Assembly: GCA_904393115.1 (NCBI GenBank)
Contig: CAJFMX010000002.1
Coordinates: 1-64,000 of the forward strand
Reading direction: 5' to 3'
From: an uncultured Clostridia bacterium
GTDB lineage: Bacteria > Bacillota > Clostridia > Christensenellales > UBA1750
Length of the DNA: 64,000 bases
Shown: positions 1 to 64,000 of the stretch, in pieces
How positions within the stretch are numbered: position 1 is the first letter of the stretch
Layout of the letters: every line of letters begins with the position of its first letter
Notes under the pieces: model-generated
Told to the model about the DNA's origin: nothing
Databases searched by the model: none
What the model saw: the letters and a program-made list of their open reading frames with translations, nothing else
Position numbers and translations under genes: made by a program

Positions 1-200
1 ACATTCCCCACACAGTTTTCAACCGAGCCGTTGAAAAACTCCGCTTCAACAGACATCCACAATTTATCCACAGCCCTTTTTTTAAAACTTCTCCCTCGAA
101 AAAAAAGGCCTCACGCGGTTTTGCGGACTTTTCCACTTTTCAGCGCCTACTACTAAGACTACTAAAATAAAAGATAAGATGCATGGATTTATATATTGAC
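1..200. other. oriC: Candidate replication origin core (oriC, dnaA-dnaN type)
   Basis: A perfect DnaA box TTATCCACA lies at 64-72, with weaker boxes at 53-61 (ACATCCACA), 4-12 (TTCCCCACA) and 129-137 (TTTTCCACT). The last box is followed by a short GC-rich spacer (139-146). Then come tandem CTACTACTAAGACTACTAAA triplets (147-166), the layout of the DnaA-trio unwinding element of Bacillus-type origins, and an A+T-rich stretch to about 196. An inverted repeat AGTTTTCAAC/GTTGAAAA-A-CT lies at 14-40. The next ORF begins as DnaN, as expected for a dnaA-dnaN intergenic origin; dnaA would lie left of the window. Seen: motifs and order. Inferred: origin function. Bases 200-380 hold no clear feature beyond A+T-rich DNA. 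Confidence 0.75.
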
Positions 201-397
201 CTGCAGCAGCTGCAAGTCCGACGGATAATCCTGCAACGGCAGTTAAGATAATACACTCTGTATATTTGTCAAAGAAGCACGCTCACCTCACCCTTTACCG
301 GGTTGTATAAACATACAAGCTATACGGCGCAAAGCGCTGTTCCAAATATGCCGGCAAGCAATGGCCGGCCTTCATTTCATTGAAAGGGGTTGACATT

Positions 398-583
398 ATG
401 AACCTGACCTGTACCAAACAACAGCTGGTAGAGGCTGTTTCAAACGTACAACGCGCAGTTTCTTCCAAATCCTCCGTCCCCGCGCTGGAGACGCCCGCGC
501 CGACCGCGGACATTCCCCAGGAGGACGGCTCCAACATCTACGAAACCTTCCCGAGCGAAGACGACAGCAACGTCTACGAATAG
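398..583 (+). CDS. Truncated/chimeric DnaN N-terminal fragment (61 aa)
   Basis: The ATG at 398 follows GAAAGGGG and fits better than an in-frame TTG at 380. Residues 1-31 (MNLTCTKQQLVEAV... to SSVPALE) match the start of the beta sliding clamp DnaN, which is normally about 370 aa. After ALE the similarity stops. A 30-residue acidic tail follows, with two related units, EDGSNIYE and EDDSNVYE, and then TAG. None of the remaining clamp is found downstream; an MscS gene follows after 25 bp. It is either a chimeric remnant left by a rearrangement next to the origin, or a small expressed protein that borrowed the dnaN leader. A clamp cannot be made from it, so a complete dnaN must exist elsewhere. 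The open frame is certain; the function is unknown. Confidence 0.7.
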   Translation: MNLTCTKQQLVEAVSNVQRAVSSKSSVPALETPAPTADIPQEDGSNIYETFPSEDDSNVYE

Positions 584-608
584 CCAGAGAAAGGAAAGGG
601 GATAACAC

Positions 609-1445
609 ATGCCAACTATGAGCCTGTCCAGCGCGATCCTGAACTGGGAGACGATCGGCAGCGCGATCCTGGACATCCTGTGGATGGTGGTCAAGGGCCT
701 GATCGTCCTGGGCATCGGGGTCCTGATCATCAAGTGGCTGATGCGCCTGAGCACCGCGTGCCTCAAGCGCAGCCGCCTGAGCGTCACGCTGCACGCCTTC
801 ATCCTCTCCAGCGTCAAGGTGATCAGCTACGTCTTCCTCATCATCATCGTCCTGTCCGTCCTGGGCATCCCGACGACCTCCCTCATCACGGCCATCGGCA
901 CCGCGGGCGTGGCCATCGGCCTGGCCCTCAAGGACAGCCTCTCCAACTTTGCCAGCGGCGTGCTGATCCTGGCCAACGCGCCCTTTAAGGTGGGCGATTT
1001 CGTGGACCTGAACGGGCAGAGCGGCACGGTGCTGGAGATCGGCCTGATGGAGACCAAGCTGCGCACCGTGGACAACCGCCACATCGTCATCCCCAACAAC
1101 ACCGTGACAAACGGCATCGTCGTCAACTTCTCTTCCGAGACGAACCGCCGCCTGGACCTGGACTTCACCATCGCCTATGAGGACGACGCGGAGCTCGCCA
1201 TCTCGCTCATCCGCGGCATCATCGCGGAGAAGGGCGACCGCATCCTGCGCGAGCCCGCCGAGCCCTTCGTCATGGTCACCGGCTACCTGGACAGCGCGGT
1301 CAAGATCACGATGCGCGTCTGGTGCCCGGCCTCCGACCTCTGGAACCTCAACTTCGAGTTCCTCAAGGAGGTCAAGGCCGCCTTCGACCAGCACAACATC
1401 CACATTCCCTACAACCAGATGGACGTGCACATCGTCAAGGACTGA
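609..1445 (+). CDS. mscS: Small-conductance mechanosensitive channel, MscS family
   Basis: This 278-aa protein is close to the usual MscS length (about 286 aa). It would release solutes through the inner membrane on hypo-osmotic shock. Hydrophobic helices lie at about 22-48 and 68-92. The pore-lining TM3 (about 95-125) has the Gly/Ala-rich pattern of the family and ends in LKDSLSNFASG. The beta domain follows (FKVGDFVDLNGQSGTV, then the NRHIVIPNN motif) and an alpha/beta C-terminal domain. The ATG at 609 is preceded by AAGGAAAGGGG. It stands alone between the dnaN fragment and an intrinsic terminator. Confidence 0.93.
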   Translation: MPTMSLSSAILNWETIGSAILDILWMVVKGLIVLGIGVLIIKWLMRLSTACLKRSRLSVTLHAFILSSVKVISYVFLIIIVLSVLGIPTTSLITAIGTAGVAIGLALKDSLSNFASGVLILANAPFKVGDFVDLNGQSGTVLEIGLMETKLRTVDNRHIVIPNNTVTNGIVVNFSSETNRRLDLDFTIAYEDDAELAISLIRGIIAEKGDRILREPAEPFVMVTGYLDSAVKITMRVWCPASDLWNLNFEFLKEVKAAFDQHNIHIPYNQMDVHIVKD

Positions 1446-1456
1446 TGCGCAGAGCC

Positions 1457-1492
1457 AAAAAAAATCCGCCCCCAGCCCGGGCGGATTTTTTT
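1457..1492 (+). terminator. Intrinsic terminator of the MscS gene
   Basis: The arms ATCCGCCC and GGGCGGAT enclose a short loop and are flanked by A and T tracts, 12 bp after the MscS stop codon. Confidence 0.85.
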
Positions 1493-1515
1493 GCCCGCCC
1501 TTTTGCGGCAGGCCC

Positions 1516-1544
1516 TTCAAAACGGGACCCGAAAATGCTATACT
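1516..1544 (+). promoter_or_regulatory. Promoter for the SLOG-domain gene
   Basis: A -35 TTCAAA (1516-1521), a 17-bp spacer and a -10 TATACT (1539-1544) with an upstream TGC extended element. It lies 45 bp before the chosen GTG start at 1589. Confidence 0.6.
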
Positions 1545-1588
1545 GGATGGGAATGCGAGACGGAGCCGGGGAGAGGGGGGAAGGCCGC

Positions 1589-2095
1589 GTGGAATCCATC
1601 GCCTGCTTTACGGGCCACAGGCCCAGCCGACGCATGCGCTTTGATCCGGGGAGCCCGCAGGGCGCGGCCCTGCGCAACCGCGTCCACCAGGCCGTGCGCC
1701 TGCTGTGCCTGGAGCGCGGGGTGCGCGTCTTCCTCTGCGGCATGGCCGCGGGGTTCGACCTGTTCGCGGCGCGCTGCATGCTGGAGCTGCGCTGCGCCGG
1801 CCAGATCCCGCAGGAAACCTGCCTCGTCGCCGTGCTGCCCTATCCCGACCACGGCGCGGACGTCCCCAACGGGTGGCAGCACGTCTACGACGAGGTGCTG
1901 CAGCACTGCCAGGACCAGTGCATCGTCTCCCCGCGCAAGAGCGCGGCCGCCTTCCGCAGGCGCAACGACTACATGACCGCCCGCGCGGATTACGTCCTGG
2001 CCTATTGGAACCACGACCCCCGCACCGGCACCGGCCAGACCGTGCGCATGGCGCACGAGCGCGAACGCGTGGTTCTCAACCTCTACGATCTATAG
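1589..2095 (+). CDS. SLOG-family protein (YpsA/DUF1273-like)
   Basis: This 168-aa protein begins IACFTGHRP, the hallmark N-terminal strand-loop of the SLOG (SMF/DprA-LOG) Rossmann fold. Further fold elements are CGMAAGFDLFAA, where the conserved Gly-rich loop binds a nucleotide-like ligand, and AVLPYPDH. Family members are proposed to bind nucleotides or NAD-derived ligands; no reaction can be assigned here. The GTG at 1589 has GAGAGGGGGGA 6 bp upstream. In-frame ATGs at 1535 and 1553 overlap or closely follow the promoter -10 and are unlikely starts. Monocistronic. Confidence 0.75.
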   Translation: MESIACFTGHRPSRRMRFDPGSPQGAALRNRVHQAVRLLCLERGVRVFLCGMAAGFDLFAARCMLELRCAGQIPQETCLVAVLPYPDHGADVPNGWQHVYDEVLQHCQDQCIVSPRKSAAAFRRRNDYMTARADYVLAYWNHDPRTGTGQTVRMAHERERVVLNLYDL

Positions 2096-2178
2096 CCCTG
2101 CGGCAGATTTTTCGCGTTTTTTCCTGCGTTCCCCGTTTCGGGGGGCGCAAGTCGGGTACAATAAAGGAGAGAAGCAGG

Positions 2179-2913
2179 ATGTCTCAAGTGCACGCGCGGA
2201 CCCTTCGCCTCATCGGCGAGGAAGGGATGCAGCGCCTCGCGGCCGCCCGGATCGCGGTGTTCGGCCTGGGCGGCGTGGGGGGCGCGGCGGCCTGGGCGCT
2301 CTCGCGCTGCGGGGTCGGGATGCTTCGGCTCATCGACTGCGACGCGGTCGCCGAAAGCAACCTCAACCGCCAGATGGTCGCCGAGTTCGAGACCATCGGC
2401 ATGCGCAAGACCCTCGCGGCTGAGCGCATGATCCGCCGCTATAACCGGACGATCGACCTGGACCTGCGCGACGTGCGCGCGGGCGAGGAGAACGCCGCCG
2501 CCCTGTGCGAGGGCATGGACGTCGTCATCGACGCGGTGGACGACCTCTCCGCCAAGGAGGCGCTGGCGGTCCATTGCGTGGGCCAGGGCATCGCGCTGCT
2601 CTCGAGCATGGGCACGGGCAACAAGCTCGGCACAGCCTTTTCCATGCAGGATCTGGCCAGGACGCAGGGCGACCCCCTCGCGCGCGCCATGCGCCGCCGG
2701 CTGCGGCGCCGCGGCATCGAGCACCTGCCGGTCTGCATCTCGGCGGAGCTGCCGCGCGGCGTGCCGCCGGACGAGGCGGGCGGCCACACCCCGGCCTCCA
2801 TCGCCTTTGTCCCGCCCAGCGCCGGCCTGACGCTCGCGGCGGAGGCGGTGCGCATTCTGTTGGAAAGGGAGGCGGATTCCCATGCGGGAGAGCGGAATCA
2901 TCACCGAGATTGA
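2179..2913 (+). CDS. tcdA: tRNA threonylcarbamoyladenosine dehydratase (ThiF/E1-like)
   Basis: This 244-aa enzyme would use ATP to convert t6A37 of tRNA to cyclic ct6A. It shows the E1-like Rossmann motif GLGGVGG at 29-35, the acidic LIDCDAVAESNLNRQ segment at 51-65, and the VPPSAGLTLAAEAV C-terminal helix typical of TcdA/CsdL. The ATG at 2179 follows AAGGAGAGAAGCAGG. A -10-like TACAAT lies just upstream at 2157-2162 with a poor -35. The end overlaps the RseC-like gene by 32 bp in another frame, so translation is probably coupled. No CsdA/CsdE partner is adjacent. Confidence 0.9.
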   Translation: MSQVHARTLRLIGEEGMQRLAAARIAVFGLGGVGGAAAWALSRCGVGMLRLIDCDAVAESNLNRQMVAEFETIGMRKTLAAERMIRRYNRTIDLDLRDVRAGEENAAALCEGMDVVIDAVDDLSAKEALAVHCVGQGIALLSSMGTGNKLGTAFSMQDLARTQGDPLARAMRRRLRRRGIEHLPVCISAELPRGVPPDEAGGHTPASIAFVPPSAGLTLAAEAVRILLEREADSHAGERNHHRD

Positions 2914-3388
2914 GGAGCATACCATGATGGTGGAATTTGAGCGTTCCTCCATGTGCGAAAAGTGCGGCGCCTGCGAGCGCGCCCACAACGCCATGCGCAT
3001 GGAGGTGGAGAGAATCGGCAACGCGTCCCTGGGCGACCGCGTGGAGGTGGACCTGCCCGAGCGCACGGTGGTCCGCGCGGCGCTGGTGGCCTACGGCATC
3101 CCGCTGGCGCTGCTGCTGGCGGGGCTCGCGGCCGGCTCCGCGCTGCCGGGCCGGCTGGGCCTGCCCGGGAACCCGGACCTCTACGCCCTCGCGCTGGGCC
3201 TGCTCCTGGCCGCAGGCGCGTTCCTCGCGCTCCACCTGACGGAGCGCCGGCGGCGCAGCTCCGGCCGCTATGCGCCCAAGGTCGTCCAGATCGAGAGGCT
3301 CTGCCAGCAGTGCGGCGCCTCCAGGGAAAACAATCGAGAAAGGCAGGATGCAAACCATGGCAATGAAATTGGACAGCACGAACTTTGA
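2882..3388 (+). CDS. SoxR-reducing system RseC/MucC-like membrane protein
   Basis: 168 aa. The N-terminal part has the Cys motif CEKCGAC (C25, C28, C31) and a beta-rich [11 protein letters not shown] segment. Two membrane helices follow at about 61-84 and 99-118, then a basic loop and a second Cys pair LCQQC. This is the RseC plan, known from SoxR-reducing (Rsx) and sigma-E regulatory settings and commonly found beside Rnf-type loci in Clostridia; here Rnf is absent. The gene overlaps tcdA upstream and runs 41 bp into trxA downstream, so its C-terminal 14 or so residues are shared coding sequence. The thioredoxin neighbour suggests a link to redox control, which is inference. Confidence 0.75.
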
Positions 3389-3674
3389 CCGGGTGCTCGC
3401 CACCCCGGACACCCCCGTCCTCGTGGACTTTTGGGCGACCTGGTGCGGCCCGTGCCGCATGGTCGCGCCCGTAATCGAGCAGCTCGCCGCGGACTACGAG
3501 GGCCGCGCCATCGTCGGCAAGGTCGACGTGGACGAGTGCGGCGACCTGGCCATGCGCTACGGCGTGATGTCCATCCCCACCGTCATCGTCTTTAAGAACG
3601 GCAAGCCCGTCGCCCAGCAGGTCGGCGCGGTCGGCAAGGGCGTCTACGCCGCCATGCTCGACAAGGCCCTGTAA
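3348..3674 (+). CDS. trxA: Thioredoxin
   Basis: About 108 aa, standard thioredoxin size. The active site WCGPC (C33 and C36 from this start) follows VDFWAT, and the cis-Pro loop is MSIPTV. It would reduce disulfides in cytosolic proteins using electrons from thioredoxin reductase (trxB at 60779). The start is uncertain: ATG at 3348 or 3357, both behind AAAGGCAGG; the later one has better spacing. The 5' end overlaps the RseC-like gene and a strong terminator follows. Last gene of a tcdA-rseC-trxA operon. Confidence 0.93.
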
Positions 3675-3688
3675 TCCCTACATACAGC

Positions 3689-3730
3689 AGAAAAAGGGAG
3701 CGGAAGGAAAACCTTCCGCTCCCTTTTTCT
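3689..3730. terminator. Bidirectional intrinsic terminator
   Basis: A perfect 19-bp inverted repeat (AGAAAAAGGGAGCGGAAGG and its complement) with a 4-nt loop lies between the convergent trxA and XRE genes. A and T tracts serve both strands. Confidence 0.9.
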
Positions 3731-3735
3731 GTCTG

Positions 3736-4059
3736 TCATTCCTCCCAGCGCAGCGTTGCGACGTCCTCGTGCAGGATGCGCGAGATCTTGTCCAGCGAGT
3801 ACAGGTCTGCGGTGCTGATGACCTCGGAGGAGAGGTCTACATTGGGAATCTTGAGATAATCCTGCAGGAGATAGTTCGGCGTGACCCGCAGCACGTTGCA
3901 GAGCGTCAAGAGGCTTTCCAGGCTGGGTGCACGCGTTCCGCGCTCGATGTGCCCGATAAAGGGGATCGACACCTCGCAAAGCTCCGCCAGTTTTGCCTGG
4001 GTATAGCCCAACTCCCTGCGCTTGCCGCGCACGCGGGCGCCAAACTTAATAAATGTCAT
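3736..4059 (-). CDS. XRE-family helix-turn-helix regulator
   Basis: 107 aa. An N-terminal HTH_3 domain (about residues 5-60) carries the typical LGYTQAKLAELCEVS recognition region and IERGTRAPSLESLLTLC. A short C-terminal tail of unknown role follows. The ATG at 4059 is set by AGAAGGGGGC 9 bp upstream; a longer in-frame start at 4107 lacks this. No target is evident. The divergent side holds only intergenic DNA, so autoregulation is possible but not shown. Confidence 0.85.
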   Translation of the reverse strand: MTFIKFGARVRGKRRELGYTQAKLAELCEVSIPFIGHIERGTRAPSLESLLTLCNVLRVTPNYLLQDYLKIPNVDLSSEVISTADLYSLDKISRILHEDVATLRWEE

Positions 4060-4109
4060 CGCGGACTGCCCCCTTCTGCCTCTGCCCGCCCGGGCAGTTT
4101 CGTACATCT

Positions 4110-4138
4110 ATTGTATCCCGGTTTCCGGCAAAGCAAAA
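4110..4138 (-). promoter_or_regulatory. Promoter for the XRE regulator
   Basis: On the minus strand, -35 TTTTGC, a 17-bp spacer and -10 TACAAT (plus-strand ATTGTA at 4110-4115), 50 bp before the start codon. The -35 is weak. Confidence 0.5.
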
Positions 4139-4201
4139 CTAACTCAAAGAACAATGCGCATACTGTGAGTAGAAACCGCGGGAAAAAGCAGATATTTGCC
4201 C

Positions 4202-4248
4202 GAAAAAACGCCCATGGGGCGGAAATTGCGCTCCATAGGCGTTTTTTC
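4202..4248 (-). terminator. Intrinsic terminator of the zinc-ribbon repeat protein
   Basis: On the minus strand GAAAAAACGCC and its complement form a long stem with two wobble mismatches, followed by a T tract. It lies 20 bp after the stop codon at 4269. Confidence 0.8.
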
Positions 4249-4268
4249 AGAGGTTTCCGTGCGAAAGG

Positions 4269-7200
4269 TTATTCCTCCGTGGTCTGGGCGTCGTAGAAGT
4301 AGCGGCCGATCATGTAGGGGTAGCCGTCGTGCGTGCCGTCCGCGTGCACGTCCGCATAGACGTTGTAGGTCTTGCCCTCCTCCAGGGCCTTGCCCTCGAC
4401 CATCTCCAGGTAGAGGATCTGGGGTTCCTCCGCCGTGCCGACGTTGTAGAGGCAGGTGTAGGGATCGGTCGAGAGCACCTGCGTCACCGAGCCCGTGCAC
4501 AGGAAGGGCTGGAAGGTGCCGGCGTAGTTGCCCAGGTTGGCGTACTCCATCTTAAAGGCCTTCTCCACGTACTCGTTCGCGGTGGGGAGGTAGGTGATGG
4601 TGTGGGTCAGCGTCGAGCTCTTGTCGCCGCTTGTCGCGGTGATGACCACGTCGTTCTCGCCAAAGGAGGGCATCTGCGCCACGAAGGAGAAAGTTCCGTC
4701 CTCGTTCAGGGTGACGTCGCCCTGCGTGGGGGAGGTGACCTCGATCTGCACGCCGGGCGCGACGCTGCCGGAGATGGTGACCGTGTCGGTCTCCACCGTC
4801 GAGGGCGTGGAGGAGTCCAGCTCAATGGGCACCTCCATCACCGGCCGGGTGATGACGATGTCCTGCGTCACGGACTTGCAGCCTTCCTTCATCACGACGA
4901 TGGGGATGGTGTTTTCGCCCGTGGGCGTCACGTCCACGTTATAGATGATGGAGCCCACGCCGCCCTCTTCCTCCGTGATCATGTCCGAGACGTCCTCGCC
5001 CGCGATGGTGACGGTGGAGCCCGTCTCCACGCGGATCTGCACCTGATAGGTGCCAAGGGTCGTGTCTGCCGCGCCGCCCGCGGGGTTGACGATCTCCAGG
5101 TAGGCGTCCGGCGGGGTCACCACAAAGGTGATGGGGTCCATGTTCGTCTCGCGCCCGCTGCCGGCCTCGTGCAGCACGGGGGTGAGCGTGACCTCCACGT
5201 CCTCGTTGACGATGCGGTCGCCGATCAGCGCGCTGTCCTCGACCTGCAGCGTGCCCACGCCCCCGGCGATGGAGACGTTGTAGCTCGTGCCCAGGTCCTC
5301 GTTGGTGACGTAGATCAGGTCGCCGTCATTGCCCTTGAAGGTGATGATGTGGCCCGGCCGGCCGTTCACCTCGCCCGTGGTCACGGTCGGGGCGTTGGGA
5401 TCGACCTCCTGCGCAGGCGTCTGCGAGGGCGAAACCGAGCCCTCGGGCGAGCCCTCGGCCGGCTCGCGGTTCAGCAGCGCGCGGATGCCCATCACCGCGC
5501 CGAAGACGATCAGCGCCAGGAGCACCAGCGCCGCCGCGCCCACCAGGATCATGCGCTGCAGGTTCTGCACGCGCAGGCCCGCCAACGGGCCGCCGCTCCG
5601 GCTGGGGGAATCCGCCCCCGGACCCCGGTCCCCGGGCCCGTCGTCCGATCCGCCGCCGGAGCCGCCGCGCGGGGCGCGCGGGCGCATCGGCGACTCGGCG
5701 CGGGGCGCGCGGGTGGGCCGCTCCGGGGCGGGCAGGCGCCGCTCCCGGCTCTGGGCCCGCGGCGCGTACTCCTGCTCCCGCGGCGCTTCCCGGCGGCGCG
5801 GGGCGGAGGAGACCGGCGCCTCGCGCCGGCGCGTCACGGTTTCCTCGGGCATCTCCCGGGGCATTTCGCGGGGCGCTTCCCGCCGCGCGCGCGCAGGACC
5901 CGCCGTGGGATGCTCTTCGGCGCGGCGCTGGAGCACGGAGGTGCTGCGCGCCGCCTCGTGCCGCGCGATGGCGTCCAGACCGCTGCGCGCCGGCGCGCCG
6001 TAGACGCCCTCGTCCGCGAAGCCAAAGTCCGCACTGGGGTCGGGGGCCTGCCGGCCGTAGCCAGCCTCGCCGCGGTTGGCGCGGGGCGCGGGCCGGCGCG
6101 CGCCCTCCTGCTGGGAAAGTGCCTCGCGCTCCTGCATCTCGCGCTCGCGCTCCATGCGCAGGGCGCGCTCGTGGCGGGAGCTCGTCTCCTCGCTGATGGG
6201 CGTCTGCGGAGTGCGCGCCTGTGGGGTTCGCTCCTGTGGAGTGCGCCCCTGCGAGGTTCGCGCCTGTGGGGCCTGGCGGCGCGGGGCCTGCGCCGCGCGC
6301 CGGGGCCTGGTGAATTCCTCCTGTCCCAAGTTGATCAGCGCCTCCTTGACCCATGCGGGCTGTTCCGGCTGGGGGGCTTCCTGCGGCGTCTCCGCCTCGG
6401 GCGCGGGCTCGGCCTTTTCCGGCTCCGCCGGGCGGGGAAGCTCGATGGCCTCGTCAAAGGGATCGGTGTTCTGCACCTCGGCCACGAGGTTCCGCTTGGC
6501 CGTGGCAAAGGCCGTGAACTCGTCGCCCTGCTCGTCGGCCTTCTTCGCGGCCAGGCGCGCGGTGGGCTTGAAGTCCGCAACGCGCTCCACGCGCGGCTCC
6601 GCCTTGGGCGGGCGGGCCTTGTATACGGTCTGCGGCTCGTCCTCCGCCTCGGGCGCGGGCGGCAGGCGCTTGCGGCTCATCAGCTTGCGCGGCCGGGGTT
6701 CGTCCACCGGGGAGGTCCCCCGTCCGCCCGCCAGGTGCGCGGGGGGATTGGTGAAGATCGCGTGGATGATCTCGTGGCTGATGGCCGGGTCCGGCGGCGC
6801 GACCTCCGGCTCCGAAGCGGCCGGGATCGGGTTCGGCGCGGGCTGCGCGGCCGGCTGCTTGCCGACGACGGGCGCAAAGCGCCGCGTCTCCTGCGCCGGC
6901 TCTTCCGCCTCCTGCGGCGCGCGGTAGACGGTTGCCGGCTCCTCGTCCTCCGAGGCCGCCGGCGCGGCCGGCTCAGCTTGCGCGTCCTGGGCGGCAGGCG
7001 CGGGCGCGTCCCCTCGCTGCGGCGCGCGGTAGACCGTGACCGGCTCCTCGTCCTCCTGCGCCTCCGGGGGGACCGGAACTTCCGGGGCGGCCGGAACGAC
7101 CGGCGCGGCCGGAGCCTCCGGAGCGGCCGGAGCCTCCGGAGCGGCCGGGACCGCCTGCGAAGCGCGCGGCGCGCGGTACGCGGTCACCGGCTCCTCGTCC

Positions 7201-7916
7201 TGCGCGGCCGGAGCGGCCGGAGCTTCCGGAGCGGCCGGAACTTCCGGGGCGCGCGCAGCCTGGTGCGTCCGCGGCCGCTGCGGCGCGCGGTAGACGGTCA
7301 CCGGCTCGTCGTCCTCGTCTTCCACCTCGACCGGCCGGATGAGCGGCGCCGCGGGCGCGCTCTCCTGCGCGGGCGGGAAGCCGTACACCTCTTCCGTGTC
7401 CTCTTCCTCCTCGTCGGACCAGTCGCCCTCGTCATAGAGGGAGAAGATCTCGCCCGGCTCCAGCGCGTCCGCCTCGACGGCTTCGGGGGCGGCCGGAGCG
7501 ACCGGAGCGTCCGGAGCCTCCGGCGCGGCCGGAACTTCCGGAGCGGCCGGAGCCTCCGGTGCGTCCGGTGCCGCCGGAGCGTCTTCCCACGCGGAGAGGT
7601 TGGTCGGGCGCGGCGCCTCCGCAAAAGGAGGCTCTTCCGCGGGAGACGGTTCCTCCGCCGGGAGCGGACCCTCCGCAGGGAGCGGACCGTCCGCCGGGGG
7701 CAGACCGTCTGCTGGGAGCGGACCGTCCGCCGGGGGCAGACCGTCTGCGGCGAGCGTCATCGGCTCGTCGGGCTCCTCCTGGGGCGCCGGGGGCACGGCC
7801 TTGCCAAAGACCGACGCGCCCGCGTCCGCCTCGGACGCGGGGGGCAGGTCCGCACCGCAGCGAAAGCACTTGGTGAAATGGGCTCTATTCCAAATTCCGC
7901 AAGAAGGACACTTCAT
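4269..7916 (-). CDS. Zinc-ribbon, disordered VYRAP-repeat, single-TM protein with extracellular Ig-like domains (1215 aa)
   Basis: The start at 7916 follows TAGGAGGCGG. Residues 1-22 form a zinc ribbon (CPSCG...CFRCG). About 800 residues of Pro/Ala/Glu-rich disordered sequence follow, with PAAPEAPAAPE-type runs. Five copies of an acidic motif are embedded in it: DEPVTVYRAPQ, EEPVTAYRAPR, EEPVTVYRAPQ, EEPATVYRAPQ and DEPQTVYKARP. An Arg-rich part comes next, then one membrane helix (MILVGAAALVLLALIVFGAVMG). About 380 exported residues follow with several beta-sandwich, Ig/Big-like units (for example TISGSVAPGVQIEV). The topology is cytoplasmic N-terminus and external C-terminus. The function is unknown. 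The repeated Thr-Val-Tyr in an acidic context could be a docking or phosphorylation site, which is inference. A terminator follows. Neighbouring genes give no clue. Confidence 0.85.
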   Translation of the reverse strand: MKCPSCGIWNRAHFTKCFRCGADLPPASEADAGASVFGKAVPPAPQEEPDEPMTLAADGLPPADGPLPADGLPPADGPLPAEGPLPAEEPSPAEEPPFAEAPRPTNLSAWEDAPAAPDAPEAPAAPEVPAAPEAPDAPVAPAAPEAVEADALEPGEIFSLYDEGDWSDEEEEDTEEVYGFPPAQESAPAAPLIRPVEVEDEDDEPVTVYRAPQRPRTHQAARAPEVPAAPEAPAAPAAQDEEPVTAYRAPRASQAVPAAPEAPAAPEAPAAPVVPAAPEVPVPPEAQEDEEPVTVYRAPQRGDAPAPAAQDAQAEPAAPAASEDEEPATVYRAPQEAEEPAQETRRFAPVVGKQPAAQPAPNPIPAASEPEVAPPDPAISHEIIHAIFTNPPAHLAGGRGTSPVDEPRPRKLMSRKRLPPAPEAEDEPQTVYKARPPKAEPRVERVADFKPTARLAAKKADEQGDEFTAFATAKRNLVAEVQNTDPFDEAIELPRPAEPEKAEPAPEAETPQEAPQPEQPAWVKEALINLGQEEFTRPRRAAQAPRRQAPQARTSQGRTPQERTPQARTPQTPISEETSSRHERALRMEREREMQEREALSQQEGARRPAPRANRGEAGYGRQAPDPSADFGFADEGVYGAPARSGLDAIARHEAARSTSVLQRRAEEHPTAGPARARREAPREMPREMPEETVTRRREAPVSSAPRRREAPREQEYAPRAQSRERRLPAPERPTRAPRAESPMRPRAPRGGSGGGSDDGPGDRGPGADSPSRSGGPLAGLRVQNLQRMILVGAAALVLLALIVFGAVMGIRALLNREPAEGSPEGSVSPSQTPAQEVDPNAPTVTTGEVNGRPGHIITFKGNDGDLIYVTNEDLGTSYNVSIAGGVGTLQVEDSALIGDRIVNEDVEVTLTPVLHEAGSGRETNMDPITFVVTPPDAYLEIVNPAGGAADTTLGTYQVQIRVETGSTVTIAGEDVSDMITEEEGGVGSIIYNVDVTPTGENTIPIVVMKEGCKSVTQDIVITRPVMEVPIELDSSTPSTVETDTVTISGSVAPGVQIEVTSPTQGDVTLNEDGTFSFVAQMPSFGENDVVITATSGDKSSTLTHTITYLPTANEYVEKAFKMEYANLGNYAGTFQPFLCTGSVTQVLSTDPYTCLYNVGTAEEPQILYLEMVEGKALEEGKTYNVYADVHADGTHDGYPYMIGRYFYDAQTTEE

Positions 7917-8127
7917 TTCTGTGGTCCGCCTCCTATGGGTGATGATCGGGCGCGAGCGGCCCGTCGTTCGGCCCGGCAGCGCAGGCGCGCGGGCAGAAAA
8001 CGCCAAATGGTTCAATTCGACCTTAGGCACAAAAAATCCTGCTTTCCAGCCGGGGAATTTTCTATATCCAAACGCCGGGAAACATGGTACAATAGGGACA
8101 TCAATCCTAGCTTTGGAGGTCAATCCC

Positions 8128-8658
8128 ATGGACAACTTTAAGGAAGAAGTCGTCACGCGCCGCCAGGGTCGGGTCCTCAACGCCCTGGGCTATGTCATGA
8201 GCTGGTTTCTGCTCGTCTGCTTCGGCCTGGTGGGCTTGATGGGCCTTTCGGGCCTGATGGCGCTCAACTTCAACGTCACAAACGTCGTGGCCCTGGTCCT
8301 CGGCGGCGGCGTCGCCTTCCTGCTCTTCCGCTACAAGGACAACTTTCGCATCGAGTACGAGTATTCCTTCACAAACGGCGAGATGGACTTTGCCATGGTC
8401 CTGGGCAACGCCCGGCGCAAGCAGCTCCTCTCCCTGCGCATCCGGGAGATGGAGGCCGGCGGCTGGGCCGACGGGCCGACCTTTGAAAAGTACGACAGCA
8501 TGAAGGACGTCAAGCGCCTGGATTACTTCCTCAACTCCAAGTCGCGGCTCTACTATCTCTACTTCGTCCGCGACGGCAAGCGCACGCTGCTGCTCATGGA
8601 GCCCTCCCAGGAGATGGTCAACATGATGGCCCAGTACTCCAAGGTGCTCGAGAGCTGA
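8128..8658 (+). CDS. DUF6106-like membrane protein
   Basis: 176 aa. The ATG at 8128 follows TTTGGAGGT. The N-terminus is cytosolic, then two hydrophobic segments (about 19-45 and 50-70), then a soluble C-terminal domain rich in aromatic residues (YKDNFRIEYEYSFTNGEMDFA, RLYYLYF). This pattern is seen in an uncharacterised family of Clostridia that I recall as DUF6106. No function is known. The stop overlaps the next start (TGATG), so it is coupled to the pseudouridine synthase gene. A -10 TACAAT with TGG lies upstream at 8088-8093. Confidence 0.65.
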   Translation: MDNFKEEVVTRRQGRVLNALGYVMSWFLLVCFGLVGLMGLSGLMALNFNVTNVVALVLGGGVAFLLFRYKDNFRIEYEYSFTNGEMDFAMVLGNARRKQLLSLRIREMEAGGWADGPTFEKYDSMKDVKRLDYFLNSKSRLYYLYFVRDGKRTLLLMEPSQEMVNMMAQYSKVLES

Positions 8659-9569
8659 TGGAGGGGGAGAAATCCTTCTTCCTGCCCGTCCCCGCCGCCT
8701 GCGACGGCCTGCGCGCGGACGAGGCGCTCCAGGCGCTGCTGGGCATGTCCAACCGGCAGATCCGCACCCTCAAGCGCACAAAGGGCATCTTCCTGGACGG
8801 CGCGCCCGTCTATGCCAACTGCGTCGTGCGCGCGGGCCAGGTGCTCGGCGCGGTCTGCGAGAGCCCCTACGACCAGGGCATCGTCCCGCAGGCGGGCCCG
8901 CTGCGCGTGCTCTACGCCGACGAGGATCTGCTCCTCGTGGACAAGCCCGCGCCCATGGCCACGCTCCCCACGCGCGGCAAGCCCCTGGGCACGCTCGCCA
9001 ACCTCGTGGCCGCCTACGAGGGCCGCACGCCCTTTCTCTTTCGGCCCGTCAACCGGCTGGACCGCGGCACGAGCGGCATCGTCGTCGCGGCGCGCCACGC
9101 CCTTGCGCAAAAGCGCCTGATGGAGAGCCTGCACACGCCCGCCTTCCTGCGGGAGTACCTCGCCGTCTGCGAGGGGATCGTGCAGGAGGACGGCGGGCGC
9201 ATCTGCGCGCCCATCGGCCGGGAGGCGGGGTCGGGCCTGCGCCGCTGCGTCCGCCCGGACGGCAGCCCCAGCCAGACGGAGTTCCGCGTCCTTTTTCGCT
9301 TTAAGGAAACGAGGCGGACGCTGCTTTCGTTGCGTTTGCAGACGGGCCGCACGCACCAGATCCGCGTGCACCTGGCGCACATCGGCCACCCCGTGACGGG
9401 CGACGCGCTCTACGGCGCGCCCTGTCCGCTCCTGCCCGACCGCTTTGCGCTGCACGCCTGGCGCGCGGCGCTGATCCAGCCCTTTACCGGCGCGCGCATC
9501 GACGTGCGCGCGCCCCTGCCCGAGGGCTTTGCCGCCCTCGCCCACCAATGCGGGGAGGGAGTCCTTTGA
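8658..9569 (+). CDS. RluA/RluD-family pseudouridine synthase
   Basis: 303 aa. An N-terminal S4-like RNA-binding domain (about 17-65) precedes the catalytic domain. The signature RLDRGTSG places the catalytic Asp at 135. LQTGRTHQIRVH and GHPVTGDALYG are the usual RluA-family motifs. The enzyme isomerises uridine to pseudouridine in rRNA or tRNA; the exact target (RluD/YjbO-type) cannot be read from sequence. Its start overlaps the preceding stop codon and its end overlaps the kinase-like gene, so 8128-10402 reads as one operon. Confidence 0.9.
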   Translation: MEGEKSFFLPVPAACDGLRADEALQALLGMSNRQIRTLKRTKGIFLDGAPVYANCVVRAGQVLGAVCESPYDQGIVPQAGPLRVLYADEDLLLVDKPAPMATLPTRGKPLGTLANLVAAYEGRTPFLFRPVNRLDRGTSGIVVAARHALAQKRLMESLHTPAFLREYLAVCEGIVQEDGGRICAPIGREAGSGLRRCVRPDGSPSQTEFRVLFRFKETRRTLLSLRLQTGRTHQIRVHLAHIGHPVTGDALYGAPCPLLPDRFALHAWRAALIQPFTGARIDVRAPLPEGFAALAHQCGEGVL

Positions 9570-10402
9570 TCCAGCAGACGGTGGACGGCGTCTCCTTCCG
9601 CATGGTCCAAGCGCACGACTTCTCGTTCCTGGCCCGGTTCGGCCGCGTGTTCCGCGTCCTGGACGACCAGGACTCCGGAAACCTCTGCTTCGGCCTTGCG
9701 GGGGAGAGGGGCCGCCTCTTCCTCAAGTTCGCCGGCGCGCAGACGGCGCGGGCGGGCGTTTCGCCCGAAGACGCCGTGGAGAACCTGCGCGCCGCCGCCC
9801 GCGTGGCGCGGGACCTTGCGCACCCGCGCCTTCTGCCCCTGCTCTGGGCGGGCGAGATCGGCGGCGGCTACGCCGCGGTCTTCCCCTGGACGGACGCGGT
9901 CTGCATGGGGCGCATGTACCCGGAGCAGCGCGCGGCGTTTTTCGCCCTGCCGCTCGATGCGCGCCTGCGCGTGGAGGACGACCTGATCGACTTCCTGCTC
10001 TGCACCCATGCGCGGGGCTATGTCGCCGTGGACTTCTACGACGGCAGCGTGCTCTATGACCGCGCGGCCGGGCACGCCCTCTTCTGCGACGTGGACCTGT
10101 TCGCCCGCAAGCCCTTTGTCAACCGCATGGGCCGGCTCTGGGGCTCCTCGCGCTTCATGGCGCCGGAGGAGTTCGCGCTCGGCGCGCAGATCGACGAGCG
10201 GACGAACGTCTACCTGGCCGGGTGCATGGCCTTTGCCCTGGCCGGCGACGAGCGCGACCGCACGCGCGAAACCTGGCAGGCGGGCGAGGCCCTCTACCGC
10301 GTCGCGTCGCGCGCCGCCGCCCCGGAGCGCGAAACCCGCTATCCCACGCTTTCCTCCCTGCGCGCGGACTGGCTCCGCGCCTGCGTGGAGGAAGGCTTTT
10401 GA
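9566..10402 (+). CDS. Degenerate serine/threonine protein kinase-like protein
   Basis: 278 aa. The TTG at 9566 overlaps the previous stop and has GGGGAGGGAG 4 bp upstream; an ATG at 9548 is possible but would bury that ribosome site. Kinase landmarks are a candidate Lys (LFLKF, K54), an HRD-like loop reading GYVAVDFYDGS (D156) with Ser where Asn is usual, and a DFG-like CDVD (D175). SRFMAPEE is an APE motif, and DERTNVYLAG corresponds to the DxxTDxYSLG helix with Asn for Asp. The Gly loop is poor. It may be a weak or inactive kinase. The substrate is unknown; being coupled to an rRNA-modifying enzyme is suggestive only. Confidence 0.7.
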   Translation: MIQQTVDGVSFRMVQAHDFSFLARFGRVFRVLDDQDSGNLCFGLAGERGRLFLKFAGAQTARAGVSPEDAVENLRAAARVARDLAHPRLLPLLWAGEIGGGYAAVFPWTDAVCMGRMYPEQRAAFFALPLDARLRVEDDLIDFLLCTHARGYVAVDFYDGSVLYDRAAGHALFCDVDLFARKPFVNRMGRLWGSSRFMAPEEFALGAQIDERTNVYLAGCMAFALAGDERDRTRETWQAGEALYRVASRAAAPERETRYPTLSSLRADWLRACVEEGF

Positions 10403-10447
10403 CGCATTCCCCGAAAAAAACACAAAAAAGACACGGAGGATCAGAAC

Positions 10448-11554
10448 ATGAACATCTGCCATCAGCCCTGGACGCTCGTCCCCAACCACATCCGCGGCAA
10501 GGGCGGGCGCGAGATCGATAAGCTGCGCGGCGTGACCCCCGCGCTGGACACGGACTCCGGCTCCGAGGCGTGGATCGGGTCCGTGACGCGCGTGGGCAAC
10601 CCGCCGCCCGAGGCGCCGAACTACGGCTGCAGCGAGGTCGTCCTGCCGGACGGCCGGCGCGAGTTCCTCTTTGAGGCCATCGCCGAAAACCCGCAGGAGA
10701 TCCTGGGTCAGACGCACATGCGCAAAAACGGCCAGGGCTTGGGCATGCTCATCAAGTATTTGGACGCGCAGGCGCAGTACGGCCTGCAGTGCCACCCCAC
10801 CCGCCCCTGGGCCAAGAAGATGTGGAACAGCCCCTACGGCAAGGAGGAGAGCTGGTACGTCATCGGCACGCGGGACGACACGGCCGAGCCCGCCTACATC
10901 CTTCTGGGCTTTAAGGAGGGCGTGACGCGCGAGATGTGGGAGGAGGCCTACTTCCGCGACGACCTCGCGGCCCTGGAGAACCTCTGCCACAAGATCCAGG
11001 TCCAGGTGGGCGAGGCCTACTTTGTCGGCGGCGGATGCCCGCACGCCCTGGGCGAGGGCTGCCTCGTCGTCGAGGTCCAGGAGCCCGCGGACATCACCCT
11101 CGGCGCGCATCCCTACAGCGCCATGCCCGCCGCCTGGCGGCAGAAGAACCCGGACGTGCCCGCGGGCCTCTACGACGAGCGGCTGCTGGGCGCCTACGTC
11201 TACGACGGCTGCTCCTACGAGGAGAACCTGCGCCGCTGGCGCGCGCCGCGCGTGACGGTGCGCAAGGGCGGCTGGGGGAGCGAGGAGATCCTCATCGGCC
11301 CCGCGCAGACGAAGTTCTTCTCCTTTACGGAGCTCAATCTCGCGGGCGAGACCGAGATGCTGCGCACGGGCTTCCCGCAGGTGGCCATGGTCCTCTCCGG
11401 CCAGGGCGAGCTCTTCTGGGAGGGCGGCTCCCTGCCGGTCCGGCAGGGCATGGAGCTCTTCTTCCCCTATGACATCCCGAACTTTGGCGTGCGGGGCGAG
11501 CTGCGCATGGTCCTGTGCAACCCCGAGGGCGCCGAGATCCCCATGCAGGCCTAA
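10448..11554 (+). CDS. Class I phosphomannose isomerase-like protein
   Basis: 368 aa. The cupin-type isomerase motifs LIKYLDAQAQYGLQCHP (H116) and GGGCPHALGEG match the metal site of type I mannose-6-phosphate isomerases, which interconvert mannose-6-P and fructose-6-P. The C-terminal beta domain (MVLSGQGELFWEGGSLPVRQG) is also cupin-like. ATG at 10448 follows ACGGAGGATCAGAAC. It opens a run of carbohydrate-related genes (ADP-ribosylglycohydrolase, deacetylase) with gaps of 15 bp or less. The substrate may be another sugar phosphate or a free sugar. A homologue, not a proven ManA. Confidence 0.8.
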   Translation: MNICHQPWTLVPNHIRGKGGREIDKLRGVTPALDTDSGSEAWIGSVTRVGNPPPEAPNYGCSEVVLPDGRREFLFEAIAENPQEILGQTHMRKNGQGLGMLIKYLDAQAQYGLQCHPTRPWAKKMWNSPYGKEESWYVIGTRDDTAEPAYILLGFKEGVTREMWEEAYFRDDLAALENLCHKIQVQVGEAYFVGGGCPHALGEGCLVVEVQEPADITLGAHPYSAMPAAWRQKNPDVPAGLYDERLLGAYVYDGCSYEENLRRWRAPRVTVRKGGWGSEEILIGPAQTKFFSFTELNLAGETEMLRTGFPQVAMVLSGQGELFWEGGSLPVRQGMELFFPYDIPNFGVRGELRMVLCNPEGAEIPMQA

Positions 11555-11569
11555 AGAGGAGGGAGAGCC

Positions 11570-13678
11570 ATGCTTCCGAGCGATTACATCGAGCGCGTCT
11601 ACGCCGGGGTCCTGGGCAAGACCATCGGCGTGCGCCACGGCTCCAACGACGAGGGCTGGAGCTATGAGAAGATCCGCGAGACCTTCGGCGAGGTCACGGA
11701 CTACCTCTTCACCTTCCGCAATTTCGCCGCCGACGACGACACGAACGGCACGTTCCTGCTGCCGCTGGCCCTGCGGGACTACGGCTTGGACCGGGAGTCC
11801 CTCTCCGACCACGTGGCCGATACGCTCCTCAACTACGCGCCGGACCACCACGGCTTCTTCTGGTGGGGCCCCTACGGCGTCTCCACCGAACGCACGGCCT
11901 ACGACAACCTCAAGGCCGGCCTGCGCCCGCCGTATTCCGGCTCCGCCGCCTGCAACGGCCCGACCATCGCCGAGCAGATCGGCGGCCAGATCTTCATCGA
12001 CGGCTGGGGCATGCTCGCCCCCGGCGAGGAGGCGCTCGCCGCGGACCTCGCCGCGCGCGCGGCCTGCGTCACCCACGGGGACAACGGGGTCTACGGCGGC
12101 ATGTTCATCGCCGCCGCGGTCGCGGCCGCCTTTGACGCAAAGGACATCGGCGAGGTCCTGCGCCGCGCCCTGGCCGTCATCCCGGAGGACTGCACCTACG
12201 CGCGCATGGTCCGCGACATCCGGCGCTTCTTCGGCGAGAATCCCGACGACTGGCACGCGTGCCTTGCCTACATCCGCAAGAACTACTGGCAGGACAAGTA
12301 CCCCGGCAACTGCCACATCATGCCCAACGCCGCCATGATGATGCTCTCCCTGCTCTACGGCCGCGGCTCCTTCTCGGACACGATCAACATCTGCAACATG
12401 TGCGGCTGGGACACGGACTGCAACGTGGCCAACGTCGGCGCGATCCTCGGGGTCCTTGTGGGCCTGAAGGGCATCGACTGGAAGTGGCGCGAGCCCATCG
12501 GCGACTTCCTCGCCTTCTCCTGCGCGCTCGGGGACCAGAACATCTCCAACCTCGGCCAGGTGACGTATGAGCTTGCGGCCCTGGGCTACGCGCTGCACGG
12601 CGAGGAGGTCCCGCTGCAGCTGCGCCGCATGACCGCCCGCGACGCGCGGCGCTTCGACTTCAGCCTGCCCGGCTGCATCCAGAGCTTCCGCGCCGAGGCG
12701 GAGGGGGGAGACGCGGTCCGCATCTTCCAGGTCGCCCAGCCGCGCCGCACGGGCGGGGGCGCGCTGCGCCTGCTCGCCGCCACCGCCGAGCCGGGCGCGC
12801 CCGTGCGCCTCTTCCTGCTCACCTACTACCACCCCTCGGACTTCAACGACAGCCGCTACGACCCGAGCTTTTCGCCCGTGGCCTACCCGGGCCAGCGCCT
12901 GCGCGCCTGCGTGCGCGCGCCCCGGCCCCTGCGCGCGCGCCTCTTCTTCGAGGACGACCGCACGGGCGAGATCCAGCGCGGCGAGCGCGTCTGCCTCGCG
13001 CCCGGGGTTTGGACCGAGCTCACCCTGCGCATCCCCGCCGGGACGGACGCGCGCATCCGCCGCGTGGGCCTGGAGGCCGAGGGCGCGGAGACGGGCGTGG
13101 ACCTCGTCCTGGACGAGTTCGCCATCGAGGGCGGCGCGGACTACGCCGTGAACTTCGCCCGCGAGGGCGTCGAGCGCTGGAACCCCCTGCACGAGGAGAT
13201 CAGCCAGTGCATGTTCAACTGCGGCTCCTGGACGGTGGAGGAGGGGCGGCTCGCCGGCCGCGGCGCACCCCTTGCCGAGATCTTCACCGGCAGCACGACC
13301 TTTGGCGACGGCTGCGCGCAGGCTGTGCTCGTGCCGCGCTTCGGCCCGGCGCACAACCTCGAGTTCTGCGTCCAGGGCGCGGCGCGCTGCTACGCCGCGG
13401 GCCTGGCCCAGGGCGGCAAGGTCCGCCTGTACAAGAAGCACCGGGACTACGCGGTCCTTGCCGAGGCGGACTTCCCCTGGGAGCTGGGCAGGGCCTACGC
13501 GGTCGCGGCGGAGCACGCGGACGGGGACATCCGCGTTCTCGTGGACGGCAGGGAGGTCCTGCGCTTCCGGGACGAGGAGAATCCCTACCTGCGCGGCTCG
13601 GTCGGCGTCTCGATCTTCGGCGCCGGCCGCTGCGACGTCGAATCAATCTGCGTAAAGGAGGCGGAATCCCATGCTTAA
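11570..13678 (+). CDS. ADP-ribosylglycohydrolase-family protein with C-terminal sugar-binding-like domain
   Basis: 702 aa. The N-terminal about 350 residues match the ADP-ribosylglycohydrolase (ARH) fold, with the metal motif DDDTNG at 55-60 and the second motif GWDTDCNVANVG near 285. Family members cleave ADP-ribose or related glycosidic bonds; many Clostridia homologues sit in sugar-use loci. The C-terminal half is beta-rich (about 400-560, then about 570-700) and resembles laminin-G/jelly-roll carbohydrate-binding modules, although no signal peptide is present. ATG at 11570 follows AGAGGAGGGAGAGCC. It overlaps the deacetylase gene by 8 bp. The substrate is probably a glycoside rather than a protein, judging by neighbours (inference). 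Confidence 0.8.
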   Translation: MLPSDYIERVYAGVLGKTIGVRHGSNDEGWSYEKIRETFGEVTDYLFTFRNFAADDDTNGTFLLPLALRDYGLDRESLSDHVADTLLNYAPDHHGFFWWGPYGVSTERTAYDNLKAGLRPPYSGSAACNGPTIAEQIGGQIFIDGWGMLAPGEEALAADLAARAACVTHGDNGVYGGMFIAAAVAAAFDAKDIGEVLRRALAVIPEDCTYARMVRDIRRFFGENPDDWHACLAYIRKNYWQDKYPGNCHIMPNAAMMMLSLLYGRGSFSDTINICNMCGWDTDCNVANVGAILGVLVGLKGIDWKWREPIGDFLAFSCALGDQNISNLGQVTYELAALGYALHGEEVPLQLRRMTARDARRFDFSLPGCIQSFRAEAEGGDAVRIFQVAQPRRTGGGALRLLAATAEPGAPVRLFLLTYYHPSDFNDSRYDPSFSPVAYPGQRLRACVRAPRPLRARLFFEDDRTGEIQRGERVCLAPGVWTELTLRIPAGTDARIRRVGLEAEGAETGVDLVLDEFAIEGGADYAVNFAREGVERWNPLHEEISQCMFNCGSWTVEEGRLAGRGAPLAEIFTGSTTFGDGCAQAVLVPRFGPAHNLEFCVQGAARCYAAGLAQGGKVRLYKKHRDYAVLAEADFPWELGRAYAVAAEHADGDIRVLVDGREVLRFRDEENPYLRGSVGVSIFGAGRCDVESICVKEAESHA

Positions 13679-14381
13679 GTTCCCCGGCGGCAAGACGCGC
13701 GCGCTGACCTTCTCCTACGACGACGGCGTCAGCCAGGACATGCGCCTTGTCACGCTCTTCAACCTCTATGGCCTAAAGGGCACCTTCAACCTCAATTCCG
13801 GCATCCAGTCCCGGGAAAACACCTGGCAGAACCAGGACGTGCTCGTGCGGCGCATGGACCCGGAGGTCCTGCCCGCGCTCTACGCGGGGCACGAGGTCGC
13901 CGCGCACACCCGCACGCACCCCAGCCTCTACAAGCTCTCGGACGAGGCGCTCGCCCGGGAGATCCGCGAGGACAAGCTCGCGCTGGAGCGGCAGTTCGGC
14001 CGGCCGGTCCTGGGCATGGCCTATCCCTTCGGCGACTGCGACGCGCGGATTCTGATGGCCGTGCGCGACGCGGGCCTGCTCTACGGCCGCCGGGTCCAGA
14101 CCACGGGCGGCTTCCGCCTGCCGGCCGACCCCCGCGCCTGGGACGCCACCTGCCACCACAACGACGAGCGGCTGATGGACCTGGCGGACGCCTTCCTCGC
14201 CCCGGGCGAGGACCTGCGCCTCTTCTACGTCTGGGGCCACAGCTATGAGTTCGACGTGGACCGCTCCTGGGCGCGCATGGAGGACTTCTGCGCCAGGGTC
14301 GGCCGCCGCGACGACGTCTGGTACGCCACAAACGGCGAAATCGTGACCTGGATGCTGCAAAACCACCTGATCCAACCCTGA
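13671..14381 (+). CDS. NodB-type polysaccharide deacetylase family protein
   Basis: 236 aa, no signal peptide, so cytosolic. The NodB motif 1 SYDDG (D17, D18) and motif 2 HTRTHPSL (H79, H83) supply the catalytic Asp and metal triad. GMAYPFGDCD matches motif 3. Members remove N- or O-acetyl groups from sugars. The start overlaps the end of the ARH gene, giving tight coupling in the 10448-14381 operon. A cytosolic deacetylase beside an ARH and an isomerase suggests processing of an imported modified sugar. Confidence 0.85.
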   Translation: MLKFPGGKTRALTFSYDDGVSQDMRLVTLFNLYGLKGTFNLNSGIQSRENTWQNQDVLVRRMDPEVLPALYAGHEVAAHTRTHPSLYKLSDEALAREIREDKLALERQFGRPVLGMAYPFGDCDARILMAVRDAGLLYGRRVQTTGGFRLPADPRAWDATCHHNDERLMDLADAFLAPGEDLRLFYVWGHSYEFDVDRSWARMEDFCARVGRRDDVWYATNGEIVTWMLQNHLIQP

Positions 14382-14421
14382 CGCTTCGAAAAACATGCAG
14401 ACAACTGCGGGAGGTGGAGAG

Positions 14422-15027
14422 ATGCCGTACCGAATCCTGACCCTGGAAAGACAGTATGCCAGCGGCGGCCGCGCCGTAGGAAAGGCGGTCGCCGACGCCC
14501 TGGGCGTGCCCTGCTACAACCGGGAAATCCTGGAGTACGCGGCCGAGCGCAGCGGCCAGACGCCCGAGCACCTCGAACGCCTGGAGGAGACGGCGAATAC
14601 CGGCCTGATCTCCTCCCTGCAGGCGGCCTATGCGCGCCTGGCGCGCGGGGAGAGGGCCGCGCTCCCGCCCGAGGGCGCGCTCCTGCTCGCCGAGGCCGAG
14701 GTCATCCGCGAGCTTGCGGACGAGGGCCCCTGCGTGCTGATCGGCCGCAGCGCCGGCTGCATCCTGCGCGACCGCACAGACGTGCTGCGCGCCTTCCTCT
14801 ACGCGGATGAGGAGGCCCGCATCCGCCGCGCCGTGGACGAGTACGGCCACGATGAGAACGAGGCGCCCACGGTCCTTCGCTACTTCGACCGCCGGCGCGC
14901 CAACTTCTACAACGCCAACTACAGCCTCAAATGGGAGGACAAGGCCGGCTACCACCTCTGCCTGGACACGGGCAGGCTGGGCGTCGCGGCCTGCGCAAAA
15001 GTCCTCCTGCGCGCCATGCAGGACTAA
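14422..15027 (+). CDS. Cytidylate kinase-like family protein
   Basis: 201 aa. The ATG at 14422 is set by GGGAGGTGGAG; an in-frame ATG at 14395 lacks one. The N-terminus ITLERQYASGGRAVGK-type loop is the variant P-loop of the family that Clostridia annotate as cytidylate kinase-like. It differs from the GPSGSGKS loop of CMP kinase. A LID-like region (DRTDVLRAFLYADEEARIRR) and GYHLCLDTGRLG follow. A nucleotide or small-molecule kinase is likely; the substrate is unknown. A strong terminator follows. Confidence 0.8.
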   Translation: MPYRILTLERQYASGGRAVGKAVADALGVPCYNREILEYAAERSGQTPEHLERLEETANTGLISSLQAAYARLARGERAALPPEGALLLAEAEVIRELADEGPCVLIGRSAGCILRDRTDVLRAFLYADEEARIRRAVDEYGHDENEAPTVLRYFDRRRANFYNANYSLKWEDKAGYHLCLDTGRLGVAACAKVLLRAMQD

Positions 15028-15028
15028 C

Positions 15029-15070
15029 CGCAAAAAAAGCGCCCCCCGGAAGGGGCGCTTTTTTTTGCGG
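15029..15070. terminator. Bidirectional intrinsic terminator
   Basis: The stem AAAAAAAGCGCCCC / GGGGCGCTTTTTTT lies between the convergent cytidylate-kinase-like and enolase-superfamily genes. Confidence 0.9.
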
Positions 15071-15076
15071 TTAGGT

Positions 15077-16447
15077 TTAGGACCAGAGGCGGTCGTGGGA
15101 ATCCCAGTCGTTCCACTCGTCGGTGGAGACCCAGATGTCCTTGGGGTGCGCGGGGTTCATCTCGCGGATGAGGTCCTCGTTCAGCCCGTCGAAGCCCAGG
15201 CCCGGCTTGTAGGGCACGTCGATGTAGCCCTTGTCGATCAGCGGCATGGGCAGGCCCGTGACCAGCTGCGACCACTTGTCCACGATGTCCTGGCTGTGGA
15301 ACTCCAGGGCGAGGAAGTTCTCCGTCGCCGCGGCCGTCTGCACGCAGGCCATGCAGGCCACAGGGGTCTCGGCCATGTGCATGGCCATGGCGACGCCCTT
15401 CTTCTGTGCGTAGTCGCCGATCTTCTTCGTCTCCAGGATGCCGCCGGAGGAGAGGATGTCCGGATGGATGACGCCGACCGCGCGCGCGTCCAGCAGCGGC
15501 TGGAAGTCGTCGAGCAGGTAGCAGTCTTCGCCGGTGGCGATGGGCGTCTTGCAGCTCATGGACAGGCGCTTGTACATCTCCGTGTACTGCCAGGGGACCA
15601 TGTCCTCCAGCCAGGCCAGGCCGTAGCCGTCCAAGCGCTGGGCGATGGCGATGCAGTCCTCCAGGCCGATGTGGCCGTAGTGGTCGGTCGCCAGCGGCAC
15701 GTCGTAGCCGATCTTGTCGCGGATCAGGCGCACGCGCTCCTCCAGGATGTCCAGACCCTTGCGGGTGACGTGGATGCCGGTGAAGGGATGCGCGACGTTC
15801 TGGTAGTCGTACTGGGCGGCCTTGGCGGCGCGGATCTCGGCGGGGTCGCCGCTCTTGCGCGCGTTGACCAGGCGCTCGTTGATCTTGCGGCCCTCCTCGA
15901 TCCAGCCCAGCGGCGCGGTCAGCGTGCCGTCGATGCCGATCAGGTTGCCGATGCCCACGTCCATCTTGAGGAAGGTGTAGCCGTTGTGCTCCATGCGCTT
16001 GATGAGCGCCTCGGCCATGGCCTCCGGGGTGTCCTTGCCGTCGACGTCCGTGTCGCAGTAGATGCGGATGCGGTCGCGGAACTGGCCGCCGAGCATCTGC
16101 CAGATCGGAATGCCGTAGATGCGGCCGACGAGGTCCCACAGCGCGATCTCCACCGCGCAGACGCCGCCGCCCTGGCGGGCGCGGCCGCCGAACTGCTGGA
16201 TGCGGCGGAAGAGCTTGTCGATGTTGCAGGGGTTTTCGCCGAGGATCACGCGCTTGAGCATCTTGGCGTAGAGCGCGGAGGCGCCGTCGCGCACCTCGCC
16301 GTAGCCGCAGACGCCCTGGTTGGTGTCGATGCGGATGACGTAGTTGATCCAGTGTCCCTTGGGATGCTGATGGATCTCGCAGATCTTCATGTCGGTAATG
16401 CGCAGATCCTTGGGGCTGGAGCAGGTGTTCTGAATGCAGACGTCCAT
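15077..16447 (-). CDS. Enolase-superfamily (mandelate racemase/muconate lactonizing) dehydratase-like enzyme
   Basis: 456 aa. The barrel has K161 (LKMD), metal ligands D255 (ATDH), E281 (WLED) and E307 (TGED), and His357 in MHMAET. This is the layout of sugar-acid dehydratases in the mandelate racemase subgroup (galactonate/gluconate type), with the DxH variant at 255-256. The spacing K161-D255 is larger than usual because residues about 165-235 form an insertion. It would abstract a proton alpha to a carboxylate and dehydrate an aldonate; the substrate is unknown. The ATG at 16447 follows ATAGGAGGG. An extended -10 (TGGTAAAAT, plus-strand ATTTTA at 16482-16487) lies upstream. Confidence 0.85.
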   Translation of the reverse strand: MDVCIQNTCSSPKDLRITDMKICEIHQHPKGHWINYVIRIDTNQGVCGYGEVRDGASALYAKMLKRVILGENPCNIDKLFRRIQQFGGRARQGGGVCAVEIALWDLVGRIYGIPIWQMLGGQFRDRIRIYCDTDVDGKDTPEAMAEALIKRMEHNGYTFLKMDVGIGNLIGIDGTLTAPLGWIEEGRKINERLVNARKSGDPAEIRAAKAAQYDYQNVAHPFTGIHVTRKGLDILEERVRLIRDKIGYDVPLATDHYGHIGLEDCIAIAQRLDGYGLAWLEDMVPWQYTEMYKRLSMSCKTPIATGEDCYLLDDFQPLLDARAVGVIHPDILSSGGILETKKIGDYAQKKGVAMAMHMAETPVACMACVQTAAATENFLALEFHSQDIVDKWSQLVTGLPMPLIDKGYIDVPYKPGLGFDGLNEDLIREMNPAHPKDIWVSTDEWNDWDSHDRLWS

Positions 16448-16601
16448 GGGGTTGAGCCCTCCTATCTGTATTTTCCCCTGTATTTTACCATACCTTCCGT
16501 CGTTTTTCTATACAAATTTCTTACTTTTGTAAAATTTCCATCCGAAAAAGGGAAAAACCGCGCCAATCGGCCGGTTTTTGCAGCCGTGTGGTCGGTTTGC
16601 C

Positions 16602-16630
16602 TTGACGAAAGGGGGCGCGCGTGGTAAAAT
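16602..16630 (+). promoter_or_regulatory. Promoter for tRNA-Leu
   Basis: -35 TTGACG (16602-16607), a 17-bp spacer and -10 TAAAAT (16625-16630) with a TGG extended element, 9 bp before the tRNA. Confidence 0.85.
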
Positions 16631-16639
16631 TTTTACTAT

Positions 16640-16725
16640 GCCGAAGTGGTGGAATGGCAGACACACGGGACTTAAAATCCCGAGGAGTTTTCTCCGTACG
16701 GGTTCGACCCCCGTCTTCGGCACCA
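16640..16725 (+). tRNA. tRNA-Leu (anticodon UAA), CCA encoded
   Basis: The acceptor arms GCCGAAG (16640-16646) and CTTCGGC (16715-16721) pair perfectly. Discriminator A and an encoded CCA (16723-16725) follow. The anticodon loop CTTAAAA puts TAA at 16673-16675. There is a long class II variable arm (GAGGAGTTTTCTCC) and a T arm GGGTTCGACCCC. It reads UUA/UUG codons, which are rare in this G+C-rich DNA. Confidence 0.97.
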
Positions 16726-16863
16726 GCAATCTGCACGTTGGTTGGGCGCTGCCTGGGGGGATTCGCCGCACGCGGCGGGTCCCCCGTTTTTACACGCAGG
16801 GCTTGCGCCCCCTCTTTTCGAAAAAATCCCCCCATCCACACTGTTGAGGAGGCGACATTCGGC

Positions 16864-18114
16864 ATGACCATGGTTTCGGATTTGGGAAAACAGGCGCGCA
16901 AGGCCGCCCTGGAGATGGCGACGCTGGGCTCTTCCGTGCGGGACGGCGCGCTGCGCGCCATGGCGCAGGCGCTGCGCGCGCACTGCGGCGCGATTTTGCA
17001 GGCGAACGCCGAGGACCGGCGCGCCGCCGGGGAAAAGGGCGTAAAGTCCGCCTTTATCGAGCGGCTCACCCTCACCGAGGCGCGCGTGGAGGGCATGGCC
17101 CGGGGTCTTGAGGAGGTTGCCGCCCTGCCGGACCCCATCGGCACGGCGGACCGCATGTGGACGCGGCCCAACGGCCTGCGCATCCTGCAAAAGCGCGTGC
17201 CCCTGGGGGTCGTGGGCATCATCTTTGAGTCCCGGCCCAACGTGACCAGCGACGCGGCCGCCATCTGCATCAAGAGCGGCAACGCCTGCATCCTGCGCGG
17301 CGGCTCGGAGGCCATCCGCTCCAACTGCGCCATCATGGACGCCCTGCAGGAGGCCGCCGCGGCCGCGGGCCTGCCGGAGGGCGCGGTCGCCCTCGTGCGC
17401 GACCCCTCCCGCGCGGCGGCAAACGAGCTCATGCGCCTAAACGGCCTCGTCGACGTGCTCATCCCCCGCGGGGGCGAGGGGCTCATCCGCGCCGTGGTGG
17501 AGAACGCCACCGTGCCCGTGATCGAGACCGGCACCGGCAACTGCCACGTCTACGTGGACCGCGCCTGCCGGAACCTGCCCATGGCCTTTGACGTGACCTA
17601 CAACGCAAAGCTGCGCCGCGTCTCGGTCTGCAACGCCATGGAGACGCTGCTGGTCCACCGCGAGATTTCCCCGGACTTTTTGCCGGAGATGCTCGAGCGC
17701 TTCCGCAAGGCCGGCGTCGAGATCCGCGGCTGCGCCCGCACAAAGGCGCTCTGCCCCTGGGTTTCGGACGCGACGGAGGAGGACTGGCGCACCGAGTACG
17801 ACGACTACATCCTGGCCGTGCGCATCGTCGACAGCCTGGACGAGGCCATCGACCACATCAATACCTACGGCACGCGCCACAGCGAGTCCATCCTCACCGA
17901 CGACGTCGATCGCGCCCAGCGCTTCCTGGACCGCGTGGACGCCGCGGCCGTCTACCTCAACGCGCCCACGAGCTTTACCGACGGCGGGGAGTTCGGCTTC
18001 GGCGCGGAGATCGGCATCAGCAACCAGAAGCTGCACGCCCGCGGCCCCATGGGCCCCGAGCACCTGACGACCATCAAGTACGAGATCTTTGGCTCCGGGC
18101 AGATCCGGCCCTGA
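16864..18114 (+). CDS. proA: Glutamate-5-semialdehyde dehydrogenase (gamma-glutamyl phosphate reductase)
   Basis: 416 aa, the standard ProA length. It reduces gamma-glutamyl phosphate to glutamate-5-semialdehyde with NADPH in proline synthesis. Family motifs are GVVGIIFESRPNVTSDAAAICIKS-type start of the substrate domain, GTGNCHVYVD, and VCNAMETLL with the catalytic Cys. Start at ATG 16864 (a second ATG at 16870), after TGAGGAGG. The usual partner proB (glutamate 5-kinase) is not adjacent. Upstream is tRNA-Leu; 138 bp of non-coding DNA separates them, with no clear promoter seen. Confidence 0.96.
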   Translation: MTMVSDLGKQARKAALEMATLGSSVRDGALRAMAQALRAHCGAILQANAEDRRAAGEKGVKSAFIERLTLTEARVEGMARGLEEVAALPDPIGTADRMWTRPNGLRILQKRVPLGVVGIIFESRPNVTSDAAAICIKSGNACILRGGSEAIRSNCAIMDALQEAAAAAGLPEGAVALVRDPSRAAANELMRLNGLVDVLIPRGGEGLIRAVVENATVPVIETGTGNCHVYVDRACRNLPMAFDVTYNAKLRRVSVCNAMETLLVHREISPDFLPEMLERFRKAGVEIRGCARTKALCPWVSDATEEDWRTEYDDYILAVRIVDSLDEAIDHINTYGTRHSESILTDDVDRAQRFLDRVDAAAVYLNAPTSFTDGGEFGFGAEIGISNQKLHARGPMGPEHLTTIKYEIFGSGQIRP

Positions 18115-18208
18115 ATTTGTTACGGGCTTATAGACGAGATTTTTCCAAATTGTTTCCGAGGGACTGGAACTTGTTTCCGAGCTCCTTCGTTTGAAAGGTG
18201 GTGAGGAG

Positions 18209-18727
18209 ATGCAGGAGAACGGAATTGACATCGACCGCCTGGTCCGCCAGTACGGTTCGCTCGTCCTCAAGCAGGCCTATTTCTACCTGAAGGATCGCCA
18301 CAAGGCCGAGGATGTGTGTCAGGAAGTCTTCCTACGCATGTACAAAAAACAGCCTCAACTGCCGGATGAACAGAGCGAAAAGGCATACTTGCTGCGCGTA
18401 ACCATCAATCTTTGCAAGGACGTGCTCAAGAGCGCATGGCACCGGCGGGTCACGCCCATGATAGAGGGGTATGACGCCCCGCACCCGCAGAACGGGCCCG
18501 AAGCGGACGCGGTGGAGAACGAGGAAAAACAGCTCCTGTACGAGGCGGTGCTGGAACTGCCGCCGATCTACAAGGACGTTGTGCTGCTGTTTTACTATCA
18601 CGACATGCCCACCGGAGAAATCGCGAAGGTCTTGAAAATCCCGGAGGTCACGGTGCGCACGCGCCTGATGCGCGCCCGCACCCGGCTGGGAACGGCCTTG
18701 AAGGGAAGATTGAAGGATGAAGCTTGA
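18209..18727 (+). CDS. ECF-type RNA polymerase sigma factor
   Basis: 172 aa. Region 2 (DRHKAEDVCQEVFLRMYKK, typical -10 recognition helix) and region 4 (LPPIYKDVVLLFYYHDMPTGEIAKVL... then VTVRTRLMRARTRL HTH) are separated by a short linker, as in sigma-70 ECF factors. The ATG at 18209 has AAAGGTGG 7 bp upstream. It overlaps the next gene by 11 bp, the usual sigma/anti-sigma arrangement. Targets are unknown. Two direct repeats TTGTTTCCGAG sit upstream at 18150-18160 and 18171-18181. Confidence 0.93.
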   Translation: MQENGIDIDRLVRQYGSLVLKQAYFYLKDRHKAEDVCQEVFLRMYKKQPQLPDEQSEKAYLLRVTINLCKDVLKSAWHRRVTPMIEGYDAPHPQNGPEADAVENEEKQLLYEAVLELPPIYKDVVLLFYYHDMPTGEIAKVLKIPEVTVRTRLMRARTRLGTALKGRLKDEA

Positions 18728-19241
18728 GCAATTCAAGGAAATTGCGGATGAGAACCTGCGGGACCTCTACGTCGACGAGCGGATGGTTTCGCGCATCCAC
18801 CGCAAGCTCTGCGCGGTGCCCGTCCGGCGCAAAGCGCGCGTGCCGCGCGCCTCGGCCCTGCTTGCGGCGGCCTGCGTCGTGGTGATGCTGCTCTCGGGCG
18901 GCGTGCTCCTGCATGGAACGGGTCTGCTGCAGCCCGCGGCCTCCGCTGCGCCCGGCGCCGCGCCCGCCGTGCCCCACAACAGCGCCGTGAGCACCCTCTC
19001 CTCGAGCGTGGAGACCTCCGAGTACATCGACGGGTCTACGCTCTCCTACGGCGTTGCGGAGGTCGGCAGCTTCTGCGAGGAGGGGTACGCCCCGGCCCGC
19101 GGCACCAACGGCCTCTACGGCTACGTCAACCGGGACAACGTCTGGGTTGTGCCCGCCATGTACGACGCGGCCGAGGACGTCGTGGACGGCAAGGCCGCCG
19201 TCACCGTCCAGGGAACGGTGCAGATCATCGAGGTTCCGTGA
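18717..19241 (+). CDS. Membrane protein, probable anti-sigma factor with WG-repeat
   Basis: 174 aa. The cytosolic N-terminus (about 45 aa, RMVSRIHRKL) is followed by one membrane helix (about 46-66) and an external domain. That domain contains one WG-repeat-like unit (NGLYGYVNRDNVWVVPAMYDAAEDV, split here as TNGLYGYV and NVWVVPAMYD). Start overlaps the sigma gene. The position, size and topology fit an anti-sigma factor that senses an external signal. No zinc-binding HxxxCxxC is seen, so the binding domain is not the classical ZAS type. The anti-sigma role is inferred from context. Confidence 0.75.
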   Translation: MKLEQFKEIADENLRDLYVDERMVSRIHRKLCAVPVRRKARVPRASALLAAACVVVMLLSGGVLLHGTGLLQPAASAAPGAAPAVPHNSAVSTLSSSVETSEYIDGSTLSYGVAEVGSFCEEGYAPARGTNGLYGYVNRDNVWVVPAMYDAAEDVVDGKAAVTVQGTVQIIEVP

Positions 19242-19263
19242 GCGCGCTTTCCCGCTTTGGGCC

Positions 19264-19292
19264 TTGTATTGCAGCACAAAGTGTTGTAAAAT
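19264..19292 (+). promoter_or_regulatory. Promoter for the SH3b secreted protein
   Basis: -35 TTGTAT (19264-19269), a 17-bp spacer and -10 TAAAAT (19287-19292), 32 bp before the ATG. It separates the SH3b gene from the sigma/anti-sigma pair. Confidence 0.65.
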
Positions 19293-19324
19293 AATCTCAA
19301 CAATCTCAGTGGGAGGGAAATCCA

Positions 19325-20140
19325 ATGAAGAGGTCCATCAAGATCACGTCCGCCCTGCTCGTGCTCGTGCTTCTGCTGGCCCAGGTCGTGTGTGTGAGCG
19401 CCGTGAGCTACAGCAAACCGTCGATCTCGACTTCCGTCAAGCAGACGGACCACTACATCAAGACCGTTACTGTCTCTGTCTCCGGCGACAACGCAACGGG
19501 AGTCAGCCTGCAAGGCTACGACAAGAAGGACGGCACCGCCGTTTCGGGTTCTTATCAGTCCATGGCCATCCCCAAGGGAGCTAAAGTCAGCTGCTCGTTG
19601 GAGGTGCGTCCGTCCGAGGTCGGAGCAGTCAAGGTGCGGGTGCGCTATATGGATAGCGCTAACACTGATACCGTGTACGAAACTTGGGTCACCGTTGGCT
19701 CCAACAGCTACTATAACCCCAGCTCCAGCGGCAGCTCCAACCGGTATGACAGCGACGATTACTGGGACGGCTTCCGCGGCTCCTCCTCGAGCTCCTCGTC
19801 TTCGAGCTCCTCGTCCTCTTCCTGGAGCGACGACCCCAACGAGACCAACGTCTGGGAGTACGTCGGCTCCTCGAGCTCCAGCTCCTCCAGCAAGCCCAGC
19901 TCCGGCAACACCTGGACCGGCTACTATGAGGATCGCCCGAACCTCTACGACCTGTACACCGTCAACTGCCGCACGCTGAACGTCCGCGCGGGCGACGGCA
20001 CGAACTACGCCATCGTCGGCACCGTGCACCGCGGCGACATCGTCCAGGTCTACGACATCGAGGACGGCTGGGCGGTCATCCGCTACGAGGGACGCCTCCG
20101 CTACGTCTCCGCCAACTACCTGAACTACCTCTGGTGGTAA
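19325..20140 (+). CDS. Secreted protein with poly-Ser linkers and C-terminal SH3b domain
   Basis: 271 aa. A signal peptide (about 1-26, hydrophobic LLVLVLLLAQVVCVSA) is followed by a beta-rich N-terminal domain (about 30-130). Two serine-rich linkers follow, one of 14 and one of 8 or so consecutive Ser. The C-terminal bacterial SH3 domain (about 205-270) has LNVRAGDGTNYAIVGTV and GWAVIRYEGRLRYVS. SH3b domains bind peptidoglycan peptides or cell-wall polymers. It has no catalytic domain, so an adhesin/scaffold role is plausible. Codon choice in the linkers is almost only TCC/AGC. Start after GGGAGGGAAATCC. Position behind the sigma pair may make it a regulon member, but it has its own sigma-A-like promoter. 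Confidence 0.85.
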   Translation: MKRSIKITSALLVLVLLLAQVVCVSAVSYSKPSISTSVKQTDHYIKTVTVSVSGDNATGVSLQGYDKKDGTAVSGSYQSMAIPKGAKVSCSLEVRPSEVGAVKVRVRYMDSANTDTVYETWVTVGSNSYYNPSSSGSSNRYDSDDYWDGFRGSSSSSSSSSSSSSSWSDDPNETNVWEYVGSSSSSSSSKPSSGNTWTGYYEDRPNLYDLYTVNCRTLNVRAGDGTNYAIVGTVHRGDIVQVYDIEDGWAVIRYEGRLRYVSANYLNYLWW

Positions 20141-20152
20141 AACCCGCCTGAG

Positions 20153-20195
20153 AAAGGGCCCCGGACCGGTTCTCCCGGTCCGGGGCCCTTTTTTT
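20153..20195. terminator. Bidirectional intrinsic terminator
   Basis: The stem AAAGGGCCCCGGACCGG pairs with CCGGTCCGGGGCCCTTT and a T tract follows, between the convergent SH3b and larA-like genes. Confidence 0.92.
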
Positions 20196-20201
20196 GCGCC
20201 T

Positions 20202-21473
20202 TTATTCCTGTACCCAGACGGAAACCCCGTCCGGGATCGCCGTGATGCGGGGATGCGCGCTGCCTAGGATCTCCCGCGCGCGCCGCAGCCCTTCCTCCAC
20301 GCTGTGCACCGGGACCATGTGCATGGCGCGCACCAGCTCGTCCGGCGCCTCGGAGAGCAGCAGCACCGTCGCCCGCTGCAGGACCCGGATCAGGATCTGG
20401 CTCTGCCATTGGTCCGGCTCCGTCTCCTCGGGCTGGCGGGAGCGGAAGCGCGCGAGCGTCTTGTCCAGGTCCGCTTCGCCGGAGATCTGGCGGTAGAAGG
20501 CCTCCCCGCCGCAGCCGTCCGCGCAGGAGGCCATCATCAGGATCACGCCGCCCGGCCGCACGGTCGCCTCCGCCGCCGTCATGCCCTTGACCGCCTGGTA
20601 GAGGTTCTGGTCCAGGGGATAGCCCCCGTTCGTCGTCAGGACCAGATCCGCCATTGCCGGGCGCACGCGGCAGTGCCCAGCGAGGAAGGCGCAGCCCGCC
20701 TCGTGCGCGCGCTCCACGTCGCCCGCCACCGCCGCAATCGCCCGCTTGTCGTGGTCGATCACGGCGTTGACGACGAAGGCGAGCCTCGCCCGCCGCGCCG
20801 CCCAGACCATGTCCCGGTGGATTGGGTTGCCCTCGAGCACGCCCGTGCGCGCCCGCGGATCGTCGATGAAGGCCGCGCAGTGGTTCGCAAGCACGGTTTT
20901 GCGCCCCGCGATGCCCGGGAGCACGCTCTTGCGCCCGCCCGAGAACCCCGCGAAGAAGTGCGGCTCGATGAACCCCTCCGCCACCAGCAGATCCGCCTCC
21001 GCCGCGAGGCGGTGGATCACCAGCGCCCCGCCCGAGGGCAGCGTCCCCAGGCAGACGAGGTTCGCCTCGTCGTCGCAGTCGTGAACCACGACCTTCTCCC
21101 GCGCGTACAGCTCCGGCCCGAGCTTTTCGCGCAGCTCCTCCGGCGCGGTCGCGCGGTGGCAGCCCGTGGCGACCAGCAGCGTGATCTCCGCCGCCGGGTT
21201 TCCGCGCCGGATCTCCTCGAGCATCGGCGGCAGGATCGCCCGGCTCGGCACGGGCCGCGTGTGGTCGCTCAGGAGCACGACGACCTTCTTCTTGCCGCGC
21301 GCGAGCTCGCACAGGCGCGGCGCGCCGATCGGGTTGTCCAGCGCGCGCCGCACGAGCGCCTCTTCGCTGTCGCCGCACGCCGGCAGCTGCGCGGTCAGCA
21401 CCGCCGCAAGGTCTTCGTCGGGCAGGTCGGCGGTCAGCTCCGTCCGCCCGTAGGGGAAGTGCACGATTGCCAT
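20202..21473 (-). CDS. larA: LarA-family (nickel-dependent lactate racemase-like) protein
   Basis: 423 aa. The NPN-cofactor site of LarA is conserved: DHTRP at 70-74, H106 (TGCHR), H172 (EPHFFAG) and the cofactor-anchoring Lys K182 in GGRKSVLPG. These correspond to H108, H174 and K184 of Lactobacillus LarA. LarA enzymes racemise or epimerise 2-hydroxy acids by hydride transfer through a nickel-pincer nucleotide. The cofactor makers LarB, LarC and LarE are not in the window, so they must be elsewhere for it to work. The substrate could be lactate or another hydroxy acid. It follows the Clc gene by 38 bp on the same strand. Confidence 0.85.
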   Translation of the reverse strand: MAIVHFPYGRTELTADLPDEDLAAVLTAQLPACGDSEEALVRRALDNPIGAPRLCELARGKKKVVVLLSDHTRPVPSRAILPPMLEEIRRGNPAAEITLLVATGCHRATAPEELREKLGPELYAREKVVVHDCDDEANLVCLGTLPSGGALVIHRLAAEADLLVAEGFIEPHFFAGFSGGRKSVLPGIAGRKTVLANHCAAFIDDPRARTGVLEGNPIHRDMVWAARRARLAFVVNAVIDHDKRAIAAVAGDVERAHEAGCAFLAGHCRVRPAMADLVLTTNGGYPLDQNLYQAVKGMTAAEATVRPGGVILMMASCADGCGGEAFYRQISGEADLDKTLARFRSRQPEETEPDQWQSQILIRVLQRATVLLLSEAPDELVRAMHMVPVHSVEEGLRRAREILGSAHPRITAIPDGVSVWVQE

Positions 21474-21511
21474 GGATGCATCGCTCCTTTTTTGTTCGTC
21501 GCCCCCGCGCC

Positions 21512-22822
21512 TCAGCGCTCCCCGGGCTCGTGCGCGGAGGAGGGGGAGGAATTCGTGTGGATGTTGATGTAGCGCGCCTTGAGCTTGGAGTAGAGGATGG
21601 TCTGGCTCGAGTACAGCCCGGAATACCCGGAGAAGATGTAGCTCAGCCCGCAGGCCAGGGCGAAATAGAGCAGCCCCTCGCCCCCAAACATCTCAATGGA
21701 GAGGAAGATGGACGCGACCGGGCAGTTCGTCGCCCCGCAGAACACCGCCGCAAGGCCGATCGCCGCGGCAAACCCCGCCGGAATCCCCAGCAGCGGGCCC
21801 ACGACGCACCCGAACGTCGCCCCGACAAAGAAGGAGGGGACCACCTCGCCGCCCTTGAACCCCGCGCCCAGGGTGATGGCCGTGAAGAGAATCTTCAGCA
21901 GAAAGCCGAACGCCGGCGCCGCGCCGCCCTCGATCGCCGCGGAGATCGTGCGCATGCCCGCGCCGTTGTACGTCTGCGAGCCGACCGCCAGCGTCAGCAG
22001 GACGACCGCCGCGCCCCCGACGGCCACCCGCGCCCAGGGGTTGGGCAGGAGGCTGTGCATCTTGCGCTCCGCAAAGTGCACGCTGTGGCAGAACAGGCTC
22101 GCCACCAGCCCGCACAGCGCCGCAAGGCCCGCCACCCGCAGCAGCATCAGCGCCGTGAGGTCCGGCGCCGCGACCGCAAAGCGCGTCGGCGCGACGCCCA
22201 GCAGGATCGACACCCCAAAGGCCACAAGCGAGGCCACCAGGCACGGGATGAAGTCCGCGTGGTAGAACACGCCCACGCTGATGACCATCATCGCAAACAC
22301 CGTCGCCGCAAGCGGCGTGCCGAACAGCGCCGTGAAGAACGCCGCCATGCCCGTCATCGTCGCCGTGCGCAGGTCCCGGTCGTCCAGGCGGAAGAGGCGG
22401 CCCACATGGTAGCCCACGGTGCCGCCCATCTGCAGCGCCGCGCCCTCGCGCCCGGCCGAGCCGCCGAACAGGTGCGTCAGCACCGTCGAGAGGAAGATCG
22501 CCGGCAGGAGCGTGAGCGGCAGCCCCTTGCCCAGGTGCACCTCGTCGATGACGTCGTTCGTGCCCACGCCCTCCACCTTAAGCTTGCGGTAGAGGAACAC
22601 CACCGCAAGCCCCGCCGCCGGCAGCAGCAGGAGCAGCCAGCTGTGCGCCTCGCGCACGCCGGTGACCAGCTCCACCGCGTGGTGGAAGGCCGCGCCCAGC
22701 GCCCCGCAGAGCAGCCCGGTCGACCCCGCCAGCAGCACCCACTTGCACAGGGCCCGCGCATAGGCCCCCGCAGACTGCCGCACCGCCCAGAGCCGGCGCG
22801 CGGCATCCTCCCGTCCAAACAT
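21512..22822 (-). CDS. ClC-family chloride/fluoride channel or transporter
   Basis: 436 aa with about 10-12 hydrophobic segments. The selectivity motif GSAGREG and GGEVVPSFFVGATFG (GxFxP-type position with Val instead of Ile) mark a ClC protein. The external/gating position lacks an obvious proton Glu assignment by eye. The start is chosen at ATG 22822, 7 bp after AGGAGG, because the upstream ATG at 22828 lies only 1 bp from the Shine-Dalgarno sequence. A strong promoter precedes it and larA follows by 38 bp. Anion flux (chloride or fluoride) is the likely role; the ion cannot be told from these motifs. Confidence 0.88.
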   Translation of the reverse strand: MFGREDAARRLWAVRQSAGAYARALCKWVLLAGSTGLLCGALGAAFHHAVELVTGVREAHSWLLLLLPAAGLAVVFLYRKLKVEGVGTNDVIDEVHLGKGLPLTLLPAIFLSTVLTHLFGGSAGREGAALQMGGTVGYHVGRLFRLDDRDLRTATMTGMAAFFTALFGTPLAATVFAMMVISVGVFYHADFIPCLVASLVAFGVSILLGVAPTRFAVAAPDLTALMLLRVAGLAALCGLVASLFCHSVHFAERKMHSLLPNPWARVAVGGAAVVLLTLAVGSQTYNGAGMRTISAAIEGGAAPAFGFLLKILFTAITLGAGFKGGEVVPSFFVGATFGCVVGPLLGIPAGFAAAIGLAAVFCGATNCPVASIFLSIEMFGGEGLLYFALACGLSYIFSGYSGLYSSQTILYSKLKARYINIHTNSSPSSAHEPGER

Positions 22823-22881
22823 CGCCATTCCTCCTAAAAAACCGCGGTCCTTCGGCGCGGTTCGCTCCCAAATCCTCTACC

Positions 22882-22910
22882 ATTATAGGGGATGCGCCGC
22901 CCTTTTGCAA
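22882..22910 (-). promoter_or_regulatory. Promoter for clc-larA
   Basis: On the minus strand -35 TTGCAA, a 17-bp spacer and a perfect -10 TATAAT (plus-strand ATTATA at 22882-22887), about 60 bp before the Clc start. Confidence 0.88.
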
Positions 22911-22926
22911 CGCGGGAAAAAAGGCG

Positions 22927-22956
22927 TTGCCCAATTCCCCCCGGCCGTGGTACACT
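22927..22956 (+). promoter_or_regulatory. Promoter for the GH42-like gene
   Basis: -35 TTGCCC (22927-22932), an 18-bp spacer and -10 TACACT (22951-22956) with a TGG extended element. It is divergent from the clc promoter. Confidence 0.7.
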
Positions 22957-22998
22957 GGAGGAAAACAAAAACACATGCGGAAACGGGGGAAACCAACG

Positions 22999-25041
22999 AT
23001 GTGCAATGAAAGACCTTGGTGGAAGCGGCCCTTGCGCGTGATCCAGACCAACCTGCAGGTCCTGGACACGCCGCGCATGGACGAGGCGCGCATCGCCGCG
23101 CAGATCGAGGACCTGGGCGCAAACGTGCTCGTGGTCAACGTCGGCGGCATCTACGCCTGGTACCCGACGGCGCTTCCCTTTCACACGGTCAATCCCTGCC
23201 TGCCCAAGGACCACGACCTCCTGGAGGCGCTCCTTGCCGCCTGCCACGCGCGCGGCATCCGCGTCATCGCGCGGTTCGACTTTTCCAAGGCCAGCGACCG
23301 CACCTACCAGATGCGGCCCCAGTGGTTCGCGCGCAGCGCGGACGGCTCGCCCCAGGTCGTGGGCGCCATGCGGCCGGGGAACTGGGACCTGCTCTACACC
23401 ACCTGCATCAATTCCGGCTACCGCAATGCGGAGCTTGCCGCGCCCGCGCTGCGCGAGGCGCTGGGCCGGTACGACCTGGACGGCGTGTTCTTCAATGCGC
23501 CCCACGCGCCCAACTGCCATTGCGAGGCCTGCAAGGCGAAGTACCTCGCCCTCTACGGCGCGCCCCTGCCCGATGACGAGGCCCAGTGGGACCCCGGCTG
23601 GAAGAGCCGCTGCCTCTACGACAACATCGGCCTGCTGCGCAAGGCCATCCGCGAAACGCGGGACGTGCCCGTCATCCTCTATTACGGCATCGCCTCGGAC
23701 AATCTCTACGAGCGCCTGGCCACCTGCGACATGATCTGCGCCGAGCCGCAGGACGTGCTCTCCCTCGGCTGGAAGGAGATCCCCCAGAGCTTCAAGCCCG
23801 CCCTGTGCATCCGCCTGGGCCGTTCGGAGCCGACCGCGCCGCCGCCCTTTGGCATCATCCACTCCTGCCCCGGCATGGATTGGCGGCACGTGGGCCTGCC
23901 CCCGGCCGAATACCTCTACTGGATGAGCCAGGTGCCCGCAAACGGCGGCTACATCTGGCACTCCATCACCGGCATCCCCGACACCATCGGCGACAAGCGC
24001 ATCCTCGAGTGCGTCAGGACCATCAATACCCAGATCCGCACCGTCGAGGGCTGCATGGACGGCGCCCGCTCCCGCGCGCCGGTCGCCCTGCTCTGGGACA
24101 TGCACGCCGACGACCTGTCCAAGGCCTTCGGCGGGCAGATGACCGCCCCGGCCAACGGCTGGGCCGAGGCCATGCTCTCGACGCAGATCCCCTTTGACGT
24201 GCTCCTGCCCGAGCAGGTCGCCTCCGGCCGCCTTGCGGAGTACCGCGTCGCGGTCCTGCCCACCGTGCCCCGGGACGCGGCGGTCCTTTCCGCGCTGGAG
24301 GCCTTCGTCGCAAAGGGCGGGCGCGTCGTGGCCGAGTGCTCGCGCCCGCTGGACGCGCGCCCGGCGGAGCTCCTGGGCCTTGCGCCCGGCGGCCAGGTCA
24401 GCGAGTATTTGCAGGCCAGCTACCTGCGCTTTGCCCCCGGCGCCGAGGACCTGCGCAGGGACCTCGGGCCGACGCCGCTCCTGCCGCACCGCGGCCGCAC
24501 GCTCTACGCGCAGCCCCGGGACGCGCGGACGCTCTGCACGCTCGTTCCGCCCTTTGCGCCCATGGAGGCCGTCGGCGCCCCGCCCGAGCGCGCGAGCCTG
24601 CCCGTGCCGGAGACGGACCTGCCGCTGCTGACGCTGCGCCAGGCCGGGGAGGGCTGCGCCGCCGCCGTGCTCTTCCCGCTGTCGGCCATGCTCTCCGAGC
24701 TCAAGCTCCACGACCACGAGCTGCTCGTGCGGAACCTGCTGACCGCCCTGCTCGGCGACGCGCTAGACATCCGCCTGGCGCAGCCCCTGCGCGGCATCCA
24801 GCTCATGGACTACCAGGGCCCGGGCGGCCGCGTCATCCACGTCGTGAACGGCGTCGGCCAGCGGCCCCTGAGCCAGAACCTTCCCCTGCAGGTCGAGCTC
24901 GTCCTGCGCTGGGAGAAGGGCGCGGCCCCGCGCGTGCGCGGCCTGCTCTGCGGCGAGCCGGAGGTGCGCCTGGAGGGCGGGGAGCTGCGCATCCGCACCG
25001 CCCCGGTCCAAACCTGGGAGGTCCTGACCGTAGAGGCCTGA
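22999..25041 (+). CDS. Glycoside-hydrolase-like protein with beta-galactosidase-trimerization-type domain
   Basis: 680 aa, no signal peptide. N-terminal TIM-barrel features (YDLDGVFFNAPHAPNCHCEACKAKY, a motif of GH29/GH42-like and GHL6-type proteins in which a Cys pair follows the barrel strand) are followed by a flavodoxin-like domain around 370-470 (ALEAFVAKGGRVVAE), which resembles the trimerization domain of GH42 beta-galactosidases. A small C-terminal beta domain ends the protein. A hydrolase on plant or host glycans is likely, but the catalytic acids were not identified. ATG at 22999 follows CGGGGGA. Upstream in-frame starts overlap the promoter. Confidence 0.7.
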   Translation: MCNERPWWKRPLRVIQTNLQVLDTPRMDEARIAAQIEDLGANVLVVNVGGIYAWYPTALPFHTVNPCLPKDHDLLEALLAACHARGIRVIARFDFSKASDRTYQMRPQWFARSADGSPQVVGAMRPGNWDLLYTTCINSGYRNAELAAPALREALGRYDLDGVFFNAPHAPNCHCEACKAKYLALYGAPLPDDEAQWDPGWKSRCLYDNIGLLRKAIRETRDVPVILYYGIASDNLYERLATCDMICAEPQDVLSLGWKEIPQSFKPALCIRLGRSEPTAPPPFGIIHSCPGMDWRHVGLPPAEYLYWMSQVPANGGYIWHSITGIPDTIGDKRILECVRTINTQIRTVEGCMDGARSRAPVALLWDMHADDLSKAFGGQMTAPANGWAEAMLSTQIPFDVLLPEQVASGRLAEYRVAVLPTVPRDAAVLSALEAFVAKGGRVVAECSRPLDARPAELLGLAPGGQVSEYLQASYLRFAPGAEDLRRDLGPTPLLPHRGRTLYAQPRDARTLCTLVPPFAPMEAVGAPPERASLPVPETDLPLLTLRQAGEGCAAAVLFPLSAMLSELKLHDHELLVRNLLTALLGDALDIRLAQPLRGIQLMDYQGPGGRVIHVVNGVGQRPLSQNLPLQVELVLRWEKGAAPRVRGLLCGEPEVRLEGGELRIRTAPVQTWEVLTVEA

Positions 25042-25078
25042 AATCCGCAGAAAATCCGCGAATTCCGGCCCCAATGCC

Positions 25079-25107
25079 TTGCTTTTTCTGCAAAAAGGAT
25101 GTAAACT
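25079..25107 (+). promoter_or_regulatory. Promoter for the PPK2 gene
   Basis: -35 TTGCTT (25079-25084), a 17-bp spacer and -10 TAAACT (25102-25107), 54 bp before the ATG. Confidence 0.6.
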
Positions 25108-25160
25108 AAACGTAAAGAAAATGTTTCGCATCGAAATTTGAATTTCAGCAAGGGAGGTCG

Positions 25161-26636
25161 ATGGACGTGTTGAAGGACTGGACCTTTGGCGTGGACTGGC
25201 GAACGACGGAGGAGTGCAAAAAGCTGCTCAAGAAGCGGAGAGAGGACCTTGCGGGCCTGCAGCAGCGCATCAAGGAGGCCAAGCTGCCCGTGATCGTCCT
25301 GATCGAGGGCTGGGGCGCGGCCGGAAAGGGCAGCACCATCCACTCGCTCATCCGCGAGCTGGACCCCCGCTTCTTCCGCGTGCTCAGCGTCAGCATGCCC
25401 ACGCCCGAGGAGAAGCGCTGGCCCTTCTTAAAGCGCCACTTCCAGAGCATCCCGGAGCAGGGGAAGATCCTCTTCCTCGACTCCGGCTGGATGGACGAGA
25501 CGGTGCGCGAGCGCCTGCGCGGCGACCTCTCGGACGCGGAGTACGCGCGGCGGATCGAGAGCGTGCGCGTCTTTGAGCGGCAGCTCGCCGCGGGCGGGTA
25601 CCTGCTGGTCAAGCTCTTCCTGCACATCAGCGCGCAGAGCCAGCGCGAGCGCATCGAGGCGCTGGAGAGCGACAAGGACACCGCCTGGCGCGTCGGCGAA
25701 AACGATTGGCGCCAGAACAAGAACTACGACCGCACGCTCGCCGCGTTTGACGACTTCATGACCGCCACCCACGCGCCGCACGCGCCCTGGAAGGTCATCG
25801 ACGGCACCCTTGCCGCCCAGGCGCAGCTCGAGAGCGCGGATTGGCTCTATCAGCGCATCTGCGCCGCCCTGGAGGAGAAGCCCTCCGCCGAGCAGCCCAA
25901 GACCGATTGGCCGCTCCTGCCGGCCATGCCCCTGCAGGACATCCCCCTGGACAAGACCATGGAGGAGGAAGAGTACCAGAAGAAGCTCAAAAAGTACCGC
26001 AAGCGCCTGGCCGAGCTGCACAACGAGCTCTACCGCAAAAAGGTGCCCGTGGTCATCGCCTACGAGGGCTGGGACGCCGCCGGCAAGGGCGGCAATATCA
26101 AGCGCCTGGCCTCCGCGCTGGACCCGCGCGGCTACGAGGTGCTGCCCATCGCCAGCCCCACGCCCGACGAGCTCCACCGCCAGTACCTCTGGCGCTTCTG
26201 GACCCGCCTGCCCAAGACCGGCCACATCGCCATCTTCGACAGGAGCTGGTACGGCCGCGTCATGGTCGAGCGGCTGGAGGGCTTCTGCACGGAGAACGAT
26301 TGGAAGCGCGCCTACGACGAGATCAACGAGTTCGAAAAGGAGCTCACCGACGCGGGCATGGTCGTGCTCAAGTTCTGGGTGCAGATCGACTCCGACACGC
26401 AGCTCGCCCGCTTCACTGAGCGGCAGAACACCCCGGAAAAGCAGTGGAAGATCACGGACGAGGACTGGCGCAACCGCGAGAAGTGGGACGCCTACCAGGT
26501 CGCCATCGACGAGATGCTCGTCAAGACCAACACGCAGAACGCGCCCTGGCACGTGCTCGAATCCGTGGACAAGCGCTACGCCCGCATCAAGGCCATGCGC
26601 CTGGTCATCCAGGCCATCGAAAAGGCGCTGAAGTGA
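25161..26636 (+). CDS. pap: Two-domain polyphosphate kinase 2 (polyphosphate:AMP phosphotransferase type)
   Basis: 491 aa, matching the roughly 500-aa class II PPK2 with two fused P-loop domains. Domain 1 has Walker A GWGAAGKGS (about 50-58). Domain 2 has GWDAAGKGG (about 300) and the lid/catalytic motifs FDRSWYGRVMVERLEGF. In this class the C-terminal domain is the active one, and the N-terminal domain has a degraded second motif (LDSGWMDETVRERL). It moves phosphate from polyphosphate to AMP, giving ADP. Start after AGGGAGGTCG. It runs alone, followed by two large inverted repeats. Confidence 0.92.
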   Translation: MDVLKDWTFGVDWRTTEECKKLLKKRREDLAGLQQRIKEAKLPVIVLIEGWGAAGKGSTIHSLIRELDPRFFRVLSVSMPTPEEKRWPFLKRHFQSIPEQGKILFLDSGWMDETVRERLRGDLSDAEYARRIESVRVFERQLAAGGYLLVKLFLHISAQSQRERIEALESDKDTAWRVGENDWRQNKNYDRTLAAFDDFMTATHAPHAPWKVIDGTLAAQAQLESADWLYQRICAALEEKPSAEQPKTDWPLLPAMPLQDIPLDKTMEEEEYQKKLKKYRKRLAELHNELYRKKVPVVIAYEGWDAAGKGGNIKRLASALDPRGYEVLPIASPTPDELHRQYLWRFWTRLPKTGHIAIFDRSWYGRVMVERLEGFCTENDWKRAYDEINEFEKELTDAGMVVLKFWVQIDSDTQLARFTERQNTPEKQWKITDEDWRNREKWDAYQVAIDEMLVKTNTQNAPWHVLESVDKRYARIKAMRLVIQAIEKALK

Positions 26637-26676
26637 GGCCTGCGGCGCCTCGCCCCACCCCGATCCCCCTCGACGC

Positions 26677-26719
26677 TTTGCAAAAGAGGAGGGGGACAAG
26701 CCCCCTCCTCTTTTGCAAA
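26677..26719. repeat. Perfect 19-bp inverted repeat (hairpin)
   Basis: TTTGCAAAAGAGGAGGGGG and its exact complement flank ACAAG. It could act as a terminator for PPK2, although the T run is short (TTTT then GCAAA). Confidence 0.85.
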
Positions 26720-26723
26720 CGGC

Positions 26724-26773
26724 CCCCCAAAGCAACGCGGAGCGCCCATGGGCGCTCCGCGTTGCTTTGGGGG
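26724..26773. repeat. Perfect 50-bp palindrome without loop
   Basis: The arms 26724-26748 and 26749-26773 are exact complements, centred on CCCA/TGGG. It lies 4 bp after the first hairpin, between convergent PPK2 and ABC-F genes, without a T tract on either side. Confidence 0.9.
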
Positions 26774-26786
26774 CCGCGCGGACTCG

Positions 26787-28364
26787 CTACGGCCGGCGCA
26801 GTTCCACGCGCTGCGTCGCGATGCGGTCGCAAAACGCCGCATCGTGCTCGACAAAGACCATCGTCGGCTGAAACTCGAGGAGCAGGTTCTCGATCTGCAC
26901 GCGGGAGAAGATGTCGATGTAGTTGAGCGGCTCGTCCCAGACGAACAGGTGCGCCTGCGCGCAGAGGGAGGCCGCCAGCAGCGCCTTCTTCTTCTGCCCC
27001 TGCGAGAAGGCGGACAGGTCCTTTTCGAACTGCGCGCGCGCAAAGTCCAGCCGGCGCAGCGTCGCAAGGAGCAGCGTGTAGTCCACGCCCCGGGCCAGCG
27101 CAAAGTCCCGCAGGCTCCCGGAAAGCGCGCTGGCGTCCTGCTCGATGCGCGAGACGACCACGCCCGCGCCCACGCGCAGCTCGCCCGCGTGCGGCACGTC
27201 CTGGCCGAGCAGCAGGCGCAGGATCGAGGACTTTCCGCTGCCGTTCGGCCCGCAGAGCGCCAGGCGCTCCCCCTGCTCAAGGGAGAAGGAGACCGGGGCG
27301 AACAGCGGCCCCGACCCGTAGTCCACCGCGAGCTTTTCGGCATAGACCAGCCGGCGCTTGCCGTAGACGAGGGGATGCAGGTGCAGCGGCTCCTCGCGCT
27401 CCAGGTCGTGCAGCAGGGCCTTCTTTTCCTCGACGGCCTTCTCCCGCCGGGCCTCGATGTGCTTGGCGCGCTTCATCATCTTGGCGGACTTGGCCCCGAT
27501 AAAGCCGCGGTCCGCGGCGTGGGAGCCGATCTTGGAGGCCTCCACGCGGTCCGCCCAGTCCGCCTTTTGCCGGCCTGCCTGCGCAAGGCGCGCGATCTCG
27601 CCCTGCAGGCGCGCGTTCTCCTCCAGCTCGAATTGGTCGCGCGCGTCGCGGTTGAAGCGCCAGGAGCTGTAGTTGCCCTGCTGCACCTCGATGCTCTGGC
27701 GATTGAGGGAGAGGATGTGGTCGCAGGCGCCGTCGAGCAGCGCGCGGTCGTGCGAGACGAGGATGAACCCCTTCTTCGCCGCAAGATACGCTTGCAGCAG
27801 GCGTCGGCCCTCCGCGTCCAGGTGGTTGGTCGGCTCGTCGATGAGCAGAAACGCGTTCTTGCGCAGGAACAGCGCCGCGAGCTGGACCTTCGCCCGCTCC
27901 CCGGGGGAGAGCGTCGCATACGGCCGGTCCAGCGCGGCGGGGTCCAGGCCGAGCTTGCCGGTCTCTGCCAGCAGCCGCGCATCCAGTGCATAGCCGTCCA
28001 GCTCCAGGTATTCGCCCAGCGCCTCGGCGTAGGCCTGCGCGCCGTCCGGGTCCGCGAGGGCCGCCTCCATGCGCGCCTCCAGCTCCGCATAGGGCCCGGC
28101 GTGCGCCCGCGCGACCTCGCGCGCCGGCCGGCCCTCGTCCGGGACGGGGAAGGGGAAGAGGTCGAACGCGCAGGGCGAGACCACGCGCCCGGTCGCCCCC
28201 TCCATCCCCATCAGGATGCGCAGAAGGGTCGTCTTCCCCTTGCCGTTGCGGCCGATGAAGCCCAGCTTCCAGTCGGTGTCCAGGGTGAAGCTGACGTGGG
28301 AAAAGATCATCTCCCCACTGTCCGGATATTGAAAGGAAAGGTCGATGACCTGAATGGCTGCCAT
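26787..28364 (-). CDS. ABC-F ribosomal protection protein, Lsa/Vga-like
   Basis: 525 aa. Two ATP-binding domains on one chain and no membrane helices, as in ABC-F proteins. Walker A1 GRNGKGKTT (38-46) and A2 GPNGSGKSS, signatures LSPGE and FSQGQ, and the Walker B/H-loops DEPTNHLD...SHD and DEPLNYID...EHD are visible. A Lys/Glu-rich interdomain linker lies between the two cassettes (about 270-330). The Lsa-type layout suggests ejection of lincosamides, streptogramin A or pleuromutilins from the ribosome, but the drug spectrum is not readable. The ATG at 28364 follows GAGGAGGG. The 5' leader carries a short ORF and a terminator, the arrangement used for antibiotic-induced attenuation. Confidence 0.85.
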   Translation of the reverse strand: MAAIQVIDLSFQYPDSGEMIFSHVSFTLDTDWKLGFIGRNGKGKTTLLRILMGMEGATGRVVSPCAFDLFPFPVPDEGRPAREVARAHAGPYAELEARMEAALADPDGAQAYAEALGEYLELDGYALDARLLAETGKLGLDPAALDRPYATLSPGERAKVQLAALFLRKNAFLLIDEPTNHLDAEGRRLLQAYLAAKKGFILVSHDRALLDGACDHILSLNRQSIEVQQGNYSSWRFNRDARDQFELEENARLQGEIARLAQAGRQKADWADRVEASKIGSHAADRGFIGAKSAKMMKRAKHIEARREKAVEEKKALLHDLEREEPLHLHPLVYGKRRLVYAEKLAVDYGSGPLFAPVSFSLEQGERLALCGPNGSGKSSILRLLLGQDVPHAGELRVGAGVVVSRIEQDASALSGSLRDFALARGVDYTLLLATLRRLDFARAQFEKDLSAFSQGQKKKALLAASLCAQAHLFVWDEPLNYIDIFSRVQIENLLLEFQPTMVFVEHDAAFCDRIATQRVELRRP

Positions 28365-28405
28365 GCGGCATCCCTCCTCGCTTGCAAAAAAAGATCGAAC
28401 AAAGA

Positions 28406-28449
28406 CAAAAACGGGCCTGCGGAAAAGAACATCCGCAGGCCCGTTTTTG
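28406..28449 (-). terminator. Leader terminator (attenuator) of the ABC-F gene
   Basis: The stem CAAAAACGGGCCTGCGG / CCGCAGGCCCGTTTTTG (17 bp, 10-nt loop), T-rich on the minus strand, lies between the promoter (28616-28644) and the ABC-F start (28364). A terminator here would stop most transcripts before the gene. It fits attenuation; the antiterminator partner was not found by eye. Confidence 0.8.
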
Positions 28450-28560
28450 ACGAAGTGGGAGACGCCAATGCCCAGGGAATGCCCTCTTCCTGCCCCGCCA
28501 TGTTTTGCGCGCAAAAAATCGGGCGGAATTCCCCGCCGAAAGGATTTGCGTTCATGGCGC

Positions 28561-28581
28561 TCAGCAGCAGGCAGAAAGCAC
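28561..28581 (-). CDS. Putative leader peptide of the ABC-F attenuator (6 aa)
   Basis: Minus-strand GTG CTT TCT GCC TGC TGC TGA (VLSACC, read as MLSACC) has GGAGGG 6 bp upstream. The promoter start would be about 28609, so this is the first ORF of the transcript. Leader peptides of this size precede vmlR/lsa-type ABC-F genes, where ribosomes stalled by drug alter leader folding. Translation is inferred. Confidence 0.6.
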   Translation of the reverse strand: MLSACC

Positions 28582-28615
28582 GGCTTTCCCTCCGTTTCGT
28601 CTCGATTCGGGAACT

Positions 28616-28644
28616 AGGATAGCACAGACGGCGCGGCCTGTCAA
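28616..28644 (-). promoter_or_regulatory. Promoter of the ABC-F gene
   Basis: On the minus strand -35 TTGACA (perfect), a 17-bp spacer and -10 TATCCT (plus-strand AGGATA at 28616-28621). The -35 hexamer overlaps the stop codon of the upstream hypothetical gene at 28641-28643. Confidence 0.85.
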
Positions 28645-29075
28645 GCGCAGCCCGCGCGCAGGGCCGTGGAGTAGAGGGAGATGCGCGCGTCGTACGTCAA
28701 GCGGTACAGCCCGGCGCCCATCTCGACCGCGCAGCGGGGATAGAGGTCGCAGCTGCACTGCAGCTGGCAGCCGAAGCGCATCTTTTCCTCGGAAAACGGC
28801 GTGCAGAGCGCGGCGGAGAGGTGCACCTCCGCGCGCTGGGCCGCGTCCCTGCCCACCACCATCACCGGCACGGTCAGGTCGTACACCCAGCGGCGCAGCG
28901 CAGGGTCCTCGGCGCTTCCCTCCTGGCCGCGCAGGGACGCGCGGCATTGGTCCCAAATGGGGTACATGCCCTCCACCGGCCCGCGAAGGCGCGGGCAGGA
29001 AACGATTTCGCTCCGCAGCAGGATCTCCTGGTGGGAGCGGTACAGCGTCGGTTCGCATTGCAGTTGCGGATGCAT
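28641..29075 (-). CDS. Hypothetical Cys-rich protein (144 aa)
   Basis: I do not recognise it firmly. 144 aa, no signal peptide or membrane helix. It has beta-rich stretches and Cys residues at QLQCEP, SCPRL, AALCTP, FGCQLQCSC, YPRCAV and AGCA. The alternating DLTVPVMVVG and LYRLTYDARISLY strands faintly recall SPOCS/DUF3794 spore-coat domains, which would fit a sporulating host, but this is weak. The ATG at 29075 follows TCAGGAGGAAAGAG. No operon with the ABC-F gene is needed, since that gene has its own promoter. Confidence 0.55.
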   Translation of the reverse strand: MHPQLQCEPTLYRSHQEILLRSEIVSCPRLRGPVEGMYPIWDQCRASLRGQEGSAEDPALRRWVYDLTVPVMVVGRDAAQRAEVHLSAALCTPFSEEKMRFGCQLQCSCDLYPRCAVEMGAGLYRLTYDARISLYSTALRAGCA

Positions 29076-29202
29076 CTCTCTTTCCTCCTGAATCTTGATC
29101 GGTTGTGCCTTTCATTCTATGCGCGAAAGGACCCCAACTTGCCTCGCATTGCGAACGTTTCGTAAAATGTGAAGGGAATGCCGGTTTTTCCGGGCTTTGC
29201 TC

Positions 29203-29231
29203 TTGCTTTTCGGGCAAAGATATGCTACCAT
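29203..29231 (+). promoter_or_regulatory. Promoter for tig-clpPX
   Basis: -35 TTGCTT (29203-29208), a 17-bp spacer and -10 TACCAT (29226-29231) with TGC extended element, 72 bp before tig. Confidence 0.65.
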
Positions 29232-29303
29232 TCCTAAGATAGTGTTTGAGTTTGACTGCGCTGCAACAAGAGAGAGGCGCAGCATTTGGAGGGTTAAACA
29301 AAG

Positions 29304-30593
29304 ATGAGCGCAACGATGGAGAAACTTTCGTCCAACCAGGTCAAGCTGACCGTCACCGTCCCCGCCGCCGACTTTGAGGCGGCCATGGGCAAGGCCTACG
29401 GAAAGCTCAAGAACCGCCTGACCGTCCCCGGCTTCCGCAAGGGCAAGGCCCCGCGCAAGGTCATCGAGAACTACTACGGCACCGGCGTCCTGGTGGAGGA
29501 GGCCTTTAACGACGTCCTTCCCGACTCCTACGACAAGGCCGTGGAGGAGACCGGCGCAAAGCCCGTCGCGCAGCCCGAGATCGACATCGAGTCCATCGGC
29601 GCAGGCGAGGACTGCGTCTACACCGCCACCGTCTACGTCCGCCCGGAGGTGACCCTGGGCCAGTATAAGGGCATCGCTGCCCCCGCGGCCAAGTGGGAAG
29701 TTACCGCGGAGGAGATCGACCGCGAGATCGACCGCGCGGCCGAGCGCGTCTCCCGCATGGTCGACGTCGAGGACCGCGCGGCCGAGATGGGCGACACCGC
29801 CAACATCGACTACGCCGGCACCGTCGACGGCGTGGCCTTTGAGGGCGGCACCTCCCAGAACATGCCCCTGGAACTTGGCAGCGGCATGTTCATCCCCGGT
29901 TTCGAAGAGCAGATTGTGGGTATGAATAAAGGGGAGGAGCGCGACATCACCGTCACCTTCCCCGAGGACTACCGCGCCACCGACCTTGCCGGCAAGGAGG
30001 CCGTCTTCCACGTCAAGCTCAACTCCCTCTCCCGCAAGGAGAAGCCGGAGATCAACGACGAGTTCGCCAAGGACGTCTCCGAGTTTGACACCCTGGCCGA
30101 CTACCGCGCCGACATCGAGAAGCGCCTGAGCGAGCAGGCCAAGAACCGCGCGGAGAACGAGCGCCGCGACAAGATCATCGAGACCGTCTGCGAGAATGCG
30201 ACCGTCGACATCCCGCAGCCCATGGTTGAGCGCCAGATCGACCAGCGCATCAACGAGATGGAAATGCGCATGCGCTACCAGGGCCTGAAGCTGGAGGACT
30301 TCCTCAAGTACACCGGCCAGACGCTGGAGCAGATTCGCGCGAACTATGAAGAGGGCGCTAAGAAGCAGGTCCTGGCCGAGGTCGTGCTCGACGCCATCCG
30401 CGAGGCGGAGGGCATCGACGCCACCGACGAAGAGGTCGACGCCGAAATCGCCAAGTACGCCGAGAGCGCGGAAAAGTCCGCCGAGGACATCAAGAAGACG
30501 CTCTCTGACGCGGACATGGACTACTTCCGCGAGATGGTCAAGACCCAGAAGGTCATCGACATGATCGTCTCTTCCGCAGTCGAGGCGGAGTAA
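29304..30593 (+). CDS. tig: Trigger factor
   Basis: 429 aa, typical length. The ribosome-binding N-domain with the GFRKGKAPRK-type signature (about 44-50), the FKBP-like peptidyl-prolyl isomerase domain (GDTANIDYAGTVDG, about 165) and the helical C-domain are in order. It is the first chaperone to meet nascent chains at the exit tunnel. ATG at 29304 follows TTTGGAGGG. It starts the tig-clpP-clpX block found in many Clostridia. A hairpin, but no terminator, separates it from clpP. Confidence 0.97.
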   Translation: MSATMEKLSSNQVKLTVTVPAADFEAAMGKAYGKLKNRLTVPGFRKGKAPRKVIENYYGTGVLVEEAFNDVLPDSYDKAVEETGAKPVAQPEIDIESIGAGEDCVYTATVYVRPEVTLGQYKGIAAPAAKWEVTAEEIDREIDRAAERVSRMVDVEDRAAEMGDTANIDYAGTVDGVAFEGGTSQNMPLELGSGMFIPGFEEQIVGMNKGEERDITVTFPEDYRATDLAGKEAVFHVKLNSLSRKEKPEINDEFAKDVSEFDTLADYRADIEKRLSEQAKNRAENERRDKIIETVCENATVDIPQPMVERQIDQRINEMEMRMRYQGLKLEDFLKYTGQTLEQIRANYEEGAKKQVLAEVVLDAIREAEGIDATDEEVDAEIAKYAESAEKSAEDIKKTLSDADMDYFREMVKTQKVIDMIVSSAVEAE

Positions 30594-30603
30594 AAGAGAA
30601 ACG

Positions 30604-30641
30604 CGCAATGCTCCGAAGCCTCCCGCTCGGAGCATTGCGCG
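30604..30641 (+). other. Intercistronic hairpin between tig and clpP
   Basis: GCGCAATGCTCCGA pairs perfectly with TCGGAGCATTGCGC around a 10-nt loop, just after the tig stop codon. No T tract follows, so it probably affects mRNA processing or stability, or leaks partial termination. Confidence 0.7.
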
Positions 30642-30719
30642 CATAAGCGCCCGCATTCTGGCAAACAACAAGTAGGCAGCAGCGCTGCCGCGCCTTTGGC
30701 GCAAAAGGAGGGAAACCCT

Positions 30720-31304
30720 ATGAGCCTTGTCCCTATCGTCGTAGAACAGACCAACCGCGGCGAAAGATCCTATGACATCTATTCCCGCCTGCTCAAGGAC
30801 CGCATCATCTTCCTTTCCGGGGAGATCGACGATGTGACGGCGAACCTGGTCGTCGCGCAGATGCTCTTCCTGGAGATGGAGGACCCAGATAAGGAGATCA
30901 ACCTCTACATCAACAGCCCCGGCGGCTCTGTCACGGCGGGCATGGCGATCTATGACACCATGCAGTACCTGCGCTGCCCGGTTTCGACCCTGTGCATCGG
31001 CATGGCGGCTTCCATGGGCGCCTTCCTGCTGACCGCCGGCGCCAAGGGCATGCGCCGCATCCTGCCCAATGCCGAGGTCATGATCCACCAGCCCCTCGGC
31101 GGCGCGCAGGGCCAGGCGACCGACATCGCCATCCACGCCGAGTACATCATGAAGATCAAGAAAAAGCTCAATACCATCCTCGCGCAGCGCACCGGCCAGC
31201 CCTTGGAAAAGGTCGAGGCCGACACCGAGCGCGACCACTTCCTCTCCGCGGAGGAGGCGCTGGCCTACGGCATCGTGGACGAGATCGTCGCGCCCCGCCG
31301 CTGA
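30720..31304 (+). CDS. clpP: ATP-dependent Clp protease proteolytic subunit
   Basis: 194 aa, standard ClpP. The catalytic Ser lies in [11 protein letters not shown] (about S98) and the His in IHQPLGG (about H123). The hydrophobic and handle regions follow, ending DEIVAPRR. It forms the two-ring 14-mer that degrades proteins unfolded by ClpX. Start ATG at 30720 after AAAAGGAGGGAAACCCT. In operon with clpX 32 bp downstream. Confidence 0.98.
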
Positions 31305-31335
31305 CGCAATTCGATTTTGTTAAAAGGGGTAAAGC

Positions 31336-32649
<1,314 letters not shown>

Positions 32650-32672
32650 ACAAACGCCCTCTGCAGAAAAAG

Positions 32673-32714
32673 ACCCCCGTGCTCCAGCCCATTCGGCCGG
32701 AACACGGGGGTTCC
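32673..32714 (+). terminator. Terminator-like hairpin after clpX
   Basis: ACCCCCGTG and CACGGGGGT pair around an inner GC-rich loop. The T tract is short (TTCC), so efficiency is doubtful. Confidence 0.6.
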
Positions 32715-32791
32715 GTTTGCAGAAACCCCATCCGCGGAAATCCACAGCGGCGGCGTGTCGCGAGGAAGCGTTTCGACTTTGCCGACACGCA

Positions 32792-32835
32792 AAAACCCCT
32801 GTGTTCTGGCCATTCTGCCAGGACACAGGGGCTTT
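32792..32835 (-). terminator. Intrinsic terminator of the CmpB-like gene
   Basis: AACCCCTGTGTTCTGGC pairs with GCCAGGACACAGGGGCTT. On the minus strand a TTTTT tract follows, directly behind the stop codon at 32838. Confidence 0.8.
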
Positions 32836-32837
32836 GT

Positions 32838-33860
32838 TTACTCGCCGGTGAAGACCATGCCGGGGAAGATCTTCTCCATCCGCTCGTCCGTGAAGCGCTC
32901 GTCGACGAACTGCATGAACGCGTTCTGCGGGGGGATGTCGTCCATGCGCTGAATCCAGCGGGCCAGCGCCAGGCACGTCACGGCCGCGTCCAGGACGAAG
33001 AACGCAAAGACCACCCACGTCAGCGCCTTGCCCACGCGGTTGGGGATCTTCAGGATCCACTTGGCCATCAGCGGGTAGAGCCGCTTGATCCACAGCACGC
33101 CCAGCACGCCCCAGAAGATGGAGTAGAGCAGGCAGATCCGCCCGTTCAGGTTGAAGGGCAGGTGGCTGTAGTCCCACGAGCGCGAGCCGAGGATCAATTC
33201 CTGCAGGAAGGAGCACCCGTACTCCACCGCGCTGCCCACGAGCATGCCGCTGAGGAACGAGAGCCAGGGCCCGCGGTTGCGGTAGCGGTAGAGCGCCAGC
33301 GTCAGCGCCACCGCGCCCACGCCGTACAGCGGGTTGAACGGCCCGTAAACCAGCGCCGTGCGGCTCTCGATGTAGCCGTGGATCACCAGGCACCAGATCA
33401 CCTCGACGACCACGCCCAGGAAGCTGCCCAGGTAGAACACCCACAGCAGCTTGTAGAGCCCGACGCCCTTGGTGAAGTGGTTGCTCGCCGCCTCCTGCGC
33501 GTCGATCACCGCGTTGGGCGGCGTGTTCAGGCGCAGGCGCCGCTTTTTGCGCGGCGGGCGGACGTCGTTCCACCGCGCGCCGAGCTCGTCGCGCACGCCG
33601 AAGAGCTGCTGGCGCGCGCGCATGATGTTGGTCGCCGCGCGGCGGAGGGAGTCCAGCTCCCCGCGCACCTTGCGGTCCATGGCCTCCGGGTCCTCCGGAT
33701 GGAGCATGGTCGGGTAGAAATCCGCCATCTCCCTGGCGGTCTTCTCCGTGCTCTCCAGCAGGTCCCGGCTGCGCGCCTCCACGTCGGAAACGTAGGCATC
33801 CTGCGGCGCAGCCTCCGGGGCAAAGACCTGTTCTTGCGTCTTCTTCTTCCTCAATCCCAT
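32838..33860 (-). CDS. Multi-pass membrane protein, CmpB/DUF1113 type
   Basis: 340 aa. An N-terminal cytosolic part of about 115 residues, rich in charged helices, is followed by roughly 5-6 hydrophobic segments (for example LLWVFYLGSFLGVVVEVIWCL and LYGVGAVALTLALY, and a YGCSFLQELI segment). This is the pattern of the putative ABC-type CmpB (DUF1113) membrane proteins, whose role is unknown. The ATG at 33860 abuts GGAGGG with no spacing; a TTG at 33854 has better spacing (6 bp) and could be the true start. A promoter lies upstream. Confidence 0.7.
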   Translation of the reverse strand: MGLRKKKTQEQVFAPEAAPQDAYVSDVEARSRDLLESTEKTAREMADFYPTMLHPEDPEAMDRKVRGELDSLRRAATNIMRARQQLFGVRDELGARWNDVRPPRKKRRLRLNTPPNAVIDAQEAASNHFTKGVGLYKLLWVFYLGSFLGVVVEVIWCLVIHGYIESRTALVYGPFNPLYGVGAVALTLALYRYRNRGPWLSFLSGMLVGSAVEYGCSFLQELILGSRSWDYSHLPFNLNGRICLLYSIFWGVLGVLWIKRLYPLMAKWILKIPNRVGKALTWVVFAFFVLDAAVTCLALARWIQRMDDIPPQNAFMQFVDERFTDERMEKIFPGMVFTGE

Positions 33861-33914
33861 CCCTCCGAGCCTTGTTCTGCCGCGGCGCCTTCCCCGGGCC
33901 GCAGCGCTGCTTCC

Positions 33915-33943
33915 ATTATATCGAAAAACCGCGAAAGGGGCAA
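33915..33943 (-). promoter_or_regulatory. Promoter for the CmpB-like gene
   Basis: On the minus strand -35 TTGCCC, a 17-bp spacer and a perfect -10 TATAAT (plus-strand ATTATA at 33915-33920), 55 bp before the ATG. Confidence 0.85.
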
Positions 33944-33956
33944 TTGTTTTGTTGTT

Positions 33957-33992
33957 AAACGGTTTGCACGGGGCAAACGGTTTGCACGGGGC
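33957..33992. repeat. Two perfect 18-bp tandem repeats
   Basis: AAACGGTTTGCACGGGGC is repeated exactly at 33957-33974 and 33975-33992. It sits directly upstream of the minus-strand promoter of the CmpB-like gene. The internal GCAAACGGTTTGC is a near-palindrome. Confidence 0.8.
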
Positions 33993-33999
33993 AAACAAT

Positions 34000-34026
34000 T
34001 TGCCCGCCGCATTGCGCGGCGGGCAA
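34000..34026 (-). terminator. GC-rich hairpin after the apiosidase-like gene
   Basis: TTGCCCGCCGC / GCGGCGGGCAA flank ATTGC, 15 bp beyond the stop codon at 34042. The following minus-strand sequence is only AAATTGTTT, a weak T tract. Confidence 0.55.
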
Positions 34027-34041
34027 GCGGGGAGGAGGACC

Positions 34042-35325
34042 TCAGCGGACGGCCTCCAGGATCAGAACCCAGTCGCAGCCCTTGCCCTGCGTGGGCGGGA
34101 CGAAGAAGTTGCTCCCCTCCGGCGGCAGGATGGCGAAGACCGCCTCCTCGCCCGTGCGGGGATCAAACCACAGCGCGCGCACCTGCCTGGCCCCGGGGAA
34201 GGCGTCCAGCTTTGCGGCAAAGGGCGCGCCCATCGGGCTGTAGAGGTAGGCGTAATCCTCGCCCTGCGCAGCGACCAGGTGCCCCATGCCGGGGTACTGC
34301 GTCTGTAAGAGCTCCGGCGCAGGCCGCAGCGAGAAGTAGTCCCGCGAGAGCCGCAGGTCCTTGAGGTGGTGGATCTGCTCCGCGCCCGGGTGCACCAGCG
34401 CCTCCCTCCACGTGCAGGGGAAGTAGGAGGTCGGCTGCTTGGTCATGCTCCAGATGCAGTGGTTGCCGTAGGTGTGGCCGCAGGCGCCCGCCAGGACGTC
34501 CCAGTAGGCGTTCTGGCGCACGTCCTGCGCGTTCCAGAAGTAGCCGATGCGGTCGTTGAAGCACGCCGGATGGTCCTCGTAGCGCGGCTCCGAGTCCAGG
34601 TAGGGCTTCTCAGTCGCGGCCGCCATCTTGGCCATCACCTCGTCGCTGCGGTAGCACTGCTCGATGCCGTGGCCCGTCTGCGCGGTGTGGAAATCGATGT
34701 ACGGCGCGTCCGCGAGGAAGTCCGTGGAGTCCTTCGCGCCCGGCGGGTGGAAGGTGATCAGGTGGTTTGCGTCCGCCTCGCGGATGCCGGCCGCCATGGC
34801 GTCCACGATGGCCCGGTGCTTCGGCTCCAGCGGCCGGTCCCCGCCTAGCATCCAGAGGATGTTCCACTTGTCGCGGTAGCGCGCGGCGATCCACTTGCCG
34901 TAGGCATAGGCGTTCGCCTCGTCAAAGATCTCCGGCCCCTTGCCCCAGCAGAGGTGGAACTTGTCGCCCCAGGTCGGCAGGATCACGAGGAAGAGCCCCC
35001 GCTGCGCCGCGGCCTCCACCGCGTAGTCCACGTGGTCCCAGTAGGAATAGCCCGCGTCCAGGTCCGGGTTCGTCGGGTCGGGCAGGCCGTCTGCAAAGTG
35101 CAGCGGCAGCCGGCCGTAGGCGTTGGGCACGGTCACCCCTTCGAACTCCGCGAGCGCCACCGCCTGCACGGCCGTGAAGCCCTGCCGCGCGCGCTCGGCA
35201 AAGTAGTGGTCCATCTCCTCGCGGTTCAGGCGGTGGAAGAGCTCCCACGCCGTGTCCCCGAGGTAGAAGAAGGGCGTTCCGTCGTCCCAGGCCAGGCAGC
35301 GCCCCTGTACCTTCAGCGTTCTCAT
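34042..35325 (-). CDS. DUF4038 / GH140-like glycoside hydrolase
   Basis: 427 aa, no signal peptide. The opening (FFYLGDTAWELFHRLNREEMDHYF) and YLGDTAWELF-type motif, the VAL AEFEGVTVPN segment and the central TIM-barrel motif LWMLGGDRP with ITFHPPG are the hallmarks of DUF4038/apiosidase-like hydrolases, which act on rhamnogalacturonan II apiose links. The second acid lies near PYLDSEPRYEDHP. A C-terminal beta domain holds PAPELLQTQ. The absence of a signal peptide suggests a cytosolic enzyme acting on imported oligosaccharides. ATG at 35325 follows AGGGGGAA. Divergent from lonB. Confidence 0.78.
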   Translation of the reverse strand: MRTLKVQGRCLAWDDGTPFFYLGDTAWELFHRLNREEMDHYFAERARQGFTAVQAVALAEFEGVTVPNAYGRLPLHFADGLPDPTNPDLDAGYSYWDHVDYAVEAAAQRGLFLVILPTWGDKFHLCWGKGPEIFDEANAYAYGKWIAARYRDKWNILWMLGGDRPLEPKHRAIVDAMAAGIREADANHLITFHPPGAKDSTDFLADAPYIDFHTAQTGHGIEQCYRSDEVMAKMAAATEKPYLDSEPRYEDHPACFNDRIGYFWNAQDVRQNAYWDVLAGACGHTYGNHCIWSMTKQPTSYFPCTWREALVHPGAEQIHHLKDLRLSRDYFSLRPAPELLQTQYPGMGHLVAAQGEDYAYLYSPMGAPFAAKLDAFPGARQVRALWFDPRTGEEAVFAILPPEGSNFFVPPTQGKGCDWVLILEAVR

Positions 35326-35364
35326 GTGCGTTCCCCCTAAAAAGCGTATGTTTCGGTCGCCGCT

Positions 35365-35393
35365 AGTATAGCCTGTTTTGCCCCGATTTGCAA
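35365..35393 (-). promoter_or_regulatory. Promoter for the GH140-like gene
   Basis: On the minus strand -35 TTGCAA, a 17-bp spacer and -10 TATACT (plus-strand AGTATA at 35365-35370). Confidence 0.82.
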
Positions 35394-35406
35394 GGCGGAG
35401 TTTTGC

Positions 35407-35506
35407 AGACCGCAGTCTGTTTTTAAATCGTGAAACGCCGTCTCGAAAGGAAAAATCCAGACCAAAGTCTTTTTTGAAGCAAAGGCCAAAAAACAGACCT
35501 CAGTCT
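35407..35506. repeat. Three spaced AGAC-NNNN-GTCT sites upstream of lonB
   Basis: AGACCGCAGTCT (35407-35418), AGACCAAAGTCT (35459-35470) and AGACCTCAGTCT (35495-35506) lie between the divergent GH140-like and lonB genes. Centres are 52 and 36 bp apart. A similar trio (41742-41815) occurs elsewhere. They could be operator sites; no regulator is assigned. Confidence 0.55.
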
Positions 35507-35576
35507 CCCTCTGCGCGAAGTATATGGAAAGGCCGGCGCGCGCAGAATAAACCGCAGATTGGAGGGAGAAAAGACG

Positions 35577-37250
35577 ATGTACATTGCGATCATCCTCATT
35601 CAGCTCCTGGTGAGCGTCGTGGTGGGGCTGTACTTCCTGCGGGCCATGCGCCGGGAGCGGCAGGGCGCGGCGGCCTCCACCCCGGAATCCCTGCGCGAGA
35701 TGGACAAGATGCGCAAGCTGCGCGAGATCCGCCTCAACCTTCCCCTGGGCGAGCAGGTGCGCCCCAAGCGCTTTGCCGACATCATCGGCCAGGAGGAGGG
35801 CATCGCCGCGCTGTGCGCCGTGCTCTGCGGGCCGAATCCCCAGCACGTCATCCTCTACGGCCCGCCGGGCATCGGCAAGACCTGCGCCGCGCGCCTGGTG
35901 CTCGAATACGCCAAGCAGCAGCCCGACTCCGCCTTTAAGAAGGATGCGCCCTTTGTGGAGATGGATGCGACCTGCGTCCGCTTTGACGAGCGCGCCATCG
36001 CCGACCCGCTCATCGGGTCCGTGCACGACCCCATCTACCAGGGCGCGGGGCCCCTGGGCGTCAACGGCGTGCCGCAGCCCAAGCCCGGCGCGGTCACCCG
36101 CGCGCACGGCGGCGTGCTCTTCCTGGACGAGATCGGCGAATTGCACCCCATGCAGATGAACAAGCTCCTCAAGGTCCTCGAGGACCGCAAGGTCATGCTT
36201 GACTCCGCCTACTATTCGGAGAGCGACCGCAACATCCCCAAGCACATCCACGACATCTTCCAGAACGGCCTGCCCGCGGACTTCCGCCTCGTCGCGGCCA
36301 CCACGCGCCGGCCGGAGGAGATGCCGCCGGCCCTGCGCTCGCGCTGCATGGAGATCAACTTCCGGGCGCTGACCGCGGAGGAGACCGCGCAGATCGCCCG
36401 CAACGCGGCCCGCAGCGCGGGCTTCACCCTCGAGGAAGGGTGCGACGCGCTCATCGGCCGCTACGCCATGGGCGGGCGCGACGCGGCCAACCTCGTGCAG
36501 GTGGGCCTGGGCCTGGCGCGCAACGCCGGCCGCACGGAGATCACCATCGCGGACATCGAATACGTCCTGCGCACGGGCAGCTACGCCCCCCGGCCGGAGC
36601 GCCGGGTCTGCGGCGGCCGGGGCGTCGGGCGCGTCAACGGCCTTGCGGTCGTGGGCGGAAACGTCGGCGCGGTCCTGGCGATCGAGGCGGTCGCCTTCCC
36701 CGCCAGGGAGGGGCGCGGCCAGTGGCGCGCCACCGGCATCATCGAACAGGAGCAGCTCGAGGCCGGCGCCCGGCGCATGACGAGGCGCTCCACCGCCTCT
36801 GGCGCGGTGGAGAACGTGCGCACCGCCCTGCGCGGCATGGGCCTTGCCGTGGACGGCTACGACGTGCACATCGACTTCCCCGGCGGCATGCCCGTGGACG
36901 GCCCCTCGGCGGGCGTGGCCATGGCCGTTGCGGTCTATTCCGCCATCACCGGCCGGCCCGCGGACGGCAACGCCGCCCTGACCGGGGAGATCGGCATCGC
37001 CGGGGAGGTCCTGCCCGTCGGCGGCGTCCCCGCCAAGGTCGAGGCCGCGCTGCGGGCCGGCGCGACGCGCGTCCTCGTCCCGCGCGAAAACTACGAGCGT
37101 GCCTTTGCGCGCCAGAGCGCCGTGCAGGCCATCGACCGCCTCGAGGAGGCGCTCCGCTGGCTCGTGGATGCGCCGGCCGAGGGCGCGCAGGAGCCCCTTG
37201 CCGCCTTCCCGCCCCAGCCCGCGGGCGTCCTCACCGCCCAGCACGCCTGA
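35577..37250 (+). CDS. lonB: ATP-dependent protease LonB
   Basis: 557 aa, the LonB size of Bacillus and Clostridia. An N-terminal membrane helix (2-22) is followed by the AAA+ domain: Walker A GPPGIGKT (95-102), the Lys-Asp loop and Walker B GVLFLDEIGELH. The C-terminal protease has catalytic Ser444 in DGPSAG and Lys487 (VGGVPAK). It is membrane-tethered and in Bacillus is a forespore-related protease. ATG at 35577 follows TTGGAGGGAGAAAAGACG. In other genomes lonB sits beside clpX and lon, as here within 4 kb and 6 kb. The repeat trio upstream may regulate it. Confidence 0.93.
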   Translation: MYIAIILIQLLVSVVVGLYFLRAMRRERQGAAASTPESLREMDKMRKLREIRLNLPLGEQVRPKRFADIIGQEEGIAALCAVLCGPNPQHVILYGPPGIGKTCAARLVLEYAKQQPDSAFKKDAPFVEMDATCVRFDERAIADPLIGSVHDPIYQGAGPLGVNGVPQPKPGAVTRAHGGVLFLDEIGELHPMQMNKLLKVLEDRKVMLDSAYYSESDRNIPKHIHDIFQNGLPADFRLVAATTRRPEEMPPALRSRCMEINFRALTAEETAQIARNAARSAGFTLEEGCDALIGRYAMGGRDAANLVQVGLGLARNAGRTEITIADIEYVLRTGSYAPRPERRVCGGRGVGRVNGLAVVGGNVGAVLAIEAVAFPAREGRGQWRATGIIEQEQLEAGARRMTRRSTASGAVENVRTALRGMGLAVDGYDVHIDFPGGMPVDGPSAGVAMAVAVYSAITGRPADGNAALTGEIGIAGEVLPVGGVPAKVEAALRAGATRVLVPRENYERAFARQSAVQAIDRLEEALRWLVDAPAEGAQEPLAAFPPQPAGVLTAQHA

Positions 37251-37261
37251 CCCCGCCCCGC

Positions 37262-37304
37262 AAAACGAGAAGCGCAGTCCCCCCGCTGCGCTTCTCGTTT
37301 TTTG
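37262..37304 (+). terminator. Intrinsic terminator of lonB
   Basis: The stem AAAACGAGAAGCGCAG / CTGCGCTTCTCGTTTT lies just after the lonB stop codon and is followed by T tracts. Confidence 0.9.
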
Positions 37305-37343
37305 CATAGAAAATTCTTATGCTTACCCATTATCATTTGATAG

Positions 37344-37372
37344 TTGCGATTCGCAAAAAAGAGGAATATACT
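37344..37372 (+). promoter_or_regulatory. Promoter for the DUF3737/AKR operon
   Basis: -35 TTGCGA (37344-37349), a 17-bp spacer and -10 TATACT (37367-37372), 60 bp before the 96-aa gene. Confidence 0.78.
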
Positions 37373-37431
37373 GAATCCTGTAAGAAAGAGCGGCGCTGCC
37401 GCTCGTCTTTGCGAAGAGGAGATTCCCTGCG

Positions 37432-37722
37432 ATGAAGAAGGACGATGTGCCGCCCGAGGCGCTCCGGCAGAACCTGGAGGACGCCGGGTGCGACGAGGAG
37501 ACGGTGGAGCGCTGCCTGGACTGCGCGCGCCAGGGGCGCACGCAGGAGCAGCTCCGCCTGCTCTCGGCGCACAGGCGCCTCCTGCTGGACGCCGTGCACC
37601 GCTGCGAAAAACAGATCGACTGCCTGGACTATCTGGTCTTCCAGATCGAGCGCGAGGAGCGCGCCGGGCAGAGCGGCCCGCCCCCGGGCCGGAAAAAGCC
37701 AACCAAGAAAGGAACACTTTGA
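37432..37722 (+). CDS. Small helical Cys-containing protein (96 aa)
   Basis: 96 aa. The sequence is nearly all helical: an N-terminal PPEALRQNLEDAGCDEETVERCLD segment, then TQEQLRLLSAHRRLLLDAVHRCEKQIDCLDYLVFQIER. It has a polar tail (PPPGRKKPTKK). I recall similar small proteins upstream of DUF3737 and AKR genes in Clostridia, without known function. The MerR-like C-terminal half (about 60 residues, HRCEKQIDCLDYL) resembles the dimer helix of a regulator without an HTH. ATG at 37432 follows AGAGGAGATTCCCTGCG. It is followed by DUF3737 after 11 bp. Confidence 0.7.
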   Translation: MKKDDVPPEALRQNLEDAGCDEETVERCLDCARQGRTQEQLRLLSAHRRLLLDAVHRCEKQIDCLDYLVFQIEREERAGQSGPPPGRKKPTKKGTL

Positions 37723-37733
37723 GGAGGGAACCC

Positions 37734-38597
37734 ATGCAGTGCATTGCAGACAAGACCTTTGACCAGGAGCGCGCGCTCTACGGCTCGCGCGGCCTCCAGG
37801 TGAAGAGATGCGCCTTCGACGGCCCGGCCGACGGCGAAAGCGCCTTTAAGGAGTGCCGGGACATCGAGGTCGAGCGCAGCTTCTTCAACCTGCGCTACCC
37901 CTTCTGGCACGACCACAACCTGACCATCCGCGACTCGGAGATGACGGAGCTCTGCCGCGCGGCGCTCTGGTATTCCCACGACATCCGGATCGAGAACACG
38001 AAGCTGCACGGCATCAAGGCCCTGCGCGAGTGCAGCGCCGTGCAGATGAAGGGCTGCGACATCGTCTCCCCGGAGTTCGGCTGGTCCGTCCAGGGCCTGG
38101 AGATGCAGGACTGCACGGCCGAGAGCGAGTACTTCCTCATGCGCTCGCGCGACCTGCGCTTTGAGAACCTGCGCATGAAGGGCAAGTATTCCTTCCAGTA
38201 CATCGAGCACGCCGTGTTTGAGAACTGCGTGCTGGACACCAAGGACGCCTTCTGGCACGCCAAGCACGTGCTCGTGCGCAACTGCGTGGTCAAGGGCGAA
38301 TACCTCGCCTGGTACTGCGAGGACGTCACGTTTGAAAACTGCCGCATCTCGGGCACGCAGCCCCTGTGCTACTGCAAGGGCCTGCGCCTGATCGACTGCG
38401 AGATGCTGGACGCGGACCTGGCCTTTGAGCGGAGCGAGGTGGACGCCACGCTCACCGCGCCGGTCCTGAGCATCAAGAACCCCTATGCCGGCTGCATCCG
38501 CGTGCCCTCCGCGGGCGAAATCCTCCTGGACGACGAGAACGCCCGCGCCGAAATCCACCTCACGGAAAAAGAACAACAAGGAGAGACGGTGCGATGA
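37734..38597 (+). CDS. DUF3737 family right-handed beta-helix protein
   Basis: 287 aa. Repeated NC, LHG, IKA, VFENCVL-type short strands (for example AVFENCVLDTK, HVLVRNCVVK, DVTFENCRISG) make a beta-helix, the fold of DUF3737. A catalytic site is not apparent. Family role is unknown; it usually sits beside aldo/keto reductases. ATG at 37734 follows GAGGAGGGAACCC. Its stop overlaps the AKR start (ATGA), so the four genes 37432-40839 read as one operon with the next gene 29 bp on. Confidence 0.88.
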   Translation: MQCIADKTFDQERALYGSRGLQVKRCAFDGPADGESAFKECRDIEVERSFFNLRYPFWHDHNLTIRDSEMTELCRAALWYSHDIRIENTKLHGIKALRECSAVQMKGCDIVSPEFGWSVQGLEMQDCTAESEYFLMRSRDLRFENLRMKGKYSFQYIEHAVFENCVLDTKDAFWHAKHVLVRNCVVKGEYLAWYCEDVTFENCRISGTQPLCYCKGLRLIDCEMLDADLAFERSEVDATLTAPVLSIKNPYAGCIRVPSAGEILLDDENARAEIHLTEKEQQGETVR

Positions 38598-39724
38598 TCT
38601 ATAAGGAGTACAAGGGAGAGCATCTTTCCGCGCTGGGCATGGGCGCCATGCGCCTGCCCACCCTGGACGGGGACGACGCCCGCATCGACGAGGCGGCCGC
38701 CGAGGCCATGGTCGACCGCGCCATGGCCGCCGGCGTCAACTACTTTGACACGGCCTGGGGCTACCATGCGGGGAACTCCGAGCGGGTGATGGGCCGCGCG
38801 CTGGCCAAGTACCCGCGCGCGAGCTTCTATCTGGCCGATAAGTTCCCCGGATACGACCTTGCCAACATGGACAAGGTGGAGGAGATCTTCGAGGCGCAGC
38901 TTCAGAAGTGCGGCGTGAAGTATTTTGACTTCTACCTCTTCCACAACGTCTGCGAGATGAACATCGACGCCTACCTCGACGAGGCGCACGGCATCTTCGC
39001 CTACCTCAAGGCCCAGCGCGACAGGGGCCGCATCCGGCGCCTGGGCTTTTCCGCCCATGGCAGCCGCGCGGTCATGGAGCGCTTCCTGAACGCCTACGGC
39101 AAGGACATGGAGTTCTGCCAGATCCAGCTCAACTACCTCGACTGGGACTTCCAGGACGCCAAGGGCAAGGTGGAGCTGCTGAAGGCGTGGGGCATCCCCG
39201 TCTGGGTCATGGAGCCCCTGCGCGGCGGCAAGCTGGCGTCCCTGGCCCCGGCGGACGAGCAGAAGCTGCGCGCCCTGCGCCCGGACGAGGACATCGCCGC
39301 CTGGGCCTTCCGCTTCCTGCAGAGCCTGCCCGAGGTCAAGGTGGTCCTGTCCGGCATGTCGAACCTGGAGCAGCTGGAGAAGAACCTGGCCACCTTCTCG
39401 GAGGACAAGCCCCTGCACAGGGAGGAGATGGACGCGCTCCTTGCCATCGCCAAGGACATGGTCGGCAAGATCGTCCTGCCCTGCACGGCCTGCCACTACT
39501 GCGTCAGCCACTGCCCGCAGGGCCTGGACATCCCCGGCCTGCTCTCGCTCTACAATGAGCACGCCTTCACCGAGGGCGGCTTCATCGCGCCCATGGCGCT
39601 GATGGCCGTGCCGGAGGACAAGCGCCCGCAGGCCTGCCTCGGCTGCCGCAGCTGCGAGGCCGTCTGTCCCCAGGGCATCAAGATCTCCGAGGCCATGGCG
39701 GACTTTGCCGCAAAGCTCGGCTGA
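38594..39724 (+). CDS. Aldo/keto reductase with C-terminal [4Fe-4S]-type domain
   Basis: 376 aa. AKR tetrad: Asp in YFDTAWGY (D50), Tyr (Y55), Lys in LADKF (about K80) and His in LFHN (about H114). The C-terminal domain (about 290-376) carries CTACHYCVSHCP and CLGCRSCEAVCP, two four-cysteine clusters as in the Fe-S AKR family (YbjG/YdbC-like). It reduces a carbonyl with NAD(P)H or ferredoxin; the substrate is unknown. ATG overlaps the DUF3737 stop. Confidence 0.9.
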   Translation: MIYKEYKGEHLSALGMGAMRLPTLDGDDARIDEAAAEAMVDRAMAAGVNYFDTAWGYHAGNSERVMGRALAKYPRASFYLADKFPGYDLANMDKVEEIFEAQLQKCGVKYFDFYLFHNVCEMNIDAYLDEAHGIFAYLKAQRDRGRIRRLGFSAHGSRAVMERFLNAYGKDMEFCQIQLNYLDWDFQDAKGKVELLKAWGIPVWVMEPLRGGKLASLAPADEQKLRALRPDEDIAAWAFRFLQSLPEVKVVLSGMSNLEQLEKNLATFSEDKPLHREEMDALLAIAKDMVGKIVLPCTACHYCVSHCPQGLDIPGLLSLYNEHAFTEGGFIAPMALMAVPEDKRPQACLGCRSCEAVCPQGIKISEAMADFAAKLG

Positions 39725-39753
39725 GTTCCGAAGAAAAGGGAGGATTCTGCACG

Positions 39754-40839
39754 ATGGAGTACCGCAAGCTCCCCCACGGCGGGGAGGAGATCAGCGTCCT
39801 GGGCCTGGGCACGAGCGTCCTTTGCAGCGCAGGCGAGGAGGAGATCGCAAAGACGCTGGACCTTGCGATCGAAAGCGGCATCAACCACATGGACCTTGCC
39901 ACCGCGGACGGCGCGCTTTTTGCGCCGCTGGGCCGCGCCCTCGCCGGCCGGCGGGAGAAGATGCGCCTGCAGCTCCACTTCGGCGCGGACTACAGCGCCG
40001 GCGCCTACGGCTGGACGCTGGACCGCGACGCCATCCGTGCCTCGGTGGACTGGCAGCTCAAGAACCTGCAGACGGACACGATCGACTTTGGGTTCCTGCA
40101 CTGCATCGACGAGCTGAGCGACCTGGAGACGGCGTGGGGCACGCTGGAGGAGATCCTGCGCCTGAAGGACCAGGGCGTCGTGCGCCACGTCGGCCTGTCC
40201 TCGCACACGCCGGCGGTGGTGAACCGCCTGCTGGAGGAAAAGGTGCTGGACCTGGTCATGTTCAGCATCAACCCGGCCTACGACTACAGCGCGGGCGGGG
40301 AGTTCGCCATCGGCGGCGCGCAGGAGCGCATGGACCTCTACCGCCGCTGCGAGGCCGAGGGCGTGGGCATCTCCGTGATGAAGGCGTTCTCCGGCGGCCA
40401 GCTCCTGGACGAAAAGACCTCGCCCCTGGGCTGCGCGCTCACGGAATACCAGTGCATCCAGTACGCGCTGGACAAGCCCGGCGTGCTGACGGTCCTGCCC
40501 GGCGTGCGCGGCAGCGAGGACCTGCGCCGCCTGCTCGGGTTCCTGGACGCGCCGACCAGCGCGCGCGACTACGCGGGCATCGCGGCGCGCGCGCCCAGGG
40601 AGATCGGCTGCGTGTACTGCAACCACTGCGCGCCCTGCCCCGCCGGCCTGGACGTGGGCCTGATCAACAAGTATTACGACCTCTCCCGCGCCGGGGACGC
40701 CCTGGCCCGCGACCACTACGCGCACCTGGCGCGCCACGCCTCGGACTGCGTGGGCTGCGGGCACTGCGACGGGCGCTGTCCCTTCCGCGTGCCGCAGTCC
40801 CAGCGCATGCGCGAAATCGCGGCCTATTTCGGGAACTAA
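39754..40839 (+). CDS. Second Fe-S aldo/keto reductase paralogue with altered catalytic residues
   Basis: 361 aa. Same plan as the preceding gene, but where the first has FDTAWGY this reads MDLATAD, so Tyr is replaced. The position of the Lys (LADKF) reads LQLHFG, so Lys is also absent. His (FLHC) remains. The C-terminal Fe-S motif CVYCNHCAPCP and CVGCGHCDGRCP are intact. It may have lost reductase activity or use another chemistry. ATG at 39754 follows AAAAGGGAGGATTCTGCACG. A terminator follows. Confidence 0.82.
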   Translation: MEYRKLPHGGEEISVLGLGTSVLCSAGEEEIAKTLDLAIESGINHMDLATADGALFAPLGRALAGRREKMRLQLHFGADYSAGAYGWTLDRDAIRASVDWQLKNLQTDTIDFGFLHCIDELSDLETAWGTLEEILRLKDQGVVRHVGLSSHTPAVVNRLLEEKVLDLVMFSINPAYDYSAGGEFAIGGAQERMDLYRRCEAEGVGISVMKAFSGGQLLDEKTSPLGCALTEYQCIQYALDKPGVLTVLPGVRGSEDLRRLLGFLDAPTSARDYAGIAARAPREIGCVYCNHCAPCPAGLDVGLINKYYDLSRAGDALARDHYAHLARHASDCVGCGHCDGRCPFRVPQSQRMREIAAYFGN

Positions 40840-40855
40840 TACCCGCAAGCCGCGC

Positions 40856-40887
40856 AAAAAAAGGACCCCCATCGGGGTCCTTTTTTT
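40856..40887. terminator. Bidirectional intrinsic terminator
   Basis: The stem AAAAAAAGGACCCC / GGGGTCCTTTTTTT lies between the convergent AKR and membrane protein genes. Confidence 0.92.
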
Positions 40888-41842
40888 ACGAACGGCCGCT
40901 TCTTCGCAGCTGGCGCCGGCCGCGCACGATCATGGCCGCGGCCATCCCCACCGTCGCCAGCGTCACGAATCCGCCGAGCATCGCGTTCTGCGCGCGGCGG
41001 AACGCCTCTTCGCCCGGGCCGCCGAACTGCGCCAGCATCGCGGTCTGCAGCGCGAGCAGGGACATCAGCGCCGCCGCAAAGTTGACGATCTTCGCCGCCG
41101 AGAGCAGCAGCCCCAGCCGGTGCCGGCGGCCCAGGTTCACCGCGGCCAGCACCAGGCTGTAGAACGTGTAGGCCGCCGAGGCGTAGATGACCGTTCCCGG
41201 GTAGGAGTACCCCTCGTTCTGCAGGACCATCTGCACGATCATGCCCGCCATGGCCAGGCTCAGCAGGAGCATCAGCGCGCCGGTCGCCGTGTAGCGCCGC
41301 GCCTCCTGCCGGGGCGTCAGGCCGCGGAAGCCGCCCCAGGCGATAAAGAGCCGAATCCCCGACAGCACGAGGTAGTACGCCGCCGTCGCGCCGAACCAGA
41401 CCGATCCGTACGCGATCCCCAGCGCCCCGCGGTAGGCGGCGTAGACCAGGTTGACGCACACGCCGCCGCAGAGCGCGATGCGCGCGCGGAGCACTTCCTG
41501 CTGCAGATACATCCGCACGGGCGGGAGCTGCAGCGCCTTTTCCCGGAGAAGGCGCGCGAGCGGCACGAGGGAGAGGACCAGGAGGACCAGCGCATAGGCG
41601 GAGAGCAGGTAGGCCGCATACCCCAGCGCCGTCTCCGTCAGCTCCCAGCCAAAGACCAGCGCGAGCAGGAGTCCGCCCACGACGATGATCCCCGCGGACC
41701 ACTTCGCGCCCGGGTGCAGCGCCCGGTGGACGAATGCGCGCAGACCGCGGTCTTTTTGGAAGGGGCGCAAGAAAAACCGACCAAGGTCTTTGAAAAACAC
41801 AGAAAGACCTCGGTCGGTTTTTGGCTTCCGGCGGGCGCTCAC
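40886..41842 (-). CDS. Multi-pass membrane protein of unknown function
   Basis: 318 aa, about 8 hydrophobic segments (for example ALVLLVLSLVPLARLL and GALMLLLSLAMAGMIVQMVL). The N-terminal region (RALHPGAKWSAG) and LQTAMLAQFGG motif recur in an uncharacterised Clostridia family. The GTG at 41842 overlaps the TGA of the dehydrogenase (GTGA) but has no clear ribosome site, so translation would depend on coupling. A hairpin (41772-41822) lies inside the first 25 codons. The ORF end overlaps the bidirectional terminator by 2 bp. Confidence 0.7.
   Translation of the reverse strand: MSARRKPKTDRGLSVFFKDLGRFFLRPFQKDRGLRAFVHRALHPGAKWSAGIIVVGGLLLALVFGWELTETALGYAAYLLSAYALVLLVLSLVPLARLLREKALQLPPVRMYLQQEVLRARIALCGGVCVNLVYAAYRGALGIAYGSVWFGATAAYYLVLSGIRLFIAWGGFRGLTPRQEARRYTATGALMLLLSLAMAGMIVQMVLQNEGYSYPGTVIYASAAYTFYSLVLAAVNLGRRHRLGLLLSAAKIVNFAAALMSLLALQTAMLAQFGGPGEEAFRRAQNAMLGGFVTLATVGMAAAMIVRGRRQLRRSGRS
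41742..41815. repeat. Three AGACC/GGTCT palindromic sites in the start of the membrane gene
   Basis: AGACCGCGGTCT (41742-41753), GACCAAGGTC (41779-41788) and GACCTCGGTC (41806-41815), with centres 36 and 27 bp apart. The central pairs GC, AA and TC follow the same order as in the trio upstream of lonB. Confidence 0.6.
41772..41822 (-). terminator. Terminator-like hairpin after the GldA-like gene
   Basis: AAAAACCGACC / GGTCGGTTTTT arms, 20 bp each with two internal mismatches, 10-11 nt loop and a TTTTT end on the minus strand. It lies within the N-terminal coding sequence of the next gene, so partial termination may set the ratio of the two products. Confidence 0.7.
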
Positions 41843-42870
41843 AGCGTGCCCAGGGCCACGACCACCGACGTCGGGGACAGGCCGCTCCTCTCGGAAATAT
41901 AGGCGGAGAGCCGCGCGAGCGAGACCTCGTCCGCGGGCAGACCCAGGTCGGAAAGCGTGGTCGGGCAGGCGAGGACCTCCCGCAGGAAGGCCGCGGCGCT
42001 CTTGCGCGTGTACCCGGCGATGGTCCCGGTCATCTCCATCTCCAGCAGCACGCCCACCCCCACGATCTCCCCGTGCAGAAAGCGCGCCCGCTGCTCGGGG
42101 AACAGCGCGGTCACCCCGTTGTAGAAGGCGTGGGCGATCTCCCCGGTGCGCCGGTTGGACCCGGTCGCCGTGATCGCGGAGACGAGCTGCAGGTTCGCGT
42201 AGACGACCTCGCTGCGCGCAGTCTCGTCCCCGGCCAGGGCGTCCGCCGCGCAGGAGAAGTAGACGTCCATCAGGTGCAGGGCCTGGGCCATGGCGCTGCG
42301 CCAGCGGGGCTCGGGCGGGTTGTCGGGATAGAGGCAGGCCGAGGCCGTCTCGCTGAGCTTGGCCATGCCGTCGGCGATGCCCGCGGCGAGCGTGCGCGCC
42401 GGGGCCTTGGCCAGCAGCGCCTCGTCCGCATAGACGCCGTCCACCGGCCGGGGCAGGGCGTAGGCGCCGCTCCTGCGGCCCTGCCCGTCGTAGAGGGCGA
42501 TGAGCGTCGTGGCCGCGGCGCAGGTTGCGGCGGTCGTGGGCGCGAGGTACACCCTGCGGCCCGAGAGCGCTGCGACGGCCTTGGCCAGGTCCATGGCCGC
42601 GCCGCCGCCCGCGCCCAGGATCGCCTGCGCGTCCGCGCGCACGGCGCGCTCGGCCAGGGCCCGCGCCTGCTCCCAGGTGCTCTTTCCCGCAAGGGGCTCG
42701 CCTGTCTCGATGCGCGCGCCCTCCAGGCGGAAGGCCGGCAGGAACGCGGCAAGGCCCGTCTTTCCGCCGACGACGAACGCGGACTCCAGCCCGCGCAGGT
42801 CCTGCGCCATGCGCGAGAGCGCGCCCGGCCCCTGGACGTAGCGCGCCGCGCCCTGCAGGATCTCGATCAC
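41839..42870 (-). CDS. Iron-containing alcohol/glycerol dehydrogenase-like protein
   Basis: 343 aa. Rossmann-type N-domain GAGGGAAMDLAKAVA is the NAD motif of group III dehydrogenases. The metal ligands D (IADGMAKL), H (EIAHAFYNG) and H (FLHGEIVGVG) match the GldA pattern. It oxidises or reduces a polyol or keto compound; the substrate is unknown. The GTG start at 42870 overlaps the EngB stop (GTGA) and has GAGGAGGCGGAGGC upstream. Stop overlaps the membrane gene. Confidence 0.85.
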   Translation of the reverse strand: MIEILQGAARYVQGPGALSRMAQDLRGLESAFVVGGKTGLAAFLPAFRLEGARIETGEPLAGKSTWEQARALAERAVRADAQAILGAGGGAAMDLAKAVAALSGRRVYLAPTTAATCAAATTLIALYDGQGRRSGAYALPRPVDGVYADEALLAKAPARTLAAGIADGMAKLSETASACLYPDNPPEPRWRSAMAQALHLMDVYFSCAADALAGDETARSEVVYANLQLVSAITATGSNRRTGEIAHAFYNGVTALFPEQRARFLHGEIVGVGVLLEMEMTGTIAGYTRKSAAAFLREVLACPTTLSDLGLPADEVSLARLSAYISERSGLSPTSVVVALGTL

Positions 42871-43463
42871 GCCTCCGCCTCCTCTCCGAGGACCTGGCCC
42901 ACGCGGGCGAGGAGCTCCTCGCGCCCGGCGCGCGTCACGGAGGAGAAGGGCTGCACGTCCCAGGGCTGCACGCCCAGCGTCCGGCACAGGACGAGGGCGG
43001 CCTTCTGCTGCTGGGCGCGGGAGAGCTTGTCGCACTTGGTGGCCACCACCGTGCAGGGCACGCCGTTGTGCTGAATCCAGGCCTGCATCTGCACGTCGTT
43101 GGCCCCGGGCTCGTGGCGCATGTCGACAAGGTGCAGGATGTGCAGAAGGGACTGCGTTCCGGCAAAGTAGCTGTCCATCATGCGGCCCCAGTCCTCCTGC
43201 ATGCCGCGGCTGACCCGCGCGTAGCCGTAGCCCGGCAGGTCCACCAGGTAGAAGGCGTCGTTGATGCGGTAGAGGTTGATCAGGCGCGTCTTTCCCGGCT
43301 CGCCCGAGACGCGCGCCAGCTTGTTTTGGTTGCAGAGGCAGTTGATCAGCGAGGACTTGCCCACGTTGGACTTTCCGACCACGGCGATCTGCGGCAGCTC
43401 CCCGCTAGGGATGTGCTGCCCGCCGGTGAGCGAGGTGATGAATTCCGCCCGTTTGATGCGCAT
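42867..43463 (-). CDS. engB: Ribosome biogenesis GTPase EngB (YsxC/YihA)
   Basis: 198 aa, usual size. G1 GKSNVGKSS, G3 DLPGYGYA and G4 TKCDKL are visible. It assists 50S assembly and is essential in many Firmicutes. The start ATG at 43463 lies 9 bp behind the lon stop, in the common lon-engB order. Confidence 0.96.
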   Translation of the reverse strand: MRIKRAEFITSLTGGQHIPSGELPQIAVVGKSNVGKSSLINCLCNQNKLARVSGEPGKTRLINLYRINDAFYLVDLPGYGYARVSRGMQEDWGRMMDSYFAGTQSLLHILHLVDMRHEPGANDVQMQAWIQHNGVPCTVVATKCDKLSRAQQQKAALVLCRTLGVQPWDVQPFSSVTRAGREELLARVGQVLGEEAEA

Positions 43464-43472
43464 AGATCCTCC

Positions 43473-45830
43473 TTATTCTCGCGGGGTGGAAGCCGCCGGC
43501 GCGCGCGCGGGGTCAAAGACGATGGAGAGCACGTCCGAGAGCGTGGCCACGGGCAGGAACTCCAGACTCGCGCGCACGCTCTCGGGCACCTCCTGCAGGT
43601 CCTCGGCGTTGTCCTTGGGGTAGAGCACCGTGCGCGCGCCGGCGCGCAGCGCGGCGATGGACTTCTCCTTCAGCCCGCCGATCGGCAGCACGCGCCCGCG
43701 CAGCGAGATCTCGCCCGTCATGGCGATGTTCTGCGGCACGGGCCGGCCGGACAGCGCGGAGTAGATGGCCGTGACCATCGTCACCCCGGCCGAGGGGCCG
43801 TCCTTGGGGGTCGCGCCCATGGGCACGTGGACGTGGATGTCCGTCGTCTTGTGGAACTCCTCGTCAATGCCCAGCTCCAGGGCGTGCGCGCGGATGTAGG
43901 AGACGGCGGCCTTTGCGCTCTCCTGCATGACCTCGCCGAGCTTGCCCGTGAGCTGCACGGCGCCGCTGCCCTTCATGGCCGTGGCCTCGATGGTCAGGAT
44001 CTCGCCGCCCACGGCCGTCCAGGCAAGGCCCGTGACGCAGCCGACAAGGGAGACCGGCTCGACCTTCTCGTGCAGTGCGTGCGTGGGGCCGAGCAGCTCG
44101 TGCACGCGCTTTTCGTTGACGCGGAAGGACTTCTTCCCGTCCATCTTGGCGATGGCCGCCTTGCGGCAGACCGCGCCGATGGTCCGCTCGAGCGTGCGCA
44201 CGCCGCTTTCGGCCGTGTAGTCGTTGATGATGGCGCGCAGCGCGCCGTCCTCCAGCCGCAAAAAGGCGCGGGTCAGGCCGTTCTCCTTGATCTGCTTGGG
44301 CAGAAGGTGGCGCTTGGCGATCTCGAACTTTTCCTCCGGGGTGTAGCTGGTCAGCTCGATGACCTCCATGCGGTCCAGCAGCGGCCGGGGCACGGTGTCC
44401 AGCGTGTTGGCCGTGATGATGAACATCACCTGGCTCAGGTCGAAGGGGATGTCCAGGTAGTGGTCGCGGAAGGTGTTGTTCTGCTCGGCGTCGAGCACCT
44501 CCAGCAGCGCCGCCGACGGATCCCCGCGCAGGTCGGAGGACATCTTGTCGATCTCGTCCAGCAGCAGCACGGGGTTCATGGTCCCCGCCTGCTTGATGGA
44601 GGTGATGATGCGCCCGGGGATCGCGCCGACGTAGGTCCGCCGGTGGCCGCGGATCTCCGCCTCGTCCCGCACGCCGCCCAGCGACATGCGCACAAAGGAG
44701 CGGCCCAGCGCCTCAGCGATGGAGTGGGCGATGGAGGTCTTGCCCACGCCCGGCGGGCCGACCAGGCACAGGATCGTGCCCTTCAGGGACTGGGTGAGCG
44801 CGTGCACGGCCAGGTATTCCAGGATGCGCTCCTTGACCTTTTCCAGGCCGTAGTGGTCCCGCGCGAGGATCTTGCGCGCGCGGTCCAGGGAGTAGTCGTC
44901 CTTCGTGTAGACGCCAAAGGGCAGGTCCGCAATCGTCTCCAGGTACGTGCGCAGCACCGGGATGTCGGGCGAGCCGGGCGTCATCGTGGAAAGGCGCGAG
45001 AGGTCCTTTTCGATCTTTTCGCGGATCGCCGGCTCGAAGTCGATCTTTTCCAGCCGCTCGCGCAGGTCCGCAACGTCGGTCAGGTCCGTGTCGCCCAGCT
45101 CCTTGCGGATGACCTTCATCTGCTCGCGCAGGAAGTATTCGCGCTGGTTCTTCTCCATCATCTGGCGGACTTTGGCCTCCAGTTCCGCCTGCAGGCCCGC
45201 CTGCTCGGTCTTCTGCGCCAGCAGGACGCACAGCCGCTCCACGCGCGCCGGCACGTCCGTCAGGTTCAGCAGTTCGAGCTGCTCGGGCACGGTTTCCAGC
45301 ACGTGCGCGGCGATCATGTCGCAGAGCTTGTCCGGATCGTCTTCCTTCTCCAGGTAGTCCGCGGCCTCCTTGGGCACCTTGGGCGAGGCGTCGGCAAAGC
45401 TGCGGAAGTAGTCCAGCAGCACCTCGCGCGAGGCGGAGACCAGCAGGTCCGGCCCGTCTCGCTTCGGCAGGTCCTGGATCTCGGCCTGGCGCGAGCCCGC
45501 GACCGTCTGGATCGAGAGGAAGCGCGCGCGGCGCACGCCCTCGACCGTGACGCGCACAAGCCCGGAGGGCAGGCGCAGGATGCTCTTGATGCGGGCGACG
45601 GTGCCGATCTTGTTGAAGTCCTCGTAGTTCGGCACGGCGACGGCGTCCACGCCGTGGACGCCCAGGAAGACCTCCCGGCCCTCGTCCATCGCGCGCTCAA
45701 AGGTGGCTACGTCCTCGCCCGGGTTGACCTCGATCGTGGCGCTCATGAAGGGGAAGAGCACCAGTTTGTGCAGGGGAACCAAGGGCATCAGCTGCACAAA
45801 GCCCTCGGTGTAGGTCGTTTCTCTCTCCAT
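43473..45830 (-). CDS. lon: ATP-dependent protease La (Lon)
   Basis: 785 aa. An N-terminal LAN domain ([13 protein letters not shown]), a coiled-coil region, AAA+ Walker A GPPGVGKT (about 357) with [10 protein letters not shown], and a C-terminal protease with S680 in DGPSAG and K723 (GGLKEK) give a standard LonA. Cytosolic and degrades misfolded proteins. The ATG at 45830 has only a distant GAGGGA; a TTG at 45839 is an alternative. It follows the nucleotidyltransferase gene by 55 bp, so the operon runs from 46620 to 40886. Confidence 0.97.
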
Positions 45831-45885
45831 AGAAATCAAAAATCCCTCGTTCTCTTCAATGGTTTTCTTTTTCTTGCATCGCGCG

Positions 45886-46620
45886 TTACGGCCCGTAGAT
45901 CGAGCGCACGAGCGCAAGGGACTCGTGCGTGCCGATGTCATAACAGGGCTGCTCGGTCACATAGGCATAGACCGGCTCCCGCGCGCTGAGCCAGACGGCG
46001 AAGTTGCCCGGCGCGTCCGGGCTGTTGCCCTGCGCAAGGTACTCCGCGATGCGGCGCACGGAGGCGGCGGGGTAGAGGTAGAGCGCAAAGACCCCGTTCT
46101 GGCTCGGGGGCTGCGCGGGCTTTTCCACCAGGCGCAAAACGCGCCCCTCGCCGTCCAGCTCCGCAACCGCGAAGCGGCGCAGCGTCGCAACATCGTCCAT
46201 CTTCTGCGCCAGCAGGAGCGGCCGGCGGCCGCGCGCCGCATACGCGCGGAAGAAGTCCGCGTAGTCGATCATCAGCAGGTTGTCCCCGGCCACGATCAGG
46301 CAGTCGTCGTCGATGTTTCCCTGCCGCAGGGCAAAGGCGATGTCCCCGATGGCGCCAAGGCGCGCCCCTTCCTCGCGCGTGCCGTCGTTGTGCACGCGCA
46401 GGCGCGCGTCCCCGTGGGCGTCCGCCCAGGCGCGGAACTGCGGGTAGAACTTGTCGTTGGAGACGACGTGGATCTCGTCCACCTCGCCGATCGCGTTGAC
46501 GCCGCGCAGAATGTGGTCCAGCAGCGGCATGCCGCCCACCGAAAGCAGGGCCTTTGGGCGGTCCTTTGTCAGGGGATACAGGCGCGTGGCATACCCGGCG
46601 ACAAGCAGTATGGCTTTCAT
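45886..46620 (-). CDS. Sugar-phosphate nucleotidyltransferase family protein
   Basis: 244 aa. N-terminal KAILLVAGYATRLYPLTKDRPKALL is the GxGTRxxPxT nucleotide-binding loop of the NTP_transferase family with Tyr-Ala for Gly-Thr. The second conserved Asp lies in GDNLL (VAGDNL). Such enzymes activate sugar phosphates as NDP-sugars for cell-wall or exopolysaccharide use. No other polysaccharide genes are adjacent. The ATG at 46620 has GGAGGT 8 bp upstream; an upstream GTG at 46629 would bury it. Promoter at 46656-46685. Confidence 0.85.
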   Translation of the reverse strand: MKAILLVAGYATRLYPLTKDRPKALLSVGGMPLLDHILRGVNAIGEVDEIHVVSNDKFYPQFRAWADAHGDARLRVHNDGTREEGARLGAIGDIAFALRQGNIDDDCLIVAGDNLLMIDYADFFRAYAARGRRPLLLAQKMDDVATLRRFAVAELDGEGRVLRLVEKPAQPPSQNGVFALYLYPAASVRRIAEYLAQGNSPDAPGNFAVWLSAREPVYAYVTEQPCYDIGTHESLALVRSIYGP

Positions 46621-46655
46621 GTCCGGCACCTCCAGCTCTCAGCACTTTAGCTTTC

Positions 46656-46685
46656 ATTATACCACACGGGGTGCGCATCCAACAA
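46656..46685 (-). promoter_or_regulatory. Promoter for the nucleotidyltransferase-lon-engB operon
   Basis: On the minus strand -35 TTGTTG, an 18-bp spacer and perfect -10 TATAAT (plus-strand ATTATA at 46656-46661) with a TGG extended element. Confidence 0.85.
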
Positions 46686-46735
46686 CCACCCCTTTGGACA
46701 TCCTGCCGGGAAAAAACGAAAAAAGCGCCGCGCAC

Positions 46736-46764
46736 TTGCGCCCTGCCCAAATTTATTCTATAAT
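46736..46764 (+). promoter_or_regulatory. Promoter for the gene at 46809
   Basis: -35 TTGCGC (46736-46741), a 17-bp spacer and perfect -10 TATAAT (46759-46764). Confidence 0.85.
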
Positions 46765-46808
46765 GTTCCCGTGTGTTTGCATCGGCTTTGCAGAAGGGGG
46801 GTCTTTCC

Positions 46809-47282
46809 GTGCCGAAACGCTTGCGGCTTGCCACGCTCCACCGCACCGCCCGGCGCGTGCGCCGCCAGAGCCATACGGTCCACCGCGCGCGCCTGATCGT
46901 CACGCTGTGCATCCTCGGCGCGCTGCTTGCGGCGGTGTGCGTCTACGGGTTCGCGCAGCACGACCGCCTGGACGCCGGCGTGGACGTGGTGGTCGGCACG
47001 GCCCTGATGGCGCGCCTGCCCCTGCCCGCGGAGGGGGAGGACGTCCCCGTCCTGCAGGCCCTGGAGGACGTCGCCGTCCGCCCGACCTCCCAGCAGACCC
47101 TCGTCTTCCTCGGCAAGGACTTTTCGCTCGAGCACACGGCGGAGGAGGCGCAGGACCTGCGCTTTGCCGGCGCAGGCGGCTCCCTGCTGCTGAAGGACGC
47201 CTCGGGAAGGACCCTTGGCGCGGTCACGGGCATCTACCTGCCCACGGACGAAACCTCCGTAAAGCCCCTGGACGAAACGTAA
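46809..47282 (+). CDS. Membrane-anchored protein of unknown function (157 aa)
   Basis: GTG start at 46809 follows AGAAGGGGGG. A basic cytosolic N-terminus (KRLRLATLHRTARRVRRQ) precedes one membrane helix (about 30-50). An external domain (about 55-155) of alternating polar and hydrophobic strands follows. No recognised motif. It has its own strong promoter and lies 95 bp before DUF1614-SpoIIP, which may hint at a cell-envelope or sporulation role. Confidence 0.7.
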   Translation: MPKRLRLATLHRTARRVRRQSHTVHRARLIVTLCILGALLAAVCVYGFAQHDRLDAGVDVVVGTALMARLPLPAEGEDVPVLQALEDVAVRPTSQQTLVFLGKDFSLEHTAEEAQDLRFAGAGGSLLLKDASGRTLGAVTGIYLPTDETSVKPLDET

Positions 47283-47377
47283 CCCCCCTCATTGCAGAAA
47301 AATTTGGAAAGCGCGTGAAACCGCCCGCTCTGGACATGCTAAGTACAAGGAATGCATGGAAGGAAGGGTGGTTTTTT

Positions 47378-48055
47378 ATGTCGCTTGGCAGAATTTTGCT
47401 GCTGGCGGTGTCGGTGCTGGTGCTCTTTGGCGTCGGCCAGCGCGTGCTGGACAAGATGCGCCTGACCGACCGCCAGGCGCTGTTCTTCATGGCGCTGATC
47501 CTGGTGGGGGGCTGGATTCCCTCGATCCCGCTGAGCGGGAGCGTGCGCGTCAACATCGGCGGCGCGCTGGTCCCGCTGGGGCTGTGCATCTATCTCTTCG
47601 TGCGCGCGGGCACGGCCAGGGAGCGCTGGCGCGCGGGCATCGCCTCGGCGCTGGCGGCCGCGGCCGTGCTCGGCCTGGGCATGCTCCTGCCGGACGAGCC
47701 GGAGGCCATGCCCTTTGACATCAACTACGCCTACGGCCTGCTCGCCGGGGCCATCGCCTATGTGCTCGGCCGCAGCCGGATCTCCTCGTTCATCGCGGGC
47801 GTGATGGGCGTGCTGCTGGCGGACATCGCCCAGGCGGTCCTCAACGCGGTCAATGGCGTGCCCGTCAACCTCCACCTGGGCGGCGCGGGCGCGCTGGACG
47901 CCGTGGTCCTGTCGGGGCTCACGGCGGTGCTGCTGAGCGAACTGCTCGGCGCGCTGCTGGAGCGCATCACCGGCGCGGTCCACGCCCACGCCGAGATCCG
48001 CGGCGGCCAGCAGGTGCTCGTCCGCACCGACCGGGAGAGGGGGAAGGACGAATGA
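47378..48055 (+). CDS. DUF1614 family membrane protein
   Basis: 225 aa, six or so membrane helices. The N-terminal FGVGQRVLDKMRLTDRQALFFMALILVGGWI and PLSGSVRVNIGGALVPLGLCIY segments are typical of DUF1614, which is usually fused or adjacent to SpoIIP in spore-forming Clostridia. ATG at 47378 follows GGAAGGAAGGGTGG. Its TGA overlaps the SpoIIP start (ATGA). Membrane scaffold for SpoIIP is a plausible but untested role. Confidence 0.85.
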   Translation: MSLGRILLLAVSVLVLFGVGQRVLDKMRLTDRQALFFMALILVGGWIPSIPLSGSVRVNIGGALVPLGLCIYLFVRAGTARERWRAGIASALAAAAVLGLGMLLPDEPEAMPFDINYAYGLLAGAIAYVLGRSRISSFIAGVMGVLLADIAQAVLNAVNGVPVNLHLGGAGALDAVVLSGLTAVLLSELLGALLERITGAVHAHAEIRGGQQVLVRTDRERGKDE

Positions 48056-49227
48056 CGCGCAAGATCCTTGCCGCGCTCCTGTGCCTGTGCGCGGCGCTGC
48101 CGCTCCTCGCGCCCGCCGCGCGCGCGGAGGAGGCCGACCCGGCCTGGACGCTCGTCACCGCGGACGGGGAGAAGGTGACCTCCATCGCCGTGGAGGTCAC
48201 CGAGGGCGACGAGTACATTGCCGGCGACAACGCGCTCTACCGCGTCACCTCCGTCGACGCGCAGACGCGCCAGGCGGTTTTGCAGCGCGCGGGCGAGGAG
48301 CCGGCCGTGGCGCAGGCCCTCTTCGGCCTGACGCGCACGGCCAAGACCCAGAAGGTCGTGGGCCTCTACTGCACCCACTCGGACGAATCCTATGAGGACG
48401 GGGACGGCGCCTCCTCGGTGGAGTCCGGCTGGGCCGGCATCCACGACGTGGCCGCCACCCTGAAGAGCTGGCTCGAGGACAAGGGCGTCGAGGTCCTGTT
48501 TGACACGGGCTCCTACCTGCCGCACGACGCCGGCGCCTACCGCCGCTCGCGCAGCGCCGCGGTGGAGCTGGCCAGCCAGGGCCCGGCCGCGCTCTTTGAC
48601 GTCCACCGCGACGGCATCCCCGACGCCTCGGAGTACGAGACGGAGATCAACGGCGAGCCCGCGACCATGGTCCGCCTGCTCGTCGGCCGCTCCAACCCCA
48701 ACAGCCAGGAGAACCGGCAGTTCGCCGTGCAGCTCAAGTCCGTCGCGGACGAGTATTACCCGGGCCTTGTCAAGGACATCTTCATCGGCAAGGGCAACTA
48801 CAACCAGGAGATCCTGCCCGATTCCGTCCTGCTGGAGTTCGGCACGCACGTCAGCGACAAGGAGCAGGTCCTGACCTCCACCAAGTACATGGCGGACGTC
48901 ATCCACATCGCGGTCTTCGGCGGCGAGCCGGGGTATTCGCAGAAGGCGCAGGCGGAGGGCGGCGCCGCCGCAGAGGACGAGGGCGCCGCGCCCGCTCCCT
49001 CCGGCGCGGTGACGCCCGTGCCCGGCGCGCCGCAGAGCGCCTCCACCCAAACCGAGGAGCGCAGCGGCGTCTGGACGGCGCTGGCCTGGATCGTGGGCCT
49101 CGCGGTCCTTGGCGGGTTGGCCTTCGCCGTGGTCTCGGGCGGCGGCTTCTCCGGCCTCTCGGACCGGGTCAGGCGCTTCTCCTCCGAGGTCAGCGGCGGC
49201 CTCTTCGGGAAAAAGCCCAAGGAATAA
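48052..49227 (+). CDS. spoIIP: Stage II sporulation protein P family (peptidoglycan amidase)
   Basis: 391 aa. A signal peptide (1-26) precedes the SpoIIP domain: YCTHSDESY at 106-114, the DVHRDG motif (about 183-188) and the LLEFGTHVSD segment near 262. A C-terminal membrane helix (about 347-370) tethers it. SpoIIP cleaves the stem peptide amide to thin septal peptidoglycan during engulfment, with SpoIID and SpoIIM. In Bacillus the first motif is HTH-like; here Cys107 replaces the first His. An acidic low-complexity linker (PAPSGAVTPVPG) lies before the helix. It shows that the lineage encodes, or once encoded, sporulation. Confidence 0.88.
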   Translation: MTRKILAALLCLCAALPLLAPAARAEEADPAWTLVTADGEKVTSIAVEVTEGDEYIAGDNALYRVTSVDAQTRQAVLQRAGEEPAVAQALFGLTRTAKTQKVVGLYCTHSDESYEDGDGASSVESGWAGIHDVAATLKSWLEDKGVEVLFDTGSYLPHDAGAYRRSRSAAVELASQGPAALFDVHRDGIPDASEYETEINGEPATMVRLLVGRSNPNSQENRQFAVQLKSVADEYYPGLVKDIFIGKGNYNQEILPDSVLLEFGTHVSDKEQVLTSTKYMADVIHIAVFGGEPGYSQKAQAEGGAAAEDEGAAPAPSGAVTPVPGAPQSASTQTEERSGVWTALAWIVGLAVLGGLAFAVVSGGGFSGLSDRVRRFSSEVSGGLFGKKPKE

Positions 49228-49228
49228 G

Positions 49229-49276
49229 CGGCAGCGCGCCCTCCCGGATGCTTTCGGGAGGGCGCGCTGCCGTTTC
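49229..49276. terminator. Hairpin between convergent SpoIIP and peptidase genes
   Basis: An 18-bp perfect stem (CGGCAGCGCGCCCTCCCG and complement) with an 8-nt loop. The T content is low, TTTC on the plus side. Confidence 0.75.
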
Positions 49277-50731
49277 TCAGGCGCGCCGCACGCGGTCCGC
49301 GCAGGCCCAGAACGCCGCAAGGTCCGGAAAGCCCCCGCGCTCTTCCCGGATTTTCACGATTTCCCGGCACTGGGGGAGCGTCAGCCCCTCCAGCGCGAAG
49401 AGGTCCACCTCCGTCGCCGCGTTGACGTCGATGCGCAGCCGCACCGCGCTCTCCGGGTCCCAGGGAACGGAAAGGACCTCCTTGTCCGCCTCGATCCACA
49501 GGCTCGGCGCGACCGCGCCGCCCAGGGGCAGATCCCCGCGCAGGAGCGATTCGGTCCATTCCGCCTTCTGCGCGCGCACGCGCAGGCAGGCGCGGCGGAA
49601 CGCCTCCGGGTCCCCCTGAATCCCCACGCGGTACAGCTCGCCGAACAGCGCCGGCGCGCCCGCGTCCACCGTCACGAAATTCGTCACCCGGCAAAAGACC
49701 GCCAGCGCCGCCTCCCGCTCCGCCGGAAAGCAGGAGAGGTATGCGCCGACAAAGTCCACAAACAGCGTGGGCCGGGAGAAGTCCAGCTGCATCATCGCGA
49801 AAAGCACCTTCAGCAGGAGCGCCTCCTGCGGGGAGAGGTCCTCGCCCATCGCGCAGAAGCGCGCAAAGACTTCCGCCGGCAGGGGCGCTTCCAGGCAGGC
49901 GCGGCAGGAGAAGAGCCGGAAGAAGAACGAGGCGATCAGCCCCTCGCTGGAGACCGCCTGCAGCCCGTTCTTCAGGCGCTCCGGGAGGAACGCGGAGGAG
50001 GCGCTGTGCGCCATGTGCAGCGCGGAATAGGAGGGGAAGTCCTCCGGCCGCAGATCCACCGTCCGGTACAGGAAGCGGTTGTTGCGGACCGCGTGCAGGC
50101 GCAGCGCGGTGTCGCGCGCGCAGAGCCAGGCGCCCGCGTCGTATCCGTCGTCGTAAAGGGGCGCCGCCTCCTCCGGCGGGCCCATGCGCTCCGCGCTCAG
50201 GATCTCCAGGCTCTCGGCAAACCCCTCGAAGAAGGCGAGGTAGGGGTCCGTGATCGCCGTGCTCGTGTGGAAGCGGTTGGACGGCGACCGCTCCGGCCGG
50301 TAGCCCATCCGGTGCAGCCACAGGTGCGAGAGCTCGTGGCCGAAGATCTCCTCGATGCCGGAGGCGTCCAGGTCCTCCCAATTCGTCTCCAGCGCAAGAA
50401 AGCACAGGTCCGGCGCGTCCGTCTGCCCGCGCTCGTCCTGCAGGCGCAGGCCCACCACCTCGCTGGGGTCCGTCCAGTCCGTGACGATCACGAGCGGGTC
50501 CCCGCAGCCCAGCGCGCGCTCGAGCCTTGCGTGCGCCCGCAGGAAAAAGGCGGCCGGCTCGCGCGCCAGCCGCGCAAGGAGCGCCCGGCGCTTGGGCGAG
50601 TCCTGCGGCAGCACCGCCGCGCAGTGGAGCGGCCGCCCCGCCGCGTCCGGGACCGCCTCCGCCGAAAGCGCCGCGGCCAGCAGGAGCTTGCCCTCCCGCG
50701 CCGCGTTTTCTATGTAAGCGTCGTTTTTCAA
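49277..50731 (-). CDS. Metallopeptidase (HExxH) with C-terminal helix-hairpin-helix domain
   Basis: 484 aa, no signal peptide. Zinc-peptidase motif HELSHLW (H132, E133, H136), with a nearby Glu-rich helix (FFEGFAESLEILS) as possible third ligand. It is followed by several hundred residues of helical domain. The last about 45 residues (DVNAATEVDLFALEGLTLPQC and IVKIREERGGFPDLAAF) are a ComEA-type helix-hairpin-helix, which binds DNA non-specifically. A peptidase-HhH fusion is unusual. The TTG at 50731 has GGGAGGG 9 bp upstream; no ATG is available. Substrate unknown. Confidence 0.8.
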   Translation of the reverse strand: MKNDAYIENAAREGKLLLAAALSAEAVPDAAGRPLHCAAVLPQDSPKRRALLARLAREPAAFFLRAHARLERALGCGDPLVIVTDWTDPSEVVGLRLQDERGQTDAPDLCFLALETNWEDLDASGIEEIFGHELSHLWLHRMGYRPERSPSNRFHTSTAITDPYLAFFEGFAESLEILSAERMGPPEEAAPLYDDGYDAGAWLCARDTALRLHAVRNNRFLYRTVDLRPEDFPSYSALHMAHSASSAFLPERLKNGLQAVSSEGLIASFFFRLFSCRACLEAPLPAEVFARFCAMGEDLSPQEALLLKVLFAMMQLDFSRPTLFVDFVGAYLSCFPAEREAALAVFCRVTNFVTVDAGAPALFGELYRVGIQGDPEAFRRACLRVRAQKAEWTESLLRGDLPLGGAVAPSLWIEADKEVLSVPWDPESAVRLRIDVNAATEVDLFALEGLTLPQCREIVKIREERGGFPDLAAFWACADRVRRA

Positions 50732-50808
50732 ATCCCGTTCCCTCCCTTTTTTCCTTGGGAGTTTAGCGCATTTTCCGCGGAAGTGCAACGGGGAAACGCC
50801 CCGGGGAA

Positions 50809-50837
50809 TTGACAAGACGGGCAAATTGTCGGATAAT
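50809..50837 (+). promoter_or_regulatory. Promoter for DUF512-der-plsY
   Basis: A perfect -35 TTGACA (50809-50814), a 17-bp spacer and -10 GATAAT (50832-50837). Confidence 0.88.
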
Positions 50838-50869
50838 AAAAACTGGAATATCGTGTGTCGGAGGTCGAA

Positions 50870-52183
50870 ATGGGACACATCATCAAGAGCGTGCCGGAGG
50901 GGAGCCTGGGCGCGGAGCTGGGCCTTCTGCCCGGGGACGAATTGCTCACCCTCAACGGCGAACCCGTCGTGGACGTCATCGATTATCAGGCGCTCCTTTC
51001 CACGGAGGAGCTGGCCCTCGTCTACCGCCGGGGCGGGGAAACCCTGGAGGTGGACTGCGAAAAGGAGGAGTGGGAGGAGCTGGGCGTCGAGTTTGCGGAC
51101 GGCCTGCTCACCACCCGCGTCTGCAAAAACCACTGCATCTTCTGCTTTATCGATCAGATGCCGCCCAACTGCCGCCCCACCCTGTACGTCAAGGACGACG
51201 ATTGGCGCATGAGCCTGATGATGGGCAACTTTGTGACGCTGACGAACGTGGACGAGGAGGAGATGCGCCGCATCGTGCGCCGCCGCGCCTCGCCCCTGTA
51301 CATCAGCGTCCACGCAACCGACCCCGAGGTGCGCCGCCGCATGATGCGCAACCCGCACGCCGGCAGGATCCTCGACCAGCTGCGCACCCTCCGGGATGCC
51401 GGGCTGCAGTTCCACTGCCAGATCGTGCTCTGCCCCGGGGAGAACGACGGCGGCGTGCTGGAAAAGACGCTGACCGACCTTGCCGCGCTGCGCCCGGCGG
51501 CCCAGTCCGTCGCGGTGGTGCCGGTGGGGCTGACGGGCTTCCGGCAGGGGCTCTACCCTTTGCGCCCCTTCACGCGCGAGGAGGCCGACGGCGTCCTGCG
51601 CCAGATCTCCCGCTGGCAGAAGAAGTGCTGGAAGGAGATGGGCACGCGCTTCGTCTTCGCCTCGGACGAGTTCTATTGCCTTGCGGGCCGCTCCCTCCCC
51701 GCGGAGAGCTGCTACGAGGACTTTCCGCAGATCGAAAACGGCGTGGGGCTGTTCGCCACGCTGCGCGCGGAGTTTGAAGACGCCCTGCAGGGCCGGAGCG
51801 AGAGCGCGGAAAAGAAGCGCTTTACCATCGCCTGCGGCGTGTCGGTGGCGCCGCTGCTTTCCGACATGATCTTTGCGCACAAGTGGCAGAACCTGGAGCT
51901 GGCCATCGTGCCCGTGCGCAGCGGGTTCTTCGGCGGCGCGGTGACGGTCACGGGCCTGATCGCCGGGTGCGACCTCGTGCGGGACCTGGCCGGCCGGGAC
52001 GTGGGCACGCTGCTCATCGTCGAGAGCATGCTGCGGGCCGAGGGCGATAAGTTCCTGGACGACATGACGCTGGAAGAGCTGCGCGAGCAGCTCGGCGCGC
52101 CGGTGTGCGTGCTGGAAAATACCGGCGAGGCGCTGGCGGAGGCGCTGCTGAACGGAGTGGGAGGAGAAACATGGCACAAGTAA
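50870..52183 (+). CDS. DUF512 radical-SAM-like protein with PDZ domain
   Basis: 437 aa. A PDZ-like N-terminus (GSLGAELGLLPGDELLTLNG) precedes a CxxxCxxC motif (C85, C89, C92) in CKNHCIFCF, followed by a TIM-barrel-like body and the DUF512 tail. The cluster suggests a radical SAM enzyme of unknown substrate. The family is regularly upstream of der in Clostridia. ATG at 50870 has GGAGGT 4 bp upstream; GTG at 50855 is an alternative. It overlaps der by 13 bp. Confidence 0.88.
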   Translation: MGHIIKSVPEGSLGAELGLLPGDELLTLNGEPVVDVIDYQALLSTEELALVYRRGGETLEVDCEKEEWEELGVEFADGLLTTRVCKNHCIFCFIDQMPPNCRPTLYVKDDDWRMSLMMGNFVTLTNVDEEEMRRIVRRRASPLYISVHATDPEVRRRMMRNPHAGRILDQLRTLRDAGLQFHCQIVLCPGENDGGVLEKTLTDLAALRPAAQSVAVVPVGLTGFRQGLYPLRPFTREEADGVLRQISRWQKKCWKEMGTRFVFASDEFYCLAGRSLPAESCYEDFPQIENGVGLFATLRAEFEDALQGRSESAEKKRFTIACGVSVAPLLSDMIFAHKWQNLELAIVPVRSGFFGGAVTVTGLIAGCDLVRDLAGRDVGTLLIVESMLRAEGDKFLDDMTLEELREQLGAPVCVLENTGEALAEALLNGVGGETWHK

Positions 52184-53514
52184 AACCGATCATCGCAGTT
52201 GTGGGCAGGCCGAACGTCGGCAAATCCACCTTTTTCAACAAGATGGTGGGCGCGCGCGTCTCCATCGTGGAGGATACGCCCGGCGTCACGCGCGACCGCG
52301 TCTATGCCGACTCCTCCTGGCAGAACTACGAGTTCACCCTCGTGGACACCGGCGGCATCGACCCCTATTCGGACGACCCGCTGCTGCAGCAGATGCGCCG
52401 CCAGGCCGAGATCGCCGTGGACACGGCGGACGTCATCCTCTTCTTCGTCGACGGCAAGGACGGCCTGACCGGCCCGGACTACGAGGTCGCGGACCTGCTG
52501 CGCCGCACGAAGAAGCCCGTGCTGCTCGTCGTCAACAAGATCGACACGCCCCTTCGCGAAAACGACAAGGCGGAGTTTTACGCCCTGGGCATGGGCGAGC
52601 CGCACGCCATCTCCTCGGTGAACCTGCTGGGGATCGGCGACCTGCTGGAGGAGATGTGCAAGTACCTGCCCGACCCCGATCCCGACGCCGAACAGGAGGA
52701 GGGCGGCCCCATCAAGATCGCCGTCGTCGGCCGGCCGAACGTGGGCAAGTCCTCGCTCGTCAACCGCATCCTCAAGGAGGACCGCGTCATGGTCTCCGAC
52801 ATCGCCGGCACCACGCGCGACGCCATCGACACCGCCTTTACCGACGAGGGCGACGACTTCGTCATCATCGACACCGCCGGCATCCGCAAGCGCAGCAAGA
52901 TCGAGGACGCCTCCCTGGAGCGCTACAGCGTCATCCGGTCCCTTGCGGCCATCCGCCGGTGCGACGTGGCGCTGCTGCTCATCGACGCCGCCGAGGGCGT
53001 CACCGAGCAGGACGCGCACATCGCCGGCTACATCCACGACGAGGGCCGCGCCTGCATCCTCGTTGTCAACAAGTGGGACAGCGTGGAAAAGGGCACCGGC
53101 ACGCTGGAAAAATACACCCAGAAGGTCCGCGCGGACTTAAAGTTCCTCGACTACGCGCCCGTCCTCTACATCTCGGCCAAGACCGGCCAGCGCGTGGACC
53201 GGGTGCTCAAATCCGTGCGCGAGGCGCACAGGAACGCCTCCTCCCGCGTGACCACGGGCGTGCTCAACGACGCCCTGCACGACGCCATGGCCGTCACCCC
53301 GCCGCCTTCGGAGAACGGCCGCCGGCTGCGCATCTACTACGCGACCCAGCAGAAGACCAACCCGCCCACCTTCATCCTCTTTGTCAACGACCGGGAGCTT
53401 CTGCACTTCTCCTATGAGCGGTACCTGGAAAACCACCTGCGCAAGACCTTTCCCTTTGCAGGGACGCCCATCCGCATCCTTGCGCGCGAGCGGAACGAAA
53501 AGGAGGAAAAGTGA
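52171..53514 (+). CDS. der: Ribosome biogenesis GTPase Der (EngA)
   Basis: 447 aa, with two GTPase domains in tandem: G1 GRPNVGKST (about 12-20) and GRPNVGKSS (about 189). G3 DTGG and DTAG, and G4 NKID and NKWD, are followed by a KH-like C-terminal domain. Essential for 50S subunit maturation. ATG 52171 follows GGGAGGAGAAAC. Its stop overlaps plsY (GTGATG). Confidence 0.98.
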   Translation: MAQVKPIIAVVGRPNVGKSTFFNKMVGARVSIVEDTPGVTRDRVYADSSWQNYEFTLVDTGGIDPYSDDPLLQQMRRQAEIAVDTADVILFFVDGKDGLTGPDYEVADLLRRTKKPVLLVVNKIDTPLRENDKAEFYALGMGEPHAISSVNLLGIGDLLEEMCKYLPDPDPDAEQEEGGPIKIAVVGRPNVGKSSLVNRILKEDRVMVSDIAGTTRDAIDTAFTDEGDDFVIIDTAGIRKRSKIEDASLERYSVIRSLAAIRRCDVALLLIDAAEGVTEQDAHIAGYIHDEGRACILVVNKWDSVEKGTGTLEKYTQKVRADLKFLDYAPVLYISAKTGQRVDRVLKSVREAHRNASSRVTTGVLNDALHDAMAVTPPPSENGRRLRIYYATQQKTNPPTFILFVNDRELLHFSYERYLENHLRKTFPFAGTPIRILARERNEKEEK

Positions 53515-54143
53515 TGACGGTATTCAAGTGGATTCTCGTGCTGGTGGTCTCCTATCTTCTGGGCTGCTTTCAGACGGGGGTCGCCATCTCCCGCTACAAC
53601 AACGTGGACATTCGCTCCAAGGGCTCCAAGTCCACCGGCACGACGAACGTCTTCCGCGTCATGGGCGCAAAGGCGTCGCTGCTGACCTTTGTGGGGGATA
53701 TCCTCAAGGGCGTGCTCTCCTGCCTGCTCGGGCTGTGGCTGCTGGGCAACGCCGGCGCCTCCATGGCGGGCATCGCGGTGGTCGTCGGGCACATGTTCCC
53801 GGTGTTTTCCAAGTTCCGCGGGGGCAAGGGCGTGGCCACGTCCCTGGGCACGTCCCTTGTGATGAACCCGGTCCTGGGGCTCATCCTGCTGGCGTTTTCC
53901 GCGGTGGGCATTGCGATCACGCGCGTGGTGTCGGTCTTTTCGCTCATCTCCATCGTGGCCTTTGCGGCGATCAACTCCTTCCTCTGCGGGGGCGACGGGT
54001 TTGAGATCGCCTATTCCATCGCCCTTGCGGTCCTTGTGGTCTTTGCACACCGGTCCAACATCCAGCGTATGGTAAACGGAACCGAGATGAACAACCGGCT
54101 CGACTTCTCGCGCAGGAAGACGGGCTCCAGAAATTTGAAGTGA
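53514..54143 (+). CDS. plsY: Glycerol-3-phosphate acyltransferase PlsY
   Basis: 209 aa, about 5-6 membrane helices. Conserved PlsY motifs GSKSTGTTNVFRVMG and GHMFPVFSKFRGGKGVAT are visible. It transfers an acyl group from acyl phosphate to glycerol-3-phosphate, the first step of phospholipid synthesis. The ATG at 53514 has AGGAGG 7 bp upstream; a GTG at 53511 is closer and less likely. Last gene of the DUF512-der-plsY operon. Confidence 0.96.
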   Translation: MTVFKWILVLVVSYLLGCFQTGVAISRYNNVDIRSKGSKSTGTTNVFRVMGAKASLLTFVGDILKGVLSCLLGLWLLGNAGASMAGIAVVVGHMFPVFSKFRGGKGVATSLGTSLVMNPVLGLILLAFSAVGIAITRVVSVFSLISIVAFAAINSFLCGGDGFEIAYSIALAVLVVFAHRSNIQRMVNGTEMNNRLDFSRRKTGSRNLK

Positions 54144-54239
54144 CGCCTTTTGTCGATCGCGCGGAAACATTGTTCCCGCCTTCCTAGTTGATAAAGGCGT
54201 AAGAAACGTCGAAAGTTCTCCCGCCGGAGGCGCCTTGCC

Positions 54240-54268
54240 TTGCAATGCAGAGCGCAATCGGGTATAAT
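54240..54268 (+). promoter_or_regulatory. Promoter for Asp23-YloV-recG
   Basis: -35 TTGCAA (54240-54245), a 17-bp spacer and perfect -10 TATAAT (54263-54268). Confidence 0.9.
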
Positions 54269-54325
54269 AGGTGAGAGAGAATTTGCCGTTCGGTATGCGC
54301 ATAAGAAGGAATAGGAGGGAACTAC

Positions 54326-54688
54326 ATGGCAGCAACGGAGTGCAGAATCAAGAACGAATTGGGCAGCATCACGGTCGTAGAGGACGTCATTTCCACGGTA
54401 GCGGGGTATGCCGCGGTGGAGTGCATCGGCATCGTGGCGATGGCCTCCAAGCGTGCGACCGACGGCCTGGTGGAGCTGCTCGGCCGTGAGAACCTCAAGC
54501 GCGGCGTCCGCGTCAGCCTCGCGGAGGAGAGCGCTGCGATCAACCTCTACATCATCGTCGAATACGGCGTCTCCATCGCCGCTGTCGCCAAGAACGTCAT
54601 CGAGTCCGTCAAGTACCGGGTCGAGACCATGGTCGGCATCAAGGTCGACAAGGTCAACGTCACGGTCGAGGGCATCCGCGTCAACTGA
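54326..54688 (+). CDS. Asp23/Gls24 family envelope-stress protein
   Basis: 120 aa, the single-domain Asp23 size. Typical GSITVVEDVISTVAGYAAVECIGI and IKNVIESVKYRVETMVGIKVDKVNVTVEGI. In Firmicutes it associates with the membrane and is often next to the YloV/fatty acid kinase gene. ATG at 54326 follows ATAGGAGGGAACTAC. Gap to the next gene is 72 bp. Confidence 0.95.
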   Translation: MAATECRIKNELGSITVVEDVISTVAGYAAVECIGIVAMASKRATDGLVELLGRENLKRGVRVSLAEESAAINLYIIVEYGVSIAAVAKNVIESVKYRVETMVGIKVDKVNVTVEGIRVN

Positions 54689-54760
54689 TAGACAGACCCG
54701 GCTTAGAAACTGAAGAATGGGGGAAGACCCGCAGGGTTTTCCGCGTCTGGAGGGAAAATA

Positions 54761-56452
54761 TTGGCCTTTCTTACAAACATTGACGGGCGTCTCCTCAAGG
54801 AGATGATCATCGACGGCGCGGCGATGCTGGAGCACAACAAGGCTGCGGTCGACGCGCTGAACGTTTTTCCCGTGCCCGACGGGGACACGGGCACCAACAT
54901 GTCCCTGACCATGATGAGCGCGGTCAAGGAGCTCTCCGCCGTGGACAGCGCGGAGGTCTCCGTCGTGGCCGCGGCCGCGGCCCGCGGCGCGCTCAAGGGC
55001 GCGCGCGGCAACTCCGGCGTCATCCTCTCGCAGCTCTTCCGCGGCTTTTCCGAGGGGATGAAGAACCTTGCCACCGCCGACGCCGCCGCCTTTGCCGGCG
55101 CGCTCAAGCTCGGCGCGGACCGGGCCTATAAGGCCGTCATGAAGCCGCGCGAGGGCACGATCCTCACCGTCGCGCGCGCCGTGGCCGACAGCGCGCAGGA
55201 CTTTGCCGTCAGGCAGACGGACTTTTCCGCCCTGCTGCCCCGCATGATCGAATCCGGCAACGAGACGCTCAAGCGCACGCCGGACCTGCTCCCCGTGCTC
55301 AAGGAGGCGGGCGTGGTCGACTCCGGCGGCGCGGGCCTGATGGCGATCTACCTCGGCTATAAGATGGCCGTCGACGGCGAGGAGATCGAAAACGTCTCCG
55401 ACATCGCCAAAAACCTGACGGCTCTGATGGAAAAGCCCGCGGCCCAGATCGAGGCGGGCGCCGCAACGGGCGCCGCGTCCGACGCCGGCGGCGAGATCGA
55501 GTTCGGCTACTGCACGGAAACCTTCATCACGCCCCTGAAGGAGGGCACGGACGAAAAGGACGCCAACGCCCTGCGCGACAAGCTCATGGAGTTTGGCGAC
55601 TGCGTGCTCGTCGTGCTGGACGAGAACCTCATCAAGGTCCACTGCCACTCCAACGACCCGGGCCGCGTGCTGCGCTACTGCATCCGCCTGGGCGAGCTGG
55701 ACAACGTCAAGGTCGAGAACATGCGCTCCCAGCACCGCACCCTCATCGCCGAGGCGCAGGACCTGCACGAGGACGCCGTCCCGCCCATGGAGAAGGACGT
55801 CGGCTTTGTCGCCGTCGCCGCGGGCGAGGGCCTTGCCGCGCTCTTCCGGGACCTGACGGTCGACGAGATCGTCCAGGGCGGCCAGACCATGAACCCCTCC
55901 ACGGAGGACATCGTCAAGGCCGTGCAGCGCTGCAAGTCGCGCACCACCTTTGTCCTGCCCAACAACAAGAACATCGTCATGGCCGCCCAGCAGGCCGCAG
56001 AGCTCCTGCAGGACCGCACCGTGGTCGTCGTTCCGACCAAGACCGTGCCCCAGGGCGTCGCCGCGATGATCGCCTACGTCCCGGACGCCTCCGTGGACGA
56101 GAACCGCGCCCGCATGGAGGAGGCCGCCCAGGCCGTGCGCTCGGGCTCGGTCACCTACGCCGTGCGCGACTCCTCCTTTGACGGCAAGGAGATCCACGAG
56201 CACGACATCCTGGGCCTGGACGAGGGCAAGGTCGCCTTCGTCGGCACGGAGGTCTCTTCCGTCACCATGGACCTGCTCCGCTCCATGGTCGGCCCGGACA
56301 GCGAGCTCATCACGCTGTTCTACGGCGCGGACGTCTCCGAGAAGGACGCCGAGGCCCTGCGCGGCCAGATCGAGCAGGACTTCCCCCAGTGCGAGCTGGA
56401 GATGCTCGCCGGCGGCCAGCCGCTGTACTACTACCTGTTCTCCGTCGAGTGA
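54761..56452 (+). CDS. DAK2-domain protein YloV (FakA-like fatty acid kinase subunit)
   Basis: 563 aa. N-terminal DAK2 nucleotide domain has NVFPVPDGDTGTNMSLT and GARGNSGVILSQLFRG. A middle linker and C-terminal regulatory/DegV-like part include GQTMNPSTEDIV. FakA phosphorylates fatty acids held by FakB, so exogenous fatty acids enter phospholipid synthesis, consistent with nearby plsY. The TTG at 54761 follows TGGAGGGAAAATA; no ATG is close. In operon with Asp23 and recG. Confidence 0.93.
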   Translation: MAFLTNIDGRLLKEMIIDGAAMLEHNKAAVDALNVFPVPDGDTGTNMSLTMMSAVKELSAVDSAEVSVVAAAAARGALKGARGNSGVILSQLFRGFSEGMKNLATADAAAFAGALKLGADRAYKAVMKPREGTILTVARAVADSAQDFAVRQTDFSALLPRMIESGNETLKRTPDLLPVLKEAGVVDSGGAGLMAIYLGYKMAVDGEEIENVSDIAKNLTALMEKPAAQIEAGAATGAASDAGGEIEFGYCTETFITPLKEGTDEKDANALRDKLMEFGDCVLVVLDENLIKVHCHSNDPGRVLRYCIRLGELDNVKVENMRSQHRTLIAEAQDLHEDAVPPMEKDVGFVAVAAGEGLAALFRDLTVDEIVQGGQTMNPSTEDIVKAVQRCKSRTTFVLPNNKNIVMAAQQAAELLQDRTVVVVPTKTVPQGVAAMIAYVPDASVDENRARMEEAAQAVRSGSVTYAVRDSSFDGKEIHEHDILGLDEGKVAFVGTEVSSVTMDLLRSMVGPDSELITLFYGADVSEKDAEALRGQIEQDFPQCELEMLAGGQPLYYYLFSVE

Positions 56453-56525
56453 GAGCACAGACCGGATGGAATCGGCTGCTTTGCCGCGTGCAGAGCAGCC
56501 TTTTTCTTGGGAAAGGAGGGGCGGT

Positions 56526-58520
56526 ATGCGCCTTGCGGAACTGAAGGGCGTGGGCAAGGCCCGGCTGGAGGCGCTGGAGCGCGCAGGGCTGGAGCGCGCA
56601 GAGCAGCTCCTCTGGCGCCTGCCGGAGAGCTATACGGATTACGACGACCGCTGCGAGGTCGCGTCCCTCGCCTCGGGCCGGCGCTGCGCGTTCCTGGCGC
56701 GGATCAAGAGCGTGTCCACCGCGCGCGTCCGCGGCGCAACGCGCGTCGTGGCCAAGGTCTTCGACCAGACCGGCGAGGTCGCCTGCGTCTGGTTCCAGCA
56801 GCCCTACCGCGCCCGCCAGCTCGAGGTCGGCGCGGTCCAGCTCTTCTGCGGGCTCGTCACGCGCTACCGCGGCGTGGCCGAGGTCGTCAGCCCCCGCGTG
56901 CTCCCGGCCGATACCCACGGCATCGAGCCCGTCTACGCCCCGATCCGCGACATCCCCCCGAAGACCTACGCCGGCCTCGTCCGCCAGGTGCTCGACGCCG
57001 GCCTGCCGCTGGAGGACGACCTCCCCGCCGCGATCCGGCAGCGCTTCTCGCTCCTGCCGCAGGCGCAGGCCCTGCGCAGCATCCACTTCCCCGAGAGCCG
57101 CGAGGCCCTGGAGCGGGCGATGCGCGCCTTCTCCTTCCGGGACCTGCTCTTCTTCGCCCTGGCCGTGCGCCGCAAGCGCCTCGGCCCCGGCATGGGCTTT
57201 GCCATGAAGGCGAACCTCGCCGTCGTCCAGCCCTTCCTGGACAGCCTGCCCTATGCGCTCACCGGCGCGCAGGAGCGCGTGCTGCGCCAGGCCCTATCCG
57301 ACATGGAGTCCGACGCGCCCATGGCGCGCCTGGTCGAGGGCGACGTCGGCTGCGGCAAGACCGTCATCGCCCTGGCGCTGCTCTACTGCGCGTTCGAGAA
57401 CGGGTTCCAGGGCGCGCTCATGGCCCCCACGGAGGTCCTGGCGCACCAGCACGCCGAGGAGGCGCGCAAGCTCCTCGGCCCCCTGGGCGTGCGCGTGGCG
57501 CTGCTGACCGGGTCCCTGCGCGCCGCGCAGAAGCGCGAAACGCTCCGCGCCATCGAGGCGGGGGAGGCGGACCTCATCGTCGGAACGCACGCGCTCATCA
57601 TGGGCGGCGTGCAGTATCGCCGCCTGGGCCTGGTCGTGACGGACGAGCAGCACCGCTTCGGCGTGCGCCAGCGCCTGGCCCTGGAGCACAAGGGCCAGGC
57701 GCCGCACGTGCTCGTCATGTCCGCAACGCCCATCCCGCGCACCATGGCCCTCGTCCTCTACGGGGAGATGGACGTCTCCGTCGTCGACGAGCTCCCGCCG
57801 GGCCGCAAGCCCGTGGCCACCCGCATCGTCCCCGAGCGCAAGCGCGAGGGGCTCTACGGCTTTCTGCGCGCCACGGTGGAGGCGGGCCAGCAGATCTACG
57901 TCGTCTGCCCCCTGGTCGAGGAGAGCGAGGCCGTGGACGCCGCCTCCGCCGAGCGCACGGCCAGGGACCTCGCTTCCGCCCTGCCCGGGGCGAAGGTCGA
58001 GCTCCTGCACGGCCGGATGAAGGGCGCGGAAAAGGAGGCCATCCTCGACCGCTTTGCCGCGGGGGAGACGCAGGTGCTCGTCAGCACCACGGTCATCGAG
58101 GTCGGCGTCAACGTGCCCAACGCCACCGTCATGGTCGTCGAGGACGCCGAGCGCTTCGGCCTGGCCCAGCTCCACCAGCTCCGCGGCCGCGTCGGCCGGG
58201 GCGAGAAGGCCTCCTGGTGCTTCCTGATGGCCGACCGGCCCACCGCGCGCCTGCGCGCCCTGACCGAGACGAACGACGGCTTCGTCATCGCCAAGAAGGA
58301 CCTGGAGCTGCGCGGCCCGGGCGAATTGCTCGGCACCCGCCAGAGCGGCATGGCGGACGAGCGCACGCTCGCCCTCTTTTCCGACGTCTCGCTCCTGCCG
58401 GAGATCCAGGCCCTCGCCGACGAGGTCTATGCCGCGCCGGAGGAGCCCGCGCACGCCGCCCTGCTCGAGGCCGCCCGCCGCGCCATGGCCGCCCGCGGCC
58501 TGGAGGTCGCCCGGAACTGA
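56526..58520 (+). CDS. recG: ATP-dependent DNA helicase RecG
   Basis: 664 aa. An N-terminal wedge/OB domain (about 50-150) precedes the helicase: Walker A GDVGCGKT (about 280), DEQHRFG as the DEAH-like Walker B and motif VI QLRGRVGRG, then a C-terminal TRG motif. It remodels stalled forks and branched DNA. ATG at 56526 follows GGGAAAGGAGGGGCGGT. Downstream genes have a separate promoter. Confidence 0.97.
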   Translation: MRLAELKGVGKARLEALERAGLERAEQLLWRLPESYTDYDDRCEVASLASGRRCAFLARIKSVSTARVRGATRVVAKVFDQTGEVACVWFQQPYRARQLEVGAVQLFCGLVTRYRGVAEVVSPRVLPADTHGIEPVYAPIRDIPPKTYAGLVRQVLDAGLPLEDDLPAAIRQRFSLLPQAQALRSIHFPESREALERAMRAFSFRDLLFFALAVRRKRLGPGMGFAMKANLAVVQPFLDSLPYALTGAQERVLRQALSDMESDAPMARLVEGDVGCGKTVIALALLYCAFENGFQGALMAPTEVLAHQHAEEARKLLGPLGVRVALLTGSLRAAQKRETLRAIEAGEADLIVGTHALIMGGVQYRRLGLVVTDEQHRFGVRQRLALEHKGQAPHVLVMSATPIPRTMALVLYGEMDVSVVDELPPGRKPVATRIVPERKREGLYGFLRATVEAGQQIYVVCPLVEESEAVDAASAERTARDLASALPGAKVELLHGRMKGAEKEAILDRFAAGETQVLVSTTVIEVGVNVPNATVMVVEDAERFGLAQLHQLRGRVGRGEKASWCFLMADRPTARLRALTETNDGFVIAKKDLELRGPGELLGTRQSGMADERTLALFSDVSLLPEIQALADEVYAAPEEPAHAALLEAARRAMAARGLEVARN

Positions 58521-58552
58521 CGCGCTCTTTTGACGCCCGGCGACAGAATCCC

Positions 58553-58581
58553 TTGGCAAGCGATGCCATCTGTGGTACACT
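58553..58581 (+). promoter_or_regulatory. Promoter for the DUF4870-like gene
   Basis: -35 TTGGCA (58553-58558), a 17-bp spacer and -10 TACACT (58576-58581) with TGG extended element. Confidence 0.8.
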
Positions 58582-58621
58582 GTAAGCGGAGAGGCTGAAT
58601 TTTGCAAGGAGGTTTGTGTGT

Positions 58622-59002
58622 ATGAGCAACATCTTCAACACCCCCGACACGACCGCATCCTACGCCGCCGCAGACGTGCAGAACAACAAGGTCATGGCCG
58701 TGCTGTCCTACATCGGCATCCTGGTCCTGATCCCGATCCTCGCGGCCAAGGAATCGCCCTTTGCCCGCTTCCACGCCAACCAGGGCCTGATCCTCTTTTT
58801 ATGCGAAATCATCTTTGCCGTCGCGAACATGATCCTGAGCGCCATCTTCGCCTTCCTCGGCCCGCTCGTTCTGCTCTGGACGCTGGTTGCCGCCCTGGTC
58901 AACATCGCCTTCCTCGTGCTGCTGATCCTGGGCATCGTCAACGCCGCACAGGGCATGGCCAAGGAGCTGCCCCTCATCGGCAAGTTCCGCATCCTGAAGT
59001 AA
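58622..59002 (+). CDS. DUF4870-like small membrane protein
   Basis: 126 aa, three membrane helices. AVLSYIGILVLIPIL, FHANQGLILFLCEIIFAVANM and LGIVNAAQG are characteristic of DUF4870-family proteins (FHANQG motif). Function unknown. ATG at 58622 follows AGGAGGTTTGTGTGT. Monocistronic with its own promoter and terminator. Confidence 0.82.
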   Translation: MSNIFNTPDTTASYAAADVQNNKVMAVLSYIGILVLIPILAAKESPFARFHANQGLILFLCEIIFAVANMILSAIFAFLGPLVLLWTLVAALVNIAFLVLLILGIVNAAQGMAKELPLIGKFRILK

Positions 59003-59022
59003 GGCCCCTTCCCCCGGCACGT

Positions 59023-59058
59023 TTTCCGCGCGCAGTCCGCTGCGCGCGGAAATTTTTT
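59023..59058 (+). terminator. Intrinsic terminator of the DUF4870-like gene
   Basis: TTTCCGCGCGCAG / CTGCGCGCGGAAA stem with TCCG loop and a T6 tract. Confidence 0.88.
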
Positions 59059-59070
59059 GTCTTTTCCCCC

Positions 59071-59118
59071 TTGTGCAAACCCCGCTCCTGTGCTACTATT
59101 ATGCCAGACGATATATCG
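59071..59118 (+). promoter_or_regulatory. Promoter and candidate PadR operator
   Basis: -35 TTGTGC (59071-59076), a 17-bp spacer and -10 TACTAT (59094-59099) with TGC extended element. The start would be near 59106, and the perfect palindrome CGATATATCG at 59109-59118 lies just past it. PadR-family regulators often bind such short AT-rich palindromes in their own promoter. Autoregulation is inferred. Confidence 0.65.
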
Positions 59119-59152
59119 CGACGCAGAATAGTTGGCAAAGGAGGGGAGCGCC

Positions 59153-59464
59153 TTGCCCGACGCACAACCCATGACCGAGGCGATGTACTACGTGCTGCTG
59201 GCGCTGCGCACGCCCGCGCACGGCTACGGCCTGCTGGGGCGCATCCGGGAGATCTCCGGCGGCCGGCTGGAGATGGGGCCGGGCACGCTCTACGGCATCC
59301 TGACGCGCCTGAAGAAGGAGGGCCTGATCGAGCTGGCCGCCGAGGACGAGCGGCGCAAGACCTACGCCCTGACCGAGTCCGGGCGCAGGGCCCTGCTCGA
59401 GGAATACGCGCGCCTTTCCCGCCTCGTGCGCGACGGCGCGGCCCTGAAGGAGGAAGAGACATGA
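59153..59464 (+). CDS. PadR family transcriptional regulator
   Basis: 103 aa. Winged-helix PadR domain: MYYVLLALRTPAHGYGLLGRI, GPGTLYGILTRLKKEGLI and RKTYALTESGRRAL. The TTG at 59153 is backed by AAAGGAGGGG about 5 bp upstream; ATG at 59171 is a possible shorter start. It overlaps DUF2812 by 4 bp. PadR-DUF2812 pairs are common in Firmicutes, with the membrane protein as presumed target or sensor. Confidence 0.9.
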   Translation: MPDAQPMTEAMYYVLLALRTPAHGYGLLGRIREISGGRLEMGPGTLYGILTRLKKEGLIELAAEDERRKTYALTESGRRALLEEYARLSRLVRDGAALKEEET

Positions 59465-60642
59465 AGCGAACCTATCGCATCCACCCCGCGGACTACGCCA
59501 TCGGCGACAGCGAGCGGCTCTACGAGCGCATGGCCGCCAAGGGCTGGGTCCTCGAAAAGCGCGGGATCACGCTGAGCCGCTTCCGCCGGGAGGCGCCGCA
59601 GCGCCTGCGCTACCGCATCGAGCTCGCGCAGCCGGAGTTCCTCGAGGGCGCGGACCTGCCCGAGGAGCAGCGCGAGCTCTACGAGGACTGCGGCTGGCAC
59701 CTGGCCGCGCACTGCGGCGTGACCTACGTCTTCTGCGCGCAGGAGGACGGCGACGCCCCGCCCGAGCTCTACACCGACCCCCGCGGCCAGGTGCAGATGC
59801 TCCGCTCCCTGCGCAGGACCTACCGCTGGAGCTGGCTGTGGGCCTTTGCGCTCCTGGCCTTCCTGTTCTTCACGGTCTGGGTCACCAACGACGGCGACTT
59901 CCCCCGCGCCGTGCAGGACTTTGCCGCCCAGTGGCAGCTTGCCTACGTCGTGGGCACGTCCATCGTGCTGCTGTACCTGGCCCTCCTGGCGGAGATCTTC
60001 TACAACGGCATCTACGGCTGGGCGCGCACCGCGGCGCTGACCCGGCGGCTGCAAAGGGGCCTGCCCGTCGACCGCAGCGACCACCGCGCGGGCCGCATCG
60101 CCCACGGCGCCGTGCGCGGCGCGCTGGGCCTGGCCATCGCGGTCCTGGCGGTCCTGTCCGTCGCGCAGTACGCCGGAACAAAGACCTACGAGATGCCGGC
60201 GGAGGCGGACGGGCCCTACCTGACGATCGCGGACCTCGGCCACGAGGGGACGCGCACGGAGATGCTCGAGGGCGTGGACCCGGCGACGGTCGAGGTCACC
60301 CGCTCGCTCGCCGCGACCGTCTACAACACGCACGAGTGCGTCGAGACCGCGGACGGCGACACCATCTGGATCTACCAGGACGTCTACTGCATGGACAGCC
60401 CGGAGCAGGCGCGCGCCCTGCTGCCCGCGCTGATGGAGACGGCGACCTTCGGCCGGCCGGAGAGCTTTACGCCCGTCTGGGTCGACGGCCTGGACGAGGC
60501 CTATTGGGACGGCATGGACAGCGTCGCCCAGAAGGGCAGCCTCGCCTATTCCATCACGGTCAACTACTACTCCACCGCGGAAGACGAGGCATACGACGTG
60601 CTCCGCGCCCTGGGCGCGGCGGACTTTTCCGCCTGGCAGTGA
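59461..60642 (+). CDS. DUF2812 domain membrane protein
   Basis: 393 aa. An N-terminal DUF2812 domain (ADYAIGDSERLYERMAAKGW, LYEDCGWHL) is followed by about three membrane helices (about 125-145, 168-190, 220-240) and a soluble C-terminal half. Function unknown; the domain is found under PadR control, often near lantibiotic or drug response genes. ATG overlaps the PadR stop (ATGA). Terminator follows. Confidence 0.88.
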   Translation: MKRTYRIHPADYAIGDSERLYERMAAKGWVLEKRGITLSRFRREAPQRLRYRIELAQPEFLEGADLPEEQRELYEDCGWHLAAHCGVTYVFCAQEDGDAPPELYTDPRGQVQMLRSLRRTYRWSWLWAFALLAFLFFTVWVTNDGDFPRAVQDFAAQWQLAYVVGTSIVLLYLALLAEIFYNGIYGWARTAALTRRLQRGLPVDRSDHRAGRIAHGAVRGALGLAIAVLAVLSVAQYAGTKTYEMPAEADGPYLTIADLGHEGTRTEMLEGVDPATVEVTRSLAATVYNTHECVETADGDTIWIYQDVYCMDSPEQARALLPALMETATFGRPESFTPVWVDGLDEAYWDGMDSVAQKGSLAYSITVNYYSTAEDEAYDVLRALGAADFSAWQ

Positions 60643-60655
60643 GCGCTTTTCCCCC

Positions 60656-60702
60656 AAAAAAGACCCCCGCGGCGGAAGAATTTCCCGCCGCGGGTTTTCT
60701 TT
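60656..60702 (+). terminator. Intrinsic terminator of PadR-DUF2812
   Basis: CCCGCGGCGG pairs with CCGCCGCGGG, loop AAGAATTTC, flanked by A6 and TTTTCTTTT. Confidence 0.85.
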
Positions 60703-60778
60703 TGGCCCATCCGGAGGTAGAATAAAAGGAGAACAAAATCTCCCGGCGCAGCCGCGCCGGCAAGGAGCGAAGAAACCC

Positions 60779-61687
60779 ATGCTGGATTCCATCATCATCG
60801 GCGGCGGCCCGGCGGGCCTGACCGCGGGGCTGTACCTGCTGCGCGCGGGGCTGCGCTGCGCGCTGTTCGAGCGGCAGTTCTGCGGCGGCCAGGCCGCCAC
60901 CACCAACGTCATCGAGAACTACCCCGGCTTTCCCCAGGGCATCGGCGGGCCGGAGCTGAGCATGAACATGGCCGAACAGGCGCAGAGCCTCGGCCTGGAC
61001 ATCCGCTACGACGAGGTCGAGCGCGTGGAGCTGGCCGGGGAGACCAAGCGCGTCTTCGCCGCGGGCCAGGAGCTTGCGGCGCACAGCGTCATCCTGTGCA
61101 TGGGCGCCACGCCCCGGCCGCTCGGCCTGGCGGACGAGGAGCGCCTGCGCGGCCGCGGCGTCTCCTACTGCGCGACCTGCGACGGCGCGCTCTACCGCGG
61201 CCGGGACGTGGTCGTCGCCGGCGGCGGAAACACCGCGGCGGAGGACGCGCTCTACCTTTCCCGCTTTGCCCGGCGCGTCGTCATCGTCCACCGGCGGGAC
61301 GCCTTCCGCGCCGCACGCGCCCTGGTCGACCGCATGGAAAAGACCGCCAACATTGACATCGTCTACGACCATGTAGTAGAATCCATAGCGGGAGGGCAAA
61401 AGCTGGAAGAGGTCGCCCTGCGGAACGTCAAGACCGGCAGCGTCCGCGCGCTTGCGGCGGACGGTCTGTTCGTCGCGGTGGGCATGGAGCCCAAGACCGA
61501 GCTCGTCCGCGGCCAGGTGGAGCTGGCGGACGGCGGCTACATCCGCGCCGGGGAGGACACCCGGACCAGCCTGCCCCTGGTCTACGCGGCCGGGGACATC
61601 CGCACAAAGCCCCTTCGCCAGGTCGTCTGCGCTGCCGCGGACGGCGCGGTCGCCGCGAGCATGGCCGCGCTGGACCTGGGCGCCTAA
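60779..61687 (+). CDS. trxB: Thioredoxin-disulfide reductase
   Basis: 302 aa, usual size. FAD motif IIGGGPAGLTAG, active site CATC (C131, C134), NADPH motifs GGGNTAAEDA and HRRDAFRA, and the C-terminal FAD motif YAAGDI are all present. It reduces thioredoxin (trxA at 3348) with NADPH. ATG at 60779 follows CAAGGAGCGAAGAAACCC. A -10-like TAGAAT at 60718-60723 is the only promoter hint. glmM follows 35 bp later. Confidence 0.96.
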   Translation: MLDSIIIGGGPAGLTAGLYLLRAGLRCALFERQFCGGQAATTNVIENYPGFPQGIGGPELSMNMAEQAQSLGLDIRYDEVERVELAGETKRVFAAGQELAAHSVILCMGATPRPLGLADEERLRGRGVSYCATCDGALYRGRDVVVAGGGNTAAEDALYLSRFARRVVIVHRRDAFRAARALVDRMEKTANIDIVYDHVVESIAGGQKLEEVALRNVKTGSVRALAADGLFVAVGMEPKTELVRGQVELADGGYIRAGEDTRTSLPLVYAAGDIRTKPLRQVVCAAADGAVAASMAALDLGA

Positions 61688-61722
61688 GGCCCCCCAGCAT
61701 TGAGTATTTGGAGGAGTTCATC

Positions 61723-63069
61723 ATGCCAAGAATGTTCGGCACGGACGGCGTGCGCGGCATTGCCAATACGGAACTTACGGGAAACCTGGCCTATGACTTG
61801 GGCCGCGCGGGCGCCCAGGCGCTGACCCAGGGCACGCACAAGCCCACGGTCATCATCGGCTCGGACACGCGCCGCTCCTGCGATCTGCTCAAGTGCGCGC
61901 TGATGGCGGGCATCTGCTCGGTCGGCGCGCACGCGGTGGACCTCGGGGTGCTGCCCACGCCCGCCATCGCCCTGCTGACGCGTCAGATGGGCGCGGACGC
62001 GGGCGTGGTCATCTCCGCGTCCCACAACCCCGCCAAGTACAACGGCATCAAGTTCTTCAACCGCGAGGGCTATAAGCTCTCCGACGCGCTGGAGGACGAG
62101 ATCGAGGCGCTGGTGCGCGGCGGCTGCGCGGGCGTGCCCTCGCCCACGGGCGCGGAGCTCGGCAGGATCGAGACCCGGCCCGAGATGCGCGCCGAATACC
62201 TCGAGGCGCTGGTGCAGCGGGCGGGCGCGGACCTCTCCGGCCTGACCATCGCGCTGGACTGCGCAAACGGCGCGGCCTCCCGCGTCGCGCCGGAGCTCTT
62301 TGCGCGCCTGGGCGCGCGCGTCGTCTCCCGCGCCTGCGAGCCGGACGGCATGAACATCAACCTGGACTGCGGCTCCACCCATCCCGAGGCGCTCCAGGCG
62401 CTCGTCGTGGAGTCGGGCGCGGACGTAGGCCTGGCCTTTGACGGCGACGCGGACCGCCTCATCGCCGTGGACGAAACGGGCAAGATCGTCGACGGGGACG
62501 AGATGCTCGTCGTCTGCGGCCGCGCGCTCAAGGAAAAGGGCCAGCTCCCCGGCGACACGGTCGTGGCCACCGTCATGAGCAACATGGGCCTGGACATCGC
62601 CCTGCGCCAAAGCGGCATCCGCGTCGAGCGCACGGCCGTGGGCGACCGCTACGTGCTCGAGCGCATGCTGCAGGGCGGCTATGTTCTGGGCGGCGAGCAG
62701 TCCGGCCACATCATCTTCCTGCGGGACAACACCACCGGCGACGGCATCCAGACCGCGCTGCACCTGCTCTCCATCCTCACGGAGACGGGGCGGCCGCTCT
62801 CCGCGCTCGCCGCGCAGATGCAGCGCCTGCCCCAGGTGCTCGTCAACGTCCCCTGCGCGGGCGAGAAGAAGCACGCCTTTGCCGAGGACGCGGCGATCTG
62901 CGCCCGCATCGGGGAGATCGAGGCGGAGCTTGCCGGCTGCGGCCGCGTGCTCGTGCGCCCCTCCGGCACCGAGGCGCTCGTGCGCGTCATGCTCGAAGGC
63001 CCGGACGAGGCCATGCTGCACCGGAGCGCCGAGGACCTGGCCGCCCTCCTGCGCGCGCGCCTTTCCTGA
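61723..63069 (+). CDS. glmM: Phosphoglucosamine mutase
   Basis: 448 aa, typical GlmM. RMFGTDGVRG start, catalytic Ser100 in SASHNPAKYNG, metal loop DGDADR (about 240) and C-terminal sugar-phosphate loop RPSGTE. It converts glucosamine-6-P to glucosamine-1-P for UDP-GlcNAc and peptidoglycan. The ATG at 61723 has GGAGGAG upstream; an in-frame TTG at 61708 precedes that site. Close downstream of trxB, so possibly co-transcribed. Confidence 0.98.
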   Translation: MPRMFGTDGVRGIANTELTGNLAYDLGRAGAQALTQGTHKPTVIIGSDTRRSCDLLKCALMAGICSVGAHAVDLGVLPTPAIALLTRQMGADAGVVISASHNPAKYNGIKFFNREGYKLSDALEDEIEALVRGGCAGVPSPTGAELGRIETRPEMRAEYLEALVQRAGADLSGLTIALDCANGAASRVAPELFARLGARVVSRACEPDGMNINLDCGSTHPEALQALVVESGADVGLAFDGDADRLIAVDETGKIVDGDEMLVVCGRALKEKGQLPGDTVVATVMSNMGLDIALRQSGIRVERTAVGDRYVLERMLQGGYVLGGEQSGHIIFLRDNTTGDGIQTALHLLSILTETGRPLSALAAQMQRLPQVLVNVPCAGEKKHAFAEDAAICARIGEIEAELAGCGRVLVRPSGTEALVRVMLEGPDEAMLHRSAEDLAALLRARLS

Positions 63070-63231
63070 AAATTCTGCAAAAAAAGTTTTTTTCCTGTGT
63101 TAGAACCGGCGCGAATCCGGGTATATACAAATCGTGAGGCGAGGAGGCCACAAAAAAGCCCACCGCCCGCACAACGCAAAAGAATACCAATGCGGATGGC
63201 ACGCATTGAGAAAAAATGGAGGAATTGCATC

Positions 63232-63774
63232 ATGAAGTGGGTATGTTCTGTCTGCGGTTACGTCTACGAAGGTTCCGAGCCCCCCAAGGAGTGCCCCGTC
63301 TGCAAGGCGCCCGCGTCCAAGTTCACCAAGCAGGAAGAGGGCGAGCTGAAGTTCGCGGATGAGCATCGCATCGGCGTGGCCAACGGCCTGGACGCCGAGG
63401 TCGTCGAGGGCCTGCGCGCCAACTTCACCGGCGAGTGCACCGAGGTCGGCATGTACCTGGCCATGAGCCGCCAGGCGGACCGCGAGGGCTATCCCGAGGT
63501 CGCCGAGGCCTACAAGCGCATCGCCTTTGAGGAGGCCGAGCACGCCGCCAAGTTCGCCGAGCTGCTGGGCGAGGACATCGTCTACCCCGACACCAAGAAG
63601 AACCTGACCGTCCGCGTCGAGGCGGAGCACGGCGCCACCGCCGGCAAGCTGGCCCTGGCCAAGCGCGCCAAGGAGCTGGGCTATGACGCCATCCACGACA
63701 CCGTGCACGAGATGTGCAAGGACGAGGCCCGCCACGGCAAGGCCTTCAACGGCCTGCTGAAGCGCTACTTCTAA
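63232..63774 (+). CDS. Reverse rubrerythrin (N-terminal rubredoxin domain)
   Basis: 180 aa. A rubredoxin-type domain is at the N-terminus (C5, C8, C21, C24) followed by a ferritin-like di-iron domain with EEAEH and DEARH motifs. The order is the reverse of classical rubrerythrin and matches RevRbr of Clostridium. It scavenges H2O2 and O2 in anaerobes, using NADH through rubredoxin reductase. The ATG at 63232 follows TGGAGG; ATGs at 63187/63193 upstream lack one. A possible promoter (TTAGAA, TATACA) lies at 63100-63129. Confidence 0.92.
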
Positions 63775-63868
63775 GCGCCGCCGGACCCGAAAAATCAAAA
63801 TCCCATCCTGCAAGGCGCGCCGGGAGACTGCCCGTCGCGCCCGCAGGTCGTCAAGGAGGAATGCGCGC

Positions 63869-64000
63869 ATGGAAAACCGCCTGATTTGCAAGTGCAAGAA
63901 CGTCTCGCTCTATGACGTCAGCGACGCGCTGCACCAGTGCAAGACCTTTGGCGAGGTCGAGGACACCTTCAAGGAGGTCCAGAAGATCACCAAGTGCTCC
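63869..64000 (+). CDS. BFD-like [2Fe-2S] protein (partial, runs off the window)
   Basis: 44 codons are visible. The start MENRLICKCKNVSLYDV has the CxC pair of BFD-like (bacterioferritin-associated ferredoxin) domains, and the second half begins near KCS. Such proteins hold [2Fe-2S] and can act as electron carriers or as part of oxidoreductases. ATG at 63869 follows AAGGAGGA. The 95-bp gap after the rubrerythrin gene suggests one redox operon. The rest is outside the window. Confidence 0.75.
   Translation, partial: MENRLICKCKNVSLYDVSDALHQCKTFGEVEDTFKEVQKITKCS

Follow-up and report, generated by a model that had tools for sequence, protein, structure and literature searches.

A dnaN start at the end of a draft Clostridia contig is very probably foreign DNA joined to a resident gene

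It is well documented that metagenome assemblies contain misassemblies, and k-mer assemblers have been discussed in this connection (PMC8172020). GUNC (PMC8201837) is a tool for detecting genome chimerism. The locus studied here resembles chimeric metagenome contigs in that a single contig appears to hold sequence of two lineages, with the change near its end and accompanied by a break in base composition. It differs in that the foreign part is very short, about 490 bases, which is likely below what gene-based chimerism tests notice. The second point of comparison is the dnaA-dnaN region of Acutalibacteraceae (Anaeromassilibacillus sp. An200, Candidatus Caccousia and several Clostridia bins), with which our locus shares the order of blocks in the intergenic spacer and the start of dnaN. 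In contrast to these relatives, the gene seen here is truncated after 31 codons, and the best DNA identity to the foreign piece is 83% over 72 bases.

The window, that is the whole stretch of 64,000 nucleotides that we analysed, comprises bases 1–64,000 of contig C2 in the draft genome G000, with window base 1 being contig base 1. The reading frame of interest, at 398–583, lies less than 600 bases from the end of this contig. The genome consists of 62 contigs totalling 2.73 Mb, and its completeness is rated at 97.96% and its contamination at 0%; from its fragmented state we assume it to be metagenome-derived.

The dnaN start and its relatives

Frame 398–583 translates into MNLTCTKQQLVEAVSNVQRAVSSKSSVPALE followed by TPAPTADIPQEDGSNIYETFPSEDDSNVYE and a stop, and a ribosome-site-like sequence, GAAAGGGG, lies 5' of it. 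The earlier note had described a DnaN start with its own ribosome site that ends at ALE and runs into an acidic tail with two related units, EDGSNIYE and EDDSNVYE. This description holds: the frame is as stated, homologous dnaN genes align through base 489 or 490 and no further, and both acidic units are present at the peptide level, with tandem-repeat scoring of the DNA yielding no scored repeat for them. Residues 1–30 of the frame (window 398–490) align to positions 1–30 of the Pfam DnaN N-terminal domain PF00712. The 31-residue piece reaches 20.8 bits (E = 0.00046), under the family cut-off of 24.4 bits, as expected for a fragment. PF02767 and PF02768 are absent, so that by its domains the frame does not encode a DnaN. 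No Rfam family was matched.

We found no match to bases 1–500 in 296 other genomes of the order, the four congeners included; only the genome itself contains them. Rather, the 31 DnaN residues have one strong match, at 77%, in another family of the class (genome G674), and the DNA of the piece matches six genomes of that family, distributed over three genera. The best DNA matches stop at base 489 or 490 in five of these six, and the sixth spans bases 56–166 in the spacer. A degenerate peptide pattern led to seven named records (Anaeromassilibacillus sp. An200, Candidatus Gallacutalibacter pullicola, two Candidatus Caccousia and three Clostridia bins), of which Anaeromassilibacillus is placed in Acutalibacteraceae by NCBI. 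In all seven, PALE continues into GILL, where the window reads PALE-TPAP. Wherever their sequence extends far enough, dnaA lies 5' of dnaN. Bases 398–490 (plus strand) thus correspond to the first 31 codons of a foreign dnaN, with 71–87% peptide and 73–83% DNA identity to dnaN of that family.

Bases 1–397 (plus strand), which are low in G+C and truncated by the contig start, resemble the origin-type dnaA-dnaN spacer of the same family. Blocks within 1–171, with TTCCCCAC at the start and another whose end is near base 171, are found again in the relatives' spacers in the same order, and blocks 1–38, 56–166 and 128–171 match dnaA-dnaN spacers of Acutalibacteraceae with their order kept. Bases 1–490 therefore combine a dnaN start with the ordered spacer blocks of this family, as a dnaA-dnaN segment foreign to the genome would. 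When near-exact donor patterns were sought among genome contigs and viral contigs, none appeared, and the donor species was not found there. Among the relatives, spacer length varies: two (L066 and L067) have long dnaA-dnaN spacers of about 1,035 and 1,277 bases, versus 273 in L063 and L069, and both carry a non-ATG codon at the aligned dnaN start.

The base composition changes as well. Bases 1–490 have a G+C content of 45.3%, compared with 67.4% in the rest of the window, a value below that of every one of 6,302 overlapping stretches of 490 bases taken from the window. Their tetranucleotide fit is poorer than that of all 1,261 sampled stretches. Because origin spacers are frequently AT-rich, composition by itself would say little; more weight falls on the phylogenetic match and on how abruptly it ends.

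The resident side of the proposed join

Downstream, bases 609–1445 (plus strand) encode a resident MscS-type mechanosensitive channel (PF00924 and PF21082), whose protein is 74% identical in congener G004 and 68% identical in congener G002. Both congeners have the same neighbours 3' of this gene as found here, and in both a LytR-CpsA-Psr (LCP) gene lies directly 5' of it in the same direction. In G000, the LCP gene sits on the minus strand of a different contig, C44, where it leaves the contig end and breaks off about 17 codons short of the congeners' protein end. Its PF03816 domain is on the C44 piece, and the acidic tail (491–583) is on C2. We looked for an overlap between the C44 end and C2 and found none beyond chance.

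In order and direction, the genes of the resident part thus agree with the LCP-MscS locus of G004 and G002. Unlike the tail that we propose for 491–583, the LCP proteins of these two congeners end in LLPDA or LLPGA, without an acidic extension. By LCP protein, the nearest relative is G003 (84% identical). Its longer Pro/Ala/Glu tail, LLPGSEEAVPAPSES, also leaves a contig end and is truncated by it. Across the order, a search for homologues of the acidic tail gave no E-value better than 0.05 other than for the tail itself. The LCP-MscS order in G004 and G002, the end of C44 inside the LCP gene and the extended tail of G003 suggest that the resident LCP gene, whose body lies on C44, most likely has its true C-terminus in bases 491–583 (plus strand), which would form an extended acidic tail rich in Pro and Ala.

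The proposed join and its possible causes

The dnaN matches end at base 489 or 490, we place the join at 474–491 (unstranded), and within the single contig C2 the lineage changes sharply at about base 490. Because the genome has an intact dnaN of its own on contig C4, because the segment occupies a contig end and because the foreign match ends at the join, and further because the composition breaks and the LCP gene is broken off on another contig, we consider it very probable that the start of C2 is a chimeric end, in which about 490 foreign bases are joined to resident DNA. The donor would be a co-occurring Acutalibacteraceae-like bacterium contributing about 490 bases of dnaA-dnaN spacer and dnaN start, and the join would fall within the resident LCP gene, in its C-terminal portion, and would have arisen in library preparation or assembly. 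The LCP tail of G003 contains, in the same frame, the 10-base word CCGTCCCCGC that lies just 5' of the join (474–483). Such a short common word could favour a false join through template switching or assembly, and it may represent microhomology of this kind, or ten bases of GC-rich DNA shared by chance. The frame with its dnaN start and acidic tail would then not be a real gene.

A chimeric contig end explains all of our observations and leaves no essential-gene puzzle. When a contig end carries a short foreign tail, a false but convincing gene fusion can result, as can the semblance of essential-gene loss, and such tails may escape completeness and contamination checks (here 97.96% and 0%); a foreign tail of 490 bases need not register in a contamination rating of 0%. 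Frame 398–583 is relevant as a warning only.

Foreign sequence within an otherwise resident contig would also be seen if a foreign origin fragment carrying DnaA-box-like sites had really inserted into this strain's LCP gene beside mscS, by recent horizontal transfer or as an integrated element. However, the fragment starts exactly at the contig start and stops mid-gene, it matches no mobile element and nothing in phage and plasmid collections, and it is unseen in the four congeners. An insertion would moreover disrupt the LCP gene, the other part of which ends on a different contig. We find nothing that favours a real insertion and regard it as quite unlikely.

A dnaN-like start with origin-type sequence 5' of the frame could also point to a duplicated or second origin segment of the genome's own lineage, or to a dnaN that has moved. 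Domain searches of G000 found the central clamp domain in a single gene, on contig C4, and the DnaA C-terminal domain in a single dnaA just 5' of it. The gene order there is dnaA, dnaN, recF, and Pfam identifies a three-domain DnaN (PF00712, PF02767 and PF02768), a full DnaA and a RecF/SMC-type protein. The C4 DnaN starts with MKFVCQKEDLMQGLSVASKASATRSPQAVLE, clearly unlike the DnaN start in the window. The genome has its essential dnaN, undamaged and at the customary location. Relocation is not supported, the sole full dnaN being in dnaA-dnaN-recF order on C4. Nor is a second copy of the genome's own origin segment: a search of G000 with bases 1–600 returned no second copy, the DnaN start of C4 is unlike that in the window, and the matches lie in another family. 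We give an own-lineage origin next to no credence.

The earlier note had offered a moved dnaN, a duplicated origin segment and a chimeric assembly as three options. The last is strongly supported, and the first two are contradicted by the C4 locus and the matches in another family. It had also called all three notable, which does not hold for a chimeric contig end when the assembly is a draft.

A real short fusion protein of 31 DnaN residues and an acidic tail, functioning in its own right, for example as a clamp-related peptide, would account for the open frame and the plausible ribosome site and is scarcely credible, as 31 residues make up roughly one quarter of a single clamp domain, a search for homologues of the fusion found none, and each half is separately explained.

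Contigs break inside the same LCP C-terminal tail in two assemblies of the genus, at the start of C44 in G000 (L048) and at the end of contig C26 in G003, base 5292 (L098). This tail may be hard to assemble, owing to a repeat or to very high G+C.

Follow-up and report, generated by a model that had tools for sequence, protein, structure and literature searches.

Drug-induced attenuators set when ABC-F resistance turns on. The stretch of DNA analysed here (the window; 64,000 nucleotides of contig CAJFMX010000002.1, assembly GCA_904393115.1, from an uncultured Clostridia bacterium) raises the question of whether the leader before its ABC-F gene is such a switch and, if it is, whether the signal resides in the leader peptide or in the leader RNA. 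The evidence set out below indicates that the leader ORF and the terminator very probably form an antibiotic-triggered switch before the ribosome-protection gene of this gut bacterium.

An Lsa-like ABC-F gene and the parts of its leader

The gene (26787-28364, minus strand, ATG at 28364) encodes a 525-residue ABC-F ribosomal protection protein, as judged from NCBIfam models, a structure match and alignment. It passes the cut-off of the general ribosomal-protection ABC-F model NF000355 (425 bits against 380), and its best family match is the Lsa model NF000167, at 582 bits. The designation "Lsa-type" in the initial annotation is therefore right as to the nearest family but too strong as an assignment: because the score is under the curated cut-off of 750, we call the gene Lsa-like rather than Lsa. 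The closest solved structure is ribosome-bound LsaA of Enterococcus faecalis (7NHK). Both NBDs are intact and, by inspection, so are both signature and Walker B motifs. At the position of LsaA Lys244, mutation of which nearly abolishes resistance (PMC8196190), the aligned window protein also has a lysine; LsaA Phe257, which is dispensable (PMC8196190), is not conserved. An N-terminal in-frame extension from TTG 28514 was rejected because the relatives' N-terminus aligns from 28364.

The leader lies on the same strand and begins with a promoter of sigma-70 type (28616-28644), found by sequence scan and with a counterpart at the equivalent position in most relatives, with the -35 element TTGACA at 28644-28639, a 17-nt spacer and the -10 element TATCCT at 28621-28616, preceded by TG; a scan of 4 kb gave 2 promoter-like sites against 0.3 expected. 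Transcription would start near 28609. A Shine-Dalgarno sequence, GGAGGG (28588-28593), stands 6 nt before the leader ORF (uORF) GTG CTT TCT GCC TGC TGC TGA (28561-28581), whose six codons read MLSACC and whose GTG shares an alignment position with the ATGs that begin MHSSFC and MYYSLC in leaders from the same genus. The uORF and the bases near its Shine-Dalgarno sequence make up what we call segment 1. Segment 2, GGCAGGAAGAGGGCATTCCC (28475-28494), is by minimum-energy fold and duplex energies the partner either of the uORF region or of the terminator loop and 3' arm. Between the two lies a small hairpin, GGCGGGGAATTCCGCC (28513-28537), followed by TTTTTT, which may serve as a pause site comparable to the one in vmlR; of 71 leaders, 21 have a TTNTTT motif in this interval, where shuffles give 9.7. 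The intrinsic terminator hairpin (28406-28449; dG -35.0 kcal/mol) has a core, GCGGATGTTCTTT-CCGC, that is kept in same-genus leaders, and it contains segment 4, AUGUUCUUUUCC (28432-28421), the antiterminator partner predicted by folding. The Shine-Dalgarno sequence of the ABC-F gene, GAGGAGGG, follows at 28372-28379. The fold of the entire leader RNA, at -113.4 kcal/mol, beats 200 of 200 dinucleotide shuffles (z = -5.2).

The promoter, the GGAGGG-backed GTG ORF, the terminator and their order before the ABC-F gene had all been proposed in the initial annotation, and each part is found at its place. The terminator alone needs amendment: the hairpin is present, though its stem is of 18 bp rather than 17, and the T tract is interrupted, GTTTTTG belonging to the stem and being followed by TCTTTGTTCGATCTTTTTTT. 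An overlapping longer ORF (28307-28555, ATG) was rejected; it is without a Shine-Dalgarno sequence and would cross the terminator. Upstream of the leader is a co-directional ORF of 144 aa (28641-29075, minus strand) with no NCBIfam match, the stop codon of which falls within the leader promoter's -35 box; this gene is also found upstream in one of two close relatives (G002) and not in the other (G004).

The same arrangement precedes orthologous genes

About 120 relatives, their genomes mostly metagenome assemblies, were compared. An orthologue is carried by 3 of 4 other genus members (G001 lacks the gene) and by 8 of 10 other family members, as well as by 97/396 genomes of the order and 57/391 of the class sample, the window's own genome being counted in both of the latter. 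At each of these levels, the upstream regions contain a TTGACA-type promoter, a strong Shine-Dalgarno sequence, a uORF of 5-7 codons and, 20-60 nt ahead of the gene, a terminator. The comparison of relatives' leaders that the initial annotation had suggested thus shows promoter, short uORF and terminator recurring in one order, and since the relatives keep that order, the arrangement in the window is more than chance. The window leader can be aligned from end to end with its G004 and G002 counterparts at 69% mean column identity, and the terminator core GCGGATGTTCTTT is common to them; the same leader is found in G004 even though a tRNA gene lies upstream of it there. Terminator-like hairpins of -12 kcal/mol or lower were found in 64 of 73 leaders, compared with 9 dinucleotide shuffles and 3 reverse strands.

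The peptides encoded by these uORFs include MHSSFC and MYYSLC in the genus and MRNTSC, MRKTSC, MRNISC, MIKVSC and MRKLSC elsewhere. The pattern M-x-x-x-S-C-stop is seen in many relatives, among them 17 of 28 newly fetched class-sample loci outside the order; early-stop leaders and the uORFs of some distant relatives were assigned by eye, and such counts are approximate.

Two predicted, competing partners of segment 2

In the relatives' leaders, segment 1 begins immediately ahead of the start codon and extends through codon 6. Segment 2, located 60-100 nt further downstream, shows complementarity both to this stretch and to the terminator loop and 3' arm, that is, segment 4. Duplex energies reach p<0.05 against shuffles for the 1:2 pairing in 40 of 66 leaders and for the 2:4 pairing in 34 of 66. 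For the window itself, the 2:4 duplex has -27.1 kcal/mol (p = 0.017) and the 1:2 duplex -32.8 kcal/mol, which, at p = 0.20, is alone no better than shuffles of the GC-rich middle of the leader; in the minimum-energy fold the pairing is shifted, CTTTCTGCC being joined with GGCAGGAAG. In the nearest relative (G003, uORF MRFDR), the 2:4 pairing is not significant (p = 0.71).

Covariation was assessed in an alignment of 34 leaders that excluded the window's genus. RNAalifold, unaided, picks the core helix of 1:2 from this alignment. A fuller version of the helix has 80.3% of its cells paired, as opposed to 43-54% in slid versions, and 32 cells with changes on both sides, as opposed to 14.9 in shuffles; its covariation score was matched by none of 500 shuffles. 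These controls do not remove relatedness, although the leaders span many families and the slid versions retain it. Folds, duplexes and the relatives' covariation together describe an anti-antiterminator, an antiterminator and a terminator that are mutually exclusive, the window's own 1:2 statistic remaining weak.

The conserved Ser-Cys end as an RNA signal

The recurrence of Ser-Cys before the stop could reflect selection on the peptide or on the nucleotides that encode it. When codon 6 of the leader encodes Cys, that Cys is written TGC in 58/60 cases and Ser-5 is written TCT in 49/51; the adjoining ABC-F genes, by comparison, use TCT in 156 of 1386 Ser codons (~11%) and have 142 TGC among 239 Cys codons (59%). 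The Fisher p values of 2e-41 (TCT) and 1e-9 (TGC) are not corrected for kinship. In uORFs with a stop at codon 3 or 4 (MR, MHK, MRK, MI), the element keeps its spacing from the start codon: the hexamer TCTTGC persists past the premature stop in L027, L061 and L131, and TGC persists in L089, L106 and L107, with scores of 64.6 bits for L131 and 30.4 bits for L061 against the covariance model R1 described below. Where the hexamer is other than TCTTGC, its exact reverse complement is found downstream in the same leader in 11 of 40 cases, compared with a mean of 1.8 when other leaders are searched (maximum 6 in 300 draws). Because the hexamer is nearly fixed at the codon level, outlasts premature stops and, when varied, is compensated by complementary changes, we view the conserved Ser-Cys end as mostly a translated RNA-pairing element rather than a constraint on the peptide.

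Within the window's genus alone the peptides are MLSACC, MRFDR, MHSSFC and MYYSLC, and the presence of MRFDR in a relative with 83% protein identity argues against peptide sensing. The Cys-Cys end of the window's peptide had been put forward as a possible stall point; this is contradicted by that relative and by the retention of Ser-Cys elsewhere as the nucleotides TCTTGC, even after premature stops. More generally, the strong conservation of a "leader peptide" can stem from RNA pairing that is merely read as protein, which calls for caution where stall peptides are sought by sequence conservation alone.

The position of the element points to another site of stalling. It ends at a fixed position, 17 nt after the start codon, and this matches the leading edge of a ribosome that has the start codon in its P site. 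The vmlR toeprint is at +16 (PMC9226507), and in the tiaA and are5sc leaders pleuromutilins, lincosamides and streptogramin A cause stalling at the start codon (PMC12421871). Given the match between the fixed end of the element and the leading edge of an initiating ribosome, the ribosome most likely stalls on the start codon or immediately beside it, as for vmlR and tiaA.

A model for attenuation and its alternatives

Sequence comparison establishes which parts the leader has and how they are ordered, the conservation of the 1:2 helix, the complementarity of 2:4 that competes with it, the presence of the terminator and the gene-family specificity; in building a model on them we infer the transcription start, translation of the uORF, the position of the stall and the inducing drugs. 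When no drug is present, the uORF would be translated fast and the ribosome released, so that segment 1 could pair with segment 2; the terminator hairpin would then form and transcription would end before the ABC-F gene. Pleuromutilins, lincosamides or streptogramin A, by blocking formation of the first peptide bonds, would hold the ribosome on the GTG or immediately beside it, its footprint masking segment 1. Segment 2, thus freed, would pair with the terminator loop and 3' arm, no terminator would form and the ABC-F gene would be transcribed. The initial proposal of an attenuator before a drug-protection ABC-F gene is well supported by the conserved architecture, the covariation and the gene-specific distribution, and we are confident, short of certainty, that the leader is a ribosome-mediated transcription attenuator of the Lsa-like ribosomal protection gene.

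Three other readings have to be weighed against this. As with macrolide-type arrest peptides, the nascent chain, ending in Cys-Cys in the window and in Ser-Cys in relatives, might instead impose a peptide-specific stall at the end of the uORF. Although Ser-Cys before the stop does recur in dozens of leaders, the near-invariant TCT and TGC stand against the codon use of the adjoining genes, the hexamer or TGC remains after stops at codon 3 or 4, variant hexamers are complemented in their own leaders well beyond expectation, and peptides differ within the genus; we consider such stalling improbable. The hairpin might also do no more than terminate the upstream 144-aa gene at its 3' end, with the ABC-F gene served by another promoter, a reading that draws on the co-directional orientation of that gene and its end within the -35 box and that we judge slightly more improbable still: a good promoter lies between the 144-aa gene and the hairpin, G004 has the same leader downstream of a tRNA gene, and the leader model matches only before Lsa-type genes.

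Least probable, in our estimate, is a leader that acts mainly on translation, by sequestering the ABC-F start site, rather than on termination of transcription. The Shine-Dalgarno sequence of the window's ABC-F gene could indeed pair with the adjacent U-rich stretch ATCTTTTTTTGC upstream (the fold of 28356-28408 has -14.0 kcal/mol), and cplR and vmlR use both layers of control (PMC10201436, PMC9226507). This pairing, however, is not conserved in relatives and is not seen in same-genus leaders, whereas terminators are nearly universal.

A clostridial leader set and its occurrence before lsa(E)

The covariance model R1 was built from leaders of families other than the window's. Across 101 genomes, all 9 of its matches lie before Lsa-type genes, as determined by comparing coordinates with the list of orthologues, and the exact pattern TTTCTTGCTAA-N35-65-GCAAGAAAG has 6 matches in 297 genomes of the order, 6/6 in leaders of Lsa-like genes, with no control match. 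The window leader itself scores weakly against R1 (9.0 bits, E = 0.2); the match, at 28464-28595, is the best of 3 kb and has the right place and strand, and a whole-genome scan with R1 gave no match at the window leader. Two same-genus leaders reach E = 0.0017 (L005) and E = 0.015 (L006). At codons 5-6, where the set has TCTTGC matched by a downstream GCAAGA, the window has TGCTGC, for which no exact complement follows. As R1 is weak here and TCTTGC is missing, membership of the window rests on position and near relatives, not on the model, and its leader is best called a divergent, GC-rich member of the clostridial Lsa leader set.

The same leader precedes the plasmid-borne gene lsa(E). In L111 (NZ_KT448818.1, Enterococcus faecalis p12-7), TATAAT, GGAGG, the uORF ATG TAT AAC TTT TCT TGC TAA (MYNFSC, 638-658), TTGCAAGAAAGTTAAG and a terminator, GAGCCGTAAGAATTTACTTTCTTGCGGCTTTT, are all found upstream of lsa(E), and this leader matches R1 with 77.2 bits (E = 8.5e-17). 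It shares with the clostridial leaders the uORF, segment 2 and the echo terminator, and differs in being AT-rich and in having ~170 extra nt between terminator and gene; because these nucleotides resemble the leader of Bacilli lsa genes, the lsa(E) leader (L111 600-1000) may be composite. The leader stretch is at least 99% identical in 110 of 111 matching plasmid records, 102 of which have at least 80% of it, and the leader stands before plasmid lsa(E) in enterococci and listeriae. A different, second leader stands before the Lsa genes of Lysinibacillus and Priestia and before plasmid lsa(B) (L014, L019, L112, L108; last 160-400 nt). It has a uORF of 16-17 codons or longer with VTH..LRISR (MSDLDTIVTHVNLRISR) and a stem, GCCGACTTTGTATA...TATACAAAGGAGG, that could hide the gene's Shine-Dalgarno sequence, as in translational attenuation.

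No Rfam 15 family corresponds to the leader: at gathering score, nothing but tRNAs is matched in the window or at the loci of ten relatives. The literature searched, which did not cover Dar et al. 2016 or Vimberg et al. 2020, contained no description of the clostridial set or of the lsa(E) leader; searches on leader peptides and lsaE attenuation gave nothing relevant, and two papers on lsa genes mention no leader. The leader set to which the window belongs, spread across gut Clostridia, thus appears to be undescribed in that literature, as do its absence from Rfam 15 and its presence before lsa(E). On balance we lean towards a broader view: a Clostridia-wide family of RNA switches would control Lsa-type ABC-F genes by start-codon stalling, the pattern M-x-x-x-S-C would be shaped by RNA pairing within the footprint of the initiating ribosome and not by the peptide, and lsa(E) would carry a working copy, so that clinical lsa(E) resistance would be drug-inducible through a clostridial attenuator.

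Comparison with known attenuators

The vmlR leader of Bacillus subtilis (uORF MIN; Takada et al. 2022, PMC9226507) resembles that of the window in its promoter, its very short uORF within an anti-antiterminator stem, its pause hairpin (putative in the window), its choice between terminator and antiterminator and the drug-protection ABC-F gene downstream, and in both systems the identity of the uORF differs among species. The window's uORF, however, has 6 codons rather than 3, its ABC-F protein is Lsa-like (of the ARE3 kind) while VmlR is ARE2, and its pause-like hairpin sits between segments 1 and 2. The cplR leader of Clostridioides difficile (uORF MR[I/M]; Obana et al. 2023, PMC10201436) likewise combines a clostridial ABC-F gene, a short and often Met-Arg-initial uORF, a terminator and a three-way RNA switch, but it serves another ABC-F subfamily and its terminator itself sequesters the gene's Shine-Dalgarno sequence. 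For lsaA, whose product is the nearest solved ABC-F relative (7NHK), a leader with a uORF of consensus MAGN has been predicted (PMC10201436); the window's uORF is not the same, and because the homologues in that prediction are at least 80% identical to LsaA, clostridial Lsa-like genes fall outside it. The mechanism proposed here is that of the vmlR, cplR and predicted lsaA leaders, and the window leader would therefore be an attenuator of a known kind.
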